Assembly: GCA_040752835.1 (NCBI GenBank)
Contig: JBFMGG010000005.1
Coordinates: 1-64,000, forward strand
Source of the DNA: Campylobacterota bacterium
GTDB taxonomy: Bacteria; Campylobacterota; Campylobacteria; Campylobacterales; Sulfurimonadaceae
Direction of reading: 5' to 3'
DNA length: 64,000 bases
In this document: positions 1-64,000 of the stretch, one piece after another
Numbering within the stretch: position 1 is the first letter of the stretch
Layout: every line of letters starts with the position of its first letter
Translations under genes and position numbers: made by a program
Notes under the pieces: model-generated
The model's database searches: none
What the model saw: the letters and a program-made list of their open reading frames with translations, nothing else
Told to the model about the DNA's origin: nothing

Positions 1-102
1 GAGGGGGAAACGCCCGGCCCCATTCCGAACCCGGAAGCTAAGACCCTCTTCGCTCATAATACTGCACCTTTCAGGTGTGGAAACGTAGGTCGCCGCCAGG
101 CC
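1..102 (+). rRNA. rrf: 5S ribosomal RNA, 3' part
   Basis: The first ~102 nt read as the 3' portion of a bacterial 5S rRNA: the conserved CCCATTCCGAACCCGGAAG segment (loop B/C region), then GGTGTGGAAACGTAGGTCGCCGCCAGG, whose end would pair with the missing 5' end. About 15 nt of the 5' end lie outside the window, so an rRNA operon on the + strand probably precedes it. The exact 3' end is estimated from the closing helix. Confidence 0.9.
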
Positions 103-464
103 GCAAGATTCTAACTCTAACTACAATAATCAATCACCTGATATTTCCCAAACACATCATTCACCTAGAAAACCTTTTTACGTCTCCACTCTTGGCGATC
201 ATATCCTTTCCTTGTCCAAACATCACAAATTTGTCACATTCTGTGTTACTTTTCTAAACATTTCTTTTTTTTCCTCCAAAGTCGACATTTTGACTTTCTA
301 TACCTCTTTTCCGGCCATAATGCAACGGCGGCACATGATTGCGGCCCTTTTTGACGATAAATATACTATTTAGAAAACTAATAAACCGTCATATTAGAAA
401 TATGATTAGTTTTATAAGAAAAAAATATAGTGTGATATTTTCGTGTTAAGTTTGGATTAATTTT
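103..464. other. AT-rich gene-free stretch downstream of 5S rRNA
   Basis: No credible gene is seen: the longest frame (75-257) overlaps the 5S rRNA and has no usable ribosome site. The stretch is much richer in A+T than its surroundings. The only clear structure is a bulged inverted repeat at 374-413. No classical GC-stem plus T-run terminator follows the 5S gene. The right end carries the promoter of the FadL-type gene. Confidence 0.6.
374..413. repeat. bulged inverted repeat (hairpin)
   Basis: AAAACTAAT (374-382) pairs with ATTAGTTTT (405-413), and inside it CATATT (390-395) pairs with AATATG (399-404) around a 3-nt loop. A 7-nt bulge lies on the left arm. All 15 pairs are AT-dominated, so the hairpin may act as a weak rRNA-operon terminator, a protein site, or nothing. 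Confidence 0.4.
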
Positions 465-505
465 GACACCCCTATAATGGTGTCAGGAGCGAGCCTTTAA
501 GGCTC
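465..505 (+). promoter_or_regulatory. promoter of the FadL-type gene with flanking palindrome and 5'-mRNA hairpin
   Basis: TATAAT at 473-478 is a perfect -10 box. It is framed by GACACC (465-470) and GGTGTC (479-484), a perfect 6-bp-arm inverted repeat with an 8-nt spacer, which would suit a dimeric repressor. The start of the predicted mRNA has GAGCC-TTTAA-GGCTC (491-505), a small hairpin that could protect the 5' end. TTGACA at 463-468 is too close to be the -35 box. Confidence 0.6.
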
Positions 506-531
506 TATCTATAACTTATCGAGGAGAATTG

Positions 532-1722
532 ATGAAACGTTCAATCAAACTTGCCGTAGCTGCTGCTGTGGCGCTTAGTGCTACATCCGCATTCGCGACA
601 AATGGTGACCACCTGATCGGTACCGGTGCTAAAGCACGCGGTATGGGGGGTGTCGGTATCGGTATGAGTCACGGTGCTGAATCGGCTCTGACCAACCCTG
701 CATTGATTTCGACAGTTAAAGGAACAGAAGTATCGTTCGGCGGTACGATTTTTATGCCGGATGTTGAATCGACAACAGGTGAAGGGTTCAAAAAAAGCAA
801 TGCTGACCTGAGTGTGATCCCTGAAGTATCTCTTGCCCAGAAAGTTTCGGAAAACTTTACTTGGGGTATCGGTATGTTCGGTACAGCCGGAATGGGTGTT
901 GATTATCGTTCACAGACTGGCGGTACATACAACAACTATAAAATGGTTACGAATCTCCAGCTGATGCAGTTTGCGGTTCCATTGGCGTATTCTGACAGCG
1001 GTGTATCGGTCGGTATCGCTCCGGTTCTCCAATACGGTTCATTGGATATCAACTATCGTACACCTGCAGGCGTTGACAGTACTACCCAGGGTGTCGCTCA
1101 GGATTTCGGTGCCGGTTACAACATCGGTTTGGCGTATGAAACAAACGGCTTGACGGTGGGTGTTTCGTACAAATCGGCAATCGATATGGTTTACGACGGA
1201 CAGCTTTCCAAAGCAACGGTACAATTCGGTATGAACGGCGGTGCAGGGCATGCCGACAACCTTGAGCAGCCTGCTGAAATCGGTGCGGGTCTTTCGTATA
1301 CGACGGCTGGGCATACGTTTGCCTTCGATTACAAAAGAATTAAATGGTCCGATGCAAAAGGGTATAAAACATTCGGCTGGGACGATCAGAATGTTTATAT
1401 GTTCGGTTACCAGTATGCGCAAGACAACTGGGCTCTCCGTGCCGGTTACAACTACGCGAAAAGCCCGATTAAAGAACAGTTCGGCACCGATGCTGCCGCT
1501 AAAAACATGTTCAACCTCCTCGGGTTCCCCGGTATTGTTGAAAAACACTATACTGTAGGTGGAAGCTACGCATTCACAAAAATGACATCACTCGATCTGG
1601 CGTATGTCTATGCGGATGAAAAACAAGATACGTTTGCAACGACAGGTATGACCGCTGACAACAAAACATCGACAAAACACAGTCAGCAGGGCATCAGCGC
1701 TCAGCTCAACTTCAACTTCTAA
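532..1722 (+). CDS. OmpP1/FadL-type outer-membrane transport protein
   Basis: This 396-residue protein has a signal peptide (MKRSIKLA...TSAFA) and the family's mature N-terminus: a TNGDHLIGTGAKARGMGG segment and an ALTNPALI motif. The rest is Gly/Tyr/Asn-rich, alternating beta-barrel sequence ending in aromatic residues (NFNF), as expected for an outer-membrane barrel. FadL-family proteins let hydrophobic molecules diffuse into the periplasm; the substrate here is unknown. ATG 532 is chosen because GAGGAG (521-526) sits 5 nt upstream; the in-frame TTG at 529 is too close. A GGGGG/CCCCC hairpin follows the stop. Confidence 0.88.
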   Translation: MKRSIKLAVAAAVALSATSAFATNGDHLIGTGAKARGMGGVGIGMSHGAESALTNPALISTVKGTEVSFGGTIFMPDVESTTGEGFKKSNADLSVIPEVSLAQKVSENFTWGIGMFGTAGMGVDYRSQTGGTYNNYKMVTNLQLMQFAVPLAYSDSGVSVGIAPVLQYGSLDINYRTPAGVDSTTQGVAQDFGAGYNIGLAYETNGLTVGVSYKSAIDMVYDGQLSKATVQFGMNGGAGHADNLEQPAEIGAGLSYTTAGHTFAFDYKRIKWSDAKGYKTFGWDDQNVYMFGYQYAQDNWALRAGYNYAKSPIKEQFGTDAAAKNMFNLLGFPGIVEKHYTVGGSYAFTKMTSLDLAYVYADEKQDTFATTGMTADNKTSTKHSQQGISAQLNFNF

Positions 1723-1737
1723 TCGAAGTATCCGTTT

Positions 1738-1751
1738 CCCCCATCCGGGGG
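1738..1751 (+). terminator. hairpin after the FadL-type gene
   Basis: CCCCC (1738-1742), loop ATCC, GGGGG (1747-1751), starting 16 nt after the stop codon. It lacks a downstream T-run, so it is a weak or partial terminator at most. Confidence 0.4.
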
Positions 1752-1900
1752 ATTCACAATCCATTCACCTTTCCATACGATAATTAGAGTCCAAAACGTT
1801 GAATTGTCATTATCGTTTTTTGATGGCTTTGTGATACAATATCCCCCTTTAATCCGAGGATTATCACAACGACGAAAGCGATGTTACGAAGGAGAAAACG

Positions 1901-2851
1901 ATGCTTAACAAACTTTTGATGGGTGCTGCGGCACTTTCACTGGCCGCTTCGATGGCTTTTGGTGCCCAGGGGGCCAAATTCTATGTCGGTGACGGCGATA
2001 AAGAAAAAGCGTACATGGATATGGTCAACAACAAAATCAGCACAATCGGTTTTGTTCTTTCCGATCCGCATGAGCGCATCAACGATGCGTACAAAACCAA
2101 ATACGGTGGGACGAACCTCGATAACCTCGGCTTCTTTTCGGTCATGAAAGACGCCGATGTCGGGCCGCTTCTGCTGAAAGAGCCTTCACTCGGCGGGTTT
2201 AGTCCTTTCAACCTGCACGTGTACAAAAAACAGGGCGAAAACAAAACGTACGTCGGGCACGTAACGCCTGAGACGATGCTTGATATCACCGGTGTCAAAG
2301 ATGCAGACGTTCGTGCGAAATTCATCGCAACGTTCCCCGCACTTGATGCGATGATCGAAAAAGAGATCGGAAGCAAAGTGCAGTACACCGAGTACAGCGC
2401 GCTTCCGGCAAAGCCGATGATGACGTTCGAACTGCCGATCGAGCGCGGAGCAAGCCTGGAAACGGCGATCGCCGATTTCCAGGGGAAATTCGAAGAGACG
2501 TTTGAAGGAAACCAGTACATCATCGCGGGCTACAAAGACATCAAAGCTTCAATGACCGACGCGAACATCGAGTTCGGCCGTTTCGATGCGTACTGGGTTT
2601 ACTCGCTGTGCCATTTTAAATTCTCCGAGGGGATTTTCAATCAGGGACGTCCCGATGCGGGTGCGTTTGCACCGTGTTCGATGTACATGTACATCGAAAA
2701 AGGATCCAACAAAATCATGATCGGTATGCCGCGTCTGGCTACATGGACCGCGGTGATGGGGATCAAAGATCAGAAAATGGTTGACTCGATCAACGCGCTT
2801 GATGTCGAAATTACGAAAATCATGAAAGAACTCGGAGCGAAAGAGCTATGA
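1901..2851 (+). CDS. exported protein with two DUF302-like repeats
   Basis: A 316-residue protein with a signal peptide (MLNKLLMGAAALSLAASMAFGAQ). Two similar halves each carry a DUF302-like core: around residues 70-125 (LGFFSVMKDADVGPLLL ... FNLHVYKK) and 225-300 (YSLCHFKFSEGIFN ... PCSMYMYIEKG ... IMIGMPR). The function of DUF302 proteins is unsettled. AAGGAG lies upstream of ATG 1901. The stop overlaps the next start by 4 nt, so the two are translationally coupled. Position after a FadL-type porin suggests a periplasmic role in handling the imported hydrophobic compound, but that is inference. Confidence 0.7.
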   Translation: MLNKLLMGAAALSLAASMAFGAQGAKFYVGDGDKEKAYMDMVNNKISTIGFVLSDPHERINDAYKTKYGGTNLDNLGFFSVMKDADVGPLLLKEPSLGGFSPFNLHVYKKQGENKTYVGHVTPETMLDITGVKDADVRAKFIATFPALDAMIEKEIGSKVQYTEYSALPAKPMMTFELPIERGASLETAIADFQGKFEETFEGNQYIIAGYKDIKASMTDANIEFGRFDAYWVYSLCHFKFSEGIFNQGRPDAGAFAPCSMYMYIEKGSNKIMIGMPRLATWTAVMGIKDQKMVDSINALDVEITKIMKELGAKEL

Positions 2852-3681
2852 AAAAATTCCTCTCTTTGATTTCAGCGGCTTTGGTCGTTGCGTTTTCGGG
2901 ATGTGCCGGAATTTCCCCTTCTTCGGAAGGGAATGCCCCGGCAGAAAAAGAGGTTGCGGCGTATAAAATCGCGCCTTACGCATCGGTAGAGGATGCGACG
3001 GCCAAACTCGCATCCGCAGGATTTGAAGTGGTCGGAACGAGCAAGGCCGATGCCGGAACGACGGTGTTGTTTACCAATGCCCAGATGAAAGCTTCCGCCG
3101 ACAAAGCAACCCGCGGGCTTGCAGCGGTCGGGCGCCTGCTGGTGGATGACGAGCGCAAGCAGATCAGCATCGCCAACCCGGTCTATTTCGGCAAAGCATT
3201 TATGCAAAAAGAGTACACTCACGCCGCTGCCGCCGCGAATCTTGGCGCTTTGGAAAAAGCGTTCGGACCGCTGAAAGATTCTGCCGACAAATGGGAATTC
3301 GCCAAACTCGCGGGATACAATTTCATGATCGGGATGCCTTATTATGAAGACATGATGATTGTGGGCGAAGGTTCAACGGCCGATCTCGTCGCCAAAGCGA
3401 AAAATGCCAAAGGGACAACGGCCGTAGTGAAACTTTCGGATGACCGTTACGTCGCGTTTGTCGACATGGATCGCCGCACCAAAGGGTTTGTCAAAAAGAT
3501 CGGGACCCAGAACGGTCAATTGCTTCCGTGGGCGGTATTGATCGAAGACGGTAAAGCCAAAGCGCTCAGCGCGAAATATTTCATCGCGATCAGCTATCCG
3601 CTGCTGACGATGACCGAGTTTATGACGATTGCGACCGTTCCCGGCGCGATCGAAAACGATCTCAAGAAGATCTTCAAATAA
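2848..3681 (+). CDS. exported lipoprotein, function unknown
   Basis: 277 residues. The N-terminus MKKFLSLISAALVVAFSGCAG looks like a lipoprotein signal with a lipobox-type FSGC, so the mature protein is probably membrane-anchored in the periplasm. The C-terminal half includes a NFMIGMPYYEDMMIVG segment that resembles the IMIGMPR region of the upstream protein, so the two may share a fold. It overlaps the upstream gene by ATGA. No catalytic motif is recognised. Confidence 0.7.
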   Translation: MKKFLSLISAALVVAFSGCAGISPSSEGNAPAEKEVAAYKIAPYASVEDATAKLASAGFEVVGTSKADAGTTVLFTNAQMKASADKATRGLAAVGRLLVDDERKQISIANPVYFGKAFMQKEYTHAAAAANLGALEKAFGPLKDSADKWEFAKLAGYNFMIGMPYYEDMMIVGEGSTADLVAKAKNAKGTTAVVKLSDDRYVAFVDMDRRTKGFVKKIGTQNGQLLPWAVLIEDGKAKALSAKYFIAISYPLLTMTEFMTIATVPGAIENDLKKIFK

Positions 3682-3747
3682 CCATCAGGCGGCAGGGGCA
3701 TGTTTGTCCCGTGCGGCCCTCCGCATCTCTCACGATGCAGGAGAAAC

Positions 3748-4788
3748 TCACACTCTAAACTTCACCGCTTTTAGCATGTTTTCCACTATCTCCCGATAAT
3801 GCCCTTTTAACGTATCGTTTCCCAAGGCGACGGGCGGTTCCCCGTTATCCGATCCTTCGCGAATCTCCATATTGAGCGGAATCTGTCCGAGCAAAGGGAC
3901 GTTGTAACGCTGTGACAGACGCTCGCCGCCGCCCGTACCGAAGATGTCATAGCGTGTCCCCGTATCGGGGGCGATGAAATAGCTCATGTTCTCGACCAGC
4001 CCGCCGATGGGGACGTGGATGTCCTGGAACATCCGTATGGCGCGGCTGACGTCGTCGCTGGCGACGAGCTGAGGCGTCGTGACGATAACACCGGCCGTAA
4101 TCGGAAGCTCCTGGGCCATGGTCAGCTGGATGTCTCCTGTTCCGGGAGGCATATCGATGACGAGGAAATCAAGTTCTCCCCATGCGACGTCTTCGAGAAA
4201 CTGGATGAGTGCCGAGACGGCAACGGACGAACGCCAGACCAGCGGAGTGTCCGAGGTAGGGGTTGTGAGGGCGACGCTCATGATTTTAAGGCCGTAATTT
4301 TCGCTCGGGACGATTTTATTGTCGTCGTTCCAGCGGATTTTTTCCAGATCGGTGTTGGTCAGGCGGGGAACGTTGGGGCCGTACACGTCGGCATCGAGAA
4401 TACCTACTTTAAACCCTTTCTGGGCAAGCGCGATGGCGAGGTTGACGCAGACGGTGCTTTTTCCGACTCCTCCCTTGCCGCTGGTAACCGCGATGACGTT
4501 GGCCGCATAGGGGGCACGGTTGTTGGGCGTGGCGCTGTTGCCGTAGTGGATGTCTTTTTGCGCAGTACTTTTTTTGGTGATGTCAAGCGTTTGGAAACGA
4601 TCGCCGAACGCCGCCTCGATCGCCGCTTTGACGGTGAGGTAGGAATCGTCGCTTACCGTTAAAAGCTCGATGTTTGCGCGGTCGTCCGTGACTTTTACTT
4701 GCGAGATCAGTTTGAGCTCTCCGAGGGTGCGCGAAAGACCGGGATAGGGGAGGGCGTGGAGTGCTGATTCGAGTTCTTTAGTGTTCAT
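3748..4788 (-). CDS. mrp: Mrp/NBP35-type ATPase (iron-sulfur carrier), CxxC missing
   Basis: 346 residues: an N-terminal MIP18/DUF59-like domain (~1-80), then a ParA/MinD-fold ATPase with deviant Walker [18 protein letters not shown], and DMPPGTGD. The family loads or carries [4Fe-4S] clusters and normally has a CxxC after the ENMS motif (as in E. coli Mrp). Here that site reads [12 protein letters not shown], so both cysteines are absent. ATG 4788 (MNTKELE) is preferred over the longer frame because GGGGGA lies just upstream and the DUF59 domain begins there. It overlaps the upstream gene by 11 nt. Confidence 0.88.
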
Positions 4789-5149
4789 ACGGATTCCCCC
4801 GTACTTCACGGGCCAGCAGCGATTTGCTCCCTGCGGCTTTTTGGGCGAGTTTCGCAAGTGCCGCGCGGGCCCCGGGATAATCGAGGCTGAGGCGGTGGCA
4901 CTCTGCGATCCGTTCGTCGATCAGGCGGTTCATCGATGCGATGACCTCCGGGATTTTGCCGTTTTCGTCGGCTTTGTTCAAAAGTTCTTTGATCAGCATT
5001 TCCCGTGAGTGCATCTGCATCGGGAGGCCGATTTCACGCCCGAGTGCCATAAAGTCGGCGGCACTCAGGTATAAGCCGGAAAAAAACGTGTTGAGAAAAT
5101 GGTTTTCGATCGAAAAATATTTGCTTTGCTGTTCGTGGTGCTGTCTCAC
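4778..5149 (-). CDS. conserved hypothetical protein (123 aa)
   Basis: A 123-residue, mostly helical, charged cytosolic protein starting [17 protein letters not shown]. No signal peptide, membrane segment or recognised domain. It sits between an LRV-repeat gene and mrp, overlapping the first by 4 nt and the second by 11 nt, so all three are one transcript. The coupling to mrp hints at a role near Fe-S assembly, but nothing in the sequence shows it. Confidence 0.65.
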
Positions 5150-5751
5150 GCGCGTCCTCCGAGATTGACTTCGGCCGCTTTGGCGACATCGGGATCGGCG
5201 TCGTTGAGCAGCAGGGAAACCACCTCTTTGGAAGCACCGCGGTTTTCGGCGAGTCGCATCCGTACCATTTTATCGTTGTCATCCGCGAGGACTTTGAGGA
5301 GCTTTGCCGGAGTGTTCGGGTTGCCGGAGAGGCCGTCACGGACGATCTTCTCGTCACTGAAGAATTTTTCAAGCACTTCCGCGGGCGTCGAGGGGTTGGT
5401 TGCAACCAGGGCGCGGACGAGGTTGATGGGGTCGTTTGCAAGGTGACGAAGCACTTCAACCGGAGTATGGGGGTTTTTGGCTACGGCCCAGCGTGCTCCC
5501 ATATCGACGGGGTTGGAAGCAATGTCGATCAGCAGTTCGACCATGAGCGGGCTGTATTCTTTGTCGCGCTCGTAGACCGAGGTACGCAGCGATAGGTTCA
5601 TGGCGACCTGCCCGACGATCTCTTTGTGGGTTTTGAAGGCGTCATAGATTTGGGCGACCTGCTCGATGGGGAGCGTTTTGTCTTCCAAAAATTCTATCAG
5701 TCTGGCGGTATCGGATGCTGCAATGGCAGCGGATACGGTGAGTTCGCTCAT
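5146..5751 (-). CDS. leucine-rich repeat variant (LRV) protein
   Basis: 201 residues. From about residue 75 there are at least four ~24-residue repeats of the type NPxTPxEVLxxLAxDxxxxVR (NPHTPVEVLRHLANDP, NPSTPAEVLEKFFSDE, NPNTPAKLLKVLADDN), typical of LRV solenoids. The Azotobacter prototype has a Cys-rich [4Fe-4S] domain; this protein has no cysteine, so it is probably a pure protein-binding scaffold. ATG 5751 is chosen for its GGAAAGAGA ribosome site. Confidence 0.75.
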   Translation of the reverse strand: MSELTVSAAIAASDTARLIEFLEDKTLPIEQVAQIYDAFKTHKEIVGQVAMNLSLRTSVYERDKEYSPLMVELLIDIASNPVDMGARWAVAKNPHTPVEVLRHLANDPINLVRALVATNPSTPAEVLEKFFSDEKIVRDGLSGNPNTPAKLLKVLADDNDKMVRMRLAENRGASKEVVSLLLNDADPDVAKAAEVNLGGRA

Positions 5752-6058
5752 TCTCTTTCCTTGAAAATAACAAATGTCTAAAAAGTTAATCGCCATACTA
5801 TCAAAAAGTGATTAAATGGCAAGTATTAATATAACAGCGTAAGAGAAAAAACAGATAGGCGGTGTATAAGAAAACGTAAAAAAACACTCAGTCATCGGAT
5901 GTCTCAAAAATGTGATAACTATGTAACATATTGTAATAGGAGTGTGCGGGAAAACGGGCAATTTAACAGTAATTAAGAGTCCCAAACCTATAATGGAGGC
6001 GGTAATTCCGTAATTAATCACACCGCTTGAGTGTGCAGACTAAAAACAAGGAGCACGG
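5752..6058. other. divergent intergenic region between LRV gene and rhodanese operon
   Basis: 307 nt without a credible gene; an antisense frame at 5812-6021 has no ribosome site and covers the promoter. It contains TGTAACATATTGTAATA (5922-5938), the rhodanese-operon promoter (5963-5994), and a leader with a small CACAC/GTGTG hairpin (6019-6035) before AAGGAG and ATG 6059. Confidence 0.6.
5963..5994 (+). promoter_or_regulatory. promoter of the rhodanese/molybdo-enzyme operon
   Basis: TATAAT at 5989-5994, with TTAAC at 5963-5967 exactly 26 nt upstream of the -10 start and an imperfect second half (TTAAG, 5973-5977). This matches, imperfectly, the layout of the promoters at 25976, 30411, 35603 and 44170. 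Confidence 0.55.
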
Positions 6059-7177
6059 ATGAACAGATTGCTAAAAACACTGTGTGTTGCGGCATCACTG
6101 TCGGCAGCGGCTGCGATGGCGGCTGATGGATATGCTAACAAAAATATCCTGATTTCTGCCGAAGAAGCGGTCAAGCTGATCGGTAATCCAAAAGTGATGT
6201 TCGTATCGGGTGATAACGAAGATATTTATAAACTCGGTCACATTAAAGGTTCGGTTGAGATGTACGCTCACCACCTTCACCACTCAGAAATTGACGGAGA
6301 GATGCACTGCGCGCCGTTGTACCGCTGTGTCGACGATGCCGAAAAATACATCGGCAGCAAAGGGATCAGCAACGATATGACGATTATCGCGTACGACGAC
6401 TTCAAAGGTCCGAATGCCACCGGCGTTTATTCGTTCTTTGACAGCTTCGGCCATAAAAACGTGAAAGTGCTTAACGGCGGACGTGCGGCAATGATGGCGA
6501 TCGATCCGGCTCAAAAAGAGTACGATGCACTGAACAAAGACCTCAAAGCGGCCAAAAAAGCCGAAAAAGAGGCCAAAGAGGCGCTGAAAAAAGAGGGTGC
6601 CGATAAAGCGGCGCTTGAAGCGGCGCTGAAAAAAGCATCCGAAGAGGCCAAAGCGCTGAGCGCGAAAATGGCGGAAGTCGAAAAACGTCTTCTCGTCGTC
6701 AAAGGGGATGAAGTCGTCAAACCCAAAAAATACAAAATCGATCCCAAAAAGATCAAATGGAGCGTCATCGCGGGTAAAGAAGAAGTCAAACACGCGATGG
6801 AAGACATCCTCAAAAACGGCAAAAATTCCAAATACGTTATCATCGATTCACGCGGGATGAGCGAAATCATGGGTGAGCGCAAAATGGATAACGTCGCCCG
6901 CGGCGGACACGTTCCGGGTGCAACGTTCATCGAGTGGAGCCAGATTTCCGATGCCGACAAAAAACTCTCTTTCCGTTCTGCGGCAGAGCTTCAGGCAGTG
7001 TACGACAAGTACGGCATTACCAAAGACAAAACGATCTATGCGTATTGTCACGTAGGTGCCGGACGCAGCTCCGAGCACATTACGGCGCTTCAGCTCCTCG
7101 GCTATAAAAACGTCAAAGTCTTCACCGGAAGCTGGGACGTTTGGGGCAACGACATGAACCTTCCGATTAAACGATAA
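6059..7177 (+). CDS. exported tandem-rhodanese sulfurtransferase with coiled-coil insert
   Basis: 372 residues with a signal peptide (cleavage near AMAADG). Two rhodanese domains: the first (~30-150) has Asp/Phe where the catalytic Cys should be (IIAYDDFKG) and is probably inactive; the second (~245-372) has the active loop CHVGAGRSS. Between them lies a Lys/Glu/Ala-rich, likely coiled-coil linker (~153-220). Rhodaneses move sulfane sulfur between thiols. The stop is 9 nt before the molybdo-enzyme ATG, so it is the first gene of that operon and could deliver or accept the sulfur substrate in the periplasm (inference). Confidence 0.85.
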   Translation: MNRLLKTLCVAASLSAAAAMAADGYANKNILISAEEAVKLIGNPKVMFVSGDNEDIYKLGHIKGSVEMYAHHLHHSEIDGEMHCAPLYRCVDDAEKYIGSKGISNDMTIIAYDDFKGPNATGVYSFFDSFGHKNVKVLNGGRAAMMAIDPAQKEYDALNKDLKAAKKAEKEAKEALKKEGADKAALEAALKKASEEAKALSAKMAEVEKRLLVVKGDEVVKPKKYKIDPKKIKWSVIAGKEEVKHAMEDILKNGKNSKYVIIDSRGMSEIMGERKMDNVARGGHVPGATFIEWSQISDADKKLSFRSAAELQAVYDKYGITKDKTIYAYCHVGAGRSSEHITALQLLGYKNVKVFTGSWDVWGNDMNLPIKR

Positions 7178-7186
7178 GGCAGAACT

Positions 7187-10099
7187 ATGACAAAAGTAAT
7201 GAATAATAACCGCCGCGACTTCCTGAAAGTATCGGGAATGACGGCTGCGTTGGTGGCTTCTCAGGGTTCACTTTTTGCAAAAACGAACGTTGTTTCGGTA
7301 GAAAACGGCAAAAACAACTATCCGAACACCAGCTACACCGAAGAGATGTACCGCAACGAATTTTCGTTCGTATACGGTAAAAAAGAAGAGCACGGTTTCG
7401 CATACCACTGCGTCAACTGTCAGGGTAACTGTGCGTGGGAAGTATGGTCGAACAACGGTGTCGTCACCCGTGAAAACCAGTCAGCGCGCTATCCGGTCAT
7501 CAATGCCAAAATCCCCGACTTCAACCCACGCGGATGTAACAAAGGGGTTCAGCACTCACAGGTAATGTATCAGAAAGACCGTATCCTCTACCCGATGAAA
7601 CGGGTCGGCGAACGCGGCGAAGGCAAATGGAAACGGATCAGCTGGGATGAGGCGGCCGAAGAGGTGTGCCAGCAGATTTTCAACTGTCTGACCGATCCGG
7701 AACGCGGACCGGACAAGCTGATGGTTCACGCCGGTACGGGTCTTCTGACCGAAGGGCGCCGCGGTGCTCCACTTCGCTTTTCGACGCAGCTGGGTGCGAT
7801 CCGTATTTACCCGTCTTCTTACCTCGGGGATATGTTCTCGGGTGCGGCGATCGCGTACGGCGAAGGTAACCTCGGTTGTACATGGGACTTCATGTACACC
7901 GTAGATACCGCCGTAATGTGGGGCGGTAACCCGTCCGTTTCACGTATTCCGGATGCCCACTTCGTATGGGAAGGAAAATACAACGGAGCGAAAATCATCA
8001 CGATTACTCCGGAGTTCAACGCGACGGCAAAATCATCCGACCTGTGGATCCCGATCAAAGCCGGATCCGACAACATCCTCGCGATGAGCGTCATCAACGT
8101 CATCCTGAACGAAAAACTCTACAAACCCGAGTTTATGAAGTCGTTTACCGACCTTCCGTTCCTTGTCGACGTCGAAACGCAAAAATTCCTCCGCCGCTCC
8201 GACATGGAACACGCTTCGAACGATGAAGACCATCACAAATACATGGAAGAGTTCTACTGCTGGAACACGGCGAAAAACGGTATCGCCCTGATGCCGGGTA
8301 CCGAAGGCTCTGCCATCAAATCGCTCCGCCTGGACGAGCAGGGTATCGTGCCTGCGCTCGAGGGAACATGGACGATCAAAGACATGCACGGACACACGCG
8401 CAAAGTGACGACGGTTTTCGAAATGTTGAAAAAATCGGCGGCAAAATTCGCTCCGGAAGCCACCAAAGAGATCACCGGGGTTCACCCGGATACCGTTCGC
8501 CAGCTGGCACGCGACATCGCGATCCCCAAAGTGGTCGAGATTACGACCGGATTCTCGTTGAACAAATACTTCAACGGCGTAATGACGATCTGGAACATCG
8601 CGTCGATCTGCGGTCTGACCGGACGGATGGGGCCTTATGGCGGTATCAATACCGAGAATGAGTTTACCCTGTCGGGCCTTGGAGCGCTTTCGGGCTTCAG
8701 CGGGAAATACAACCCGCGTTTCGGTTCGGGCTTCGTCGGCGAATTCGTATTCGGTGACGGACTTGAAACGTTCGACAAATACTTCAGTGACGAAGACGTC
8801 AAACGTGCCCAAAACGGCATGAGCAAAAAAGAGTACATGGCCGTATTGTCTGAATTGCTCAAAGACGGTGAAAACGACAAGAAAAACCAGGCTTCCAAAC
8901 ACGGCAACGTGGTGAAGCCTTGGTGGCAGCCTGACTGTGCACTGATCGTGGCCGACTCGAAATTCCGCCGTAACAAAGGCAGCGACTACCGTAAAGCGTT
9001 CCTGAACAAAACGAAGTTCTACGCTTACGTCGATTATCGCATGTCCGAAGCGGCGCAGTTCGCGGATATTCTGCTTCCGGCGAAATCGCACTATGAGGTG
9101 TATGACCTCCGTACGTCTCCGGGTTACCACCGTTTCACCAACCTGGCCCAGCCGGTTGCGAACATCAAAAACATCGGTGAAGCGATGGATGAGTGGTCAA
9201 TGTTTACGTTCCTCGCGAAAAAACTCGAAGAACTGGCTAACCGCCCTGAAAACGTCTCTAAAGCGAAAGTCAAAGACCATCCGAAGTTTGCGAAACCCGG
9301 TTTCCACGATCTGACGATTTTCCACAAAGAGTTCACCAACACGGACGCCGAGTCCGAAGGTGCGGGTGAAGTCTATCTCGGAACCGACAAAATGGCGGTT
9401 CAGGCGGCACTGGAAAAATGTGAACAGTACGAGCCGTGGACAATGGAGAAAATGTACAAAGTGGGCGGATTCTTGCTGATCAACGAAAAAGCGGCAAAAT
9501 CTTCACCGTTGTACTCTGACCGTCCGTTCAACTCGAATGAGGACCACCTCTACAAATTCGAGCGCCTCGAGACGGTTTCGGGACGTCAGACGTTCTACGT
9601 CGACCATGAGCTGTTCATCAAAATGGGTGCGGCGACCAACACCGGTATGGAAGGGATCCGTCCTCAGTCCAAAGACTATCCGTACGTGTTCATGACGCCG
9701 CACGCGCGCTGGTCGATCCACTCGAACTATAAAACTTCCCGTACGCTTCTGCGCCTCCAGCGCGGTGTTCCTGCGATCCAGGTCAACCGTGTCGTCGCAA
9801 AAGCCAAAGGAATTGAAGACGGCGATACCATCCGCATCTACAACGCCCTGGGCGAATTCTATGCGATGGCGAAACTCTCTTCTTCCGCACCGGCGGACGG
9901 ATTGGTTCTTGAACACGGATGGGAACCGTACATGTATCTGAAAAACAAAGGGCACAACGAGGTCGTTCCGACGGCGTTGAACCTGCTCGAAATGGCTGAC
10001 GGTTGGGGGCACCTGAAATTCGGTGGTCTCTGGGACGGTAACCAGTACGCATACGACGGGGCCGTGAACTTCGAAAAAGCTAAAGACGTACAGTATTAA
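7187..10099 (+). CDS. Tat-exported type II DMSO-reductase-family molybdo-enzyme, catalytic subunit
   Basis: 970 residues. The N-terminus carries a twin-arginine signal (NNRRDFLKVSGMTAAL), so the folded enzyme goes to the periplasm. The FS0 motif is HCVNCQGNCAWEV with a later Cys in NPRGCNKG: the His-Cys-Cys-Cys pattern of the NarG/EbdA/DdhA/SerA/PcrA (type II) clade. The usual Mo-ligand Asp is probably D in SSYLGDMFSGAA. The C-terminal dinucleotide-binding domain is present (MTPHARWSIHSNYKTS). Members reduce nitrate, selenate or (per)chlorate, or oxidise nitrite, ethylbenzene or dimethylsulfide; sequence alone does not set the substrate. AAGG precedes ATG 7187. Confidence 0.85.
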   Translation: MTKVMNNNRRDFLKVSGMTAALVASQGSLFAKTNVVSVENGKNNYPNTSYTEEMYRNEFSFVYGKKEEHGFAYHCVNCQGNCAWEVWSNNGVVTRENQSARYPVINAKIPDFNPRGCNKGVQHSQVMYQKDRILYPMKRVGERGEGKWKRISWDEAAEEVCQQIFNCLTDPERGPDKLMVHAGTGLLTEGRRGAPLRFSTQLGAIRIYPSSYLGDMFSGAAIAYGEGNLGCTWDFMYTVDTAVMWGGNPSVSRIPDAHFVWEGKYNGAKIITITPEFNATAKSSDLWIPIKAGSDNILAMSVINVILNEKLYKPEFMKSFTDLPFLVDVETQKFLRRSDMEHASNDEDHHKYMEEFYCWNTAKNGIALMPGTEGSAIKSLRLDEQGIVPALEGTWTIKDMHGHTRKVTTVFEMLKKSAAKFAPEATKEITGVHPDTVRQLARDIAIPKVVEITTGFSLNKYFNGVMTIWNIASICGLTGRMGPYGGINTENEFTLSGLGALSGFSGKYNPRFGSGFVGEFVFGDGLETFDKYFSDEDVKRAQNGMSKKEYMAVLSELLKDGENDKKNQASKHGNVVKPWWQPDCALIVADSKFRRNKGSDYRKAFLNKTKFYAYVDYRMSEAAQFADILLPAKSHYEVYDLRTSPGYHRFTNLAQPVANIKNIGEAMDEWSMFTFLAKKLEELANRPENVSKAKVKDHPKFAKPGFHDLTIFHKEFTNTDAESEGAGEVYLGTDKMAVQAALEKCEQYEPWTMEKMYKVGGFLLINEKAAKSSPLYSDRPFNSNEDHLYKFERLETVSGRQTFYVDHELFIKMGAATNTGMEGIRPQSKDYPYVFMTPHARWSIHSNYKTSRTLLRLQRGVPAIQVNRVVAKAKGIEDGDTIRIYNALGEFYAMAKLSSSAPADGLVLEHGWEPYMYLKNKGHNEVVPTALNLLEMADGWGHLKFGGLWDGNQYAYDGAVNFEKAKDVQY

Positions 10100-10108
10100 G
10101 GGGTAGTA

Positions 10109-11242
10109 ATGTCTAAAAGACAATTAGCAATGGTAATGGACCTGAACAAATGTATCGGGTGCCAGACATGTACCGTAGCATGTAAAACGCAATGGACGAA
10201 CCGTAACGGTCGTGAATATATGTATTGGAATAACGTCGAAACCTATCCGGGTACGGGTTATCCCAAAAACTGGATGGAGCTGGGCGGCGGATTCGACGCG
10301 GCCGGCGACCTCCAGCCGGGTGTCATCCCCAACCTCGAAGCCGATTACGGGGTACCCTGGGATTACAACTACGAATCGTTGATGGGCGGCCAGGCCGACA
10401 GCCATACGTTCCACCCGCACGTTTCTCCGACATGGGGACCGAACTGGGATGAGGACGAAGGTGCCGGGATGTTCCCGCAGGACAACTATTTCTTCTACCT
10501 GCCCCGTATCTGTAACCACTGTACGAATCCGGGCTGTTTGAGCGCATGTCCGCGTGACGCGATCTTCAAACGTGAAGAAGACGGTGTTGTTCTCGTCGAC
10601 CTCGACCGCTGTCAGGGTTACCGCTACTGTATCGCGGGATGTCCTTACAAAAAGATCTATTTCAACCCGAAAATCTCTAAATCTGAGAAATGTATTCTCT
10701 GTTTCCCACGTGTCGAGCAGGGTCTGCCGCCGGCGTGTGCGCAGCAGTGTGTCGGACGTATCCGTTTCGTCGGATTCCTGGATGATGAAGAGTCTCAGGT
10801 TTACAAACTGGTCCACAAGTACAAAGTAGCGCTCGGACTGCGCAGTGATTACGGTACACAGCCGAACGTCTACTACATCCCTCCGACCGAATCTCCGGCG
10901 AAATTCGATGCGGAAGGTAAAATCATCGAAGGTTCTACGCGTCTTCCGATCGAAGAACTTGAAAAACTGTTCGGACCGGAAGTACACGGCGCGATCAAAA
11001 CGTTGAAGGCAGAGATGCAAAAACGCAAAGAGACGGGTGTAAGCGAACTGATGGATCTGTTGATCGCGTATCAGCATTCGGATATGTTCCGCCTCGACAA
11101 CAACTACTACCAGCAGGTTGCCAAAGAGAACAAACGCAATCCTCTGGCACCGGTAGATACCCGCTACATCGCAGGTAAATTTACAACCAAAGGGCACACG
11201 CAGACTCTGTTCGGCGGTCACACTGCAGGAGGACACCACTAA
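10109..11242 (+). CDS. iron-sulfur beta subunit of the type II molybdo-enzyme
   Basis: 377 residues without a signal peptide, as expected for a beta subunit exported with alpha by Tat. Cys clusters in order: CIGCQTCTVACK, CNHCTNPGCLSACP, CQGYRYCIAGCPYKK, CILCFPRVEQG plus PACAQQC. The third lacks one Cys (Tyr instead), which in this family means a [3Fe-4S] cluster; the other three would be [4Fe-4S]. The EYMYWNNVET and GYPKNW stretches are typical of EbdB/DdhB/SerB. AAGGGG precedes ATG; the stop overlaps the gamma start (TAATG). It wires the catalytic subunit to the heme subunit. Confidence 0.87.
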   Translation: MSKRQLAMVMDLNKCIGCQTCTVACKTQWTNRNGREYMYWNNVETYPGTGYPKNWMELGGGFDAAGDLQPGVIPNLEADYGVPWDYNYESLMGGQADSHTFHPHVSPTWGPNWDEDEGAGMFPQDNYFFYLPRICNHCTNPGCLSACPRDAIFKREEDGVVLVDLDRCQGYRYCIAGCPYKKIYFNPKISKSEKCILCFPRVEQGLPPACAQQCVGRIRFVGFLDDEESQVYKLVHKYKVALGLRSDYGTQPNVYYIPPTESPAKFDAEGKIIEGSTRLPIEELEKLFGPEVHGAIKTLKAEMQKRKETGVSELMDLLIAYQHSDMFRLDNNYYQQVAKENKRNPLAPVDTRYIAGKFTTKGHTQTLFGGHTAGGHH

Positions 11243-12429
11243 TGAAAAAGCTTCTTACATCTATCCTCGCATTGGGTGTGTGCGCCTCTGCGGCGCTTGC
11301 CGCCGAGCCGCTGATCACTGCGGCCAAGGTTGCGAACGTAAACGACGCGACCGTATGGGAAAAAGCGAAATTTGAAACGGTCACCCTCTACCCACAGACG
11401 GCGATCGAGTTTAACGACAAAAAAGCCAACGAACTGACGGCCAAAGCGAAAGCGAAAAAAGCCCAGGTTGCCGCGGTTCATGACGGTAAAAATATCGCGT
11501 TGATGGTCAAATGGGCCGACAAAACGAAAGATGTGCAGGGGATCAAATGCAGCGACACCTACAGTGACGGGTTCGCGGTACAGTTTGCTGCCGCCACGAA
11601 AAAACCCCAGCCGCTTCCTTACATCGGGATGGGTTCAGAAGGGCGTCCGGTTATCGTGCACCTCCAAAAAGCGACCGCTAAAGTCTATGAGCCCAACGGG
11701 AACAAAGACGTAGGGATGCAAATCAACCGTCAGCAAACGGGTGTATTCGGCAAAGAGCTTGCCGACTTCGACGCCAAAGTGGCTGCGCTGGCCAACACCG
11801 ATTTCGAGCGCGTTTTCGTTGCCGAAGGGTTCCGTTCTCTGACCGAAATCAAAGACAAATCGGTTCAGTCGAGTGCGGCGATGACGTACGTACCGGGCGG
11901 ATGGAACGGATCTTTGGTCCGTCCTTTGAAAGACCAGTATGTCAATCTGAACGGCACAGTTCCCGTATCAATTGCCGTCTGGGACGGTACGAACATGGGG
12001 CGTAACGGTCTGAAAAACCTCAGTTCATGGGTTGCGATCAACCTCGAAGGGCAAAAACCCAACGCGGCGATGGTAGCGGAACTGACCACCGACGCCAAAG
12101 GGGATGCGGCCAAAGGTAAAGAAGCGGCGATGACGAACGGTTGTAACGGATGTCACCAGCTTGAAGCGACCGATGCGAAATCGTTCATGGGGCCTGCGCT
12201 GCACAATGCCGGCGGGTATTCGACGGCAGCGTATCTGCGCGAGTCAATCTTAAAACCGTCTGCGGTTGTCGTACCAGGTTACAATCGTAATGCACACGCC
12301 AACACACCTTGGTACAATATTGAAAAAGGGAAACGCGTTTCAACGATGACCGACTTCAGTTTCTTGGATAAAGAGACCGTTGACAATATCGTCGCGTATC
12401 TCAAAACTCTCAAAGCGGAGGCAGAATAA
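11242..12429 (+). CDS. gamma subunit: ethylbenzene-dehydrogenase-type heme-b domain fused to cytochrome c
   Basis: 395 residues with a signal peptide (ASAALAAEP). Residues ~20-270 resemble the periplasmic heme-b gamma subunit of type II enzymes (EbdC/DdhC/SerC), with a WADKTKDVQG ... YSDGFAVQF stretch. From ~residue 280 a class-I-like cytochrome c domain follows with heme motif CNGCH. Gamma subunits of the dehydrogenase type usually end after the heme-b domain, so the fused heme c gives a direct exit to soluble cytochromes and favours an oxidising role (inference). TAATG couplings join it to both neighbours. Confidence 0.8.
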   Translation: MKKLLTSILALGVCASAALAAEPLITAAKVANVNDATVWEKAKFETVTLYPQTAIEFNDKKANELTAKAKAKKAQVAAVHDGKNIALMVKWADKTKDVQGIKCSDTYSDGFAVQFAAATKKPQPLPYIGMGSEGRPVIVHLQKATAKVYEPNGNKDVGMQINRQQTGVFGKELADFDAKVAALANTDFERVFVAEGFRSLTEIKDKSVQSSAAMTYVPGGWNGSLVRPLKDQYVNLNGTVPVSIAVWDGTNMGRNGLKNLSSWVAINLEGQKPNAAMVAELTTDAKGDAAKGKEAAMTNGCNGCHQLEATDAKSFMGPALHNAGGYSTAAYLRESILKPSAVVVPGYNRNAHANTPWYNIEKGKRVSTMTDFSFLDKETVDNIVAYLKTLKAEAE

Positions 12430-12827
12430 TGAAAAAAGTTGCAATGCTTTGCGCCGCACTGGTTTTCAGTGCGTTCGCTAACGAGCCAGAAGAGTTCGAA
12501 GGCTTTATGACAACGCCTTCATGCGCAGCCCAGGGTGCGTTCGCGGACTGTTATCTCGAAACGTACGCGTGCGGATCTGACGGATGTTTCAAAAAAATCA
12601 ATCCGGGCGAAACGACCAATGCGCCGATCGCTCTGTTCGTTCACGCAACGGGGAAAACCTATACCATCGACACGAGCAAGCTCAAAGCTTCGGAACTCAA
12701 AGAGGGTATGAACAAAAACGGTGTTGTCATCGTCGGCGTTCTCGACGAAGCGACCAACACGATCAAGGCAACGGAGTTCAAAGCGCCTCCTCCGCCGAAA
12801 AAATCGTTCTTCAAGGGATGCCTGTAA
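12429..12827 (+). CDS. small exported cysteine-containing protein in the molybdo-enzyme operon
   Basis: 132 residues with a signal peptide (MKKVAMLCAALVFSAFA). The mature part has cysteines at TPSCAAQ, FADCYLETYACGSDGC and near the C-terminus (FKGCL), enough for two disulfides. A Pro-rich PPPPKK stretch precedes the end. The start overlaps the gamma stop (TAATG). No family recognised; position suggests an accessory or assembly factor for the periplasmic complex. Confidence 0.6.
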   Translation: MKKVAMLCAALVFSAFANEPEEFEGFMTTPSCAAQGAFADCYLETYACGSDGCFKKINPGETTNAPIALFVHATGKTYTIDTSKLKASELKEGMNKNGVVIVGVLDEATNTIKATEFKAPPPPKKSFFKGCL

Positions 12828-12940
12828 TCTCTTGTACCGCCCCGGCTCCGGGGTGGAAATCCTTTGTGTAATCTATTCTTCTTGGCTCTTTGCAAGCCAT
12901 CGTATGAGACAATCCGCTATCTTTTTTAGGAATATGTTTG

Positions 12941-13510
12941 ATGAACAACGAATACCGCCTTTACATTTATGCTTTTTTATCGCGCGTGATGAGCGATATT
13001 CCCGACCGTCGTTTTATCCATGATCTCAAAAACAACGACCCGCTTTTGGAGATTATCGGTGAAGAGACAAAAGAATGGGTGCAGTCGAATGACGGGGAAA
13101 CGCTTTATGAGGCGATGAACATCGACTATACCTCGATGTTCATCCTCAATACCCAGCCCGTCGAATCGTTTGTCCTGGATGCGAAAAACGAGACCCTTGT
13201 AGGGCTTCAGAACCCCGTTATGGCGTTTTATTTTACCCACGGGTTCGAGGTAAACATGGACCAGACGCAGATCATGGCCCCCGATCACCTCTCGATTGAA
13301 TTCGCTTTTATGCAGACGCTGGTTTACCGCGATGAGAAAGCGCCCCAGCTCGAGTTCCTCGAGCAGCACCTTTTCCCGTGGGTCGTCCCGTACATGATGG
13401 GGATGAAGAATATGGCCGACACCCCGTTTTACCGCGACATCTGCGACTTTGTCGTTGAGTTTTTAAGTGCCGATTACGAGTACCTTAGCGGAGGCGGAGC
13501 GAATGGCTAA
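12941..13510 (+). CDS. TorD/DmsD-type molybdo-enzyme chaperone
   Basis: 189-residue all-helical cytosolic protein. Its length, the YAFLSRVMSDIPD start, the DHLSIEFAFM motif and the acidic C-terminal half fit the TorD/DmsD/NarJ-like chaperones, which bind the Tat signal of the catalytic subunit and hold it until cofactor insertion. The TTG at 12938 is skipped for ATG 12941, which has AGGA 9 nt upstream. A 113-nt gap with a CCCCG/CGGGG hairpin (near 12840-12853) separates it from the structural genes. Confidence 0.78.
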   Translation: MNNEYRLYIYAFLSRVMSDIPDRRFIHDLKNNDPLLEIIGEETKEWVQSNDGETLYEAMNIDYTSMFILNTQPVESFVLDAKNETLVGLQNPVMAFYFTHGFEVNMDQTQIMAPDHLSIEFAFMQTLVYRDEKAPQLEFLEQHLFPWVVPYMMGMKNMADTPFYRDICDFVVEFLSADYEYLSGGGANG

Positions 13511-14588
13511 CATCAATTTCATTCAAAAAAGCAACCTCTTCAGCTACACGGGAACGCGCTGCCTGCGCAACGAGTATTACCACAACGACTGCCGGATCTG
13601 CATCGATTTGTGCCCGAAAGGGGCGTTCAACATAGTTCGCAACAAGCTGACCCTTTTTGAAAGCGAATGTGTCGGCTGTGCCGGATGTATCGGCAGCTGT
13701 CCTACCGAAGCACTGGAAATCGAGAGTTTCGATCCCAACGGATTTGCGGCCGGATTCAAAAACCGGGAAGAGAATCTTGTTTCATGCAAATCCTCGACAC
13801 CGTGTCTGGGGGTTTTCGACAGCGAACACTACCTGGTGATGGCGCTGCGGGGTGGCAAAAGCGCTTCGTGCGATCTGAGTCACTGCGCGACGTGCCCGTT
13901 GAACGAAAACGGGAAACTCGAAGCAACGATCCGGCAAAAGATTGACGATGCGAACCATTTTCTCGAGACGATCGCGCATGAACGGCGGATCGAGATCATC
14001 GAGGTCAACGAAGAACACAATGAGCGCCGCGCCCTATTCCGTAAAGGGTTTGAGAAGATCAAAGAGACGGTTGCCGACTCGAGCGAAGCCCACGAAGCGA
14101 TGACGATCGTGCATCACAAGCAGCCGGACATTAAGATGCCTCTGAAGAGGGTACTGCTCAAAAACTCTCTCAAAGAGATCGTCGGCGATCTGGAAAAGAC
14201 CGAATTTGCCGAAACCAGCCCTCTGTTTTTCAACAAACAGATCGATTTCAATGCGTGCACCAACTGTGCCGACTGCATCCAGTTTTGCCCGACGGACGCG
14301 CTCTTTCCGACTTCGGACAAACAGGGGATCTATTTCAGTCAGGGGAAATGCATCGGATGCGGTATTTGCGAGGAGATCTGCAAACCCAAGGCGATTACGA
14401 AAAAAGAGGGATTTGATCTGGTGAGCGTCGCGTATGAACGCGCCGAACAGATGGTCCATTACGAAATGGTGATGTGTCACGAATGCCGGACCCCTTATCC
14501 TTATAAGGGGGGCGACCCGATTTGCGACCGCTGCATCAGCTTTGTGACGAACCATGCCAACATGTTCACCCTTGCCCGGGATATGTAA
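13503..14588 (+). CDS. multi-cluster [4Fe-4S] ferredoxin-type protein with zinc-ribbon-like tail
   Basis: 361 residues, cytosolic. Four ferredoxin-type Cys motifs: CRICIDLCPKG and CVGCAGCIGSCP near the N-terminus, and CTNCADCIQFCP and CIGCGICEEICK at ~245-300. A middle region has more cysteines (CKSSTPC, CDLSHCATCP). The C-terminal CHEC-x13-CDRC looks like a zinc ribbon. ATG 13503 overlaps the TorD-like gene by 8 nt. Similar multi-FeS proteins occur next to periplasmic Mo enzymes as assembly or electron-transfer partners; the role here is not proven. Confidence 0.75.
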   Translation: MANINFIQKSNLFSYTGTRCLRNEYYHNDCRICIDLCPKGAFNIVRNKLTLFESECVGCAGCIGSCPTEALEIESFDPNGFAAGFKNREENLVSCKSSTPCLGVFDSEHYLVMALRGGKSASCDLSHCATCPLNENGKLEATIRQKIDDANHFLETIAHERRIEIIEVNEEHNERRALFRKGFEKIKETVADSSEAHEAMTIVHHKQPDIKMPLKRVLLKNSLKEIVGDLEKTEFAETSPLFFNKQIDFNACTNCADCIQFCPTDALFPTSDKQGIYFSQGKCIGCGICEEICKPKAITKKEGFDLVSVAYERAEQMVHYEMVMCHECRTPYPYKGGDPICDRCISFVTNHANMFTLARDM

Positions 14589-14643
14589 GGCATCGTTTCT
14601 TGTGAATCCCTTTCGTGCGCCGCGCGCGCTTTAGCGCAGGCGG

Positions 14644-15693
14644 CTATTTTTTCTCCATAACGTCTTTGGCCCCTTTGATCGCCCCTTCCATGGCCGATTT
14701 GGCGACGCTCCAGGCACGCGCTCCCATCGCTTTGGCTTCCTGCGCCGATTTTGACCGCAGCAGTTTGTTTCCCCGCTCCGTAACGCCCCGTTTGATGCGC
14801 GCCAGACGGCTGCGCAACAGTTCGACCGTCTCCTGCGAGAGGCGTTTGAGCTCATCCGAACCGGTCGTGATCTCTTCGTTGAGGCGTTCGAGTTTTTCGA
14901 CGAATGCGGGGCTGTTGTGGCTTTTGAGGCCGTGGAAGATCTGGGAGAAGAGGGTGTCGACGTTGTCGAGTTCGATTTCGATCGTTTTGTACTCGTCGCG
15001 GTAAAGGGCTTTCACCTCTTCGGGGACGTAGAGAAGGTACTGGCGGAATTTTTCGATCGATCGGATCAATGCCGTGTGAATACCCCGCAGAGTGCCGCGC
15101 AGAATCGTATCGGCCTGGTTGGGAGTCGCTTCGGCGACGCTCATCGCGCTTTGGAGGATGCTGGAGAGAATCCGCCGGATCCGGACGGCGTTGAGAACGT
15201 TGGCGTTGAGCGATTCGAAGGTGATCTCTTTGATGATCTCTTCGAGCGTCTCTTCGATGTCGCTCCCTTTTTCGAGCGTCGTGATGACGGCGCTTTCGGT
15301 GATCTCCTCGAGAATTTCGAGCAGGTCGATCGACTGGATTTTTACCTGATGGAGCCGTTCAAGGGTGGCTTCGTCACTGCCGAAATGTTTTTCGAGTGCA
15401 TTGAAAAGGTTGTATTTGAGATGCTGAAGCTCTTCGCTTTTGCGGGCGATCTGGCGTTCGATGCGCTCTTTCTGGGCCAAAAGGTCTTCGAGTTCGTGGT
15501 AAAGCGTCTCGCCCTCCTCTTCGATCATGGCCCCCGTGAGCATTTTCATCTCCTGCAGCGACAGGGCATCGGGCGTGACGGACCATTCGTTGTGCAAGGA
15601 CGCGACGATGGAGGAGACTTTTGATTCGAGGTCGGCCGATTCGAGGGTGCGGTAACGCGTTTTGATATCCCGTTTAAACGTTTCGAGGTTCAT
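14644..15693 (-). CDS. conserved coiled-coil protein, function unknown
   Basis: 349 residues, strongly helical and charged, with long heptad-like stretches (ALEKHFGSDEATLERLHQVK; residues ~60-130 and ~250-310). No signal peptide or membrane segment. The C-terminus is basic and amphipathic (KGAKDVMEKK), possibly membrane- or nucleic-acid-associating. ATG 15693 follows CAGGAG; the longer in-frame extension has no ribosome site. It follows DUF493 and moaC on the same strand. No domain recognised. Confidence 0.6.
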   Translation of the reverse strand: MNLETFKRDIKTRYRTLESADLESKVSSIVASLHNEWSVTPDALSLQEMKMLTGAMIEEEGETLYHELEDLLAQKERIERQIARKSEELQHLKYNLFNALEKHFGSDEATLERLHQVKIQSIDLLEILEEITESAVITTLEKGSDIEETLEEIIKEITFESLNANVLNAVRIRRILSSILQSAMSVAEATPNQADTILRGTLRGIHTALIRSIEKFRQYLLYVPEEVKALYRDEYKTIEIELDNVDTLFSQIFHGLKSHNSPAFVEKLERLNEEITTGSDELKRLSQETVELLRSRLARIKRGVTERGNKLLRSKSAQEAKAMGARAWSVAKSAMEGAIKGAKDVMEKK

Positions 15694-15749
15694 CCTAAAC
15701 TCCTGTCTGTAGATTAAAATCCGATGGCACATGCCTCGCCCAGGCGAGG

Positions 15750-16019
15750 TCAAAGAACCATTTTGATGTGAGGGTGGGCTTTGAGCGTTTCGTAAAAATA
15801 GGTTCTTTCGTCCTCGTTGTGCACGAGCAGTTCGAGATTCATACTGATGTACTTGCCGCCGCGGCTGGTGTTTGAAGGGGTCAGGGAATAGCTGCGCTCC
15901 CCCATGATCTCCAGCGCGGCGATTTCGATTCCGGCCCGTTCGTGCGCAACGATTTTATACAGCCAGTTGCACGGGTATTCGAGCTCAAGCTTTTGGGTTG
16001 ATTCGTTGATAATCACCAC
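15750..16019 (-). CDS. DUF493/YbeD-like small protein
   Basis: 89 residues with the alpha/beta ferredoxin-like pattern of the DUF493 family, including [11 protein letters not shown] near the start and the [15 protein letters not shown] core. In E. coli the homologue YbeD sits beside lipoate genes and is thought to be an ACT-like regulatory fold. Here it overlaps the end of moaC by 35 nt, so it is co-transcribed with molybdopterin synthesis. Confidence 0.75.
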
Positions 16020-16470
16020 TTTTACCTCCTGATTTGGTTTCGAGTTGAACGGGGCCGATCACCATCCCTTTGTCGATCGCTTTGAGCATATCGTAGATGG
16101 TCAGCAGCCCGATGCTGGTTCCGGTGAGGGCTTCCATCTCTACCCCCGTCTGGCCGCTGAGTTTGGCCGTGACGCTCAGGCGGAATCCCGGAAGGTCGGG
16201 GAGCTCCTCGATATCGCAGTTGACGCCGCTGAGGTTGAGGGGATGACACATCGGGATCAGGTCGGACGTTTTTTTCGTCCCCATGATCGCCGCGATGACC
16301 GCAGTCTGGAGTACCGGCCCTTTTTTGGCCGTCTGGTTGACGACGGCATCGTACGCTTCGCGGCTCATCGTGATCAGGCCGCTGGCTACCGCAACGCGCG
16401 CGGTCGTATTTTTATCCGAAACGTCGACCATTTTGGGACGGTCGCGCTCGTCAAGATGGGTTAGTTGCAT
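15985..16470 (-). CDS. moaC: cyclic pyranopterin monophosphate synthase MoaC
   Basis: 161 residues from ATG 16470 ([18 protein letters not shown]). Family motifs: [35 protein letters not shown] and [19 protein letters not shown]. MoaC makes cyclic pyranopterin monophosphate, the first stable molybdopterin intermediate. AAAGAGA lies just upstream of the start. The product is needed by the periplasmic Mo enzyme at 7187, and mobA lies nearby at 17541. Confidence 0.93.
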
Positions 16471-16498
16471 GGTTTCTCTTTGTCGTAGCGTATATCTA

Positions 16499-16504
16499 AT
16501 TATA
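16499..16504 (-). promoter_or_regulatory. -10 box of the moaC operon
   Basis: TATAAT read on the minus strand, ~29 nt upstream of ATG 16470. The positions 15-19 nt and 26 nt upstream do not show the TTAAC/GTAAC half-sites seen at other promoters in this window, so it serves as a contrast to them. Confidence 0.6.
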
Positions 16505-16717
16505 GCCAAGAGTGGTAAATCCCAAACTGATGAAAAAATAATCATATTGATGGTTAAAATTGGGTTATAGTTTTAGCATGAGATTTCGGTGGGGCTAAAG
16601 ATAGCGCGTAATTCCGAAACCCTCATACCTCCTTCTTCAAGATTCAGCGCTTTGCCTCTGTGTGCGGAGGCAATCCGTTCGCTTTTAACCGACATCACTA
16701 CCGACAGGGGAAAAACA

Positions 16718-17599
16718 ATGCAAGATTTGGTACGAAGTTATTCCGCAAATGCCCCGTTGTTCGAAAAATTTATTGTAACCACTCTGGGAAAAGTGAGCCT
16801 CAAAAAATTCGACGTACAGCTGGCGCAACGCCTTTTTAAAACCTTTCCGAGCCTCGAGCTGATTTACAAATGCGACGAGGGGTTTGTCCAGAACTCTCCC
16901 AATATCTATGCCGACCGGGAGGATCATCGCGAGATCGGAGCCGACCGTGGCTACCTGGTCAACGAAGCGGCGCTTCAAAAAGGGTATTACGTCAGCGAAC
17001 CCTACATCTCTTCGGCAACTGGGGTGTTGTGCGTAACCGTCGTGTATGCCGTCGGAGACGGATACCTGTTCCTCGATTTCCGGGTGCGCAAACTGCTGGA
17101 GCGGTTTGACCTGATCGAGAAAAACGATGTATTCAAACGTCTCAACCGCACCTCCTATGCCGTCATCGGCGGGGGACTGCTCTTTTTCGGGGTCTTCGTC
17201 GTATTGTACGGGTTTTATACGTTCGGGGGGTATCTGTTCGGGGATGAACCGCTGTCGATGGATACGGTATTCAAACCGATCATCGCGCTGACCCTGGGGT
17301 TGGCCGTGTACGATCTGGGAAAAACGATTTTCGAGCAGGAGGTACTGCCCCGAACCCAGCAGGTGAGCGACGCGTTCAATGCCAAAACGCTGTTGAACTT
17401 TTCAGTCTCGATCATCATTGCGCTCCTCATCGAGGCGCTGCTGGTCGTGTTTAAAATCGCGATCCACGACTACAAGGACCTCCCTTACGCATCGACCCTT
17501 ATCGCCGCGCTGGCGTTTTTGCTGCTGGTGTTCGCGGTCTTTATTTATCTGGTGCGCAAAAGCGAGAAAGTGCCTGCTGATATTCGTGCGGATGGTTGA
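16718..17599 (+). CDS. membrane protein with N-terminal PDC-like sensor domain
   Basis: 293 residues. Residues ~1-145 resemble a PDC/dCache-type ligand-binding fold (FPSLELIYKCDEGFVQNSPN ... GYYVSEPYISSATGVLCVTV). The C-terminal half has three or four hydrophobic helices (~150-175, ~190-210, ~230-255, ~265-285). No output domain (kinase, GGDEF, MCP) is attached, and no N-terminal membrane segment is visible, so the sensor could be cytosolic. ATG 16718 has AGGGG upstream. The 3' end overlaps convergent mobA by 59 nt. Confidence 0.65.
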   Translation: MQDLVRSYSANAPLFEKFIVTTLGKVSLKKFDVQLAQRLFKTFPSLELIYKCDEGFVQNSPNIYADREDHREIGADRGYLVNEAALQKGYYVSEPYISSATGVLCVTVVYAVGDGYLFLDFRVRKLLERFDLIEKNDVFKRLNRTSYAVIGGGLLFFGVFVVLYGFYTFGGYLFGDEPLSMDTVFKPIIALTLGLAVYDLGKTIFEQEVLPRTQQVSDAFNAKTLLNFSVSIIIALLIEALLVVFKIAIHDYKDLPYASTLIAALAFLLLVFAVFIYLVRKSEKVPADIRADG

Positions 17600-18128
17600 G
17601 ATTGGCGAACGCTTCTTCCTCGGTAAAAGGGACGTAGAGGGTACGCGAAGTGCTCAGGAGCTTGCCCAGCCGATGGTCCCCTTCGCGGAGCATCCGCTCC
17701 ATCTCTTCTTGCAGGGTGCGGCGGTAAATGCCGCAGAGAGGATGGCTCCCCGAAACGGTTCTGGCGATGATCGCATCGTAGTCGCCGTTGTCCGCGGCGA
17801 TCAGCGTTTCAAAAACGCTTTCGCCGACAAAAGGGGTGTCGACGCTTAACGCCATGATCCGCTCGTCCTTTAGGGAACGGAATGCGCTGACGAACCCCGC
17901 CGTCGGGGCGAAATCGGCCCCTTGAGGATCAACAAGGACCGGTGCGCCGAAGCCGAATTTTTCGGGATCTTTGGAAGAGAGGTAGACGCGCTCGAACAGA
18001 CAAACCAGACGGCGGTACTGGTATTCGGCAAGGGTTGAAAAGTCTCCGAAGGGGAGGAGTGATTTGTCCTCTCCCATCCGGGAGCTTTTTCCCCCCGCAA
18101 ACAAAACGCACGGAAGATCGGAGATCAT
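17541..18128 (-). CDS. mobA: molybdenum cofactor guanylyltransferase MobA
   Basis: 195 residues with the nucleotidyltransferase N-terminus AGGKSSRMGEDKSLLPFGD, the Asp of SVDTPFVGESVF for metal binding, and the family's GSHPLCGIYRR segment. MobA attaches GMP to molybdopterin, giving the bis-MGD form used by DMSO-reductase-family enzymes such as the one at 7187. Its start overlaps the stop of the DUF2780 gene by 4 nt. Confidence 0.88.
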   Translation of the reverse strand: MISDLPCVLFAGGKSSRMGEDKSLLPFGDFSTLAEYQYRRLVCLFERVYLSSKDPEKFGFGAPVLVDPQGADFAPTAGFVSAFRSLKDERIMALSVDTPFVGESVFETLIAADNGDYDAIIARTVSGSHPLCGIYRRTLQEEMERMLREGDHRLGKLLSTSRTLYVPFTEEEAFANLNHPHEYQQALSRFCAPDK

Positions 18129-18586
18129 TCGGCCAGTGCCGTCTGGACGATTTTGGCCATTCCCGGGCTGCTTCCTGTTTGGATGTATTCGAGAATCAGC
18201 GGGGTGAACTTGGAAATAAGCGAGGGGTCCATCCCCAGTGCGCTGAATTTCGAAGCGACGCTGCCGCTTCCGACCGCCGGTGCGGCGGAGACGATCGTCC
18301 CCAGCGGGGGAAGCTGTTTGGTTAATGCGGCGTAATCGGTCGGTTTCATCGTACTTTTGGCGTCGTTGAGGATCGCCGCCGTCCCGCCGACCGCCTGGGT
18401 CGGGGTGACACCCAGCGTCGTCGTGAGGTTTTTGATCAGCGGGTTGGACGCCAGTGAGGCATCGACAACGGGTGCGGCACTCTGGGCGACGGGTGCGACG
18501 CTTTGGATGAGGCCTCCGAAGTCGATGGCCTGGGCCTGCGAAGCGATAAGGGTCAGTGCGGTCAACGGATGGATGAGGTTGCGCAT
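18125..18586 (-). CDS. exported DUF2780-like protein
   Basis: 153 residues with a signal peptide (HPLTALTLIASQAQA). The mature part has the small helical DUF2780 pattern: SNPLIKNLTTTLGVTPTQA, a Gly/Ala-rich middle, then LGMDPSLISKFTPLILEYI. The function of the family is unknown. ATG 18586 has AAGGAG; that ribosome site lies in the right arm of a GGAGCC/GGCTCC inverted repeat. It overlaps mobA by 4 nt. Confidence 0.7.
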   Translation of the reverse strand: MRNLIHPLTALTLIASQAQAIDFGGLIQSVAPVAQSAAPVVDASLASNPLIKNLTTTLGVTPTQAVGGTAAILNDAKSTMKPTDYAALTKQLPPLGTIVSAAPAVGSGSVASKFSALGMDPSLISKFTPLILEYIQTGSSPGMAKIVQTALAE

Positions 18587-18592
18587 GGTGAG

Positions 18593-18622
18593 GGCTCCTT
18601 CAAGAGTGATGGAGCCATTATA
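18593..18622 (-). promoter_or_regulatory. promoter and ribosome-site inverted repeat of the DUF2780 gene
   Basis: On the minus strand: TATAAT (18622-18617), GGCTCC (18616-18611), 12 nt, GGAGCC (18598-18593). The right arm overlaps the AAGGAG ribosome site. Transcripts started at this -10 would lack the left arm, while read-through from leuC would form the hairpin and hide the ribosome site. Confidence 0.4.
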
Positions 18623-18632
18623 GCAGATACGT

Positions 18633-19901
18633 TCAGCGGATGGTGGCGGGATCGGTGATGACTCCCGTGATCGCCGAAGCGGCGGCGACGGCCGAGTTGG
18701 CGAGGTAAACTTTCGAGCTGCGCGCTCCCATCCGTCCGACGAAGTTGCGGTTGGTGGTCGCGATGGCGACTTCGTTATCGCCGAGAATGCCCATGTATCC
18801 CCCAAGGCAGGCGCCGCAGGTGGGGTTGGAGACGACGCCGCCCGCATCGACGATGATGTCGATGTAGCCGAGCTTGGTCGCTTCGCGCAAGATCCTTTGG
18901 GTCCCCGGGGTGACGATGAGGCGGACGTCGGGGTGGACCCGTTTGCCCTTGAGGATTTCGGCGGCGATTTTGAGGTCGCTGAGGCGGCCGTTGGTGCAGC
19001 TGCCGATAAAGGCCTGGTCGACTTTGATGTGGTCGCTGACCGCCTGGCTGAGGCTGTGGCCGTTGCTGGGGAGGAACGGGTAGGCAATGACCGGCTCGAG
19101 CTTGGCCACGTCGATTTCAAGTACCTGAACGTAGATCGCGTCGTCGTCGGAATAGTGGATTTTCGGTTCACGCGCCAGCGGCTTGTCCGCAAGGAATTCG
19201 GCCGTGATTTCGTCGTAGGCGACGATCCCGCTTTTGGCCCCCGCTTCGATGGCCATGTTGCACATCGAAAAGCGGTCGTCCATACTGAGGTACCGAATCG
19301 TGTCGCCGGTGAATTCGAGGGTGCGGTAGAGGGCGCCGTCGACGCCGATCATCCGGATCACTTCGAGGATAATGTCTTTTCCGGTCGTGTATTTCCCCGG
19401 TTTACCGCTCAGGACGACTTTGATCGATTCGGGGACTTTGAACCAGTTGCCCCCCGTGACCATCGCGAATGCGAGGTCGGTCGAACCCATCCCGGTGGAG
19501 AAGGCACCCAGTGCGCCGTGGGTACAGGTGTGCGAATCGGCGCCGATGATCACGTCGCCGGGGACTACCAGCCCTTTTTCGGGGAGGAGGGCATGTTCGA
19601 TCCCCATGTCCTTTTCGTCGAAAAAGTGCTTCATCCCGTGTTTTTTCGCGAAATCGCGGCTGACGCGGGCCTGATTGGCCGATGCGATGTCTTTGGCGGG
19701 GATGAAGTGATCGAGGACGATCGAAAAACCGTCGGGGTTGGCGAGTTTGGTCGCCCCCGCATCTTCGAACGCTTTGATCGAGATGGGAGTTGTGATGTCG
19801 TTCCCGATCACCATGTCGATCGGCGAACGGACGATTTCGCCCGCATAAACGGGGCGACCGACGTGCTCGGAGAATATTTTTTCGGTAATAGTCTGACCCA
19901 T
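18633..19901 (-). CDS. leuC: 3-isopropylmalate dehydratase large subunit (LeuC / homoaconitase family)
   Basis: 422 residues from ATG 19901 (MGQTITEKIFSEH). Aconitase-family signatures: GADSHTCTHGALGAFSTGMG, GSCTNGR and NPTCGACLGG; the cysteines of the last two hold the [4Fe-4S] cluster. It catalyses the isomerisation step of leucine biosynthesis with LeuD. No leuD is adjacent; the neighbours are unrelated exported proteins. The short form (~420 aa) fits the archaeal/Campylobacterota type rather than the ~466-aa E. coli type. Confidence 0.92.
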   Translation of the reverse strand: MGQTITEKIFSEHVGRPVYAGEIVRSPIDMVIGNDITTPISIKAFEDAGATKLANPDGFSIVLDHFIPAKDIASANQARVSRDFAKKHGMKHFFDEKDMGIEHALLPEKGLVVPGDVIIGADSHTCTHGALGAFSTGMGSTDLAFAMVTGGNWFKVPESIKVVLSGKPGKYTTGKDIILEVIRMIGVDGALYRTLEFTGDTIRYLSMDDRFSMCNMAIEAGAKSGIVAYDEITAEFLADKPLAREPKIHYSDDDAIYVQVLEIDVAKLEPVIAYPFLPSNGHSLSQAVSDHIKVDQAFIGSCTNGRLSDLKIAAEILKGKRVHPDVRLIVTPGTQRILREATKLGYIDIIVDAGGVVSNPTCGACLGGYMGILGDNEVAIATTNRNFVGRMGARSSKVYLANSAVAAASAITGVITDPATIR

Positions 19902-19939
19902 AATCAAGAACCTTTTCAAGGGGCTAAATAATGGGGGCG

Positions 19940-19945
19940 ATTATA
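19940..19945 (-). promoter_or_regulatory. -10 box of leuC
   Basis: TATAAT on the minus strand, ~39 nt upstream of ATG 19901, between leuC and the 3' end of the 19958 gene. An AAAGG ribosome site follows. Confidence 0.55.
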
Positions 19946-19957
19946 CCACAGCGACCC

Positions 19958-20491
19958 TTAGCGTTTGGCGGGGAGGGGTTTCTTGGGTGACGCCGGGGTG
20001 ACGTTCCTGGTCCCGCAGTTGGCCGTCGAGCGAACGTCACACCCTGCCGCGTAGCCGCTGCTGCCGCACCCGTATCCCCCTTTGGCCGGAAGGGCGTACT
20101 GGATATGGTGCTGATACATTCCCATCAGTCTGGGAAACTCTTTTTTCTGGGCGTCGTTCAAAACCAGATAGATCGTCTCAAACAGATCGATCTGGGCCTG
20201 CAGCGCTTTGGCGCTGGGGGAGTAGGCGATGTACGCCGCAGGGTTGAAATGGCCTCCCACGAACGCTTCTTCGGGTACTTTCGGGGTAAGGGTGCGCATC
20301 TCTTTGCGGTAAAGACGCAAAGCGGTCTGAATATCGGAATTTTCTTCCAGTCCCAGTTCGTTGATCGCATAGGTTACGGTTTCGACGAGGGGAATGCCCC
20401 CTTTGGCACACCCCGTCGCGCATCCCGAGGGGTTGGCGCAGGCCAGGGCCGCCGCCGTAAACAATCCGAACGTCATCATGATCAATCGCAT
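19958..20491 (-). CDS. small exported protein, Spy/CpxP-like length, function unknown
   Basis: 177 residues, signal peptide MRLIMMTFGLFTAAALACA. The mature N-terminus and C-terminus are Cys-rich (GCATGCAKG; GYGCGSSGYAAGCD ... NCG); the middle is helical with LNDAQKKEFPRLMGMYQHH, faintly like the LTxxQ segments of Spy/CpxP periplasmic metal/stress chaperones. AAGGAG precedes the start. It follows the TonB gene on the same strand after a 91-nt gap. The family assignment is weak. Confidence 0.6.
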   Translation of the reverse strand: MRLIMMTFGLFTAAALACANPSGCATGCAKGGIPLVETVTYAINELGLEENSDIQTALRLYRKEMRTLTPKVPEEAFVGGHFNPAAYIAYSPSAKALQAQIDLFETIYLVLNDAQKKEFPRLMGMYQHHIQYALPAKGGYGCGSSGYAAGCDVRSTANCGTRNVTPASPKKPLPAKR

Positions 20492-20582
20492 GGTCGACTC
20501 CTTGCTGTAGTATGGGATTAATGATACCCCCGATCCTAATAAGAGAATCTAAAGTATGCAATGTAGTTGGACGGGTTAACGA

Positions 20583-21290
20583 TCACGTGTTTTTTAATCG
20601 GAATTCGAGGGTCAGGTCGATTTCCATCGGCATTGAACCTTCGAGATTTTTGGGGATGTCGATCCCCGAAGCCGATGCCACGGCGGCTTTGACCGCATTG
20701 TGGAAAACCGCTTCGCCGCTGAGGATGGTGATCCCTCCGAGAGTCCCGTTGCCGTTGAGGCTGAAGCGTACCCCCACTTCCCCTTCCATACCGCGGCGGC
20801 GGGCCGAAGAGGGGTAGCGGAGATTGTTTTGAATCGCAGAGCGCAAAGAGGCCAGAAAAGCCCGTTTTTCGGATGTGTTGTCGGGCTTGGCCTGGGGGAC
20901 CTGCACGCTCGGCACGGCCGGTGCGACGCTGCGGGAGAGGGCGGAAGTCTGGGGAAGGGGTACGGCCGGGGGAGATGCGGGTACGGCTACCGGCGCCGAC
21001 GCAGCGGGGGATTGTACCGAAGGTTTGAGGGGTGAGGGTTTGGGTGAGGGCTGCAGCGGGGGGGATGCGGGTGTACGCGGCGCGGGTTGCGGGATCGGCC
21101 GGGACGAGGCGGTCGGCGGCAGCGAAACGGCGATACGCGGTTCGGCGGGTTGAAACGACATGATCTTGAACGCTACCCGCGAGGGTTGCGCGGGAGGCGT
21201 CGTCTGGGAGAGGACCCAAAAGGCCAGTGAACCCATCAGGGCGTGAAAGGCGAGCGAGAGAGCAAACGATTTGCGTGCGGTTGTCATCAT
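20583..21290 (-). CDS. tonB: TonB-family energy transducer
   Basis: 235 residues from ATG 21290 (MMTTARKS). One N-terminal membrane helix (SFALSLAFHALMGSLAFWVL), a long Pro/Ala-rich periplasm-spanning linker (~45-145), and a TonB C-terminal domain (NLRYPSSARRRGMEGEVGVR ... GGITILSGEAVFHNAVKAAV). It energises the TonB-dependent receptor at the head of this operon. An in-frame ATG at 21302 is possible, but the AAGGG motif abuts it. No exbB/exbD is in the window. Confidence 0.85.
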   Translation of the reverse strand: MMTTARKSFALSLAFHALMGSLAFWVLSQTTPPAQPSRVAFKIMSFQPAEPRIAVSLPPTASSRPIPQPAPRTPASPPLQPSPKPSPLKPSVQSPAASAPVAVPASPPAVPLPQTSALSRSVAPAVPSVQVPQAKPDNTSEKRAFLASLRSAIQNNLRYPSSARRRGMEGEVGVRFSLNGNGTLGGITILSGEAVFHNAVKAAVASASGIDIPKNLEGSMPMEIDLTLEFRLKNT

Positions 21291-21934
21291 AGGTGTAACC
21301 ATCCCTTAAAAATAGCGATCCCTACCAGCGCCAAAAAAACGGGCGCGGCATGTCGCAAGAAGGTACGATAGGTACCTAAATGGACCAAAGATTCCTGGAG
21401 AATTTTGGTGAGAACGACCGAAAAAAACAAAAACCATAGGATGCTCGCCCCCAGCGCAAAGACCAACCCGTAGGCGAGTGCTCCGTACCAGGTGCTCGAT
21501 GCGGCGGAGAGGGTCATCATCGTGACCACCGGGGCGCAGATCGACATGGAGAGGAGCGCCCCGCTTAGATAGAGCGAGAGGGCATTTGTCGGCGTTGCGG
21601 GGGCAGAGGCACAGCATGTGGCACTGCGCCGTGCCTCCATCCAAAGGCGAAATGCCATAAAGAGGGTGATGCTGCCGAGCAGATACCCCATCAACTCCGT
21701 ATCGCGGATGAGCGATTTGATAAAAAAAGATCCGGCATAAGCGACCAGAGCGAGGGAAACGTATCCGCTGATCCGCCCGAGTGTAAGGGGGAGCAGTGCA
21801 CGGAGGCTTGCTTCGCGTGTTGCACCGTTCGCCAGCAGAATCGGAGAGACGATCGGCATGCACGAAAACATACACGCCGTTGCCCCATAGGAGAGGGCGA
21901 CAATGAAAAGGGAAAAAAGGGCCAGCGGTTCCAC
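21287..21934 (-). CDS. CcdA/DsbD-like (TauE/SafE-like) membrane protein
   Basis: 215 residues with about six membrane helices. The first helix has ATACMFSCMPIVSPIL, a Cys-x3-Cys plus Pro pattern like the thiol-transfer CcdA/DsbD transmembrane domain, and the fourth has SICAPVVTMMTL. Such proteins carry electrons across the inner membrane to periplasmic thiols. It lies 3 nt after the polyferredoxin gene and overlaps tonB, so reducing power may be used on a substrate or protein of the uptake system (inference). Confidence 0.72.
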   Translation of the reverse strand: MEPLALFSLFIVALSYGATACMFSCMPIVSPILLANGATREASLRALLPLTLGRISGYVSLALVAYAGSFFIKSLIRDTELMGYLLGSITLFMAFRLWMEARRSATCCASAPATPTNALSLYLSGALLSMSICAPVVTMMTLSAASSTWYGALAYGLVFALGASILWFLFFSVVLTKILQESLVHLGTYRTFLRHAAPVFLALVGIAIFKGWLHL

Positions 21935-21937
21935 CCT

Positions 21938-22939
21938 TTAGCCTTTCCACCATTTATCGATTTTAGAGCGTTTTTTGAACGACTCTTTGGAGGAGGTGAG
22001 GATCGTTGCGGGGCCGTATTTGAAACTCATGACCCCATCGTGCGGACAAAATTCGACGCATCGTCCGCAGAGGGTGCAGTCGGTGTGGGTGATGTTTGCG
22101 TTCACGGCCGGATTGCCGATTTCGTAAATGTCCATCGGACACGCTTTGACGCAGTTGGAACACCCTTCGCAGTAGGACGAGCCGTTTTTGACGAGGCGCA
22201 ACAGGCCGATTTTTTTGAACAGGGTCTGCATCGGCAGGATCGGGCAGATGCGGCAAAACGGCTGCCGTACGAAAAGGGCGAGGGCGATCATCAGACCAAA
22301 GAGCAAGTCGGCGATCAGCGAGAGGAGGGTGTACCCCCACCCCGCCTGGGAGATGTAGAGCTGATTCATGTCTCCGACCGCGAGGGTCGTCATGATCCGG
22401 CTGGGGCAGATGGAACAAAACGGCGATCCCCATTCGTGCCCCAGCATCCCGATTCCCGTCAGCAAAGGGAAAATAAGGACCAGAAAAAGGAAAATGAACC
22501 ATTTGACCGGGCGGATTTTGTTCACCGTTTCGACCGAGAGGGAGGGGAGCTGTTTCATCCCCAGTTTCGTCCCGATCATCCCGACGCTCTCCTGAAAGAA
22601 TCCCAAAGGGCAGAGCCATCCGCAGAACGCTTTGTTGAGGATCAGGATCAAAAGGGCGACGGTAGCGACGGTAATCGCGGTCCCCATGAGTGCCTGCATG
22701 ATTCCCGAATCGCCGGTGAAGAGGGTCGAGACGCGGTGATCCATCTGATGCTGAAGCGGGATGAGGGCGCAATAGTCCCCGCTTTTCATGTCGTAGGCGC
22801 ACGAGAGGGCCGGAAGGGCCTGGGTGAGCTTGTCGTCGGTGTAAAACGTCGTGAAAACGGTTGCCCCGTAGACGAAAAAGAAAAAAGCGGTGAGTTGGAC
22901 GACACGGCGGAGTGCCGTTACGGTCAAGAATTTATCCAT
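21938..22939 (-). CDS. NapH-type membrane polyferredoxin
   Basis: 333 residues. Four to five membrane helices with paired CxxxCP motifs facing the cytosol (CGWLCPLGF, CSICPSR, CRICPILP), then a C-terminal two-[4Fe-4S] ferredoxin domain (CEGCSNCVKACP; CTLCGRCVEFCP). NapH/CcoG-like proteins pass electrons between quinol or cytosolic donors and periplasmic metal centres. It overlaps the upstream gene by 8 nt. In this operon it could supply electrons for reducing an imported metal. Confidence 0.82.
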   Translation of the reverse strand: MDKFLTVTALRRVVQLTAFFFFVYGATVFTTFYTDDKLTQALPALSCAYDMKSGDYCALIPLQHQMDHRVSTLFTGDSGIMQALMGTAITVATVALLILILNKAFCGWLCPLGFFQESVGMIGTKLGMKQLPSLSVETVNKIRPVKWFIFLFLVLIFPLLTGIGMLGHEWGSPFCSICPSRIMTTLAVGDMNQLYISQAGWGYTLLSLIADLLFGLMIALALFVRQPFCRICPILPMQTLFKKIGLLRLVKNGSSYCEGCSNCVKACPMDIYEIGNPAVNANITHTDCTLCGRCVEFCPHDGVMSFKYGPATILTSSKESFKKRSKIDKWWKG

Positions 22940-23744
22940 TTTGTCCCCCTTTGCGGCTGCGTCGATAGAGGAAAAGTCCCCCTAAAAATCCCAGTGCCGC
23001 GGCGGCGGCACCCCATTCCTGCGATTGCCAGTGGTTGTTCGGATTGGGTGAATAGGGCATCGAAAAGGTGGTGACGTAGCGTATTCCCCCCTCTTCGTGC
23101 CGCAGGGTCAAAAGAAATTCGGAAGGTTTGTTCCCCCGGCCGGGTGTGACGTTCGCAAAATCATCGGGGAGAGTGACTTCGGCCGCACCGTCGGGTCCGC
23201 TCGTAAAGGTTTGCGCGCCGCTGCGGCGGGTTTCCAAAACAAGGGGGACATTTGTCAGGGGCTTGCCTTTGAACATCGCGACGAAACGGTACGTTTTCGA
23301 TCCCGTATAGCGGTCGTGCTCGCGGTGCAGGGGATCGGGGATAATTTCGAGGGCGGTTTTGGGCAGTGCCGTGAGACGGGTAGGCGAGACGTCGGCGGGA
23401 CGGCCGAAGAGCGAGAGGTACCGGACGGCGCTGCGGACGTTTCCGGGGGATTCGGACTCGGCTACAAGCGCGTAATATCCCCCCATTTTGGGTGGAGGCA
23501 GCATTACCGTGTTCCGGTCGAAGCGAAGGGGCCGGAGCGAGAGATCGGGGAGTACTAGCCGGGCAGTCGCGTTTCCTTCGAGATTCATCGCGGCGAACAT
23601 GGCGCTTTCCCCTTTGCCATGCCCGCCGTGGGCCGCGGCGGCCGCTTTGCCCGTGTCGCATCCGTGGGGGGCCCAGTATAAGACCCCCTCGCCGTAAGCC
23701 CAGAGGGAAGTTCCCAGCACGAGAGCCAAAAGAACGTTTTTCAT
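22932..23744 (-). CDS. exported metal-binding-like protein (DUF4198-like), C-terminal anchor
   Basis: 270 residues with signal peptide (LLALVLGTSLWAYG). A His/Gly-rich stretch AAHGGHGKGE near residue 40 could bind metal. The middle has beta-sandwich-like sequence of the DUF4198 type (YTGSKTYRFVAMFKGKPLTN). One helix near the C-terminus (GAAAAALGFLGGLFLY) is followed by RRSRKGG, so the domain faces the periplasm. It lies 10 nt after the TonB receptor. DUF4198 proteins often accompany TonB-dependent metal uptake. Confidence 0.65.
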   Translation of the reverse strand: MKNVLLALVLGTSLWAYGEGVLYWAPHGCDTGKAAAAAHGGHGKGESAMFAAMNLEGNATARLVLPDLSLRPLRFDRNTVMLPPPKMGGYYALVAESESPGNVRSAVRYLSLFGRPADVSPTRLTALPKTALEIIPDPLHREHDRYTGSKTYRFVAMFKGKPLTNVPLVLETRRSGAQTFTSGPDGAAEVTLPDDFANVTPGRGNKPSEFLLTLRHEEGGIRYVTTFSMPYSPNPNNHWQSQEWGAAAAALGFLGGLFLYRRSRKGGQNG

Positions 23745-23754
23745 GGCAGACTCC

Positions 23755-25944
23755 TTAGAATTTGATCGAGAGACCGGCGGTGTAGACGCGGCCGGGGTTG
23801 ACGGTCAACGAGAGGTCTTCGTAATCGAATACGTCGTTTTCGTCCCGGTCGCTGCTGGCTCTGGCGGTATTGAAATACTGGTTGTCCATCAGGTTGTCGA
23901 TGCGGGCGAAGAGGGAGTATTCGACATTGAAAGCTTTTGCCTTGTATTCGGCCAGCAGGTTGAGCGCTTCTTGTCCGTCGATGCGGAGGCGGTTGAGGTC
24001 GTCGGCATAGTAGTCGGAGCGTTTGGTGTATTCGGCCGAAAGCTTGAAGTTGGCGTTGTGCTGGTAATCGAGGATGACGTTAAGGCTGTGTTTGGAGGTT
24101 CTGGGGATCGTGTTTCCCGTCACGTTGTAATAGGCGACCTCGCCGGTATCGACCCGGCCATCGTTGTCGGCGTCGAAGTGGATGCCGAAATTGTCGTAAT
24201 CGGTGTATTTGGCGTCGAGGTAGGTATAGGCGACGTTACAGGAAAACTTGTCACCCAGTTTGGAGACGGCGGAGAGTTCGAACCCCTGGTGTTTCGCCCC
24301 CCCGATATTGTCCCACATGTCGGTGACGGTACTGTCGACGCTCCCGTAGTTCCCGGCCGTTTTCATGATGAAATCTTTGCGGTCGATGCGGAACAAAGAG
24401 GCTTCGTATTGGAGGCCGTTGTAGTTGCCGCGCACCCCGGCTTCGTAGTTTTTGGCGTGTTCTGGGCGGAGGTTGGGGTTGTTTTGGGTGCTTCCGTAGG
24501 TGCTGACGTTCGCGGCGAAGAGCTGTGAAATGGTGGGTGCGCGAAAACCGGTGGAGTAGTTCGCAAAGAGGCTGTTGTCGTCGCCGAGGTCGTAGTTGCT
24601 GCCGATACGGTAGGAATAAACGTCGAACGATTTGTCGAGCTGATTGTTCCGCGAGTCGGTGTAATCGAGTTTGATCGCGTCGTAACGGACGTTGAACGTG
24701 GCGCTGAGCCGGTCGGTCAGGCCGTGTTTGTACTCACCGTAGAGCGCGTAAACGTTTTCGTCGGTTTCGTTGTTGCTGTTTTCGGCTCCGGCCGATACGT
24801 AGGTATAGCTGGGGAAATAGCCGACGCGTTGCGCGACGCGGTAGAGCACCTTGTTTTTGTAATTGTTGTCCCGCAGATCGATCCCCAGCAGGGTCGCGAA
24901 GGTTTCCGTCGCCGTGCGGAATTCCCCTTTCATCCCGGTCTGTACCTGTTCGTAATAGTTGTCGTAAACGTAATCGTCATCGGTGTAGGTCCCCGACGCT
25001 CCCAGGGCATTTTTCGTTTGGGGGCTCGACCAGAAATAGGTGTCGTCGGTGTAGACGTAGCCGTTTATCAGGAGGTTGGTGTTTTCGGAAAAATCTTTCG
25101 AATAGGTGAGAAACAGCTTGAGAAGGTCGACGTCGTATTTGCGGGTGTAGTCACGACTGTCCATGTCCCCGGTGTAGACGCTTTCGGGGTTGTTCAGCGC
25201 TTCGCTGAGCCCCCCGACGGTTCCGTGGGAATCTTTTTTCCGTTTGGAAGCTTCGAGACCGAACGTCACGTCGCTCGTGTCGTCGAGGTAATACTGGAAT
25301 TTCCCGTTGACGTACTGGGCGATGTAGTCGGAATCTTCATGGTACCCGTCGGCCTTGCGCTCGCTTGCCTGGATATGGAAACTCAGATCGTCGTTGGCAT
25401 ATCCCGTTCGGGCGACAAGTTTCTGGTAGCCGAAGCTTCCCCGCTCGACGGCTGCAAAATTGTGGTTGTATTTGGCCCCTCTTTTGGTGGTGATGACAAC
25501 GGCTCCCGAGAGGGCGTCATCGCCGAACAGATACGAAGCCCCCCCCTTGATCACCTTGATCGATTCGATGTTGTCGAGATCGATGTTGACCGCCCCGGTG
25601 CGTTCAAACACGGGGACCCCGTCGATAACGACGGCAACCCCGGGTTTTTCGCCCATGTAGACCTGGTTTTCGATCCCGCGAATGTGGATTTTGAGGCTGT
25701 CGCCGGTTTTGACTTCGGTGGTGATACCGGGGATCGCATTGAGCACCTGCTGGATATTTTCGACGTGGGAATCGTCGACTTTTTGTCCGTCGATGGTTGA
25801 GGTGGAGGAGGCCTCGGTCCGGGACGAGTGGAAACGGTCGTCGATCGTTGTCGAATCGATACCGATAATGCCGAGATTTTCGGCCGCGAGGCACGAGCCT
25901 GCAAGCAGGGAAGAGAGAATAACGCTGTGGGAAATGTTGGCCAT
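23755..25944 (-). CDS. TonB-dependent outer-membrane receptor
   Basis: 729 residues with a signal peptide (SLLAGSCLA). The plug domain (~50-155) includes VLNAIPGITTEVKTGD, IHIRGIENQ and GASYLFGDDALSGAVVI; a 22-strand-type barrel follows, ending in an aromatic residue (AGLSIKF). Its substrate is not evident; the operon partners (His-rich DUF4198-like protein, polyferredoxin, CcdA-like protein) suggest a metal or metal chelate that is reduced in the periplasm. ATG 25944 with AGGAG 5 nt upstream is preferred to the in-frame GTG at 25947. Confidence 0.9.
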   Translation of the reverse strand: MANISHSVILSSLLAGSCLAAENLGIIGIDSTTIDDRFHSSRTEASSTSTIDGQKVDDSHVENIQQVLNAIPGITTEVKTGDSLKIHIRGIENQVYMGEKPGVAVVIDGVPVFERTGAVNIDLDNIESIKVIKGGASYLFGDDALSGAVVITTKRGAKYNHNFAAVERGSFGYQKLVARTGYANDDLSFHIQASERKADGYHEDSDYIAQYVNGKFQYYLDDTSDVTFGLEASKRKKDSHGTVGGLSEALNNPESVYTGDMDSRDYTRKYDVDLLKLFLTYSKDFSENTNLLINGYVYTDDTYFWSSPQTKNALGASGTYTDDDYVYDNYYEQVQTGMKGEFRTATETFATLLGIDLRDNNYKNKVLYRVAQRVGYFPSYTYVSAGAENSNNETDENVYALYGEYKHGLTDRLSATFNVRYDAIKLDYTDSRNNQLDKSFDVYSYRIGSNYDLGDDNSLFANYSTGFRAPTISQLFAANVSTYGSTQNNPNLRPEHAKNYEAGVRGNYNGLQYEASLFRIDRKDFIMKTAGNYGSVDSTVTDMWDNIGGAKHQGFELSAVSKLGDKFSCNVAYTYLDAKYTDYDNFGIHFDADNDGRVDTGEVAYYNVTGNTIPRTSKHSLNVILDYQHNANFKLSAEYTKRSDYYADDLNRLRIDGQEALNLLAEYKAKAFNVEYSLFARIDNLMDNQYFNTARASSDRDENDVFDYEDLSLTVNPGRVYTAGLSIKF

Positions 25945-25975
25945 CACCGCTCCTGTTTAGATGTAAAAGTGGCGG

Positions 25976-26007
25976 ATTATGAGGAAAAAATGTTACATTA
26001 GTGTTAA
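25976..26007 (-). promoter_or_regulatory. promoter of the TonB receptor operon with tandem TTAAC/GTAAC half-sites
   Basis: Minus strand: TTAAC (26007-26003), 6 nt, GTAAC (25996-25992), 10 nt, -10 box CATAAT (25981-25976). The half-sites are 11 nt apart, one helical turn. The same spacing is found at 30411-30442 and 44170-44201. Confidence 0.6.
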
Positions 26008-26049
26008 ATAGATAAATAATAAGTATTATTCTTTGGTATTAAGTATTCA

Positions 26050-26937
26050 TTAATATAGAGCCGTATTTTCTAGTCGGCACGATTCGAGCCGCTCAGAGTC
26101 GATTAAGTAGAATGAGCCGATTATTATGAAAAGAAGGGTAGCTGCGAGAGCAAATAATAATCCTTTGTCTCTCCCTCCTGCACGTAAAATAGAGCGTTGA
26201 TCCTGATGGATCAGTGAGTCTATAGGGGATTTCGCAAAGGTTTTTTCGCATGCCACTTCACAAAGCCCGCACTGGATACAGCGTAGATCGAATCCATCTC
26301 GTATATCGAGATTAGGGATAGGGCAGATTTTGACACAGCCTCCGCAATCGGTGCAATCGTCGGTAGGATCGGAAAAGGTATAGCTCAAACGATCCTGTAT
26401 GGGGAGTATCACGCACGTCGCCCCATAGGGGCAGAGATAGGCGCAGTACCACCCCTGAACCATATACACCTCCGCAATCATCAGGAGCGAGAGGGTGATA
26501 ACCAGCCATCCCGCAAAGGAGAGATCTGTTATGGCACCGATCAACTCATCGGTGCTTATCCCATACGCCACTACTGAAAATGCCAGCATCGAAGCTAGCG
26601 CGGTGAGGATGCTCAACCCGATCACTTTGGAGGGGAGCGAATTTTTCTTTTTGCCAAAGAGGGTGAGGAGATGGGCGAAAAACGTGTTGGGACATAGCGT
26701 TCCGCAATAAAAGCGGGATAAGGTCAGAGCAGAGATGAGGGCAACCCCTACGGCGATGAGGATGAACGTCCCGATAAGGGCATAGGTGTTCATTTCACGG
26801 GCGAAACCGAACAGCTCCAGACGATCATGAGGGAAATTGAATAGCAAAAGATGGAAATCGCCGATGGTGATCCACGGAATCGCCATAAAAGGGATGAATA
26901 GAGCTAAAAATGCTCTGTTTTCACGTAAAAACCGCAT
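26050..26937 (-). CDS. NapH/CcoG-like membrane polyferredoxin (second copy)
   Basis: 295 residues. Membrane helices with YCGTLCPNTF and CAYLCPYGA motifs, then two [4Fe-4S] sites (CTDCGGCVKICP; CIQCGLCEVACE) and one C-terminal helix. It is shorter than CcoG (~470 aa), the copper-reducing cbb3-oxidase assembly factor, but has the same core. ATG 26937 shares a base with the stop of the thioredoxin-like gene (TGATG), with GGAAGGGG upstream. Codon use looks more AT-rich than in neighbouring genes. Confidence 0.8.
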   Translation of the reverse strand: MRFLRENRAFLALFIPFMAIPWITIGDFHLLLFNFPHDRLELFGFAREMNTYALIGTFILIAVGVALISALTLSRFYCGTLCPNTFFAHLLTLFGKKKNSLPSKVIGLSILTALASMLAFSVVAYGISTDELIGAITDLSFAGWLVITLSLLMIAEVYMVQGWYCAYLCPYGATCVILPIQDRLSYTFSDPTDDCTDCGGCVKICPIPNLDIRDGFDLRCIQCGLCEVACEKTFAKSPIDSLIHQDQRSILRAGGRDKGLLFALAATLLFIIIGSFYLIDSERLESCRLENTALY

Positions 26938-27422
26938 CACATCCCCTTCCGATCCATCTTCCATGTATCGAGTCGCTGATCGATGGGGAGGGTTCCATTC
27001 TCTAAGCGTCCCTCTTCGAGGCGTCCGACGAGGTCAGAAAAAATGGTTTTGTTTGGCAAAGTTTTGAACCGTTTGACAATATTTCCCTCATGATCGGCGA
27101 CGAGGATCAGGGGAACACTCTGAGCCAGACCGAACGGCAAAGCCCGCTTTTGGCTCTCGCTATCATCGACTAAGACACGATGGATAGAGAGGCGGGGATG
27201 AGATGTGTGTATTTCATCCAAAAGGGTCAAGCTTCGTTTGCAGGGCGGACACCATGAAGTGTAGAAAATGACGATGGAAGCAGAGGCTTTAGGCGAATAA
27301 TAGGGGGCGTTTTTGAGCGATAGCGGTGCACCGAAAAGTGCTAAAGACAAAAGAAAAAAAGGGAGTATTCTCAAAGGAGAACCGAATATGATTTGAATCT
27401 TTAAGGAGGTCGATTTAGGCAT
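26937..27422 (-). CDS. exported thioredoxin-like protein (CPPC)
   Basis: 161 residues with an N-terminal hydrophobic signal or anchor (ILPFFLLSLALFGAP) and a thioredoxin fold with active site WCPPC in IVIFYTSWCPPCKRS and the cis-Pro loop SVPLILVADHEG. It acts in the periplasm, probably on thiols of heme c proteins or metal sites. It is coupled to the polyferredoxin (TGATG) and lies 68 nt after the bd-like oxidase genes, so it may assist their c-type heme or metal assembly (inference). Confidence 0.78.
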   Translation of the reverse strand: MPKSTSLKIQIIFGSPLRILPFFLLSLALFGAPLSLKNAPYYSPKASASIVIFYTSWCPPCKRSLTLLDEIHTSHPRLSIHRVLVDDSESQKRALPFGLAQSVPLILVADHEGNIVKRFKTLPNKTIFSDLVGRLEEGRLENGTLPIDQRLDTWKMDRKGM

Positions 27423-27454
27423 ATTAGGTTCTCTTTTCAGGATAGTTATGTTGT

Positions 27455-27477
27455 CATCCCCGGTATAGTCGGGGATG
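27455..27477. repeat. intergenic hairpin between bd-like oxidase and thioredoxin-like genes
   Basis: CATCCCCG (27455-27462), 7-nt loop, CGGGGATG (27470-27477): a perfect 8-bp stem. No T-run follows on the minus strand, so it may be an attenuator or RNA-stability element rather than a full terminator. Confidence 0.5.
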
Positions 27478-27489
27478 AGAAATTGGTTG

Positions 27490-28812
27490 TTATTTTTGTT
27501 TCAGCACCCACTCAACGAGGGTTTTCGCCTCTTCGTCGGTCACATTTTGCGGAGGCATCGGAGTTTCACCCCATTTACCCGTTGAGCCGTTCTTGAGTGA
27601 TGCGGTGAGGGTATCAGCGCTTTCACCTTTGGCGGCAACCTCTTTATACGACGGTCCTACGAGCGCCGTATCGACACTGTGACATGCCAGACACCCTTTC
27701 GAATCGGCAAGCGATACCGCCGGATCGAGAATGACTGCCGGAGCATTTTTCATCTCCTCTTTGTACGCTTTGTATTCGGTGATAACGTCGGTCATGTATT
27801 TTTCGGTCGCTTCGGCCTGGAGCTTGAGCGGCTCTTCGAAGCTCACGACGCGGATACCGTGACGGGCGGTCGCCATCAACAATACTGCGACGAGCATCAA
27901 CACAACCGCTTTGGTCGCATCCCCCATGTTCATCTCTGCTGTGCCGAAGCGTTTGAGGAGGAAGAAGAACAAGATGGTGAGCACCACCGATGCGGCGAAC
28001 GGTGCGAACACGAACGGCGTATGGATATACGCTTCGCTGATGCGCGGACTGAATGCGAAGAATACCAACGGCAAGATTGCGATGTTGACGGGTGCCGCCC
28101 ACATAAACCATTTTTTACCCTGATCGATCGCCAAGCGTCCCGCATCGGCATCTTCACCGCCCGCTTTGACCCATTTGACGCCCAAATAGATCATCACGAT
28201 CCCCGTAAAGCTAAACGCCGTGAGGAAAAAGTTAAGTAGGCGGAAGCCCGTAAGCGGGGTGAGCATCATGTCCCAGATGTTTTGAACCGTTGCAAATGTT
28301 TCCGGCTGCAAATAGAGGTTGGACATCGACATGAACACCGGAGGCAACGTATAGAACGTCAATACAGCAACCAGACCGATTGCGATATGAAACCCTTTGT
28401 GATGGTGCAATGAATGCCAGCTGAATTTGTACGCATACGAGAGCAAGAACGCAAAGATGTTCCCGTAAATGATATGCAAAATATGCGGAGAAACTTTGAG
28501 AATCGCCGTATAGAAAAATCCGGTATAAAGAACCGAAATAACGAGCAGCGGAGCGACCCCCCACAATGCCCCCATATTTTCACTGATGGTGGTGGGGTTG
28601 GTCATTTTATATGCCAATAAATCATCCGTTTTGGACTTTTTGAATACCCCGGTAATGTTGTAGAGGACCGACGCGGTCGATGCTCCGATGAGGGTATAGA
28701 TAAATGCGATGTGCACAACAAATACGATAATCCCGAGGGTATCGAAAAACCAGCCCGGAAGTCCCATCGTCGGAACGACGAGGGGGATGTCAAAAGGGAG
28801 TTTCCAGTTCAT
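27490..28812 (-). CDS. cytochrome bd-superfamily subunit with C-terminal heme c (second subunit)
   Basis: 440 residues. About eight membrane helices in a CydA-like order (for example FVVHIAFIYTLIGAS, YKFSWHSLHHHKGFHIAIG), then a periplasmic linker and a monoheme cytochrome c domain with CLACHSVDTALVGPSYK and Met-ligand region TPMPPQNV. Two such CydA-like subunits with fused heme c characterise the c-type (OR-C-like) branch of the bd superfamily. It would accept electrons from cytochrome c rather than quinol (inference). TAATG joins it to the upstream subunit. Confidence 0.75.
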   Translation of the reverse strand: MNWKLPFDIPLVVPTMGLPGWFFDTLGIIVFVVHIAFIYTLIGASTASVLYNITGVFKKSKTDDLLAYKMTNPTTISENMGALWGVAPLLVISVLYTGFFYTAILKVSPHILHIIYGNIFAFLLSYAYKFSWHSLHHHKGFHIAIGLVAVLTFYTLPPVFMSMSNLYLQPETFATVQNIWDMMLTPLTGFRLLNFFLTAFSFTGIVMIYLGVKWVKAGGEDADAGRLAIDQGKKWFMWAAPVNIAILPLVFFAFSPRISEAYIHTPFVFAPFAASVVLTILFFFLLKRFGTAEMNMGDATKAVVLMLVAVLLMATARHGIRVVSFEEPLKLQAEATEKYMTDVITEYKAYKEEMKNAPAVILDPAVSLADSKGCLACHSVDTALVGPSYKEVAAKGESADTLTASLKNGSTGKWGETPMPPQNVTDEEAKTLVEWVLKQK

Positions 28813-30206
28813 TATTTGATCTCTCCTCTTTTATTAAGTGATGCGATATAGGCCGCTAACGCGTCCTTTTCCGCTTCGGTTCCGACAAACGGAGCCATAT
28901 AAGGGGTTCCCCCGCCCGGCAGGTTGTTGATACGGTTGCGGATCGCCGCTTCGCTCCATCCCGCCGTGAGCGCTTTGAGACCGTTGATCCCGTTTTCGGT
29001 ATGGCAGGCACGGCACTCGATTTGGGCGATGGTGTGACCCACTTCCACAAGATTGGATTTATCCTCTTTGATCACTTTTTTCTCTTCATCGACGAAGACG
29101 GCGTGTTTGAGGATACCCACTTTGTTGAGATACGGTACGTCGGTAACACGGATACCGTTGGCGTACATGTAGTTGTAAATCAAGAACGGTTTACGGATGA
29201 ACTCACGGGTACGCTCTTCGTAACCCCAAAAGAGCAAGAAGGCGCTGACCATTAAGGTCGCAGCGATATAAGGCATCCGTTTCGGCGAGAAGTAGGCGAT
29301 AATCGTGGTCACAACGACCGCACCGCCGATACCGCTGATAATCATGTACATCAGATCCATTTTATCGGCGAATGCTCGGGTCATCATCGCCGTCGGGATC
29401 ATGGCACGCGCCGCTTCGGGGATTTGGAGGAGGTAGTAGTACCCCAGTGCCGCACCGACAGGAACGGTGATAATCATGATTTTGGCGAACAGTTTGATCA
29501 GCCCTTCGCGGGTGTTACGGATCGCTTCGTCTTTGCTAAACGCGGTGATGAGCCATGTCCACATGATGGCGAGTGCGGCGGCAAACGCGATGGAGCTGAA
29601 CGTTCTGAATGCCAGTCCGGGGAACCACGTCGGGTTGAAGAGGGCGTTATTGTAGTTGACGTTGCCCGGATAGACTTCCGGATCGACCCACGGCTGGCCG
29701 TCGAAATTCGGAGTCAACATAAAGCCCAAAATGGCGGTGATGATGAGCATGGTAACCCATGACGATGCGGCGTAAAATACCCCGAATCTGACCGATTTGG
29801 CACGTCCTTCGGGAGTAAGCGCTTTCTCTTTCCAGGTCATGAACCAGAAAAGGAGCAAGACAACTTCGAAGTTGAATACGATCCACTCGATAAACCATTT
29901 CCAGAAGAAGACGCGGATGAGTCCCCCGATAGCATTGGGGCTGATGATGTTGGCGTGAATCCACATACCGATACCGGTAAGGGCTCCGACGGAGGTTGTG
30001 ATGATAAAAAAGACCAAGAGCAAACGGTAGACAGTTTCATACGAAGCCATGTCGTTGCGTTTGTTGGCCCACCATGCGGCGAGTGCGAGAACGACCGATC
30101 CTCCTACCGCTCCGCCGTGCGAGACGAAAACGTGGATGATCGCATTAATCGCCATAAGCATCCGTAGCCCGATCGTGGGCATTTCGAATATGGGAAAATC
30201 GAACAT
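28812..30206 (-). CDS. cytochrome bd-superfamily subunit I-like protein with C-terminal heme c (first subunit)
   Basis: 464 residues. CydA-like helices: INAIIHVFVSHGGAVGG in helix 1 (possible heme ligand His), GMWIHANIISP ... FNFEVVLLLFWF aligning with the CydA helix that bears the heme b595 Glu. No long CydA quinol-binding Q-loop is apparent. The C-terminal ~100 residues hold a cytochrome c domain with CRACHTENG and YMAPFVG. This and the next gene probably form a heme-c-fed oxygen (or other) reductase. AAGGA precedes ATG 30206. Confidence 0.77.
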   Translation of the reverse strand: MFDFPIFEMPTIGLRMLMAINAIIHVFVSHGGAVGGSVVLALAAWWANKRNDMASYETVYRLLLVFFIITTSVGALTGIGMWIHANIISPNAIGGLIRVFFWKWFIEWIVFNFEVVLLLFWFMTWKEKALTPEGRAKSVRFGVFYAASSWVTMLIITAILGFMLTPNFDGQPWVDPEVYPGNVNYNNALFNPTWFPGLAFRTFSSIAFAAALAIMWTWLITAFSKDEAIRNTREGLIKLFAKIMIITVPVGAALGYYYLLQIPEAARAMIPTAMMTRAFADKMDLMYMIISGIGGAVVVTTIIAYFSPKRMPYIAATLMVSAFLLFWGYEERTREFIRKPFLIYNYMYANGIRVTDVPYLNKVGILKHAVFVDEEKKVIKEDKSNLVEVGHTIAQIECRACHTENGINGLKALTAGWSEAAIRNRINNLPGGGTPYMAPFVGTEAEKDALAAYIASLNKRGEIK

Positions 30207-30242
30207 ACATATCCTTTTTTATTTTAGATTGTATGCACGGCA

Positions 30243-30366
30243 ACGTCGCAGATACAGCGGAAAAACGCTATAATGTAACGTTGCTATGCAATACGATTTT
30301 CCGCTCGCCTGAGAGGTCCAATTCGCAGGGCGGGCGGAGCGTGATTGTGTGGTGTTTCTGCGACGT
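30243..30366 (-). promoter_or_regulatory. structured 5' leader of the bd-like oxidase operon
   Basis: On the minus strand ACGTCGCAGA (30366-30357) pairs perfectly with TCTGCGACGT (30252-30243), and inside it AGCGGAAAA (30305-30297) pairs with TTTTCCGCT (30264-30256). The inner loop has a TTGC-ATA-GCAA mini-hairpin. A GGCG near 30310 could pair with CGCC near 30330 and compete with the inner helix. It lies in the predicted leader, ending 37 nt before ATG 30206. No known riboswitch core is recognised. Confidence 0.5.
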
Positions 30367-30410
30367 CTTTTCTTCTTTCGGCTCCTTGATTGAGAATTTT
30401 TAATTGTACG

Positions 30411-30442
30411 ATTATCCGAAAACAATGTTACATTTACGTTAA
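30411..30442 (-). promoter_or_regulatory. promoter of the bd-like oxidase operon with tandem TTAAC/GTAAC half-sites
   Basis: Minus strand: TTAAC (30442-30438), 6 nt, GTAAC (30431-30427), 10 nt, -10 box GATAAT (30416-30411). The geometry is identical to 25976-26007. A second -10-like TACAAT lies at 30408-30403. Confidence 0.6.
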
Positions 30443-30489
30443 TTATCTAATGAATTAATTTAAGTTTTTTTTGAGTGTTACGGGTGGGT

Positions 30490-30495
30490 TATAAT
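30490..30495 (+). promoter_or_regulatory. -10 box of the ArsC-like gene
   Basis: TATAAT preceded by a T-run at 30465-30472 and followed by GGAGG (30510-30514) before ATG 30519. The T-rich upstream signal fits Campylobacterota housekeeping promoters. Confidence 0.6.
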
Positions 30496-30518
30496 GGCAT
30501 TTAAAAACGGAGGCCCCT

Positions 30519-30863
30519 ATGATTACCGTCTGGCATAATCCCAAATGTTCCAAATCGCGTGAAGCGCTCAAACTTCTCGAAGAGAAAGGGTGCGATTTCG
30601 GTGTCGTAAAATATCTGGAAGAGACTCCAAGCCGCGGAGAGATCGAAGCGCTGCTCCAAAAGCTTGGGATTTCGGCGCGGGAGCTGATGCGCACCAAAGA
30701 GGAGCTTTACAAAGAGCTCGAACTGGCGAAAGTGACTGACGAGGCGACGCTCATCGACGCGTTGGCGGAGCATCCGCGCCTGATCGAGCGCCCTGTCCTC
30801 ATCGAGGGGAACCGCGCCGTGATCGGGCGCCCGGCGGAGAAAGTGATCGAATTCCTGGGTTAA
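30519..30863 (+). CDS. ArsC/YffB-family thioredoxin-fold protein (arsenate reductase-like)
   Basis: 114 residues. The ArsC-family N-terminal Cys is in [13 protein letters not shown], and the substrate-binding Arg is in [15 protein letters not shown]. Glutaredoxin-linked ArsC enzymes reduce arsenate; several members of this length (YffB/YfgD-like) have no proven arsenate activity, and no ars transporter is nearby. Its 3' end overlaps the convergent MCP by 4 nt. Confidence 0.8.
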
Positions 30864-32503
30864 GTCCGGAAGCGCGAGAGTTTGCCGTTGATGTGCGTCG
30901 TGCTCTGATCGAGGCGGAAGGCGACGTCGCTGATTTCGCGGATGCTCGTCGCGTTGGACGCCGCCAGGAGGTTGAGCGAGTCGATCCGTCCGGAAATGAG
31001 GTGCATTCCCTCGGTGAGGGTGATGAGGTGGGCATTTGAGTCGCGAACGCTCTGGGCGGCTACCGAGATGAGGCGTGAGGAGCCGTTGATCATCTGCTGG
31101 ACATTTTGGGAATCGCGGGAGACGATGAGAATCGACCCGGCCGATTTTTCCATGTTCCTGCTCGTCCCCGTGATCGCCTCGACGATCGTGCTGATCGTGC
31201 CGTTGATGCGATGGAGGCTTTCCTGGGTCCTCTCTGCCAGTTTGCGTACCTCGTCGGCGACGACGGCAAATCCACGGCCGTGTTCCCCGGCGCGCGCCGC
31301 TTCGATCGCGGCATTGAGGGCGAGGAGGTTGGTCTGGTCGGCGATATCGCCGATAATGTCGAGGATCCCTTTGACCTCCTGCGCTTCGGCCGAGAGGGTT
31401 TGCAGTTCGCTTGAGAGTTCCTGCTGCATCCGCGCGACGGTCTGGATGTCGCCGTTCATCCGTACGATTTCACCGTCGGCCCGGATCAGTGTTTCGGCGG
31501 CCTCTTCCATTTTGGCGTTGGTATCGCGCGCCGAACGTGCGGACGTGTCGACGATGGATTGGAGGGTGAGGATCTGATCGTGGGTTCGGGCGATATCGGA
31601 CGAACCGCTCTCGAGGCGTGTACGGATGGCGGCCGAGACATTGTTGAGTTCCTGGGCCGTAGAGAGGCTTTCGGACGATGCTGTCTGGATGTCGCGGAGT
31701 ATCTTTTGCAGTTCCGCCATCGAACCGTTCATGTCCGATGCCGCCACGGAGAGTTCGTCGCTTCCCTCCGCGTCGATCCGCTGGGTCAGATCGCCCGTTT
31801 TGAGGCGATGGGCGATGAGGGCGATGTCGGAGATTTTGGCCAGAAGGTCGCGGGTGATGAGGCGCAGGATGGCGAAGACGACGACCATCCCCAAAGGAAG
31901 GGTGATCCCGATGAGGATGAGGGTGTGGTTGAATTCGTCCTGCGCCGCGAGGTAGAGACGATCGGCATTGGCGATCTGGAGTTCGATCAGTTCATCGAGC
32001 CGTTGATCGGCGGGATCGAGCGAGTAGGGGAAATCGCTTTGGATCAGGTCGAGGATGCTCATCAGCTCTTTTTTCGCGATCGCGTTTTCCAAGAGAGCGA
32101 TGGAGCGTTCGGCCCTCTCCATTGCCGTGTTTGCCTCGTCGAGCCGTTCGCGTTCGGCGGGGGTGAGGGAGCCTTGGGTATAGGTATTCCAGGTGTGGTG
32201 GAGGTGCGCTTTGGCTTGGCGTACCGCGACCGAAGCGGCGGCAAAATCGCCGACCCCCTGTGAGAGGTCGGTTGCCGTTTTGAGGACGACGGCGTCGATA
32301 TCGTTTTTGCACGAGCGAAGCTGCTGCAGCGGGGTGAGGCTCTGTTCGTGGATCGTCGAGAGCGACGCGTTGGAGAGGACCATTCCCAGAATCCCGATCC
32401 CGATGGCGATGATCGCAAAGAGCTGCGTCAGGGCGACGATGAGGGTGAGTTTCTGGCGGATGGAGAGGCGTGAGGCGACCCGAAATGGGCGGAGTGAGAA
32501 CAT
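30860..32503 (-). CDS. methyl-accepting chemotaxis protein
   Basis: 547 residues: membrane helix 1 (~18-43), a four-helix-bundle-type periplasmic domain (~44-195), membrane helix 2 (~198-217), a HAMP domain, and a long cytoplasmic signalling hairpin with the conserved tip ([37 protein letters not shown]). The hairpin tip is intact, unlike the receptor-like proteins at 48277 and 53110. No CheB/CheR pentapeptide tail is seen. It stands alone, away from the chemosensory operon. Confidence 0.9.
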
Positions 32504-32562
32504 GGACGCACCTTGTGAAAAAGTGCGACAGTCTAAACCGTGCAGGTTACGGAACGGTCACA

Positions 32563-33021
32563 TCAATACGCGGTGCGGTCGGGTTTGTCGCTCCATCGCA
32601 AAAAGAGCCGGGCCGCTTCGGGCGAATCGACCGGCCGGAGGTCGAGTGCGGAGGCGGGGTTGGCCAGCGCATCGTAAAAACGGGCGTCGTCAAACCCCGC
32701 ACGCGCGGCGTCTTCCGTCGACGCGCCGTAGTAGACGGTTCGGATCCGCGCCCACAGGATCGCCCCCAGGCACATCGGGCAGGGGTAGCAGGAGGTGTAG
32801 AGGACGCAGTCGGAGAGATCAAATGTCCCCAGCGCTTGGGAAGCGCGCCGGATGGCGAGCATTTCGGCATGGGCGGTGGGATCGTTCGCGGCGAGCACTT
32901 CGTTATGTGCCGAAGCGATGGGAATCCCGTCTTTGACGATGAGGGCTCCGAAAGGGCCGCCCTCGCCCTGTTCCATCCCGCGTGCGGCTTCTTCGACCGC
33001 GAGTCTCATCCACCGCTCCAC
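32563..33021 (-). CDS. nucleoside/guanine deaminase family protein
   Basis: 152 residues of the cytidine-deaminase fold: zinc ligands HAE (in DPTAHAEMLAIR) and PCPMC (in TSCYPCPMCLGAI), with GGPFGALIVKDG as in B. subtilis guanine deaminase GuaD. It probably deaminates guanine or a related purine. GTG 33021 with AGGAA 5 nt upstream is favoured because the family starts ~9 residues before the first helix; ATG 33009 is the alternative. Confidence 0.82.
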   Translation of the reverse strand: MERWMRLAVEEAARGMEQGEGGPFGALIVKDGIPIASAHNEVLAANDPTAHAEMLAIRRASQALGTFDLSDCVLYTSCYPCPMCLGAILWARIRTVYYGASTEDAARAGFDDARFYDALANPASALDLRPVDSPEAARLFLRWSDKPDRTAY

Positions 33022-33029
33022 GGTCGTTC

Positions 33030-33791
33030 CTAACGGCTTTTCGCGACGCAGGAAGGGGCGAGCAGCTCGGGGCGGTATTCGAAGTGCATCGTGTCGTAGT
33101 GGTACCACCGCCCTCCCCAGATAAAGCCGTGCTTTTCGAAAATCCTCACAATCGAGAGGGGCATCGTATTTTTGTACCCGATTTTGGCCGTTTCGGCTGA
33201 CGCCTCGTCTTTCCAGTACTGGGTCGCGGCGGGTGCAAGGTCGATGGCGATCCCGAAGCTGTGCATCGAAAGGCGGTCGGTATCCTTGATGACGCGGTAG
33301 CAGTAGGTGGCCGCCCCTTCGGCCCAGACGCGCTCTTTTTTCGGGAGCTTGGCGATCTCCTGGCCGATGGCGTAGAGCTTTCGGTCCACCCCCCCGATCC
33401 GGCTCACCTGAAGTTTCGTTTTCCCTTTGAGCGTCGGCCATTCGACGGTGACGAGATTCTTTTCGATCTCTTTTCGGTCTTTGCCGTAAAGCGCCTGGAA
33501 AAAGGGTTGATACCGCAACCGTCCCGGATCGAAGAGGTAGGGGGGCGGCGTTTCGCTCCCCCCTGCATCGTAACGCTGCTCAAGCTGCGTCGAGAGGTCG
33601 GCGTTGTTGATTTTTTCGTCCCAGGTTCCTTTGGGGCTATCGGTGCGGAAGGGATAAACCGTACCGTTTTTGAGGATCAGCTCTTTATCGTTCGCCGAAG
33701 CGACCAGGCCGGGGTAGCCTTCGACGTAACACTGCGGATTTCCCCACGCCAAAACGCCCAGCAGCGTCCCAAAAATCCAAATCGTCCGCAT
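33030..33791 (-). CDS. exported M15-family peptidase (cell-wall D,D- or L,D-type)
   Basis: 253 residues with a signal peptide (MRTIWIFGTLLGVLAWG). The zinc-site pattern of M15 peptidases is present: SMHSFGIAIDLAP (His and Asp) and HYDTMHFEYRPEL (His). The family trims peptidoglycan stem peptides. ATG 33791 has AGGAG 5 nt upstream; the in-frame GTG at 33797 overlaps that site. It runs into the deaminase gene with an 8-nt gap. Confidence 0.82.
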   Translation of the reverse strand: MRTIWIFGTLLGVLAWGNPQCYVEGYPGLVASANDKELILKNGTVYPFRTDSPKGTWDEKINNADLSTQLEQRYDAGGSETPPPYLFDPGRLRYQPFFQALYGKDRKEIEKNLVTVEWPTLKGKTKLQVSRIGGVDRKLYAIGQEIAKLPKKERVWAEGAATYCYRVIKDTDRLSMHSFGIAIDLAPAATQYWKDEASAETAKIGYKNTMPLSIVRIFEKHGFIWGGRWYHYDTMHFEYRPELLAPSCVAKSR

Positions 33792-33818
33792 CTGCACTCC
33801 TCGTTTGATTCCCTTATT

Positions 33819-35183
33819 TTAGCGAATGAGGACCAAAACGTTCTCATGCTTGGCGCGAATTTTCAGCCATGCTTCGATGTCCCGGCGCTCTTTTGCGGAG
33901 AGTCTGCCCGCCGCCCGAAGGTTGAGCAGTAAAACGGTCGAACTCCGGTTCTCGTCGAGGGCGGAGGGATCGTAGCTTTTCGAGAGGATCGCTTCGCGTA
34001 TTTTGGGGAAGAGGGTTTTGAGCTCGGCGGGGACCGACTGAAAGAGGGCGTTTTCTTCGTCGTGTCGGCGCAGCTGTTCTTTGAGGGCCTGGATCTCTTT
34101 GTTCTGCGATTGGAGGGCGACCTGACTGTTTTGGTAGAGGTCAGTGATGATTCCCGTTTTGAGTTTCGAGAGATCGATGCTCTGGCCGTTGGTGTTTTGG
34201 TAGACGTTGAGCGAGGCTTTCCCCAACCCTTCGCGTTCCATCCCTTCGCGGAGTTCCTGGAGCTTGTTTTGCGGGACGTATTCCCCGATGAGGAACACCT
34301 TGATCTCCCGGGTTTTCGGATCGATTTTTACCTGTGCGACGTTCGTGGTTTTAAAATTGAACGCCTGGGCGACGAACTGGGAAGCGCGGGCCTTGAACAC
34401 CTCTTCGCCGACGAGGCGGTACGCCAGGTATGAACTGGGTAGCAAGGTGATGAGGACGGCGGCGGCGATATAACGCTGCGCCCGCACCGCCAGAGCGGGA
34501 TCGACGTATTTTTTTTCCGCCACGTTGAAGGCCCGGACGACGATGAACGACGCCAGGGCGATAAAGACGAAATTGATCGTGTAGAGGTAAAACGCTCCGA
34601 AGAAAAACTCCCAGTTGCCGCTTGAGAGGCCGAACCCCGCGGTACACAGGGGCGGCATCAGGGCGGTCGCGATCGCGACGCCGGGGATGACGTTGGATTT
34701 TTCTTTGCGGGTGATGGCGACGATTCCCGCCAGCCCCCCGAACAACCCGATCAGAACGTCCCACGCCGTGGGGGTGGTGCGGGCCAGCAATTCCGAATGG
34801 GCGGTATCGAGCGGCGAGATCAGGAAGTAGAGGGTGGAGGTGAGCAACCCCACCATCGTGGCGAAACTGAGGCTGACAAAGGAGCGGCGCAGCAGCGAGA
34901 AGTCGTTGATCCCGGCACCGTATCCGATCCCCATGATCGGTCCCATCAACGGGGAGATGAGCATCGCCCCGATGATGACGGCGGTGGAATTGACGTTGAG
35001 CCCGATCGAAGCGACGAAAATAGCGAACATCAAAATCCACAGGGTCGCCCCCCGCATCTCGACTTCGCTGCGGATCCGCTCGTCGATCACTTCGTCATCG
35101 GCCATATCCTGAGTGATACTGAGCCGTTCTTTGAGGATGCTTTTGAGGTTGATCCATGTACGATGCTCGGTAGCGGTATCCAT
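33819..35183 (-). CDS. DUF389 (TIGR00341-type) membrane protein
   Basis: 454 residues. The first ~240 carry six hydrophobic helices with DUF389 signatures: NSTAVIIGAMLISPLMGPIMG, GLAGIVAITRKEKSNVIPGVAIATALMPPLC. The C-terminal part is soluble, with a beta-rich domain (VAQVKIDPKTREIKVFLIGE) and a coiled-coil-like segment. The function is unknown. ATG 35183 (MDTATEH) has AAGGA 6 nt upstream and is chosen over a longer frame without one. Confidence 0.83.
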   Translation of the reverse strand: MDTATEHRTWINLKSILKERLSITQDMADDEVIDERIRSEVEMRGATLWILMFAIFVASIGLNVNSTAVIIGAMLISPLMGPIMGIGYGAGINDFSLLRRSFVSLSFATMVGLLTSTLYFLISPLDTAHSELLARTTPTAWDVLIGLFGGLAGIVAITRKEKSNVIPGVAIATALMPPLCTAGFGLSSGNWEFFFGAFYLYTINFVFIALASFIVVRAFNVAEKKYVDPALAVRAQRYIAAAVLITLLPSSYLAYRLVGEEVFKARASQFVAQAFNFKTTNVAQVKIDPKTREIKVFLIGEYVPQNKLQELREGMEREGLGKASLNVYQNTNGQSIDLSKLKTGIITDLYQNSQVALQSQNKEIQALKEQLRRHDEENALFQSVPAELKTLFPKIREAILSKSYDPSALDENRSSTVLLLNLRAAGRLSAKERRDIEAWLKIRAKHENVLVLIR

Positions 35184-35285
35184 GTTGCGTCCTTGTGTGC
35201 TTTCGGGGCCAATTATAGCCAACTATTCACAATCGCTTCACATCGGTTTGCGAAGATGACACCATCTTGAATACAGGAGCTTTCG

Positions 35286-35600
35286 ATGAAACCTCTTTTT
35301 GTCCTCGCCGCGGCGATCACCGCCGCCGCATTGATTTCGACGGCCGCACAGGCGGACGGGCGTCGCCACCATGTCCTGCGCCCTGCGCATCACGGAGTGC
35401 ACCACCACGGCGCCGGCTGGGCCGTTCCGATCGTGATCGGAGGGGTGATCGCCTATCGCCTCTCCGATGCCGCGCACCCGGTGCAGCGCGATGCGCGAAT
35501 CGTACGGGTGGAGGAGCGTTATGGCCCCCTCTACGAAGAGCGCTGGGAATATTTCGGCGATTGCGACTGCAAACGCCGGGTGCTGGTCAAAATACGGTAG
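35286..35600 (+). CDS. small exported His-rich protein
   Basis: 104 residues with a signal peptide (AAAITAAALISTAAQA). The mature start is rich in His (RRHHVLRPAHHGVHHHG), followed by a hydrophobic stretch (AVPIVIGGVIAYRL) and two cysteines (GDCDCKRR). Possible metal binding. AGGAG precedes ATG 35286. No family recognised; it resembles many short, uncharacterised exported proteins with a central helix. Confidence 0.6.
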   Translation: MKPLFVLAAAITAAALISTAAQADGRRHHVLRPAHHGVHHHGAGWAVPIVIGGVIAYRLSDAAHPVQRDARIVRVEERYGPLYEERWEYFGDCDCKRRVLVKIR

Positions 35601-35602
35601 TT

Positions 35603-35634
35603 TTAGCGGGTTTGTAACCGGCAAACGGTATAAT
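35603..35634 (+). promoter_or_regulatory. promoter of the CBS-GGDEF genes with TTAGC/GTAAC half-sites
   Basis: TTAGC (35603-35607), 6 nt, GTAAC (35614-35618), 10 nt, -10 box TATAAT (35629-35634). The spacer CGGCAAACGG is nearly identical to that of the chemosensory-operon promoter at 44186-44195 (CGACAAACGG). Confidence 0.6.
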
Positions 35635-35660
35635 TCTCTTTTCTAAAGAAAGGGGATGGA

Positions 35661-36992
35661 ATGTTTTTTCCGAGTCTGGGACTGATCGCGACGACGAACG
35701 TCATTACCGTCGACATCAAGGAGAGCGTTCAGACGGCACTGAACCGGATGCACGAACACAATCACCGGAGCGTCATCGTCGTGGACGGCCCCCAGCACTT
35801 CATCCTCGCCTCGAAAGACATTATCCGCCTCCGTTTGGAGGGGATCGGGTTTGATACCCCTCTTTTCCGGGTCCTTTTGCGCCCACTGCCCCTGATCAGC
35901 CGCGAAAGCAACATCGTCAACGCCCTGAACCTCACCAACGAGCAGGATGAGCACATTTGCGTCTGTAACGAGGACGGGAGCCTCTATGGTCTCGTGACCA
36001 ACAGCGACATCATCAGCAGCGTCGATCCGCAGATCGTGCTCGATTCCCTCCAGATCGGAACCTTGCTGGACAAAAAATACGGTTACAAAAGTTTCGCCCC
36101 CGATACGCCGGTCATCAAGGTGCTGGAGTATCTCAAAGACGCCCCGAACGACTGCGTCATCATTCAAAAAGACGATCTTCCCGTAGGCATTCTCACTTCG
36201 AAGGACGTGTTGCGCCTGATCGAAAAAGAGGATCTGCATACGCTCCCCGTCGAAGCGGAGATGTCCTCACCGGTCTTTACACTGGGGACCCGCGCATCGA
36301 TCAACGACGGGCTGGAGTTTCTGAAAAGAAACCATTTCAAGCGGATCGTCGTCACGGACGATTCGGGGGTGGTCGCAGGAGTCGTCAACCAGCAGGACCT
36401 GATCGCCCGCACGTATCTGAAGTGGTCGCAGCTTATGCGGGACCATTTCAAGCAGTTCGAGGAGCTGACGCAGGTGCTTCAGCACAAAAACCTCCAGCTC
36501 TCAAAACTGGCGACGAAAGACGCGTTGACCGAAGTGCACAACCGCCATATGTTCACGGAACTGTTTGCCAAAGAGGTGATCAACCTCAAACGCGACGGCG
36601 CGAAACTGGTGCTGATGATGATCGATCTGGATTATTTCAAGCGGATCAACGACACCTACGGCCACAATGCCGGCGACGAAACCCTCAGGACGTTTGCGCG
36701 GACCGTGTTGACGTGTATCCGCGAAAGCGACATTTTCGCCCGGTGGGGAGGCGAGGAGTTCGTCCTCCTCCTGCACGGCGCGTCGGGAAAGGAGGCGTAC
36801 GACATCGGCGAAAAAATCCGCAAAAAGGTCGAAGCGACTTTTTTTGAACAGGCGGGGCAGCTGACCTGCAGCATCGGTGCGGCGGAAGTGTTTGCCGACG
36901 ACACGATCGAAAAGGCCGTCCATCGCGCCGACAGTGCCCTGTATGCGGCCAAAGATCGGGGACGGAACATGACCGTCGTCCATGAGGGGTGA
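35661..36992 (+). CDS. four-CBS-domain diguanylate cyclase (CBS-GGDEF)
   Basis: 443 residues. Four CBS motifs in two pairs (~8-60, 68-122, 135-190, 198-252), then a short helix and a GGDEF domain (~290-440) with active motif GGEEF in RWGGEEFVLLL, so it should make c-di-GMP. CBS pairs bind adenyl nucleotides, so the enzyme may read energy charge. No membrane segment. AAGGGG precedes ATG. The stop is 3 nt before the next gene. Confidence 0.88.
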   Translation: MFFPSLGLIATTNVITVDIKESVQTALNRMHEHNHRSVIVVDGPQHFILASKDIIRLRLEGIGFDTPLFRVLLRPLPLISRESNIVNALNLTNEQDEHICVCNEDGSLYGLVTNSDIISSVDPQIVLDSLQIGTLLDKKYGYKSFAPDTPVIKVLEYLKDAPNDCVIIQKDDLPVGILTSKDVLRLIEKEDLHTLPVEAEMSSPVFTLGTRASINDGLEFLKRNHFKRIVVTDDSGVVAGVVNQQDLIARTYLKWSQLMRDHFKQFEELTQVLQHKNLQLSKLATKDALTEVHNRHMFTELFAKEVINLKRDGAKLVLMMIDLDYFKRINDTYGHNAGDETLRTFARTVLTCIRESDIFARWGGEEFVLLLHGASGKEAYDIGEKIRKKVEATFFEQAGQLTCSIGAAEVFADDTIEKAVHRADSALYAAKDRGRNMTVVHEG

Positions 36993-36995
36993 GCC

Positions 36996-39900
36996 GTGAA
37001 GAATATACCTCTGGGTTCTTTGCTGGGACCGAAAAACGTATCGCTGCGGACCGACCGCTCGATTGCCGAAGCGCTTAGGATAATGTCCGAAAGGGCGATC
37101 AGCTCGGTCGTCGTGACCGATGCGTCCGACCATCCGGCCGGGATTTTCACCGAACACGACGCGTTGCACGTGGTCGCCGATTCCCTGAACCCCGAGACCC
37201 CCCTTGGCGAGGTGATGACGCCCGAGCCTTATTGCCTCGAGGAGTCGGTACAGCTGCACGACGCGTATCAGCTCATGGAGGAAAAAGGGTTTCGCCATCT
37301 CGTCGTCGTGGACGGATCGGGACGGTTCAGGGGGGTCGTGAGCGAAGGAGATTTTATCCGTCACCTCGGGTTTGAACACCTGACGAAACAAAAGCGGGTC
37401 GCCGAAGCGATGAGCGATTCACCGCTCATCATCACTCCGGGGATGCCCCTTGCCGAGGCTGCGGCACTGATGCACGAGCGGCGGTGCGATTACGCGATCG
37501 TCCTCGAGGGGGGACGCCCCGGCGGGATCGTTACCGAGCGCGATATCGCCCACCATTACGCCCACGGCGAAACCGCCGGCGACGAACGGGTCGATTTGCT
37601 GCTTCGCCCGGACGTTTGCACCGTCGACAAAAACATTTCGCTGCAGGAAGCGGCACTCTTGATGGAGCGTCACGGGGTTCATCAGCTCATCGTGGTCGAT
37701 TCGCACGGGGCGCTGGAGGGGCTGGTCAGCCGCCACGACGTCCTGCATGCCATGCACGGCGCCTATTTCGAATTTCTGATCCGTACAATCGAGCGCAAAA
37801 GTGCCGCCATTGCACGGATCAACGAGCGTAAACGGGAATTACGGAGCGAAAAGGAGGAGATCGAAAAAAGTACCCTCAAGCTCCGCAAATTGTTCGAGAC
37901 CCTTCCCGATGGCGTCGTTCTGATCGACGGTCGGACGATGCAGGCGGTCGAGTTCAACCGTTCGGCGTACGAACAGCTCGGGTATAGCGCCGAGGAGTTC
38001 GCCGCATTGCGGGTGAGTGATTACGAAGCGATCGAGACCCCCGAAGAGACGCGTCGGCGCGTCGAGAAGATCGAACGCGAGGGGAAAGACGCGTTCGAGA
38101 CGCAGCACCGGACCAAAGAGGGGATGATACTGGATGTCTGGGTGAACGTCGTGCTGGTGGACCTGGGGGGCGTTCCCCACATGATGGCGCTTTACCGCGA
38201 CATCACCGAAAAAAAGCGGACCGAACGGGAGATCGACCGCGTTCAGGCGCTTGCGCGCATCGGGACGCTGGAATGGGACATCGTCAAAGACGAGATGTCC
38301 GGAAGCGAAGAGAGCAGCCGGATTTTCGGCATCTCTTTCGAGGAGAGACCTTCGGTACACGCGTTGCTCGCCTCGGTCGTCGACGAGGACCGGGAGCGGG
38401 TGACGCAGGAGCTGTATTCGGCCCTCAAAGAGGGAACCTACAACGCGATGTGCCGGATTGCCGTCGCGGGGGGGATGATCCGGTGGGTGGAGACGAACGC
38501 CGAATTCATTTACGACGAGAGCGGAAACCCGATCAAGGGGGTGGGGATCGTGCAGGACCTGACCGAGCGGGTCCTTGCCGAAGAGGCGCTGCGCCGCAAA
38601 GACGCCGATCTCAGTACCGCCCAGGCGTTGGCCCACATCGGAAGCTGGCGGCTTGACGTCGGGCGCGATCTGCTCGAATGGTCCGAAGAGACGTACCGCA
38701 TCTTCGGCATCTCGAAAGGGGTGCCGCTCAACTACGACGTTTTTCTGTCGGTCATCCACCCCGAGGACCGTGAAAAGGTCGATTACGCGTGGCGTGCCGC
38801 GCTGCAGGGGGCGCCGTATGAAATCGAACATCGCATCGTGGTGGACGGCGAGATCAAATGGGTCCGCGAAAATGCGCAGCTCGAAACCGACCGGGAAGGG
38901 AATCTGATCGCGGGGGTCGGAACGGTGCAGCTTATCACCGAGCGAAAACTCTACGAAGAGCGGCTTGAAACCCTTGCCAACTATGACCCGCTGACGGGGC
39001 TGGCGAACCGCGCGCTGCTGATGTCGCACCTGCAAAACGCCATCGAACAGGCCAGACGTTCCAAGAGCGAGATCGCCCTGATCATGTTCGATCTCGACCG
39101 CTTCAAGGATATCAACGACAGCTATGGCCACAGCGCGGGGGATGAACTGCTGCGCCACGTCGCCCGGCTGTTTACGTCACGGCTGCGCGAGGGGGACATG
39201 ATCGCCCGCCTCGGAGGGGACGAATTCGCCGTCGTCCTCGAAAACCTTTCCCATCCCGAGGACGCCGGGCGGCTGGCCGAAGAGATGATCGGGATGCTCG
39301 GGATCGATTACAAACTCTCCGGCGGCGCACTGATCCATGTCGGCGCCAGTGCGGGGATCGCCCTTTTCCCGCATCACGGGGATGACGCGTTCACCCTCTT
39401 GCAGCATGCCGATGCGGCATTGTACAAATCCAAAGCCGAAGGGCGGGGGACCTATTACTATTACACCGACGAACTCACCGCTTCGGCGCGCAAACGGATC
39501 GAATGCGAGAGTTACCTGCGCCGCGCCATCGCCAACAACGAATTCGAACTGTACTATCAGCCGCAGGTCCATCTGGGGACGGGCCGGATCGTCGGGGCCG
39601 AGGCGCTGATCCGCTGGAACGATCCCCACCGCGGGATCATCTCTCCCGACCAGTTCATCCCGATCGCGGAAGAGACGGGGCTGATCCGCGAAATCGGCGA
39701 ATGGGTGCTGGGCGAAGTGTGCGCACAGGGGAAAGCGTGGCTGGACAAAGGGCACCGCATCACGCTGGCACTCAACCTCTCGGCCCACCAGGTTCGCTAC
39801 CAGAACATCGTCGTTCTCGTCGAAGAGGCACTGAGAAAAACCGGCTACGACCCCAAACGACTCGAACTGGAACTGACCGAGAGTACGCTGATGGAGCGTC

Positions 39901-40250
39901 AGGAGGAGGCAGTGGCGATGCTCCATGCGCTCCGCGCGCACGGCATACGCCTCGCGATCGACGATTTCGGGACGGGCTATTCGTCGCTCTCGTACCTCAA
40001 GCGGTTTCCGATCGACGTTCTGAAAATCGACAAAAGTTTCGTCGACGATCTCCCCTACGACCCCGACGATATGGCCATCGTCACCGCCATCGTGGCGATG
40101 GGCCAGGCGCTCGGATTTCAGGTATTGGCCGAGGGGTGCGAACGCGAAGAGCAGATTGCTTTCTTGAAAGAGAAAGGGTGTACGCTCTATCAAGGGTATT
40201 ACAAAAGCCCGCCGCTGAAGGCGCCGGAGTTCGAAAAGCTGTTATTTTAG
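36996..40250 (+). CDS. four-CBS, triple-PAS, GGDEF-EAL c-di-GMP enzyme
   Basis: 1084 residues from GTG 36996 (GAGGGG upstream). Domains: four CBS motifs (~1-255), a helix, three PAS domains (~285-405, 410-530, 535-655), GGDEF (~660-825, intact RLGGDEFAVVL), and EAL (~830-1084) with EALIRW, ELTEST, DDFGTGYSSL and KIDKSFV motifs, so phosphodiesterase activity is expected; which activity dominates is unknown. No membrane helix. Together with the preceding cyclase it may form an energy-sensing c-di-GMP make/break pair. Confidence 0.88.
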   Translation: MKNIPLGSLLGPKNVSLRTDRSIAEALRIMSERAISSVVVTDASDHPAGIFTEHDALHVVADSLNPETPLGEVMTPEPYCLEESVQLHDAYQLMEEKGFRHLVVVDGSGRFRGVVSEGDFIRHLGFEHLTKQKRVAEAMSDSPLIITPGMPLAEAAALMHERRCDYAIVLEGGRPGGIVTERDIAHHYAHGETAGDERVDLLLRPDVCTVDKNISLQEAALLMERHGVHQLIVVDSHGALEGLVSRHDVLHAMHGAYFEFLIRTIERKSAAIARINERKRELRSEKEEIEKSTLKLRKLFETLPDGVVLIDGRTMQAVEFNRSAYEQLGYSAEEFAALRVSDYEAIETPEETRRRVEKIEREGKDAFETQHRTKEGMILDVWVNVVLVDLGGVPHMMALYRDITEKKRTEREIDRVQALARIGTLEWDIVKDEMSGSEESSRIFGISFEERPSVHALLASVVDEDRERVTQELYSALKEGTYNAMCRIAVAGGMIRWVETNAEFIYDESGNPIKGVGIVQDLTERVLAEEALRRKDADLSTAQALAHIGSWRLDVGRDLLEWSEETYRIFGISKGVPLNYDVFLSVIHPEDREKVDYAWRAALQGAPYEIEHRIVVDGEIKWVRENAQLETDREGNLIAGVGTVQLITERKLYEERLETLANYDPLTGLANRALLMSHLQNAIEQARRSKSEIALIMFDLDRFKDINDSYGHSAGDELLRHVARLFTSRLREGDMIARLGGDEFAVVLENLSHPEDAGRLAEEMIGMLGIDYKLSGGALIHVGASAGIALFPHHGDDAFTLLQHADAALYKSKAEGRGTYYYYTDELTASARKRIECESYLRRAIANNEFELYYQPQVHLGTGRIVGAEALIRWNDPHRGIISPDQFIPIAEETGLIREIGEWVLGEVCAQGKAWLDKGHRITLALNLSAHQVRYQNIVVLVEEALRKTGYDPKRLELELTESTLMERQEEAVAMLHALRAHGIRLAIDDFGTGYSSLSYLKRFPIDVLKIDKSFVDDLPYDPDDMAIVTAIVAMGQALGFQVLAEGCEREEQIAFLKEKGCTLYQGYYKSPPLKAPEFEKLLF

Positions 40251-40529
40251 GGTATCGACGTAATCGGCGACCGCTTTGAGGTCTGCGTCGGAGAGATCGG
40301 CAATCGAGGCCTGCATCGTCGCTTTCTGTTCCCATCCGAAGGTCCCTTTTTTGTAGCCGTCCAATTTGGCGAAGGTCCCTTTGGAGCCGGCGATCGGTTT
40401 CCCAGAAACCGAAACGTCTTTACCGTCCCCGCCGTGGCACTCGGCGCATTTGGCGCCGTAAATTTTCATCCCCTGGGACGCCGACAAAACGGCTCCCCCC
40501 ATCAGCAACGCGACAATGATCCGGTTCAC
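40242..40529 (-). CDS. small periplasmic cytochrome c
   Basis: 95 residues with signal peptide (MNRIIVALLMGGAVLSAS). One heme site CAECH and, at the C-terminus, a typical class I helix (LSDADLKAVADYVDTLK); the Met ligand is probably in KATMQASIADL. An electron shuttle for the periplasmic enzymes or oxidases in this genome. It overlaps the 3' end of the convergent EAL gene by 9 nt. An AAGGAG-like site lies upstream. Confidence 0.85.
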   Translation of the reverse strand: MNRIIVALLMGGAVLSASQGMKIYGAKCAECHGGDGKDVSVSGKPIAGSKGTFAKLDGYKKGTFGWEQKATMQASIADLSDADLKAVADYVDTLK

Positions 40530-40564
40530 ATTCTCTCCTTCTTTCGGCTAAATAACCTATTCTA

Positions 40565-41341
40565 TCACAATTTTTGGGCCATTTCGGTCAGCCCCATGAC
40601 GATTTCGAATGCGATCAGAACGATGATGATCCATTCGAGGAATTCGCTTTTTTTGTGGTTGATGATGTCCATGACGAGCATAACGTCCTCCTTGATCTGC
40701 GAGAGTTTCGAGAGAGCCGTTTCGTGGCGGTCGTAGAGTTCGAGGATGAAGGCGATGCGGGTGTAGAGCGCTTCGGCCTCTTCGTTGTCCCAGAGTATGT
40801 TGGGCTTGTCGAGCAGGAGGAGGTTGCTGACCATGTCGTGCCGGGTGAGGGCGAGCCGTTTGGCGAACTGCATCAGGCGGCTTCGCCGGGTGAACGAATA
40901 GGTATGGATCGATTCGACGATCCTGCGGCTCTGGGTGAAGAGGGCGTTGAGCCTTTTTTCGTATTTCTCCAGCCCGACGCTCTGCGAAACGGCCAGGGCG
41001 ATAACGTTGAGATTGAGGGTCGAAATTTCACGCAGGCGGATCGCCTCGTTGTCAACGCGAAACGGCTCGGAGAGGGCAGGGTCGATGTGAATCGGGTAGT
41101 CCTGGGTGAGGAACTCTTCGTGGTCCTCCATCGAGATCCCCAGAACGGCCAGCGCGTCGAGGAGGGTTTTTTTCTCCTCGGCGATGAGGGTCAGGACGCC
41201 AAAGGGGGCCAGCACCACGTGCAGCGCGTCGTTGCGGCCATAATAACCGTTTTCGATCCCGCGGCTCATGGTGATGTCGAGGGCGTATTCGAGCATCGAC
41301 GTGCTGAGGGGGCGGTTGAGATAAAGCGAAAGGAGATTCAT
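40565..41341 (-). CDS. RMD1/DUF155-like membrane-anchored protein
   Basis: 258 residues, cytosolic helical domain with a single C-terminal membrane helix (FLEWIIIVLIAFEIVMGLTE). The arrangement VSQSVGLEKYEKRL ... TRHDMVSNLLLLDKPNILWDN ... EALYTRIAFILELYDR matches the RMD1/Sif2 (DUF155) family, which is better known from eukaryotes. Role unknown. ATG 41341 is taken because the in-frame TTG at 41344 lies closer to the AAGGG ribosome site. Confidence 0.75.
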   Translation of the reverse strand: MNLLSLYLNRPLSTSMLEYALDITMSRGIENGYYGRNDALHVVLAPFGVLTLIAEEKKTLLDALAVLGISMEDHEEFLTQDYPIHIDPALSEPFRVDNEAIRLREISTLNLNVIALAVSQSVGLEKYEKRLNALFTQSRRIVESIHTYSFTRRSRLMQFAKRLALTRHDMVSNLLLLDKPNILWDNEEAEALYTRIAFILELYDRHETALSKLSQIKEDVMLVMDIINHKKSEFLEWIIIVLIAFEIVMGLTEMAQKL

Positions 41342-41407
41342 CAAGGACCCTTTAACCGAAATTTAGCCACCTTTATTGTATCATCTCCGTATTACAATGA
41401 GGTGAGT

Positions 41408-42625
41408 ATGCGCAACACAATAGCAGTCGGATTGATCAGCCTGGGACTCGGATGGAGCAGCGCCGCCGCGGACGTTTCGGAGATGATTTTTTATCCCGAG
41501 CCCGATTTCGCGGAGGGCATTTTCCATTTCAACTACCAGGGCGAAAAAAATAAAAACTACGGGTTCATGTTCGAAAAAGGGTTCGATCCCGAACGGATCG
41601 TCTACGTCCGCCCCGCCGAACACAAAATCGAAAAGCTGCGCGACGGGGCGCTCAAGGTGTCGTTTAGCAACACCGACCGCTATTCGTACCTGCAGCGGGC
41701 GTACCGGGACGATTTTCTCGTTTCCGACGAGAAAGGGGTCGTCAAGATCCTCCTCAGCGGCGGCGACTGCAAATCGAGCACGGACTGTGTGACCGCCGAG
41801 AATATCCTGACCGTCAATATCCCTAAAGGGTACGGCGTCCGGAGCTACCAGGGGCTCGATCAGGATCTCAAACCGCTCAAAAACCCCCAGTGGCAGCGTA
41901 AAGGGAACACCTACACCCTCACCGCCCGGGACGTCAAAGGGGCGTGCATCATGATGGAGCTCGAACGGCTCAAGCCGGGGCAGGTTCCGACCCATCCGGC
42001 GATGGCATCGGCGGCTCCCAAACCCGCGCCCAGAGCGGCTGCGAAGAGCGAAGCGCCGCTGGTCTCCGCGGTCAAAGGGGCTTCGGAGAGCGACATGAAC
42101 GTCGCCGATGTCGAGACGCCCGCCCATGCGCCGCAGGTTCCGCGGGAACCCGAACCCGAAGTGCGCCCTGTCGCCGTCGCTGCGCCCAAGGTTCAGGAGC
42201 CCAAACCGCAAAGCGCGCCTGAAGCACCCCGGGCCGAAGTGAAGCCCGTGGCCCCAAGCGTCGCCCCCGCGGCCTATTTCCGCAATTTCCAGCTGTTTGA
42301 AAACCGTTCGGTGGTCGCCCTCAACGAAGAGGGGAAAGCCCGCCTCAACGAATGGGTCCGGCAGTTCCGTGCCGGAGGGTATCAGTCGGTGGTGATCAAC
42401 GCCTACACCGACAGCATCCCGCCGCAGCGGCTCAAACATCTTTATGCGACCAACGAGATTCTCTCCGCCGCACGCGGGAAAGTCGTTGCCGATTACCTCG
42501 TTTCGCAGGGGATCGACGCGTCCCGCGTAAGCGTCAACGGCAAGGGGGCGCTTGACCCGGTTGCCTCGAACGACACCGAAGAGGGGCGTTCCAAAAACCG
42601 CCGTATCGAGTTCGTCCTCCGCTGA
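41408..42625 (+). CDS. exported OmpA-domain protein
   Basis: 405 residues. Signal peptide (MRNTIAVGLISLGLGWSSAAA), an N-terminal beta-rich domain (~25-180), a Pro/Ala/Glu-rich linker (~200-285), and a C-terminal OmpA peptidoglycan-binding domain (VVINAYTDSIPP ... LSAARGKVVADYL ... RSKNRRIEFVLR). It probably links the outer membrane or periplasm to peptidoglycan. ATG 41408 with GAGGTGAG upstream is the start; the open frame extends much further left but there it is only antisense to the RMD1-like gene. Confidence 0.82.
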   Translation: MRNTIAVGLISLGLGWSSAAADVSEMIFYPEPDFAEGIFHFNYQGEKNKNYGFMFEKGFDPERIVYVRPAEHKIEKLRDGALKVSFSNTDRYSYLQRAYRDDFLVSDEKGVVKILLSGGDCKSSTDCVTAENILTVNIPKGYGVRSYQGLDQDLKPLKNPQWQRKGNTYTLTARDVKGACIMMELERLKPGQVPTHPAMASAAPKPAPRAAAKSEAPLVSAVKGASESDMNVADVETPAHAPQVPREPEPEVRPVAVAAPKVQEPKPQSAPEAPRAEVKPVAPSVAPAAYFRNFQLFENRSVVALNEEGKARLNEWVRQFRAGGYQSVVINAYTDSIPPQRLKHLYATNEILSAARGKVVADYLVSQGIDASRVSVNGKGALDPVASNDTEEGRSKNRRIEFVLR

Positions 42626-42649
42626 TTCTCTTTTCTCTGCGCTTCCCGA

Positions 42650-43528
42650 TCAGGGGAGCTGTTCGTACAAATCAAACAGATCGATATCGTCCGGAAGCCT
42701 CGACCGTCCGTCGCGGTGGGAGCGGGTGTAGGCCACAAGGCGCTTGAAATGCTTGCGCAGGTGGTAGGCGTCGGGGACATTGGGACGGAACCAGTCCCCT
42801 TTGGCGCTGAACAGCCAGTCGATCACCCCTTTGACGTCGAGGAGGGTATAGCCGTGTGCGTCGATGAGCAGTTTGATCTGTTTCGCCCAGCTCATGACGT
42901 CGAAAGGCTCTTCGAACTGCGGATCGATCGCCCGGAGGCGTCGGATGAAATACTGCGCCATCTCGAACTCCTCGCCCGAGGGTTTGGCTTCGTCGAGTTC
43001 GCGCGAAGCGACCGCGGGGAGGGATGAGGCTTCTTTGCGCGCCCATCGCCCGAATTCGGCTTTCCAGTCGAACGAGCGGCGGTTCTGGGATCGGTGGTAG
43101 AGGTTGAAATCCTCGAACACGTCGCGCCGCAACCCTTCTCTGTCACACAGTTCCAGCGCAAACGCGTGCAGCTCTTCGAACGCTTCGTTGGAGAGGTTGA
43201 GGTAATAGTTGCTGTCGACGTATTCGGTCGGAACGGTTTCGGGAAGCGGCGTCCGTTCGGGGGAGATCGGTGCGAACGCGTAGCGCATCATCATCCCCTC
43301 GGGGGTTTTGCGCCGGGCGGAGACGAGAATCCCTTTTTTGACCAGCGAATCGAGCGCTTCGACCACCTCGCGGGGGCTGTGCCGCAGGGTTGCAGAGAGC
43401 CCCGACGCCTCGATTTCCCCCGGTTTTTCGCCCCATTTTTGGGTATGCAGCGCGATGAGGGGGAGAAGCGCGCGTTCGAGCAGGCTCAGATCGTTGCGCT
43501 CGATCAGCGATGCGGGCAGCACTATCAT
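42650..43528 (-). CDS. putative replication-associated protein with winged-helix N-terminus
   Basis: 292 residues. The start (RALLPLIALHTQKWGEKPGE ... SPREVVEALDSLVKKGILVS) fits a winged-helix fold. The C-terminal segment DVMSWAKQIKLLIDAHGYTL ... VIDWLFSAKGDWFRPN ... LRKHFKRL resembles the DnaT/phage-replisome-organiser C-terminal pattern (WxxxIRxLLxxDG ... VIxWxxxDxFWxxN). This suggests loading of the replicative helicase, but only from motif resemblance. It overlaps the next gene by 4 nt. Confidence 0.55.
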   Translation of the reverse strand: MIVLPASLIERNDLSLLERALLPLIALHTQKWGEKPGEIEASGLSATLRHSPREVVEALDSLVKKGILVSARRKTPEGMMMRYAFAPISPERTPLPETVPTEYVDSNYYLNLSNEAFEELHAFALELCDREGLRRDVFEDFNLYHRSQNRRSFDWKAEFGRWARKEASSLPAVASRELDEAKPSGEEFEMAQYFIRRLRAIDPQFEEPFDVMSWAKQIKLLIDAHGYTLLDVKGVIDWLFSAKGDWFRPNVPDAYHLRKHFKRLVAYTRSHRDGRSRLPDDIDLFDLYEQLP

Positions 43529-44115
43529 GATTTGAGAAGCCTCCCCTTGAGCGGGGCGGCGATCGCTTCGGTGCGGGAGCGCTCGCGCCGGAGGATTTCG
43601 TTGACGTATTCGTTCATGACCCGCGCTTCAAAAAGGCTCCGATCGAGCGATACGTAATCGTAAATCCATTTTTTCCCGAGGGTTTTGACGACGTTGACGT
43701 CGGTTTCGTCCAGCAGGGGTTTCTCTTCTCCCTCCCGGCGGATCGAGGTGAAGCGGATCGCTTCGAACCGCTCCAGCGCACTTTTTTCGGTATTGCGTTC
43801 GAGCGTGACGTTACGGCGCAGATCGTACATCAGGTGATAGAGGTTTGCCGTCCGCTCCTGCGCTTCGCGCTCGATCGGGGTTCGCGACTCTTCTTCGAAC
43901 TCGGCGGCGACGTGCGCGATTTTTTCAAACCCGTTTTTAAAAGGCATTCCCCCGCCCGAGAGACGGCGGAAGAATTCACGGTACTGCGAAGGGTGGATGT
44001 GGCGTACGAGATCGGCAACGTGGGCGCGGAGGTTGATGTCCTCTTCGATCTTGAAATATTCCATCAGTGAAGTGACGAACTGGGCGCGGATCTGGTCTTC
44101 GGTGTGTCGTTGCAT
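43525..44115 (-). CDS. conserved hypothetical protein (196 aa), partner of the 42650 gene
   Basis: A 196-residue helical, highly charged (Arg/Glu-rich) cytosolic protein. No Walker, HTH or membrane motif seen. It begins the two-gene unit; its stop and the next start overlap as ATGA, so the two products are probably made in equal amounts and may interact. Function unknown. Confidence 0.6.
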   Translation of the reverse strand: MQRHTEDQIRAQFVTSLMEYFKIEEDINLRAHVADLVRHIHPSQYREFFRRLSGGGMPFKNGFEKIAHVAAEFEEESRTPIEREAQERTANLYHLMYDLRRNVTLERNTEKSALERFEAIRFTSIRREGEEKPLLDETDVNVVKTLGKKWIYDYVSLDRSLFEARVMNEYVNEILRRERSRTEAIAAPLKGRLLKS

Positions 44116-44169
44116 GACGTAAGTATAGCATCCCCACGTAAAAGAAACATGAAGCGCCGATGATGCCGT

Positions 44170-44201
44170 GTAACGTAAATGTGACCGACAAACGGTATCA
44201 T
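44170..44201 (+). promoter_or_regulatory. promoter of the chemosensory operon with GTAAC/GTGAC half-sites
   Basis: GTAAC (44170-44174), 6 nt, GTGAC (44181-44185), 10 nt, -10 box TATCAT (44196-44201). The layout equals that at 25976, 30411 and 35603. A second -10-like GATATACT occurs near 44245. Confidence 0.55.
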
Positions 44202-44333
44202 TGCAGCCGTATACGGGTTTTTTGACAAAAATGTCGGAAAACGGGATATACTTTTTACGATGAATTTATGCCGGTTCGCCCTGTTTTATCAAGCAGTGCG
44301 CGACGGTTTCAGCTCCCAAGGAGGCGCTCAGCA

Positions 44334-45905
44334 TTGCCGACGTTAAAAGAACAGCTTAAGCAGCGCCTTCGCGAAAACGACCCGGCTTACCGCTATTACA
44401 AATCGATCTTTAACCTGGTCAGCGACCTGATCGCCCTCAGCGACGGAGAGCGGATTATCGACGCCAACGACCGCTTCACCTCTTTTTTCGGACGGCTGGG
44501 AGAGGACGTGTTTGGACCGGAATTTCGGCTTTCCCGCCATTTCGAGCCGATCGACAAATACGGTTACGTGTATGAAGGGTACGAAGGAAAGCGTTGGTTC
44601 GAACACGTGCTCTCGGATCAAAAAGAGCATTACCGCGTCGGAGTGATGGGGGACGGAAAACTCCATTCGTTCAACATCGCCCTCGCCCCACTAGAACCGC
44701 TCGATGGGATTTACGTCGTCACAATGACCGACATCACCGAGATGATCGGGTACAAAAACAGGCTCGAAGAGGGGTTGCGCAGCAGCGTGGAAGATAAGCA
44801 CGAAGCGCAGTTTCTGCTCCGGCAGTACGATTACGCGATGAACGTCTCGAACCTGGTTTCCCGCAGCGATCCGGACGGAAATTTCACCTACGTCAACGAT
44901 GCGTTTTGCGCGGCTTTGGGATACGAACGCGACGAGCTGATCGGGGAGAACGCCCTCATTTTGTGCCCGCCGGATGAAAACGACCTCTACTACGAATCGA
45001 TTTGGAAAGCGATCGACGAGGGGAACATCTGGCAGGGTGTTCTGCGCAACGCCGACAAAAACGACAACATTCATTATTTCGATACTACGGTGGTCCCCGT
45101 CCGTGACCGTGCGGGCGACATCATCGAGTACCTCTCAATCCGGCACGAGATCACCGCGACGGTCAAAGCCCGTACCGAAGCGATCCAGAACCTCGAGTCG
45201 AAAACCAAATTTTTCGACCAGATATCGCACGAGCTGCGCACGCCGCTCAACGCCGTGGTCAACTTTACCGATCAGGCATTGGAAAATTTCGACGAGATGT
45301 TCGGGGACGAATCGACCCGCGAACTGGTGCGCCGCTATCTCGAGCGGGCCCACAAAAATTCCGAAAACCTGCTGTTACTAATCAACTCACTCCTGGACCT
45401 CGCCAAACTCCGATCAGGAAAAGAGACGTTTGCAATGTGCCCGTGCGAAGCGGTTTCTCTCGTGCGGGAGGTCTTTGAGAACTGCTCAAGCCTGAACCAT
45501 GAAATTAAAATAAATTATGCGTTTAAGAACACTGTTAGGTCGGTATGGATAAATTCTGATCCGGTGAAACTGCGACAGATCATCACCAACCTGATTTCCA
45601 ACGCGTTTAAATTCACTTCCGAAGGTTTCATCGATGTGTCCGTCGAGGAAGAAGGGGAGGAGTGTCGGATCGAGATTTCCGACAGCGGGGTTGGGATCGC
45701 GGAGGATAAACTCGCTTTGATTTTCGAACCGTTCGAACAGGCGCGAATCCAGGACCCCGGGACGGGGCTGGGTCTGAGCATCGTCAAAGAGTACGCGCAG
45801 TCGATGGGGATTTCCCTGGACGTTCGGTCGGTGGAAGGGCTGGGGAGCCGTTTTACCCTCAAAGCGCAAAAAATTCCCCCAAAAGGTGAAGAATGGACCA
45901 TATAA
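44334..45905 (+). CDS. double-PAS sensor histidine kinase
   Basis: 523 residues from TTG 44334, favoured because AAGGAG (44318-44323) precedes it; ATG 44268 is an alternative that would add 22 unusual Arg/Ser-rich residues. Two PAS domains (~20-140, 165-285), then HisKA with the phospho-acceptor His in FFDQISHELRTPL (~residue 299) and HATPase_c (NLISNAFKFT, DSGVGI, GTGLGLSIV). No membrane helix, so it senses a cytosolic signal. It overlaps the following response regulator by 13 nt, its likely partner. Confidence 0.87.
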   Translation: MPTLKEQLKQRLRENDPAYRYYKSIFNLVSDLIALSDGERIIDANDRFTSFFGRLGEDVFGPEFRLSRHFEPIDKYGYVYEGYEGKRWFEHVLSDQKEHYRVGVMGDGKLHSFNIALAPLEPLDGIYVVTMTDITEMIGYKNRLEEGLRSSVEDKHEAQFLLRQYDYAMNVSNLVSRSDPDGNFTYVNDAFCAALGYERDELIGENALILCPPDENDLYYESIWKAIDEGNIWQGVLRNADKNDNIHYFDTTVVPVRDRAGDIIEYLSIRHEITATVKARTEAIQNLESKTKFFDQISHELRTPLNAVVNFTDQALENFDEMFGDESTRELVRRYLERAHKNSENLLLLINSLLDLAKLRSGKETFAMCPCEAVSLVREVFENCSSLNHEIKINYAFKNTVRSVWINSDPVKLRQIITNLISNAFKFTSEGFIDVSVEEEGEECRIEISDSGVGIAEDKLALIFEPFEQARIQDPGTGLGLSIVKEYAQSMGISLDVRSVEGLGSRFTLKAQKIPPKGEEWTI

Positions 45906-47362
45906 AGCTTCTGATAGTTGACGACGTCGAGGACAACCGGCTCGTCCTCAACGCCATATCGCGGAAAGTGGAAGGATTCGAGATCAAAGAGGCCTGCGAC
46001 GGGATCGAAGCCGTCGAGATCGTCGACGCGTGGCACCCCCAGATCGTGATGATGGACGTGATGATGCCCCGGATGGACGGCCTGGAAGCCTCCCGCCTGA
46101 TCAAAGCCCGTTACCCCGAAACGATCATCATGGTCGTCACCGCAGTGATCGATCCGCAGATGGAAGAGAACATGGCCGCGATCGGGATCGCCGCGTATAT
46201 CCACAAGCCGATCGACAAGGACCTGATACGGTTCAAACTGCAAAACTTCGTTTCGTTTCTGAATTCCAAAGAGGGGAAATTCAAACCGCTTTCGGAAAAG
46301 GAAGCCCTCAACCCCTTCAGCTCCGACATCCGCCACTGCAAGACCCTTTTCGACGTTCCCGATTCGGAGGCGATGATGGATTTCGGGATGTGGATTCTCG
46401 CCCGCTGCGAAAACGGCTACCCGGTTTCCTGCACCAAGGTGGACATCGCGCTGGAGTTTTTCTACGAGCTGATGCGTTTCGGTACGCGGGATGGGAAGGC
46501 GCTCAGCATTATCGTCGAAGAGAGTTTCGAAGAGATTTTCGTGACGATGAAATTCGACGCGCCGATCGTACTGCACCCCAAAGTTTCGGCATTGCTGGTT
46601 GACATGGGGGAAGACTGCATCTGCCGAGGCAACATCGCCTGCGTGCGGCTGCGCATCTCCAACCCCGCCGCGACGCCGAAAAAAGAGCCGCTTCCCCCGT
46701 GCCCGCCGACTCCGTCGGAGAAAAAGGGTTTCGAACCCGCCCCGGCGCCCGTCGAGCCCTCTACCGCCCCGAATATCCCTGCGGCACCGCAGGCCGCGGC
46801 AAGCGTTGAACCTTCGCAGCCCGCCAAAGAAGTGCGGGTCATCGATTCGGAAGAGAAAGTGCTCCTGCGCCAGAGCTTCGTCAATAAAACCTCGGCGGTC
46901 GATTACGTCCGCGACATCGGCGGAGACGTTCTCGACGAGATCCGCGACCTCGAAAGCCTCGACGTCGAATGGGGCGAAAAGCTCCGTATCATCGAAGACG
47001 ACGGCGATGCCCAGAGCATCCGCTCTTTTGCTGACAACGTGCTGGGGGTCTATGTCCGGGCGATCAACAACCTGTTCGAATTCACCGCGCTGGCGTATGC
47101 CCTCTCCTCGCTGGGGGCATTTTTAAAAGAGAACGCCGATGCGATCATCGCCGATCCCAAAAAGCTCAAAACGCTCACGATGCTGCTCGAACACCTCGGC
47201 AGCGATCTGAGCTCGTGGCGGGAGCATATTTTTTCACTCCAGGACACCGCCGACATCCACTATCTCGACAGCTCGTTTTTCAGTTCGTGCATGCAGATCG
47301 AGGGGATCATCGCCGAAAAGGAGGTTGCCGCGGATGACGACAACGACATCGAATTTTTTTAA
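45893..47362 (+). CDS. response regulator with long C-terminal extension
   Basis: 489 residues. CheY-like receiver (~1-125) with phospho-acceptor D55 (MMDVMMPRMDG), T at VVTAV and K at IHKPID. The middle (~140-270) has a segment resembling an ATPase/dimerisation part of a kinase (ALEFFYELMRFGTRDGKALS). A Pro/Ala-rich linker (~275-320) leads to a helical C-terminal domain (~325-475). No DNA-binding or GGDEF output is seen, so signalling is probably by protein contact. Confidence 0.72.
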   Translation: MDHIKLLIVDDVEDNRLVLNAISRKVEGFEIKEACDGIEAVEIVDAWHPQIVMMDVMMPRMDGLEASRLIKARYPETIIMVVTAVIDPQMEENMAAIGIAAYIHKPIDKDLIRFKLQNFVSFLNSKEGKFKPLSEKEALNPFSSDIRHCKTLFDVPDSEAMMDFGMWILARCENGYPVSCTKVDIALEFFYELMRFGTRDGKALSIIVEESFEEIFVTMKFDAPIVLHPKVSALLVDMGEDCICRGNIACVRLRISNPAATPKKEPLPPCPPTPSEKKGFEPAPAPVEPSTAPNIPAAPQAAASVEPSQPAKEVRVIDSEEKVLLRQSFVNKTSAVDYVRDIGGDVLDEIRDLESLDVEWGEKLRIIEDDGDAQSIRSFADNVLGVYVRAINNLFEFTALAYALSSLGAFLKENADAIIADPKKLKTLTMLLEHLGSDLSSWREHIFSLQDTADIHYLDSSFFSSCMQIEGIIAEKEVAADDDNDIEFF

Positions 47363-47390
47363 CCCACACCACCGAGGAGGAAACAGATAA

Positions 47391-47777
47391 ATGGCAAAAA
47401 GAGTAATCATCGTAGACGATTCCAGGGCCGTCGTCGCAACGGCGGAACTGGCGCTGGAGGGGCTGATCGGCAGCGGTGCGATCGAGTTCAAATCGTATCT
47501 CAACCCGGCCGAGCTGCTGGCGAACCTGCAGGGGGGGAGCGAAAATTTCGATCTCCTCATCAGCGACGTCAACATGCCCGAGATGAACGGCCTTGATCTG
47601 GCCCGTGCCATCAAATCCGACGACCGGTACAAAACCAAACCGATCATCGTCCTCACCACCGAAAGCTCCGACCAGATGAAAATGGCCGGCAAAGAGATCG
47701 GGGTGACGGGATGGATGGTGAAACCGTTCAGCGAAGACAAACTGGTCAAATCGATCAAAATGGTGCTGGGGGTATAG
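47391..47777 (+). CDS. cheY: CheY-like single-domain response regulator
   Basis: 128 residues: acidic pair DD near residue 10, phospho-acceptor D59 (LISDVNMPEMNG), conserved T in IIVLTTES, K in MVKPFSED. A single receiver domain, the usual output of a CheA kinase toward the flagellar motor or another target. GAGGAGG lies ~12 nt upstream. It is followed 2 nt later by cheW. Confidence 0.88.
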   Translation: MAKRVIIVDDSRAVVATAELALEGLIGSGAIEFKSYLNPAELLANLQGGSENFDLLISDVNMPEMNGLDLARAIKSDDRYKTKPIIVLTTESSDQMKMAGKEIGVTGWMVKPFSEDKLVKSIKMVLGV

Positions 47778-47779
47778 CC

Positions 47780-48274
47780 ATGGAATCCAATACGGCGCAA
47801 TCCAGACGGGAGCGTTACCTGACGTTTTTCCTGGGGGAGGAGCAATACGGCATCGCGATCGACCGGATCAAGGAGATCATCGCGATGATGAAGGTGACCA
47901 ACGTCCCCAAAACGCCCGAATACATGCGCGGGGTCATCAACCTGCGCGGTTCCATCATTCCGGTGGTCGATACGCGGTTGCGCTTCGGGATGGAGGGGCG
48001 TGAAGCCGACATGCACACGGCGATCATCATCGTCGAGGTCGAAAAGGTGAACATCGGGTTTATCGTCGACCGCGTCGAAGAGGTTGCCTCGATCGATGCG
48101 GCGCATCTGAGCGAGCCGCCGAAATTCGGCAGCCATATCGACACCGATTTCATCTGCGCGATGGCGCAGATCGAGGAAAACGTCGTCATGATTCTCGACG
48201 TACTCAAGCTGTTCGAAGCCGAAGAACTGGTCAGTCTCGAACAACTGCAAAAACAAACCACTGAAGGAGAGTAA
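47780..48274 (+). CDS. cheW: CheW coupling protein
   Basis: 164 residues with the CheW fold: LTFFLGEEQYGIAIDRIKEI, TPEYMRGVINLRGSIIPVVD and GFIVDRVEEVASI. It links receptors to CheA. ATG 47780 (MESNTAQ) lies directly after the cheY stop; the longer frame is only the cheY tail in another frame. The frameshifted MCP starts 2 nt after the stop. Confidence 0.92.
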   Translation: MESNTAQSRRERYLTFFLGEEQYGIAIDRIKEIIAMMKVTNVPKTPEYMRGVINLRGSIIPVVDTRLRFGMEGREADMHTAIIIVEVEKVNIGFIVDRVEEVASIDAAHLSEPPKFGSHIDTDFICAMAQIEENVVMILDVLKLFEAEELVSLEQLQKQTTEGE

Positions 48275-48276
48275 GG

Positions 48277-49916
48277 ATGAATTGGTTGGAAAACATGGTC
48301 TTGCAGACCAAGCTGATGCTGTTGACCGGGGTGATGATGGTTGCCCTGGCGATTTTGGGTTACGTAGGGTACAACTCGACGCAGAAATGGGAAGAGAGCA
48401 TTACCGAGGTGGGAACCGTCCGTCTCCCCTCCATCGTCGGCTTGCTGGACATGCGGACGGGGATGAATCAGGTCGCGATTCAGCAAAACCGCGTTCGCGC
48501 CCTCAAGGACGACCCGCGTTCCAAAGAGAAGCTCCAGGATGCACTTGAAAAACTGATCAAAGGGTTCGAACGCTACGACCGGGGGTATAAAATCTATGCT
48601 CCCCTGCCCCAAACGCCCGAAGAGGCCGAAGAGTGGAAAAAATTCGAAGAAAATTTCGGCAAATGGAAAGAACTGAGCCTGCAGTTCCGCGCCAACACCC
48701 TCATTCCGCTGATCAACAATACCGACCCGGCGATGGTCGATGTCTATTATGGCCAGATGGCGGCGTTTATCGAAAAAAGTCGTGAACCCAGACAGGCTGC
48801 GTTGGACAACATCGAAAAAATCACGCAGATCAACGTAGAAATCGGCGATGAAACAGTCAAACAAGCCAAAGAAGATTCGGCGGCGGCAGTACAGCTGACG
48901 ATGGTGATCGTACTGGCGGCGTTTGCGGCGGCGATTATCCTGGCTGTCCTTATCATCCGCTCGATCACCCGCTCCATTACCCAAAGCGTCACTTCGATCC
49001 GCGACGGGGCGATGCAGATCACGTCGGCATCCGAGCAGGTCGCTTCGTCGTCTTCGTCGTTGGCCCAGGGAGCGAGCAGGCGAGCAGCGTCGAAGAGGTG
49101 AGCGCGACCCTCGAAGAGTCCACCGCGATCAACGCGCAAAACACCGACAATGCCCGTCAGGCCGACATCCTGGCGAAAAACGCGAACGATTCGGCCCGTG
49201 CCGGGTACGAAAAAGGGGAGCAGCTCTCCTCGTCGATGCACGCGATCACCGAATCGGCGGCAAAAATCTCAGGGATCATCAAAGCGATCGATCAGATCGC
49301 GTTCCAGACCAATCTCCTTGCTCTCAACGCCGCCGTCGAAGCGGCCCGTGCGGGTGAACACGGCCTCGGATTCGCCGTCGTTGCCGATGAGGTGCGCAAC
49401 CTGGCGCAGCGTGCCGCTTCCGCGGCCAAAGAGACCTCCGACATCATCGAAGAGGTAGTCGAGCAGATCAAAGAAGGAAACCAGATCGCCCTGGCGACCC
49501 ACACGGCGTTCCAGGAGATCGTCGAACAGTCCAAAAAAGTCTCCGATCTGATCGGCGAGATCAGCATTGCCGGAAAAGAGCAGTCCGAAGGGATGGCGCA
49601 GATCAACCAGGCGATGGGGCAGGTCGATCAGGTCACCCAGCAGGTGGCGGCAAACTCCGAAGAGGCGGCTGCTGCGGCCGAAGAGCTCAACGCGCAGGCT
49701 GCATCGATGCTCGAGACGGTAGGGATCCTGGCCAAAATGGTCGGCATGCAGACCGACGCCCCGGCGGTTCAGGCGAAGAAAAAAACGCTCCACACGCTGG
49801 AAGTGAAAGCTCCCGCCGCGCCGCGTAAAGTGCAGAGCGCATCTGCGCCGCGCCCGACACCTGCCAAGGCCGATGAGATTTTCCCGCTGAGCGAGGACGA
49901 TCTCAAAGAGTTCTAA
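48277..49916 (+). pseudogene. methyl-accepting chemotaxis protein gene broken by a 4-nt deletion
   Basis: The reading frame from ATG 48277 has TM1 (~12-32), a periplasmic helical domain, TM2 (~207-229) and runs to [10 protein letters not shown], then shifts and stops at 49101. From 49074 another frame gives [16 protein letters not shown] and an intact signalling hairpin ([35 protein letters not shown]) to 49916. The canonical text GAS-EQASS is restored by adding one GAGC unit at 49072-49077. So a tandem GAGC repeat seems to have lost one copy. It could be a real mutation, a phase-variable tract, or a sequencing error. Restored length 547 aa. Confidence 0.85.
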
Positions 49917-49917
49917 G

Positions 49918-50181
49918 ATGCAGTTCGACGGAGACGTGCTGACCATCGGGCTGGAAATGACGATGGAGGAGATACGGGAATTCGAACAGTTTATCCGCCC
50001 GCGCATCGAGTACATCGAGCGCATCGAGGCGGAGGCGGGGAGCGTGCTCAGAAGCAGTGCTCTCCTGGCTCTTTTGGCGAGCCTCAAACGCACGCGCCCC
50101 GATCTGGCGATCCCTTTTTTGGAAAAAGGGTCGGTAGCGGCGCCGGCGCACGGAACCTTGCATTGGATGTGTTATGACTAA
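49918..50181 (+). CDS. small protein (87 aa) of the chemosensory operon, function unknown
   Basis: An 87-residue protein starting MQFDGDVLTIGLEMTMEEIREF. Its start is 1 nt after the MCP stop, and its stop overlaps cheA by 8 nt, so it is embedded in the operon. The DVLTIGLEMTMEE start faintly resembles a STAS-type beta strand-helix, but the protein is too short for a full STAS domain. It may act with CheA or the receptor. Confidence 0.6.
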   Translation: MQFDGDVLTIGLEMTMEEIREFEQFIRPRIEYIERIEAEAGSVLRSSALLALLASLKRTRPDLAIPFLEKGSVAAPAHGTLHWMCYD

Positions 50182-52288
50182 ACAAGAACAAGTCAAAGCG
50201 ATATTTATCGAAGAAGCGGGCGAGATCATCGAAAAACTCGACATCGACATCCTGCGCTTCGAAGAAAATCCCGGCGATTACGATCTGCTGAATGCCATTT
50301 TCCGCGGCGTCCATACCCTCAAGGGGAACGCCAACGCTTTCGGCTTTACGCGGCTGGGAGAATTCGTCCACCATTTCGAGGACGTACTCGACCACTACCG
50401 CAATACCAAAGAATCGATCGAGACCCACCACCTCGAGCTTTTCGTCGGGAGTGTCGACGTGATCAAAGAGGTGATGGAGTGCGAACTCGACGCCCTCCCC
50501 ACCCTTCCTTCCGATTACGACGAATGTCTCGGTAAAATCAAGGAGTTGATCGCCTCGAAAACGCTCAAACCGATGATCCCGTCCCAACCCGAAGAGAGCG
50601 GCGCCCTGAACGACCTGGCGAGCGAATTCGGTTTCGGATGCGACGAGGGGATCGAGGAAGCGGTGCGGCAAAGCATTGAGCGTCATCAGCAGATGCGCGG
50701 CGAGGGTCAGAACCTTCTGCGCGTCGATCTGACCCTTGATGAGGACTGCTACAAACGGGGCTTCGATCATCTGACGTTTTTAAACCTTCTCGCCGAAGGG
50801 TCCGTTTCGCTCGAAAGTTTCGCCGATCTTGAAAACGTCCCCCCTCTGGATGGATTCGCTTCCGACGTCAATGCGATCAAGCGGCTGGGGTGCGTGTTGC
50901 TCACCCCAAAAAGCGTCGCGGAGGTGAGTGAGAATTTCGAGTTTTTGTTCGACCACGAATACCGTGTAACGGCGATCGAGCCTAAAGTCACCGAAGAGCA
51001 GCTCCCCGAACCCGTCGCGGCTGCCTCCGAGGTCTTGGAAACTCCCAAACCCGCTTCCAAACCCGCGGCCGGAGAGAGCGCTTCGGCCTCTTCGGTGCAA
51101 GGTGCGTCCAAGTCGACGATCCGCATCGACACGTTCAAGCTCGACGAGTTGTTCGATTCGGTCGGGGAGCTGGTGATCGCGCAGAATTTCATCGCGCAGA
51201 ACGAAAAAATCCGCGTGATCGAAGACGAATCGATCACCCGCACGATCGAGACCCTCTCGAAGATCACGAAACGGATACAGGACCGGGTGATGAGCCTGCG
51301 GATGGTCGCGATCCGTGATACCTTCGACAAGATGAAACGAGTGGTCCGCGATACCTCCAAAAAAACGGGCAAGGAACTCCACCTGATCGTTCAGGGGGAG
51401 GAGACCGAGATCGACAAGACGATGATCGACAGCCTTTCCGATCCGCTGATCCATATCATCCGAAACGCGATCGACCACGGACTGGAAGCCTCGGCGGCGG
51501 AACGGATTGCGGCGGGCAAAAAAGGGGAAGGGACGATTACCCTCAAAGCCTTCCATAAAAGCGGCAGCATCGTCATCAGCGTCAGCGATGACGGGCGGGG
51601 GATCAACAAGGACAAGGTGTTCCAAAAAGCAATCGACCGGGGGATTATCACGGGAGATGAGAATCTGAGCGAATCGCAGATTTTCGGTCTGATCATGCAG
51701 CCGGGATTTTCGACCGCCGAGACGATCAGCGATCTTTCGGGGCGCGGAGTCGGTCTTGATGTCGTCAAAACCTCGATTGAAAAGCTGCGCGGCAAAATCG
51801 AGATCGATTCGAAAGAGGGGGAAGGGACCACCTTCTCGATGGTCCTTCCCCTCACCCTTGCGATCATCGACGGGATGCTGGTGCGTGCCGCGGGTGAAAT
51901 CTACATCATTCCGACGCTCAGCGTCGTCGAATCGTTCCGCCCGGAGCGGGAGATCGTCCATTCACTCAAAGACAAAGGGGAATTCGTCAGCCTGCGCGGC
52001 CAGCATATCCCGGTCGTCCGCCTCAGTGATGTTTTCAGTCTCCCGACCGAACGGATCGAACCGTGGGAAGGGATTCTGGTCTGCGTCGAAACCGAAGCGG
52101 GACGGATTGCCGTCATGGTCGATGAACTGGTGGGACGCCAGCAGGTCGTCATCAAAACGCTGGGGAAATCGCTCGCACGGCTCAAAGAGATTTCGGGAGG
52201 GGCGATCCTGGGGAACGGCGACATCGCGCTGATCCTCAACGTCGACGAACTGCGTCCCCTGATCGAGGCACCGCATGGTGGAAATTGA
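50174..52288 (+). CDS. cheA: chemotaxis histidine kinase CheA
   Basis: 704 residues. Hpt domain with H47 (GVHTLKGNANAFG), a middle region (~170-310) with a linker, the dimerisation domain (~315-385), HATPase_c (NAIDHGLEAS, DDGRG, GRGVGLDVV) and CheW-like regulatory domain (~570-700). It lacks the C-terminal receiver domain seen in the main CheA of Campylobacter/Helicobacter, so it belongs to a separate pathway that uses the stand-alone CheY at 47391. Confidence 0.94.
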   Translation: MTKQEQVKAIFIEEAGEIIEKLDIDILRFEENPGDYDLLNAIFRGVHTLKGNANAFGFTRLGEFVHHFEDVLDHYRNTKESIETHHLELFVGSVDVIKEVMECELDALPTLPSDYDECLGKIKELIASKTLKPMIPSQPEESGALNDLASEFGFGCDEGIEEAVRQSIERHQQMRGEGQNLLRVDLTLDEDCYKRGFDHLTFLNLLAEGSVSLESFADLENVPPLDGFASDVNAIKRLGCVLLTPKSVAEVSENFEFLFDHEYRVTAIEPKVTEEQLPEPVAAASEVLETPKPASKPAAGESASASSVQGASKSTIRIDTFKLDELFDSVGELVIAQNFIAQNEKIRVIEDESITRTIETLSKITKRIQDRVMSLRMVAIRDTFDKMKRVVRDTSKKTGKELHLIVQGEETEIDKTMIDSLSDPLIHIIRNAIDHGLEASAAERIAAGKKGEGTITLKAFHKSGSIVISVSDDGRGINKDKVFQKAIDRGIITGDENLSESQIFGLIMQPGFSTAETISDLSGRGVGLDVVKTSIEKLRGKIEIDSKEGEGTTFSMVLPLTLAIIDGMLVRAAGEIYIIPTLSVVESFRPEREIVHSLKDKGEFVSLRGQHIPVVRLSDVFSLPTERIEPWEGILVCVETEAGRIAVMVDELVGRQQVVIKTLGKSLARLKEISGGAILGNGDIALILNVDELRPLIEAPHGGN

Positions 52289-53099
52289 GCTCAAGAGCGA
52301 AGAATTCGCCCTTTTTCGACGCTATATCTACGAAAAAGTGGGGATATCCCTCTCGGAGCAGAAAAGTACCCTTGTCAAGGGGCGTCTGAACAAACGGCTC
52401 AACCAGCTTCGGCTGGGGTCGTTCCGGGCCTATTACGATTATCTCGTCGGGGACGAGAGCGGGGAGGAACTCGCGTTTTTCGTCAGCGCCATTTCGACGA
52501 ACGTCACGTCGTTTTTCCGCGAGGGCGCCCAGTGGAAATGGATGGAGACCCATTTGCGCAACCTGGCCCAGGAGAAGCGGGAGAAGAAGATCCGCATCTG
52601 GTCGGCGGGGTGTTCGAGCGGGGAGGAACCCTATACGATTTTGATGTTCCTCCAGCACCACCTGAGCGATTTCGAGGAGTGGGACATCAAGATCCTCGCC
52701 ACCGATATTTCGCCGAAAGTGCTCGCGCACGCGATCGAGGGGGTTTACGACGCCAAATCGGTCGAACCCCTCGCCAAAGAGATCGTCCTCAAATCGTTCG
52801 AGAAGATGCGGACCGAGAGCGGGGTGAAATACCGGATACGGGAGCATTTGCGCGAGAAGGTCGTCTTTCGCCTCTACAATCTCGTCACCGACCCGTTTTT
52901 TTTCAAAAACCGTTTCGACATGATTTTTTGCCGGAACGTCATGATCTATTTCGACGACGTAACCCGTCAGGAGCTGATCGGGAAGTTCGCGACGCTCCTT
53001 CCCAAAGGATCTCCCCTTTTGCTGGGGAGTTCCGAATCGCTGACGACCCACCGCGACACGTTCAAGCTGCTGGGCTCATCGATTTACCAACGATTGTAA
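52275..53099 (+). CDS. cheR: chemotaxis protein methyltransferase CheR
   Basis: 274 residues: N-terminal helical CheR domain and SAM-binding domain with WSAGCSSGEEPYTI and FDMIFCRNVMIYF. It methylates glutamates on receptors. The start overlaps cheA by 14 nt. Confidence 0.93.
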   Translation: MVEIELKSEEFALFRRYIYEKVGISLSEQKSTLVKGRLNKRLNQLRLGSFRAYYDYLVGDESGEELAFFVSAISTNVTSFFREGAQWKWMETHLRNLAQEKREKKIRIWSAGCSSGEEPYTILMFLQHHLSDFEEWDIKILATDISPKVLAHAIEGVYDAKSVEPLAKEIVLKSFEKMRTESGVKYRIREHLREKVVFRLYNLVTDPFFFKNRFDMIFCRNVMIYFDDVTRQELIGKFATLLPKGSPLLLGSSESLTTHRDTFKLLGSSIYQRL

Positions 53100-53109
53100 A
53101 AGGAATGGT

Positions 53110-54507
53110 GTGAAAACCGATCTCTCCGCGCAGGAAGCGAAATTCGACAACGACGAGCTGTTTTTTTCGATCACGCAACTTGACAGTACGATCCTCTCGG
53201 GCAACGACGTTTTCGTCCGCATCAGCGGCTACGACGAAACGGAGCTGGTCGGGAGCATTCACAACATTATCCGCCATCCCGATATGCCGAGGGTCATTTT
53301 CAAAACCCTGTGGGACGCTATCGGTTCGGGCAAACCGCTCGTCGCGTACGTCAAAAACCGGACCAAAACGGGAGAATATTACTGGGTTCTCGCCGCCGTT
53401 TTCCCGCTGGGCGAACGCTACCTCTCGATCCGGATCAAACCCACAACGGCGCTGTTCGCGCGTGCACGGGAGATCTATTTCAAACTCCTGATGGCCGAGA
53501 GCAGGGGTGGGATGGAAGAGAGCGGGGCGCTGCTGGGGCGGCTGCTGGGCGAACTGGGGTATGAGCGCTACGAGCAGTTCATGAGCGAAGCGCTGCTGCA
53601 GGAGCTGCACGCCCGCAAAGCCAGCCTGGGGAATGGCTGCCTCGCCGAAAAACGGTTCGAGTCTTCGTCGCAGTCGCTTCTGGGGCTGAAGATGCTCTAC
53701 GATACGTGCCAGAGCGTCATGCGCGAATACGAGGAGTGGTATGCCAAGATCGGCCTGTTCGAAGAGGTCCGTTCGGGCTTTAAGGAAAAAGGGGACCTCC
53801 TGCGCCGTCTGGCGCGGGACGTGGTCTTTTTGTCGCTGAACGCATCGGTCTCTTCGCACCGTTCTTGCGGGGGCGGGGAGACCTTCGGCGTTCTGGCCCG
53901 CGATATCCGGATCAACGCCAAGGAAAACGATGAGCTCATCGGAGGGGTACGCGTACTGATCGACGACCTCTCGGTGGGGTTGAACGAGCTGATTTTCACC
54001 GTCTCGGCGATTTCGCTGCAGATCGAAACCATCTTGTATTTCATCGAAGAGGTACTGTGCAAAGAACGTGAAGAGAAAATGGATCAGGTTCGGGAAAATG
54101 TGTCCGACCTGATCGCGCTTGTCTGTGAATACGCTGCACGGTGCCAGAACATTCAAAACGGGCTGCTTGCCGGGATGACGACGGTGCTTAAACATCTTGA
54201 GCGGTTGGAACGGCAGATGCTCTACCTGGGGTACATCCAGGTTTACGGGATCATCGAAGCGGCGGGAGAGAGCGACGAAGCGACACGCTTTAACGTCATT
54301 TTCTCCGAGCTGAAGGTGCTGTTGCAAAAAACGTCGGGGGAGATCGAAGCGATGCAGATCATGGGAGAGCGTTTCGCCAATGAAAACCGTTTTCTGATCG
54401 ACAAATCGGCGGCGATGGAGGGGACCCTCGCGCGGCTGAAACACGAAAGCGGCCCCGGGCCGATCCGGAAGAAAGGGGAATACAATGCAAAACGTCGCGA
54501 TGTTTAG
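53110..54507 (+). CDS. PAS-domain protein with degenerate chemoreceptor signalling hairpin
   Basis: 465 residues from GTG 53110 (AGGAA upstream). Residues ~15-112 form an Aer-type PAS domain (SGNDVFVRISGYDETELVG, NIIRHPDMP). The rest is long helices, with DVVFLSLNASVSSHRSCGGG and TFGVLARDIRINAKEN (~237-275), recognisably derived from the MCP tip [16 protein letters not shown] ... FAVVADEVR but with the key residues changed. It may compete with or modify receptor arrays rather than activate CheA. No membrane helix. Confidence 0.72.
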   Translation: MKTDLSAQEAKFDNDELFFSITQLDSTILSGNDVFVRISGYDETELVGSIHNIIRHPDMPRVIFKTLWDAIGSGKPLVAYVKNRTKTGEYYWVLAAVFPLGERYLSIRIKPTTALFARAREIYFKLLMAESRGGMEESGALLGRLLGELGYERYEQFMSEALLQELHARKASLGNGCLAEKRFESSSQSLLGLKMLYDTCQSVMREYEEWYAKIGLFEEVRSGFKEKGDLLRRLARDVVFLSLNASVSSHRSCGGGETFGVLARDIRINAKENDELIGGVRVLIDDLSVGLNELIFTVSAISLQIETILYFIEEVLCKEREEKMDQVRENVSDLIALVCEYAARCQNIQNGLLAGMTTVLKHLERLERQMLYLGYIQVYGIIEAAGESDEATRFNVIFSELKVLLQKTSGEIEAMQIMGERFANENRFLIDKSAAMEGTLARLKHESGPGPIRKKGEYNAKRRDV

Positions 54508-55324
54508 CGAGGTTAAGTGTGAGGATGGATGCGACGAGGTCGCGTTCCTGAGCCGAAAAATACTCGATCTGAACAAGAAACTCATCGAAAGCGAAAAAGC
54601 CAAATCGCGGTTTTTGTCGCTGGTGGCGAACGCCTTGAACAACCCGATGACGGCGCTGCTGGGGATGATCCCCCATCTTGCGCCGCAGGAGGGGGGAGAG
54701 CGGCGTCAGGTTTACGACCTGATCGAGGAAGAGGCGCTGATCCTCGATTTCCGGATACAAAACCTCGTTGCCGCCGCCGAGATCGAAAGCGGGATCAACG
54801 ACATAAGCCATTCGCTCGTCGACGTCGCTTCGCTGGTGCGCGAGGCGATCGAGTCGCTCAAATACCCGATCCGGGCCAAAAACATGGACGTACGGATCGA
54901 CGACAACCTGGGCCGAGCCATTGTTTCAGACCCCCGTAAACTCTACCTGATCCTCAAAAACCTTCTTGCCAACGCGTGCTGCTACGGGGAAGCCGGAACG
55001 CCGATTGACGTGACCTTCTCCGCGCGGGGCGAACGGGTCGAGGTGACCGTCACCAACCGGGGCGAGGGTCCCGACGTCGAGTACAAGCCCCAGGTATTTA
55101 CCCGTTTCGCGCAAGGCCCCGGCGGCGCGCACGGTCTGGGGATCGGGCTGAGCATCGTCCGCGATTACAGCGAACGGATGGGGGGAAGTACCGACTATTC
55201 GGTTCAGGAAGGCGCGGTGACGTTTCGGGTCGATCTGCCGCTTCAGACGACGCTTCCCGATTCGGAAGCGTGCGGTTCGAACGAGTTTTTCTTCGAATCG
55301 TTCGACGATGCCATCGAAATCTAA
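54485..55324 (+). CDS. histidine-kinase-like protein lacking the phospho-acceptor His
   Basis: 279 residues. A helix like HisKA with FLSLVANALNNPMTALLG: Asn49 stands where the His of FLSxVSHELRTP should be. HATPase_c is intact in outline (NLLANACCYG, GLGIGLSIVRDY), so it may still bind ATP. It could be a scaffold, a phosphatase or an ATP-sensing regulator for the 53110 protein, which it overlaps by 23 nt. The acidic, Phe-rich tail (SNEFFFESFDDAIEI) might be a docking peptide. Confidence 0.75.
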   Translation: MQNVAMFSEVKCEDGCDEVAFLSRKILDLNKKLIESEKAKSRFLSLVANALNNPMTALLGMIPHLAPQEGGERRQVYDLIEEEALILDFRIQNLVAAAEIESGINDISHSLVDVASLVREAIESLKYPIRAKNMDVRIDDNLGRAIVSDPRKLYLILKNLLANACCYGEAGTPIDVTFSARGERVEVTVTNRGEGPDVEYKPQVFTRFAQGPGGAHGLGIGLSIVRDYSERMGGSTDYSVQEGAVTFRVDLPLQTTLPDSEACGSNEFFFESFDDAIEI

Positions 55325-55807
55325 ATGATTCAGGGCGTCTCCACGTTCATCCACGTCGGGCAGATCCATGTGGACAGTGCCCCTTCGGCCATTTCGACCG
55401 TTTTGGGGTCATGCGTCTCGGTGTGTTTGTACGATCCGCATCTCCGGATCGGCGGGATGAACCATTATCTCCTGCCGTTCTGGAACGCGAATGGCTTGCA
55501 AACCCCCAAATTCGGCAATATCGCGATCCCCAAGCTGATTGAGGCGATGATGAGCCGCGGGGCGAAGCCCAAAACGATGGAAGCGAAAATCTTCGGCGGG
55601 GCTTCGATGAACATCGGCGGCTCCGAAGCGATGCTGATCGGCCAGAAAAACATCCTCGTGGCCAGAGAGATTCTCAAAGAGTATCGGATCGGGATCATTG
55701 CCGAAGACGTCGGGGGAGAAAACGGGAGAAAAATCCAGTTCGATCTCGAGCGGGGGAAAGTATTGCTCAAATACGCCAGCCGCAGCGAATTGACGTGTAA
55801 AGGATAG
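55325..55807 (+). CDS. cheD: chemoreceptor glutamine deamidase CheD
   Basis: 160 residues with the catalytic Cys in TVLGSCVSVCLYD, His in GGMNHYLLP, and the IFGGASM motif. CheD deamidates receptor Gln residues and in some species regulates CheC/CheB. It starts immediately after the stop of the upstream gene. With cheB and cheR it completes an adaptation set not present in the core Campylobacter system. Confidence 0.92.
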   Translation: MIQGVSTFIHVGQIHVDSAPSAISTVLGSCVSVCLYDPHLRIGGMNHYLLPFWNANGLQTPKFGNIAIPKLIEAMMSRGAKPKTMEAKIFGGASMNIGGSEAMLIGQKNILVAREILKEYRIGIIAEDVGGENGRKIQFDLERGKVLLKYASRSELTCKG

Positions 55808-55809
55808 AG

Positions 55810-56832
55810 ATGGCGATACGGGTATTGATTGTGGACGACAGCGCGACGGCGCGGGCGGTTCTGCGCGACATCCTCGAAAACGACCCCGAAATCGAAGTGG
55901 TCGGGAGCGCGTCGGATGCATACGTCGCCCGCGACAAGATCGTCGAACTCCGTCCGGACGTTATCTGTCTGGATGTCGAGATGCCCCGGATGGATGGGAT
56001 CACGTTTCTGCGCCGGTTGATGCATTATGTTCCGATTCCGGTAGTTATGGTCTCATCCTTGACCCAAAACGGGGCAAAAACGACCCTCGAGGCGCTCGAA
56101 GCGGGAGCTGTCGATTTCGTCCCCAAACCCCATTCGCACATTTACGACGGTAAAGACGAGATGCGCGACGAGCTGCTTTCGAAGATCAAAACGGCTTCCC
56201 GTGTACGGGTTCGTCAGCGCGCTCTTCAGGATATCCGTCAGGCGAATACGACGTCGCTGGCCGAAACGACCCACAAAATTCTCGCCATCGGAGCCTCGAC
56301 GGGGGGGACCGAAGCGCTCAAAGAGGTGCTGATGGGACTGCCGCGAAACGCCCCTGGGACGGTGATCGTTCAACACATGCCGGCCAATTTTACCGCGCCG
56401 TTTGCCGAGCGGCTCAACGCATTGTGCGCGATGGAGGTGCGCGAAGCGCGCAACGGCGATTCGATTACGCCGGGAGTCGTTCTGATCGCGCCGGGAGATT
56501 ATCACATGGTCGTACGCCGTTCGGGGGCACGATACTACGTTGAGATCGGCAGCGGGGACAAGGTCTCGGGGCACCGTCCCTCGGCGGACGTACTGCTCAA
56601 TTCGGTGGCCAAGATCGCGGGGGCCAACGCGATCGGCGTGATCCTTACCGGGATGGGGGGCGACGGTGCGCGCGGGCTTCTCGCGATGCGCAACGCGGGG
56701 GCGAGGACGATCGGCCAGGACGAAGCGAGCTGCATCGTCTACGGGATGCCCAAGGTCGCGTACGAGCTTGGGGCGGTCGAGCGGCAGCTGCCATTGTCCA
56801 AAATTGCCGAAGGAATTGTGCAATCGCTCTGA
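55810..56832 (+). CDS. cheB: protein-glutamate methylesterase CheB
   Basis: 340 residues: receiver domain with D55 (CLDVEMPRMDG) and methylesterase with Ser (IGASTGGTEAL), His (IVQHMPANF) and Asp (GMGGDGARGL). It removes methyl groups (and can deamidate) from receptors when phosphorylated by CheA. Campylobacter jejuni CheB lacks the receiver, so this is the regular, phospho-controlled type. AGGA precedes ATG. Confidence 0.94.
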   Translation: MAIRVLIVDDSATARAVLRDILENDPEIEVVGSASDAYVARDKIVELRPDVICLDVEMPRMDGITFLRRLMHYVPIPVVMVSSLTQNGAKTTLEALEAGAVDFVPKPHSHIYDGKDEMRDELLSKIKTASRVRVRQRALQDIRQANTTSLAETTHKILAIGASTGGTEALKEVLMGLPRNAPGTVIVQHMPANFTAPFAERLNALCAMEVREARNGDSITPGVVLIAPGDYHMVVRRSGARYYVEIGSGDKVSGHRPSADVLLNSVAKIAGANAIGVILTGMGGDGARGLLAMRNAGARTIGQDEASCIVYGMPKVAYELGAVERQLPLSKIAEGIVQSL

Positions 56833-56903
56833 ATTCTCAACGAAAATAAAGTAAAATTATACGGGCGTTGTTACGATGCCCCAATTTGCACCGAAAGAGT
56901 CTC

Positions 56904-58019
56904 ATGCTCACGATCAACGAAACGGTTATCCCCGAAGGGGACGAGGATCTCGGCGATAACCTGCTGTATTACGATTACAATATCGACCACATCCTCTCGC
57001 TCGAAGCCAAGGGGCTGACGATGGAAGACGAGGGGTACGTCAGCGCGTACCGCTCGTTCGAGGGGGAAGTGTACGAAAACTACATCTACGAAAAACTTCT
57101 GCGCTTTGCGGCCAACGAGCCGAAAATTAAAAGTTTCATCATCAAAGGCCCCCACAAGCACCGTACCCGCGCCCGCAGCGACGCCCTCTCGGTGAGCTGG
57201 AAAGGGCAGATCATCTACCGTGCCCGTCACAAGGAGATCGGGGAGTTCGACGGGCTTTTGTTTACCGACCGGGAACTCTATTTCGTCGAGATGACACTGG
57301 TCAAGTCGGTGAGCAACCTCAAAAAGCGGCTCCGCAAAAAACGGGCGTTGCTGGAAGTGTTGTTTCCCCGCTACAAAGTCAAGGCGCTGCTGGTTCTCAA
57401 CGAAGGGGCGACGGGGACTTCCGAACTTCCCGATTACGCATCGGTCTGGATCACCAAACCCTACAGCGCGCGTCATATCCTCGACCGTCTCTCCACCCGC
57501 GCGCCGCGCGCGCCGATGCGTCGGGTCGAGAGCGCCAAAATCGCCCATGCCGAGGAGATCAAAACCGCCTCGTTCAAATACTATGCGACGCTCACGTGGA
57601 TGCTGCGCTCGCTGCGGGGCAAAGATCCCATCGACCTGGAGTTTTTCCGCCGCAGTTCGACCCAGCGCTATCACGACATCTACACGAAAGTCTACGTCGG
57701 GTATCTGCCGATCGCCGAGTTCAAGCGTCTCGCCCCGGATGCGGTGAATGCCGAGAGCAAGGCCGAGCGGGCCGTCGTCGCGATCGAAAAAGACCACAGC
57801 GGCGGCTATTTTCTGACCTATTTTGTCCGCCATTCGGCGAAGAAACTCGACAATGTCACCCTCGGCGGCGGCGCGTGCAAGATCGTCAAAAAAGACCCTT
57901 TCGGGATCACCCTGACCGAGATGAACCATCTCGACCGCGTCATGGGGGAGGAATTCGCCCTCACCGCCGAACAGCATCGCCGCCTCGAAGCGCTTATTCC
58001 GACCATCCGTCACAAATAG
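56904..58019 (+). CDS. hypothetical protein, possible PD-(D/E)XK-like fold
   Basis: 371 residues, cytosolic, from ATG 56904 (AAAGAG upstream); the 12-residue N-terminal extension is unlikely. Segment GEFDGLLFTDRELYFVEMT resembles the E/D...E-x-K core of PD-(D/E)XK nuclease-type domains such as DUF1887, but Thr stands in place of the usual Lys. A Lys/Arg-rich helix (SNLKKRLRKKRALLE) follows. Function is unknown. The gene stands outside the chemosensory operon by spacing and probably has its own promoter. Confidence 0.55.
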   Translation: MLTINETVIPEGDEDLGDNLLYYDYNIDHILSLEAKGLTMEDEGYVSAYRSFEGEVYENYIYEKLLRFAANEPKIKSFIIKGPHKHRTRARSDALSVSWKGQIIYRARHKEIGEFDGLLFTDRELYFVEMTLVKSVSNLKKRLRKKRALLEVLFPRYKVKALLVLNEGATGTSELPDYASVWITKPYSARHILDRLSTRAPRAPMRRVESAKIAHAEEIKTASFKYYATLTWMLRSLRGKDPIDLEFFRRSSTQRYHDIYTKVYVGYLPIAEFKRLAPDAVNAESKAERAVVAIEKDHSGGYFLTYFVRHSAKKLDNVTLGGGACKIVKKDPFGITLTEMNHLDRVMGEEFALTAEQHRRLEALIPTIRHK

Positions 58020-58086
58020 GGCGTTAATCGTTAATTATCCTTTTTTGCCTTATACTTGCGGGATCACAAAAGTATAAGGGTTTATT

Positions 58087-58545
58087 ATGAAAAGAGTTAT
58101 CATTACCTGCCTTGCAGCCCTGAGCCTCTGGGGTGCTCCCTACAAAGTCGGACAGTCGGTCATGCCGCTGGACCTGAGCGACCAGTTCGGCAAGAAACAC
58201 TCCCTCAAAGCGATGCCCAAAACCCTCATTATGGCGTTTGAAAAAGGGACCGGGGCCACGGTCAACGAGTATCTTGCGGAGCAGGAAAAGGGGTATCTGG
58301 CGAAAAACAGAGCCGCTTTCGTTGCCGATATCAGCCAGATGCCTCCGTTTATCACCGAAACTTTCGCCCTTCCCAAAATGCGCAAATATCCCCACACCGT
58401 CCTGCTGATCCGTGACGAGGAGCAGGGACTGCGCTTTCCGGGAGAAGACGGGAAAATCACGATCATGAAATTTCGCGGCAACTTTCTGACGAAGATTGAT
58501 TTCGTCGAGAGCGCCGCCGAACTCAAAAAAGCGATCGAGCAGTGA
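58087..58545 (+). CDS. exported thioredoxin-fold-like protein without active-site cysteines
   Basis: 152 residues with a signal peptide (ITCLAALSLWGAP). The layout VGQSVMPLDLSDQFGKKHSL ... KTLIMAFEKGTG ... YPHTVLLIRDEEQGLRFPG resembles a thioredoxin/AhpC fold, but the mature protein has no cysteine, so no redox role is expected. Its stop overlaps the GTG start of the permease, making it the first gene of a six-gene coupled operon. Confidence 0.65.
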   Translation: MKRVIITCLAALSLWGAPYKVGQSVMPLDLSDQFGKKHSLKAMPKTLIMAFEKGTGATVNEYLAEQEKGYLAKNRAAFVADISQMPPFITETFALPKMRKYPHTVLLIRDEEQGLRFPGEDGKITIMKFRGNFLTKIDFVESAAELKKAIEQ

Positions 58546-59621
58546 TCACGCCGATCAAGGCGCTGCGCAAGAACCGTTTCAAGACGGCTCTCATTTTCGT
58601 GAGCATGACCGTCTCGATCGCCGCGATTTTTCTCATCAGCGCGATCTCGGGCGGGGTGGTAAGCATGTACAGCGCGATGCTCAAAACCGACGGGGACGTC
58701 ATCGTGACCCAAAAAGGGATCGCCGATACCTTTTTCAGCGACATCAACCGCTCGATGCTCCCGACGATCGCGGCGATGGAAGGGGTCCGGGAAGCAAGCG
58801 CGATGATCCTCGGCGCCGCCCCGGTCGATCCGCTCCCCATCGTCGGAATCTACGGGGTCAGCGACAACCGGTTCAAAAGCTACGTCCTCAAGCGGGGGAA
58901 CTATCCCAAAGCGGGGGAAGTGATGCTGGGATCGAAAATCTATGAAACCCTCAAACACCCCCGCACGATCACCCTCTCCAAGCAGGAATTCAAGGTGAGC
59001 GGCGTTTTTAAAAGCCGGATCGGCTTCGAAGACGGCGGGGTTGTGATGAACCTCGAAGAAGGGGGCAAAATCTTTCACAAAAGCGCCTCGATTTTCCTGA
59101 TCAGCCTGGACGATCTGGGGAAAAGCGACGCCCTCACCGCCCGTATCAACGCTCTGAACCCGCAGATCGAGGCAAAAACGACGGAGAGTTTCATCGATTC
59201 GTACAACCAGTTCAAAATCATCCAGACCAGTTCGGACGTGATCGGGGCGATGGCATTTTTGATGGGGATTTTGGGGATCGTGAGCATGATGAGCATGGTC
59301 GTCAACGACCGCAAGGCGGAATTCGGGATTATGCGGTCGGTCGGGCTGTCGTCGCTGAACATCATCCTCAAACTTCTGGGGGAGACGCTGATCGTCGCCC
59401 TGATCGCGTTTGCTGCGGCATGGGGGATTTCCGAAGGGGTGCTGGAGCTGATCGAGCATGCCGAAAAATTCCAGGGCTACATCAACGGCGAGATCACCGG
59501 GGCGCTGTTGCTCAAAGTGTTCGCCGTCTCGGTCGCGATGGCGCTGGTGGGGACGCTGCTGCCGGCGGTCTATGCGTCGCGCATCGACCCGATGAGCCTG
59601 ATACAGCGGGGGGGAGCATGA
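58542..59621 (+). CDS. FtsX/MacB-type ABC transporter permease
   Basis: 359 residues from GTG 58542. One N-terminal helix (~20-42), a large periplasmic domain (~45-220), then three C-terminal helices (~235-265, 280-305, 320-350): the FtsX/LolC/MacB topology. These move lipoproteins, peptides or lipids outward or signal to cell-wall enzymes rather than import solutes. It overlaps the thioredoxin-fold-like gene and the ATPase gene by 4 nt each. Confidence 0.85.
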   Translation: MITPIKALRKNRFKTALIFVSMTVSIAAIFLISAISGGVVSMYSAMLKTDGDVIVTQKGIADTFFSDINRSMLPTIAAMEGVREASAMILGAAPVDPLPIVGIYGVSDNRFKSYVLKRGNYPKAGEVMLGSKIYETLKHPRTITLSKQEFKVSGVFKSRIGFEDGGVVMNLEEGGKIFHKSASIFLISLDDLGKSDALTARINALNPQIEAKTTESFIDSYNQFKIIQTSSDVIGAMAFLMGILGIVSMMSMVVNDRKAEFGIMRSVGLSSLNIILKLLGETLIVALIAFAAAWGISEGVLELIEHAEKFQGYINGEITGALLLKVFAVSVAMALVGTLLPAVYASRIDPMSLIQRGGA

Positions 59622-60247
59622 GAATCGACGCACGGAATCTCGAACATTACTACGGGAGCGAATACGTTCTGCGCGGCGTCGATCTCTCGATCAAACCCGG
59701 GGGATTTACCGCGATCATCGGCGAGAGCGGGAGCGGAAAAACGACCCTGCTCTCGATCCTCTCGACGCTGCTGCGCCCCACTTCGGGGAGCGTTACCTAC
59801 GAAGGGAAAACCCTCGATGAGGTGGGGGACATCGACGTCTTCCGCCGCCGAAACGTCGGTTTCGTATTCCAGTTTCACTATCTGATCTCCTATCTGACGC
59901 TGCGCGAAAACGTCGCCCTCTCCGCGCTGGATGAGGCCCTGATCGATCCGTTGATGGAACGGCTGGGCATTTTGCGCCTTCGCGGACGCTACAGCGACGA
60001 AGTTTCCGGCGGGGAACGCCAGCGCGCGGCGATCGCCCGGGCGCTGATCAACCGTCCCTCCGTCGTTTTCGCCGACGAGCCGACGGGAAACCTCGATACG
60101 AAAAATGCGTTGGGCGTCTACGAACTCTTTCGCGAATTTTCGGGGAGCGGGACCGGTTTTATCGTCGCCTCGCACGACAAGAAGATCGCCGATTTCGCCG
60201 ATACGATCATTGAAATGGAGGACGGGATTGTTACGAAAATTTCTTGA
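59618..60247 (+). CDS. ABC transporter ATP-binding protein (LolD/MacB type)
   Basis: 209 residues. Walker A GESGSGKTT, Q-loop VFQFHYL, signature VSGGERQRA, Walker B VVFADEPTGNLD, and switch His in VASHDKK. The GNLDT form is typical of the LolD/MacB/FtsE group that pairs with FtsX-like permeases. ATG 59618 overlaps the permease stop (ATGA). Confidence 0.92.
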   Translation: MRIDARNLEHYYGSEYVLRGVDLSIKPGGFTAIIGESGSGKTTLLSILSTLLRPTSGSVTYEGKTLDEVGDIDVFRRRNVGFVFQFHYLISYLTLRENVALSALDEALIDPLMERLGILRLRGRYSDEVSGGERQRAAIARALINRPSVVFADEPTGNLDTKNALGVYELFREFSGSGTGFIVASHDKKIADFADTIIEMEDGIVTKIS

Positions 60248-61772
60248 CGCGCAGCTCCCTCTTTTGCTGCTGTGGCTGATCCTCGGGCTCTTCGCGGGGC
60301 TCGTGTACGCGCTGGAGATGGTCGGGCTCGAAGCCACGGGGACGCTGCTCTCTCCCGAACGGGCGCGCTCGTTGCACATTTCGCAGATGCTGTACGGATT
60401 TTTTCCCCTGCTCCTTTCGCTGCTGCCGTTTGCATTGTTTGAAAAAGAGGGGGTTCTCAGCGAAACGGCCCTGGCTCACCTGGCGCGCTATTTCGTCGTC
60501 TGGAACCTGTTTTTGCTCTTTATGAGCATGGCGATCTTGTTCGGCAACATTCGGGGACTGCCGTTTTACGATTTCCCTTACGAACTCAACTTTCTGCTGG
60601 CGTTCAGCGGGCTTTTTTACCTTCTGGCACTTCTGGACGCCCTGCGCCGTTACGAAAAGCGGCCCGTTTGGGTCAACGTTTCGCTCTTTGCCGTGATCGC
60701 CGCGCCCATAGCCCTCGTCGTTTTGATGAACCCCCAGTACGGGCAGGTCGAAAAGAGCCTCATCGGCCCTCACGGGGACAATACGCTGGGGATGAGTTTT
60801 ACCTTGATTCCGATCTATTACCTTCTGATCAAGCTGGTTGCGCCGAACGAATTCCGTCCCCGCGGACACTGGTTGTGGATCGTTCCGCTGGCGGGGTATC
60901 TCGTGTCGCTGGTAATCCGGAATTTTTTCCACCCCCTGAGTTACAACGAAGAGTGGTTTTTCCAGTACCTGACCCTGCTCTATCTGCCGCTGTTGTGGAT
61001 TTGGCTGAGGGATGCGGGGGTGACATTCGCCCTCAACCCCTATCTGATCCTCTCGATCGCCGCGTTCGTCTTCGTGGACGTGCAGGGGAACATTCTCTTC
61101 ATCCCCGAACTGCGGGAACTGATCCACCGCAACGACCTGGTTGTGGGGCATGCCCACATCGCGATGGGGCTTGGGGTGGCGTTTATGGCGCTCACCATTG
61201 CCCATCATCTCATGGGGCGTCTGTTCCGACGGATCCACGCACTGGTCTGGACCCTCCTGATGGCGGTAATGGCGGGGGTACTCACCGTTGCCGGAGTGAT
61301 CGAAGCGGGGCTTGTCGAAGGGGCCGTCGAGCCGATGCTCACGCTACGGGCGATCGCGGGAGCGGCATTGCTGGCGATGGTGATCGCGTTGGCGTACGAA
61401 CGGCTGGCGCTGCGTTTGAACACGCCGCTGCGGATCTATCACGCCCTCGGCGTCGCCGGCGACGCGGGAGGGGGGATTGTGTTGCTGATCGGCGGCGGGG
61501 TCCTTTTCGAACTGCTGGGATTCCGTTTTACGGGGACGTTCGAATACATCGTGTTCGCCTTTATGATCGGCACCGGGCTGGCCCACTGGGCGGGTTTGAT
61601 GGGCGACGAAGAGCGCTTCGCCGATCTCACCGCGCAGGTAAGGGCGGTGTGCGCGTCGGTATTCGCCGCGCTGTACATGGCTGGGACGCTTGACGCTCTC
61701 GCCCTTTTGGTCGCGGTCTACGACGGAGCGTTTGCTTTGCTGTACTGGCTTGTCTTGCGGAGCCGCACATGA
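60228..61772 (+). CDS. divergent heme-copper oxidase / NO-reductase-like subunit I
   Basis: 514 residues with ~13 hydrophobic helices, from TTG 60228 (GGAGG 6 nt upstream, overlapping the ATPase gene by 20 nt). His residues sit as in C-family (cbb3/NOR) subunits: H50 (RARSLHISQM, low-spin heme), H182 (GPHGDNTLGMSFTLIPIYY, CuB-like), H235 (NFFHPLSYN; the canonical HH is reduced to one His), and H308/H310 (VVGHAHIAMG, heme pair). The metal site may be incomplete. No partner heme-c subunit is beside it. Confidence 0.65.
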   Translation: MLRKFLDAQLPLLLLWLILGLFAGLVYALEMVGLEATGTLLSPERARSLHISQMLYGFFPLLLSLLPFALFEKEGVLSETALAHLARYFVVWNLFLLFMSMAILFGNIRGLPFYDFPYELNFLLAFSGLFYLLALLDALRRYEKRPVWVNVSLFAVIAAPIALVVLMNPQYGQVEKSLIGPHGDNTLGMSFTLIPIYYLLIKLVAPNEFRPRGHWLWIVPLAGYLVSLVIRNFFHPLSYNEEWFFQYLTLLYLPLLWIWLRDAGVTFALNPYLILSIAAFVFVDVQGNILFIPELRELIHRNDLVVGHAHIAMGLGVAFMALTIAHHLMGRLFRRIHALVWTLLMAVMAGVLTVAGVIEAGLVEGAVEPMLTLRAIAGAALLAMVIALAYERLALRLNTPLRIYHALGVAGDAGGGIVLLIGGGVLFELLGFRFTGTFEYIVFAFMIGTGLAHWAGLMGDEERFADLTAQVRAVCASVFAALYMAGTLDALALLVAVYDGAFALLYWLVLRSRT

Positions 61773-62725
61773 ATTTCCTCGTCATTGTCCTGAGTTCCCA
61801 GCTGCTGTATTATCTTCTGATCGCCCAGACGGGGGTGGTCGGGGCGTTCGATTCGCATATCCACGACCTTTTCACCCTCCCCATCGGCGGAATCGTCGGA
61901 GCTTTGCTCAGTGCCTACTGGCGCCATCACGAGGTTCGGCAGGAACTCTATTTTCTCTTCGGTGCCCAGATCATCATTTCGTGGTTCTACCCCAACTATT
62001 CGCTGGGGATGTTGCTGGCGCTCGGATTCGTAGTCGGGTATACGACGCCGCTGATGCTCTATCTCTTCGGCAACCAAAGCCGCCTGCATCTGGCCGTCGG
62101 GCTGGCGATTTCGTATGCGGCGGGGACGGCGTTTTACACCTATCCCTTCGGTGAACGCGACGTCATTGCCGTGGTGTTGCCGGCGATTTCCGTCGCAGCG
62201 CTTTTTTTCGCCCGAACCGGGGCGATTCACCGCCCCAAGTCGCACGCCTTCGACTGGCCCGGAGTCGGGGTGATGATGTTGTGGATCTTTGCCGATTCGG
62301 CATTGTTTGAAACCCTCAGCCGCTCGGGGGATATGGACATCTGGAGCGAATACACGCTGCTCATCGTCACGTCCCATCTGCTGGGGGTTTATCTGGCCTA
62401 CCGCTACGGGCAGGAACTGATGTCGCAGACCCGCACGGTCTGGCTGCTGTTCGCGCTGAGCTACCTGCTTTACTGGATCCGGCAGCCGATCGTACTGGCG
62501 ATTGTTTATCCGGTCGTCATTTCGTACTATAATGTTCTTTTGTTTCAAAAACTGGTTGCGATGCGGGACGTTCGGCTGATCGCCCTCTCGATGGTGGGTG
62601 TGGGCTGGATCGCCGCTTCGGCGGCAAACGGCGTGGCTTTGGCCCAGCAGCTCTGGATCGCCGCGGTTGTGTTGGGGCTTTTCGCCCTCGTTTATCCATT
62701 TATTTTCAGGAGGTATGCATTATGA
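61769..62725 (+). CDS. polytopic membrane protein, function unknown
   Basis: 318 residues with nine or ten predicted helices and few charged residues. No recognised family motif; a His/Asp stretch GAFDSHIHDLF lies between helices 1 and 2. It overlaps the heme-copper-like gene and the YceI gene by 4 nt each, so it may be a partner subunit or a transporter in the same module. Confidence 0.65.
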   Translation: MNFLVIVLSSQLLYYLLIAQTGVVGAFDSHIHDLFTLPIGGIVGALLSAYWRHHEVRQELYFLFGAQIIISWFYPNYSLGMLLALGFVVGYTTPLMLYLFGNQSRLHLAVGLAISYAAGTAFYTYPFGERDVIAVVLPAISVAALFFARTGAIHRPKSHAFDWPGVGVMMLWIFADSALFETLSRSGDMDIWSEYTLLIVTSHLLGVYLAYRYGQELMSQTRTVWLLFALSYLLYWIRQPIVLAIVYPVVISYYNVLLFQKLVAMRDVRLIALSMVGVGWIAASAANGVALAQQLWIAAVVLGLFALVYPFIFRRYAL

Positions 62726-63249
62726 AAAAACTGTTGTTTGGGACGCTCGTACTGGCCGCATCGCTCTACGCCGGGAATCTCGGGTTCGAATCGGGGGTGA
62801 TCAAAGCCCATACGGAAGTTTTCGGGGACAGCTCGATCGACCCGATGTTCAAAAAAGCCCATTCGAAACTTTCGATGGACGCTGACCCTTCGACTTTGCG
62901 CGGCACGATCGAAGTGAGCATCGGCGATTTTATCAGCGACAACAAAAAACGCGACGCCAACATGTACGAAGCGATGGAATCGGACAAATTCCCCAAAGCC
63001 TCGTTTGAGATCAAAGAGGTTGTCGCCAAGGGAGGAGACAACTACCTTCTTAAAGGGACGATGAATCTGCACGGCGTCGCGAAAGCGATGAATTTCGAGG
63101 GAACCGTCGCCGAGGAAGCGGGCAAGGTGCGTATCAAGGCCAAAAGCGCGATGAAAATGTCCGATTTCGGCATTCAGCCGCCGAAAATGGTGTTTCTCGT
63201 CGTTCGCGATCAGGTCGATTTGAACGTCGACGTCGTCTTGAAACGGTAA
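62722..63249 (+). CDS. exported YceI-family protein
   Basis: 175 residues with signal peptide (LLFGTLVLAASLYAG). The YceI lipocalin-like pattern is present: GTIEVSIGDFISDNKKRDANM, FPKASFEIKEV, KGTMNLHGVAKAMNF. YceI proteins bind isoprenoid chains (polyprenyl or quinone-like) in a beta-barrel. It is the last gene of the coupled operon and overlaps the convergent metallo-hydrolase by 40 nt. An isoprenoid ligand might be the substrate of the ABC system (inference). Confidence 0.85.
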   Translation: MKKLLFGTLVLAASLYAGNLGFESGVIKAHTEVFGDSSIDPMFKKAHSKLSMDADPSTLRGTIEVSIGDFISDNKKRDANMYEAMESDKFPKASFEIKEVVAKGGDNYLLKGTMNLHGVAKAMNFEGTVAEEAGKVRIKAKSAMKMSDFGIQPPKMVFLVVRDQVDLNVDVVLKR

Positions 63250-64000
63250 ATCTCCCCGATTGCGAGGACTCGCGCCGCGTCGGCCGCCCCTTCGCGTTCG
63301 ATCAACTCTTTGAACCACGCCGCGGGTTCGTCCAGCGGTTCATCCGAGAGACGGAACGTCCCGTAATGGATCGGGATGAGCGTCGCGGCCCCCAGATCGC
63401 GAAACGCCCGGATCGCTTCGGGGGGGTTGAGATGGTTGGGCCGCATGATCGCTTCGGGGCGATAAGCCCCGATCGGCAGAAACGCTTCGTCGATCGCAAA
63501 CCGTTCCGAAATCTCGCCGAAATGTTCCCCATACCCCGTGTCTCCGGCATGGTAGAGGGTGTGCTCGGCATTTTGGATCACGTATCCTCCCCACAGTGCC
63601 TTGTTGGTGTCAAAAGGGGTCCGTTTGCTCCAGTGCAGGGCGGGGACAAGGGTGATGAAAAGTCCCCCGACCATCAGCGATTCCCACCATTCCAGCTCAA
63701 AACACCGTTCCCTCGTCATCTCGTTTTTCAAATAACGCCAGAACCCCTGGGGGGCGACGACGATGGTTTCGGGATTGCGCCGCAGCAGCTCGATGACCGA
63801 ACGTTTGTCGAAATGGTCGTAGTGGGCGTGGGTGATGAGGACCAGGTCGGCGGCGAGACGCTCACGCGGCACCGGAAGGGGTGTGTGGCGCCCATACATC
63901 GGGATCCCGCCAAAAACCGGATCGATCGCGACGGTCGTGCCGCCGATATTCAGCCATAACGTGGCATGCCCCATCCACATCGCGTATTCGCCCTGCGGAA
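63210..64000 (-). CDS. UlaG/NAPE-PLD-like metallo-beta-lactamase-fold hydrolase, 5' end beyond window
   Basis: At least 263 residues; the frame is still open at the right edge. The zinc-site motif THAHYDHFDKRSV, the MGHATLWLN start of the fold, HAGDTGYG and the HLNPPEA ... PIHYGTF segments fit the UlaG/NAPE-PLD branch. A Met at 63980 could start it, but the family needs sequence before MGHAT, so the true start probably lies outside. It converges on YceI with a 40-nt overlap. Confidence 0.8.
   Translation of the reverse strand, partial: PQGEYAMWMGHATLWLNIGGTTVAIDPVFGGIPMYGRHTPLPVPRERLAADLVLITHAHYDHFDKRSVIELLRRNPETIVVAPQGFWRYLKNEMTRERCFELEWWESLMVGGLFITLVPALHWSKRTPFDTNKALWGGYVIQNAEHTLYHAGDTGYGEHFGEISERFAIDEAFLPIGAYRPEAIMRPNHLNPPEAIRAFRDLGAATLIPIHYGTFRLSDEPLDEPAAWFKELIEREGAADAARVLAIGEIYRFKTTSTFKST

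Follow-up and report, generated by a model that had tools for sequence, protein, structure and literature searches.

The stretch of DNA analysed here (64,000 nucleotides, hereafter the window) comes from the genome of a sulfur-oxidising Sulfuricurvum and carries a pair of genes for a two-subunit membrane complex, which we consider, with a probability of about 0.68, to be a copper-free terminal oxidase of the cytochrome bd superfamily that oxidises cytochrome c and reduces O2. The complex consists of a catalytic subunit (sub1) and a degenerate CydA-like partner (sub2), not of two equal oxidase subunits, and the new element on this otherwise known kind of enzyme is a captured second cytochrome c domain, on sub2. 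In the list of open reading frames both genes were found at the positions given in an earlier note on this DNA; they are on the minus strand and overlap by a single base at 28812 (Table 1). Structure models predict eight long helices in sub1 and eight in sub2, before the C-terminal cytochrome c domain.

Table 1. Positions of the genes and domains within the window
Feature	Position	Strand	Basis
Sub1, catalytic CydA-like subunit, 464 aa	28812..30206	-	ORF; 5doq_A 6e-15; fold Z 26.8-29.4
Sub1 cytochrome c domain, residues 388-454	28845..29045	-	PF13442 E 7e-8; c6-like fold
Sub1 CRACH (residue 398)	29001-29015	-	within c domain
Sub2, degenerate CydA-like partner, 440 aa	27490..28812	-	ORF; 5doq_A 5e-8; fold Z 24.6-27.4
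Sub2 cytochrome c domain, c551-type, residues 371-438	27499..27702	-	PF00034 E 7e-6
Sub2 CLACH (residue 374)	27679-27693	-	within c domain
Thioredoxin-like protein, WCPPC	26937..27422	-	PF00085/PF00578 over cut-off
Short CcoG/NapH-like membrane polyferredoxin, 304 aa	26050..26964	-	TIGR02745 E 6e-27, under cut-off
Leader 5' of sub1, conserved inverted repeat	30207..30330	-	fold z -3.09

The membrane domains of sub1 and sub2 matched neither PF01654 nor PF02322 at E 1; weak PF01654 matches, below cut-off, were seen in relatives of a second type. When PDB sequences were searched, Geobacillus CydA (5doq_A) was found by the profiles of both subunits, and the AlphaFold models of both matched CydA chains over 306-330 residues (Z 24.6-29.4); second in rank, for either model, came the membrane subunits of alternative complex III (Z about 18). 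Both models show the CydA fold with a heme-binding helical core, by which the bd superfamily is recognised. We considered the possibility that sub2 is CydB-like and ruled it out, as it has no PF02322 match and no CydB chain appeared among the 26 PDB sequences found at E 10. In a Foldseek search with sub2 the CydA chains came top and probable CydB chains were also matched (9r2g_D, 9.7e-4; 7d5i_B, 0.01), which a fold common to CydA and CydB would explain. The earlier note had stated that there is no normal CydB, and this was borne out by the whole genome, in which neither PF01654 nor PF02322 had a match at E 0.001, hence no CydA or CydB match.

The claim that both subunits are CydA-like holds for the fold alone, for which the profile matches and the AlphaFold Z scores speak; sub2 does not have the full active site. 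In the alignment, H25, E107 and E114 of sub1 are present in 85/85 relatives and E335 in 84/84, and all four active-site residues of Geobacillus CydA, which we take to be H21, E101, E108 and E378, have counterparts in sub1. A second histidine, H30, is invariant across the sub1 family, at a position occupied by Pro in the eight CydA rows. The columns of the conserved Lys and Glu of the Q-loop, to which the earlier note had directed attention, are gaps in 36/36 sub1 and 36/36 sub2; the b558 His column (His186) holds His in 0/36 sub1 and the b558 Met column (Met393) holds Met in 4/36. Sub1 is the subunit that keeps the full bd active-site set, without the Q-loop and the b558 His. The situation differs in sub2, where H34 is kept in 84/84, the residues at the E107 and E114 positions are hydrophobic or small in 36/36, and the position that aligns with E335 holds Glu in 49/85 and His in 25/85 (His in the window). 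Its b558 His column holds His in 25/36 (Asn in the window), Met is found in the b558 Met column in 0/36, and the alignment shows conserved Y101, Y126, R191 and R317. Sub2 is an old paralogue in which only one active-site histidine is kept and two glutamates are lost.

Two observations had been named in advance as speaking against the earlier reading, namely an absence of the heme ligands from both subunits and a clustering with quinol-oxidising CydA, and neither was made. The ligands H25, E107, E114 and E335 are present in sub1 and H34 in sub2, and in a joint tree both sub1 and sub2 stand apart from quinol-oxidising CydA, in an unrooted quick tree that includes eight CydA, from Campylobacterota only, and carries a long-branch warning for the sub2 and CydA branches.

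Both subunits end in a monoheme cytochrome c domain, as had been read from the CLACH and CRACH motifs; the two domains exceed the curated Pfam cut-offs and recur in relatives, so that chance CxxCH motifs are ruled out by the domain matches and by the conservation. The fold of the sub1 domain in the AlphaFold model is c6-like (Z up to 7.9), and the likely Met ligand of its heme is M437, which is Met in 81/84. CxxCH is present in 84/84 sub1 relatives covering the site, and every unbroken sub1 relative has the c domain. The c domain of sub2 is found in 18/85 pairs, mainly in one Campylobacterota-beta/gamma clade, and that of the window is c551/c552-like, with 43-59% identity to c551/c552 structures (structure matches, rows 17-29). 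The N-terminus of CydA is periplasmic, and with eight helices the C-terminal c domain would lie on the side of the N-terminus.

Pairing of the two subunits is recurrent. Of the 125 loci having full-length sub1, 122 had a sub2 that we recognised on the same stretch, and when the trees of the two were compared over 85 pairs (mirror-tree), r was 0.947, against a maximum of 0.095 in permutations. Relatives were found in Campylobacterota, Pseudomonadota, Desulfobacterota, Bacillota, Acidobacteriota and Thermus. Within the genus the window's type is patchy (7/36 other same-genus genomes), and copies of sub1 on four plasmids are annotated merely as 'c-type cytochrome' or 'cytochrome c'.

The two downstream genes that had been pointed out, one thioredoxin-like and one for a short CcoG/NapH-like protein, are real by their family matches. 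The thioredoxin-like protein has a hydrophobic N-terminal segment by eye and a StoA-like match under its cut-off (NF041202, 3e-8), and the polyferredoxin scores 94.7 bits against TIGR02745 (CcoG; cut-off, 316.7), making it a CcoG-like relative only; CcoG is a cupric reductase. Where the sequence read reached far enough, the two genes follow the pair in 10/10 further Campylobacterota loci of this type; in the beta/gamma loci they were not found. A role in assembly is plausible for them. The inverted repeat of the leader is present in 7/8 Sulfuricurvum loci, and covariation is uninformative there because the stems are nearly invariant; a known riboswitch 5' of sub1 was ruled out, no Rfam match being found.

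The genome has one PF00115 heme-copper oxidase over cut-off, presumably cbb3, and a Rieske protein of bc1-type. No donor gene adjoins the pair in the window. In one other locus (L201), genes for Rieske, cytochrome b and c1 lie directly upstream of the pair in an operon-like arrangement, in three (L170, L172, L173) flavocytochrome c sulfide dehydrogenase (FCSD) lies directly downstream, also operon-like, and in L026, L166 and L167 there are neighbours whose best NCBIfam match is RegB/RegA, below cut-off. Donor-type neighbours were weakly enriched over control regions. Within 5 kb, bc1 was found in 3/46 loci vs 0/40 controls (p 0.24) and FCSD in 4/46 vs 1/40 (p 0.37), counts biased toward the real loci as both queries were taken from them; the corresponding values were 14/46 vs 5/40 for a c-type cytochrome (p 0.067) and 15/46 vs 6/40 for any of the three (p 0.079). 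A same-strand c-type cytochrome lay within 1 kb in 7/46 loci vs 2/80 control placements, at a nominal p of 0.012; this p belongs to one of several widths examined, with both strands of every control region counted and among loci that are mutually related. Two-component genes were not enriched (response regulators, 14/46 vs 8/40, p 0.33; kinases, 6/46 vs 3/40, p 0.49), and a ZnuA-like gene, the only metal gene counted, was found in 4/46 loci vs 1/40 control regions (p 0.37). The 46 loci exclude plasmid loci and those from the related-locus search, 36 of the 46 genomes supplied the controls, four contributing two each, and one neighbour listing dropped 7/68 loci, sub1 having been missed by a simple ORF picker.

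Of 31 second-type loci read, 6 (5 genomes, L011 and L087 being from the same one) have two small genes for c-type cytochromes upstream of the pair, a single such gene lies upstream in one further locus, and in L208 both genes are near sub2. Except for the single one they all belong to one family (f20), and because of this confinement a donor gene next to second-type pairs is not general. Single loci suggest a copper-sparing role: methanobactin genes lie beside the pair on a Methylosinus plasmid, the pair in Methylotenera is followed by a Csp1 copper-storage gene, and near the one in Thiothrix lies a TonB-copper-like receptor, below cut-off.

Compared with CydAB (Geobacillus 5doq), the pair has the same fold in both subunits and the active-site His/Glu set in sub1, but it is without the Q-loop Lys/Glu, without the b558 His in sub1 and without a PF01654/PF02322 match, and it has C-terminal cytochrome c domains and a CydA-like instead of a CydB-like partner. 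With cbb3-type oxidases it would share being a membrane oxidase with bound c hemes and electrons from cytochrome c; the cbb3 fold, with its copper site, is unrelated to bd, and PF00115 (COX1) had no match in sub1 or sub2 at E 1. Murali et al. in 2021 reportedly described, within the bd superfamily, an OR-C family without a quinol site and with a c-type heme. Our pair likewise has no quinol site and has a c-type heme domain, and, judged by this description, it probably belongs to that family. The OR-C family is named in PMC13189123 and PMC10839748. The Nitrospira/Nitrospina OR-N or bd-like oxidases are described as having no quinol-binding residues (PMC3578206) and as paired CydA paralogues with cytochrome c proposed as donor (PMC10839748), and our pair resembles them in all these respects. 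For the bd-like protein of Nitrospina, 14 TM helices are predicted, of which three take the place of the Q-loop (PMC3578206); in the window's pair each subunit has 8 long helices plus a c domain and the extra helices were not found, which sets it apart from the 14-TM type only. In print, a c domain on a CydA-like protein has already been noted (PMC5900883, Table 2 footnote and section 9); section 9 names no partner subunit or donor for it and has no ligand analysis. No biochemical study (activity, spectrum) of a c-domain bd enzyme was found in the open-licence literature searched.

The earlier proposal of a heme-c-bearing bd branch fed by cytochrome c thus holds in part: the pair is of the bd superfamily, has no quinol site and most likely has cytochrome c as donor, but the full active site is in sub1 only and most partners are without a c domain. 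What follows on the donor, O2 as the substrate, the types of heme, the path of the electrons and the role in physiology is our inference. Reduced periplasmic cytochrome c, from the bc1 complex and perhaps from sulfide-oxidising enzymes, would reduce the two fused c hemes, and the electrons would then reach the active site of sub1, whose two hemes would reduce O2 to water with protons drawn from the cytoplasm. Sub1 is without a b558 relay, a quinol site of known type is absent, and sub2 would replace CydB as a structural, possibly electron-relaying partner. Having no copper site, the enzyme may step in where the heme-copper oxidase is put out of action by sulfide or by a lack of copper. It could be held against the cytochrome c route that, without b558, the path from the c heme to the active site may be too long unless a relay heme sits in sub2. 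A more specific version, which we put forward tentatively, is a heme-only cytochrome c oxidase without the b558 relay, in which two covalent c hemes, one captured from a soluble c551-type donor, feed the bd site directly or via a heme in sub2, making it a sulfide-tolerant, copper-sparing substitute for cbb3 in sulfide-exposed or copper-starved microaerophiles.

Other readings start from the same observations. The invariant H30 of sub1, Pro in the eight CydA rows, implies an active site not identical to that of O2-reducing CydA, and together with the patchy occurrence within the genus and the separate heme-copper oxidase it could point to an enzyme on the bd scaffold that reduces some other small molecule (such as nitric oxide or peroxide) with electrons from cytochrome c and works in detoxification, not respiration. 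We regard this as unlikely, since sub1 has the whole active-site quartet of O2-reducing CydA, no nitrogen-oxide gene was recognised beside the pair among the neighbours listed, only part of which were named by family search, and the bc1 and RegBA-like neighbours suit a respiratory chain. It is less likely still that menaquinol remains the electron donor, bound at some novel site such as one in sub2, while the c domains merely buffer or export electrons; the gapped Q-loop columns of both subunits and the CxxCH kept throughout the sub1 family argue against it, even though the conserved tyrosines and arginines of sub2 and the alternative complex III subunits as next best folds would suit such a site. 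The least probable reading is a symmetric two-centre oxidase with sub2 also active and heme-bearing: H34 and the Glu or His that most sub2 align with E335 (His in the window) are in its favour, but the residues of sub2 at the E107/E114 positions make a normal di-heme O2 site unlikely.

Returning to the cytochrome c-oxidising bd enzyme that we favour, Pfam has no model recognising the membrane domains of the window's pair, despite the wide spread of its relatives. With its two c domains and its ligand set intact, the Sulfuricurvum pair allows the question of the donor to be tested directly. To our knowledge, every purified bd enzyme oxidises quinol, and the high-potential end of the chain is otherwise held by copper enzymes; a bd member fed by cytochrome c would show the bd scaffold working at that end.

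The two subunits studied here, sub1 and sub2, are CydA-like membrane proteins with a cytochrome c domain at the C-terminus, and their neighbouring genes (the pair) overlap by one base. The closest named relatives of sub1 are Sulfuricurvum MAGs (89-98% identity), which places the window in a Sulfuricurvum genome (Campylobacterota). Only the c domains exceeded the Pfam cut-off in either subunit, while the sub1 profile (A1) matched the Geobacillus CydA chain (5doq_A) with an E of 6e-15, the sub2 profile (A2) matched the same chain with 5e-8, and the two profiles aligned lengthwise with one another (probability 99.35). The AlphaFold models (mean pLDDT 79.9 for sub1 and 82.7 for sub2) contain eight long helices apiece and resemble CydA chains with Z of 26.8-29.4 (sub1) and 24.6-27.4 (sub2); for both, the next structural matches are subunits of alternative complex III (Z ~18). 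By profile and fold, the membrane parts of sub1 and sub2 are CydA relatives. The N-terminus of CydA is periplasmic, so that with eight helices the c domains of both subunits would be periplasmic too. The c domain of sub2 is c551/c552-like, with 43-59% identity to the structures in rows 17-29 of the structure-match list, and that of sub1 resembles c6, though it scores lower (Z at most 7.9).

Coordinates and strands of the pair and of other features in the window
Feature	Position	Strand	Remarks
sub1	28812-30206	-	464 aa; CRACH at residue 398
sub2	27490-28812	-	440 aa; CLACH at residue 374
Leader inverted repeat upstream of sub1	30207-30330	-	folds better than shuffles, z -3.09
Cluster: TonB-dependent receptor, TonB protein, NapH-like polyferredoxin, two ORFs	20583-25947	-	ORFs 22932-23744 and 21306-21953: no family match
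555-aa membrane protein	60105-61772	+	weak COX1 match, PF00115 1.2e-4, under cut-off
318-aa hydrophobic protein, adjoins the 555-aa protein	61769-62725	+	no Pfam match

In the A1 profile alignment, H25, E107, E114 and E335 of sub1 align with H21, E101, E108 and E378 of Geobacillus CydA, which serve the pair of hemes in the active site. The match of E335 lies in a second stretch that aligns weakly; it is backed by the joint alignment, where all eight CydA have Glu at this position. H25, H30, E107, E114 and R201 were kept in 85/85 sub1 from dereplicated pairs, and R334, E335, R338 and CxxCH in all 84 with the column filled, the single gap being the broken sub1 ORF of one relative (L055). The H30 position is Pro in 8/8 CydA. 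As for the canonical features of quinol-oxidising CydA, none of 36 sub1 has His at the b558 column, which R201 directly follows and which is preceded three residues earlier by a His in 22/85, and both subunits are gapped at the Q-loop columns. In sub2, H34 and R317 are each kept in 84/84, 49 of 85 sequences have Glu, 25 His and 5 Asp opposite E335, and the positions of E107 and E114 hold hydrophobic or small residues in 36/36. A b558-like His occurs in 50 of 85 sub2 (Asn in the window's), and the Met partner of b558 in none of 36. Because the active-site set is kept in sub1 and partly lost in sub2, these residues identify sub1 as the predicted catalytic subunit and sub2 as a degenerate paralogue.

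Sub2 was recognised in the same stretch at 122 of the 125 loci whose sub1 is full-length by score, a count that includes near copies; among the other three (L094, L105 and L133), L094 has a sub2-like ORF by eye. The sub1 and sub2 trees agree: r is 0.947 for 85 pairs, against at most 0.095 when permuted. In a joint tree, which is unrooted, quickly built, subject to a long-branch warning and limited to CydA from Campylobacterota, single branches set apart sub1 (36), sub2 (36) and CydA (8) with support of 97, 99 and 100, respectively. From the matching trees and the separate groups it follows that the split between sub1 and sub2 is older than their spread.

Full-length sub1 was found in 32 of 298 Campylobacterota genomes, 3 with the window's type and 29 with a second, lower-scoring type; the other matches in this search were c domains alone. 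Among 27 second-type loci retrieved from this search, sub2 was recognised in 25, with CxxCH in none of the 25. Among 36 other genomes of the same genus, 7 have the window's type and 3 the second. The acetyltransferase, ZnuA, Fur-like and 480-513 aa proteins are neighbours common to first-type (L160, L021) and second-type (L198, L199) pairs, not every one at each locus, as though one type had been swapped for the other at the same site. At E 1e-40, sub1 occurs in 8/321 genomes of the class of a Thiothrix genome and 36/198 of the phylum of a Desulfobulbus genome (seeds included), and plasmids of Agrobacterium, Methylosinus and two Thermus records carry copies. Of the sub2 in 85 pairs, 18 carry a c domain; 14 of these group in a single clade made up of Campylobacterota and beta/gammaproteobacteria (support 100), and the rest are L121, L142 with L157, and L123; sub2 ends without it in Bacillota, Acidobacteriota and most Desulfobacterota loci. 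In eight Desulfobacterota loci (L053, L129, L131, L133, L134, L137, L141 and L148), sub1 carries a multiheme extension, with eight CxxCH in total and 855-914 aa between stops.

Downstream of the pair in the window come a thioredoxin-like and a CcoG/NapH-like gene, as in L015-L018, L020-L023, L160 and L161; neither was matched in L024-L030 and L032. A reasonable guess is that they provide a dedicated route that keeps both CxxCH motifs in reduced form so that heme can be attached. Elsewhere, genes for Rieske, cytochrome b and c1 proteins adjoin the pair in L201 and, by similarity, L197; flavocytochrome c sulfide dehydrogenase (FCSD) and c-type cytochrome genes follow it on the same strand in L170, L172 and L173, from the class of Thiothrix; and c-type cytochrome genes adjoin it in L163, L164 and L165. 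The best NCBIfam match of two-component genes adjoining it in L026, L166 and L167 is RegB/RegA, under the cut-off. On the Methylosinus plasmid (L167), methanobactin biosynthesis genes also adjoin the pair, a c-type cytochrome and the RegBA-like genes.

Within 5 kb, 46 pair loci showed no clear enrichment over 40 control regions for bc1 (3/46 vs 0/40), FCSD (4/46 vs 1/40), response regulators (14/46 vs 8/40) or c-type cytochromes (14/46 vs 5/40, p 0.067), in counts biased towards the real set by protein queries drawn from pair loci, 10 of the 14 queries belonging to the counted 46. Same-strand c-type cytochromes lay within 1 kb in 7/46 vs 2/80 placements (nominal p 0.012) and within 2 kb in 10/46 vs 4/80 (p 0.0067), two among several widths tried. 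Together, the neighbours and counts support a link to cytochrome c but are no proof of one.

The host genome (99.5% complete) has no match for CydA or CydB, and has one COX1-family oxidase, taken to be a cbb3 subunit, and one Rieske protein over the cut-offs, which would make the pair an additional oxidase; its respiratory chain probably already reduces cytochrome c. The leader inverted repeat, conserved in 7/8 Sulfuricurvum loci, has no Rfam match.

OR-C members of the bd superfamily carry c-type heme, and on this lead the pair is probably an OR-C member. The superfamily has been divided into qOR, which takes in the members whose CydA has a quinol site, OR-C and OR-N (PMC13189123), and cytochrome c has been proposed as the electron donor of OR-N (PMC10839748). 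The apparently new features are the sharing of roles between one intact and one degenerate subunit, the capture of a c551-type domain by sub2 within a single clade, and the neighbouring sulfide and bc1 genes; no description of these was found in the passages of open-licence literature covered by the search.

We infer the whole electron route from sequence: electrons from reduced cytochrome c would enter through both tethered c hemes and move on to the di-heme site in sub1, which would use them to reduce O2. E114 of sub1 would serve the proton path, like E107 in E. coli CydA, and sub2, in place of CydB, may bind a relay heme through H34 and position 318. In E. coli, sulfide stops the heme-copper bo3 oxidase, but the bd oxidases withstand it (PMC4815019). 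With a copper-free cytochrome c oxidase, a sulfide oxidiser would gain this sulfide resistance of bd oxidases.

Follow-up and report, generated by a model that had tools for sequence, protein, structure and literature searches.

Six codirectional, in-frame genes at positions 58087-63249 of the forward strand form a tightly packed operon, conserved in many environmental Campylobacterota, in which an FtsX-type ABC permease and a LolD-type ATPase are encoded together with a heme-copper oxidase (HCO) subunit I homologue that lacks CuB, a membrane protein predicted to have the MFS fold, and a YceI protein. They lie in the 64,000-nucleotide stretch that was analysed here (the window). The folds of the components are known; what appears to be new is their combination and the HCO lineage without CuB. 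As far as a search of the open-access literature shows, the six-gene system is undescribed: no paper describing it was found there, in agreement with the initial annotation, which knew of no described system with this combination. Among the roles suggested by that annotation, the best fit is "quinone or lipid redox handling". Our main reading, to which we give a probability of roughly one in three, is that a quinol-linked, CuB-less cytochrome b, a lipid-extracting ABC transporter and a YceI carrier would together move or re-reduce a periplasmic isoprenoid or lipid under oxidative or metal stress of the envelope. The heme-copper superfamily would gain a conserved lineage that kept the heme-ligand residues and gave up the copper site used for oxygen chemistry, and that sits inside an operon of the lipid-exporter type. 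The module would also allow a direct test of how YceI proteins use the isoprenoid that they bind, and bears on envelope maintenance in Campylobacterota at redox interfaces.

Gene layout and products

The successive junctions from the first gene (g1) to the sixth (g6) overlap by 4, 4, 20, 4 and 4 nt; the four overlaps of 4 nt and the 20-nt overlap of the ATPase and oxidase-like genes had been proposed previously and were confirmed from the ORF coordinates. In the same order, the start codons are ATG, GTG, ATG, TTG, ATG and ATG. A putative sigma-70 -10 element of the operon promoter, TATACT, is found at 58051-58056 on the forward strand, and by eye most Sulfuricurvum loci show TATACTT or TACACTT at a comparable position ahead of the operon.

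The g1 product (58087-58545) is a secreted protein of 152 residues with no usable sequence match in Pfam or the PDB. It is thioredoxin-like by reading only, without support from profiles. Its sole cysteine, C8, falls in the signal peptide, and the mature part has no cysteine and no CXXC. The g1 family also occurs alone elsewhere, with paralogues in unrelated contexts.

The next two genes encode a type VII ABC pair. The g2 product (58542-59621) is an FtsX/MacB_PCD permease (PF02687, 1.3e-16; PF12704, 1.2e-11) with profile matches to MacB, LolF and LolE, and g3 (59618-60247) encodes a LolD-type ATPase (PF00005, 2.4e-33; TIGR02211 LolD, 4.6e-54, below the equivalog cut-off). Between them they contain the FtsX domain, the periplasmic core domain and the ABC ATPase expected of MacB/LolCDE-like systems. 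As in LolCDE and MacB, an FtsX-type permease with a periplasmic domain is paired with a LolD-like ATPase; unlike in those systems, there is a single permease gene and the module has no LolA, MacA or TolC gene. An assignment to LolCDE proper was rejected, with 183 versus 308 bits for LolD, 51 versus 362 for LolCE, and no LolA in the module.

The g5 product (61769-62725), a short membrane protein of 318 residues, had been described as an unknown polytopic protein. Polytopic it is, but the fold is not unknown, since its AlphaFold2 model (pLDDT 94.3) matches MFS structures over the whole chain with Z up to 25.7. By sequence, g5 has no MFS profile match and no usable match in Pfam or the PDB. Identification as a CcoA-type copper importer was rejected, both the MxxxM and the HxxxM motif being absent.

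The last gene, g6 (62722-63249), encodes a divergent YceI of the isoprenoid-binding, lipocalin-like type, with a signal peptide by reading. It matches PF04264 at 2.7e-19 (70.5 bits against a cut-off of 23.7) and, by profile, E. coli YceI (1y0g) at 1.2e-12. FtsX/MacB_PCD, ABC_tran and YceI all score above the Pfam cut-offs, which bears out the original assignment of the ABC pair and of YceI. A second, canonical YceI is encoded elsewhere in the genome.

The heme-copper oxidase homologue

The g4 product (60228-61772, TTG start, 514 residues) is a remote member of the HCO superfamily. Pfam COX1 gives g4 itself 21.7 bits, below the cut-off of 34.8; across 42 diverse members of the family, 35 match COX1 at E ≤ 0.01 (best 1e-9) and 9 match CcoN models. 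A plain phmmer search of g4 against the PDB returned no match and profiles were needed, the family profile matching cbb3 subunit I (6xkw) at 2e-4. The AlphaFold2 model (pLDDT 87.7) matches cbb3 in Foldseek with an E of 1.7e-6, and with VIA reaches Z of 27.0 to cNOR and 26.1 to cbb3 over about 375 residues. In this predicted model, the 12-helix HCO core takes up approximately residues 1-399, and four extra C-terminal helices occupy residues 400-510. Profiles and predicted fold thus uphold the earlier view of a divergent heme-copper subunit I; the profile searches led to the HCO superfamily and not to an unrelated membrane family.

The metal-ligand positions were compared in a profile-profile alignment of the g4 family with Campylobacterota CcoN (370 columns, E 1.8e-6, probability 89.8). 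The bis-His ligands of the low-spin heme, H64 and H363 of CcoN, align with H50 and H310 of g4; the proximal His of the active-site heme (CcoN H361) aligns with H308, and the conserved CcoN residues H353 and D356 align with H300 and D303. The CuB ligands of CcoN, His 223, 273 and 274, align with D184, H235 and P236. In all 78 g4 sequences, H50, H182, D184, H300, H308, H310 and H453 are invariant, and the H300/D303 pair is invariant or nearly so. Residue 235 is H in 26 of them, G in 34, E in 9 and D in 3, position 236 is not conserved, and the three His ligands of CuB/FeB were not found anywhere in the alignment of the 78 sequences. The initial annotation had described an incomplete CuB site in which HH was reduced to FH at 234-235. 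The FH pair is present; since H235 is not conserved, however, the site is absent family-wide and not merely reduced.

Judged by these residues, the active-site copper is predicted to be gone across the family and the heme sites appear intact. With no CuB His set, g4 is by sequence an HCO homologue and not a functional heme-copper oxidase; having kept the residues aligned with the heme ligands, it would act as a cytochrome b and not as an O2 or NO reductase. It shares with CcoN and NorB the core fold, the three heme-ligand positions and the H300/D303 positions, and differs from them in the missing CuB ligands, the extra helices, the absence of a CcoO/CcoP or NorC partner gene and the ABC operon setting. 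No cytochrome c or CuA partner gene was found in the operon or in the gene families that recur around g4 in 80 loci; unlinked partners are possible.

Conservation, linked genes and regulation

Full-length g4 homologues are present in 24 of 41 genomes (the window's own and 40 relatives), flanked by the same genes and for the most part with identical overlaps. Named genomes, scanned with strict family peptides as queries, gave 80 loci with identities of 41-84%, all in Campylobacterota (Sulfuricurvum, Sulfurimonas, Sulfurovum, Sulfurospirillum and the Arcobacter group). The genome of the window is Sulfuricurvum-like, the closest named matches being Sulfuricurvum MAGs. Near g4 in these loci were found g5 (78 loci), g2 and g6 (75 each), g3 (74) and g1 (59). 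Adjacent codirectional pairs were counted as 71/72 for g2-g3, 74/74 for g3-g4, 70/77 for g4-g5 and 74/74 for g5-g6. Some Sulfurovum-type loci are rearranged to g5-g6-g2-g3-g4-g1, which marks g2-g3-g4 and g5-g6 as the stable blocks. Because the overlaps recur in relatives and the order is kept over the 80 loci, down to approximately 41% identity, the module is more than a chance arrangement. The claim that the six genes are one coupled module therefore stands, and the co-occurrence search proposed with it found content as well as order conserved in relatives.

Among 200 complete Campylobacteria genomes sampled evenly, those with g4 and those with g5 are the very same 12; eight further weak g4 matches were CcoN-like fragments and were left out of this count. 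The coupling of g4 and g5 is complete, although the genomes are related and the counts are non-independent. The patchy spread (12/200) speaks against a repair function of the universal, housekeeping kind. In a plasmid search g4 had no match, and the sole relative of g2 was in an ABC pair on a Massilia plasmid.

Several lipid-type and regulatory genes are linked to the module. On the reverse strand, a NAPE-PLD-like hydrolase of the metallo-beta-lactamase fold, identified by a homologue match, extends from 63210 to the window's end at 64000 and on to approximately 64124 beyond it, and shares 40 nt at its 3' end with g6. A homologue of this neighbour (locus L032) matches human NAPE-PLD (4qn9) with an E of 4e-37, and locus L115 has the full gene. 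In 20 loci the gene neighbours g6 in this opposite orientation, and six others have it in the direction of the module, either inside or alongside it. Arcobacter- and Sulfurospirillum-type loci carry a downstream phosphoesterase closest to LpxG/YaeI, below curated cut-offs. In the same loci, a two-component pair follows the module, with a response regulator closest to CopR/CusR/HprR and a kinase closest to CopS/CusS models, again below cut-offs. Direct repeats of the form TTCAT-n5/6-TTCAT were found in 30 of 71 module promoter regions versus 11 of 397 control genes (p 6e-19, uncorrected for relatedness); Sulfuricurvum modules without linked two-component genes are among those that have the repeats. 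The window's own operon has neither TTCAT repeats in its promoter region nor linked two-component genes.

Possible functions of the module

The YceI protein, the LolD/MacB-like ABC pair, two lipid-type hydrolases, heme-ligand residues kept in the absence of CuB, and control of the CopRS/HprRS type all fit a redox-linked envelope module for lipid or quinone. In such a module, the ATP-driven g2-g3 pair would pull an isoprenoid or lipid out of the inner membrane and g6 would serve as its periplasmic carrier, while g5 would transport a lipid or cofactor from one side of the membrane to the other. As a membrane-bound cytochrome b, the g4 product would relay electrons taken from the menaquinol pool; its CcoN-like core would retain the bis-His site of the low-spin heme and, for the second heme, the proximal His. 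The six products might then form one envelope machine that supplies or re-reduces periplasmic isoprenoid or quinone, or repairs oxidised envelope lipids, and in the Arcobacter and Sulfurospirillum groups the CopRS/HprRS-like system may switch it on when oxidants or copper stress the envelope. Here we infer the heme content, electron donor, substrate, direction and stress role. Tentatively, the CuB-less HCO-derived cytochrome could be physically part of the FtsX/LolD-type exporter, in a machine of a new class that couples the redox state of quinol to the extraction of an isoprenoid or lipid and its periplasmic delivery on YceI. Several observations count against the redox-linked reading: no quinone site was identified, the operon has no cytochrome c partner, the TTCAT repeats and linked two-component genes are missing from the window's own operon, g1 and g5 have no specific role in this reading, and a LolD/MacB-like ABC pair alone does not specify a lipid substrate.

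By analogy, the nearest functional precedent is BcnA-LcoA, in which the YceI lipocalin BcnA and the cytochrome b561 LcoA limit lipid peroxidation, LcoA being proposed to re-reduce YceI-bound quinone (PMC9113575). Both systems encode a periplasmic YceI with a membrane protein predicted as a b-type cytochrome, and the proposed quinone redox logic is the same. In contrast to LcoA, the predicted cytochrome here is HCO-derived, and an ABC exporter, an MFS protein and g1 are added. The module was rejected as a BcnA-LcoA system proper, since a linked cytochrome b561 is absent and the linked membrane protein has the HCO fold. MsrPQ is a second precedent, for repair in the periplasm that involves a membrane partner and is under HprSR/CusSR control: E. 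coli hiuH-msrPQ is induced via HprSR/CusSR, and periplasmic MsrP needs its membrane partner MsrQ (PMC9302797). The likeness is a membrane protein that supports a periplasmic partner, with CopR/HprR-like regulation in some module relatives; the proteins themselves are unrelated and there is no MsrP.

Rather unlikely is a FetABCDEF-like module for metal acquisition or metal redox, with the ABC pair, the redox membrane protein and the periplasmic proteins handling copper or iron. FetABCDEF of C. jejuni, which joins ABC permeases and ATPase, the redox-type FetA and thioredoxins to iron uptake (PMC10783030), is the nearest ABC-plus-redox cluster in Campylobacterota; like the module, it combines genes for ABC permease and ATPase with a membrane protein of redox type and with periplasmic proteins, and the linked two-component system resembles the copper-type CopRS/CusRS. 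The module has, however, no FetM, FetP or FetA, no FTR1/P19-like or other metal-binding protein, one permease in place of two and no CXXC in g1, with YceI and HCO instead, and a metal role leaves YceI and the lipid-enzyme neighbours unexplained. As an instance of FetABCDEF itself the module was rejected, since it differs in every specific marker tested.

It is also unlikely that g4 has no functional heme pair and now serves the exporter as a structural partner in the membrane or as a subunit that channels substrate. The loss of CuB and the four added helices are consistent with this, and g2-g3-g4 is the least breakable block, so g4 may belong to the exporter; the conservation of the three heme-ligand positions and of H300/D303 would be unexpected if heme had been lost.

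We consider it quite improbable that g4 is a sensor or reductase of a small molecule (NO, O2, or H2S/polysulfide) at an open heme site, linked to export. H308 is conserved at the active-site proximal position and cNOR is the top structural match of g4, but NOR chemistry uses a second metal site and the corresponding His set is absent. NnrS was found in 10 of 12 module-positive versus 61 of 188 module-negative genomes (p 0.0007), an association of which a free-living lifestyle may be the cause; NosZ shows none (2 of 12 versus 47 of 188, p 0.73). The window's genome has neither NnrS nor NosZ. Links to NO or denitrification are weak, and the comparison of genomes did not support the one to denitrification.

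Assembly of cbb3 oxidase by heme or copper insertion is highly improbable as the main role, even though CcoN proteins are the nearest sequence relatives of g4 and CcoA, the known copper importer for cbb3, is an MFS protein like g5, because g5 lacks the motifs of CcoA and CcoN occurs without the module in several Campylobacteria (for example, G018, G021, G024, G034 and G037).

C-terminal helices of the oxidase homologue

The CuB-less heme-copper oxidase subunit I homologue (g4) carries four extra C-terminal helices (residues 400-514; 61425-61769), within which D412, H453, R472 and D499 are invariant. It is possible that this extension provides an additional cofactor or substrate site.

Operon promoter and upstream region

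A perfect 9-bp inverted repeat (58049-58078; arms cttatactt and aagtataag, separated by 12 bp) overlaps the putative -10 of the operon and is kept only in part in the relatives. The upstream neighbour of the six-gene operon (56910-58019) encodes a conserved protein of unknown family, for which Pfam and NCBIfam gave no match and which was found directly 5' of the operon in approximately 21 Sulfuricurvum-type loci. A chemotaxis-type cluster, recognized by reading the translations (MCP, CheA, CheR, CheD and CheB; 48277-56832), sits just 5' of the operon region.

Gene variants and a plasmid-borne pair

In one relative (locus L045, 12495-13669), the YceI gene of the module is duplicated in tandem. 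The MFS gene is in two pieces in locus L094 and genome G089, and the FtsX gene is split in locus L051; these split genes are broken copies or assembly errors. The nearest plasmid relative of the FtsX permease (g2) was found on a Massilia putida plasmid (L111) as an FtsX-ATPase pair, whose neighbours are a regulator of the ArsR/SmtB type and a protein with a DsbD N-terminal domain.
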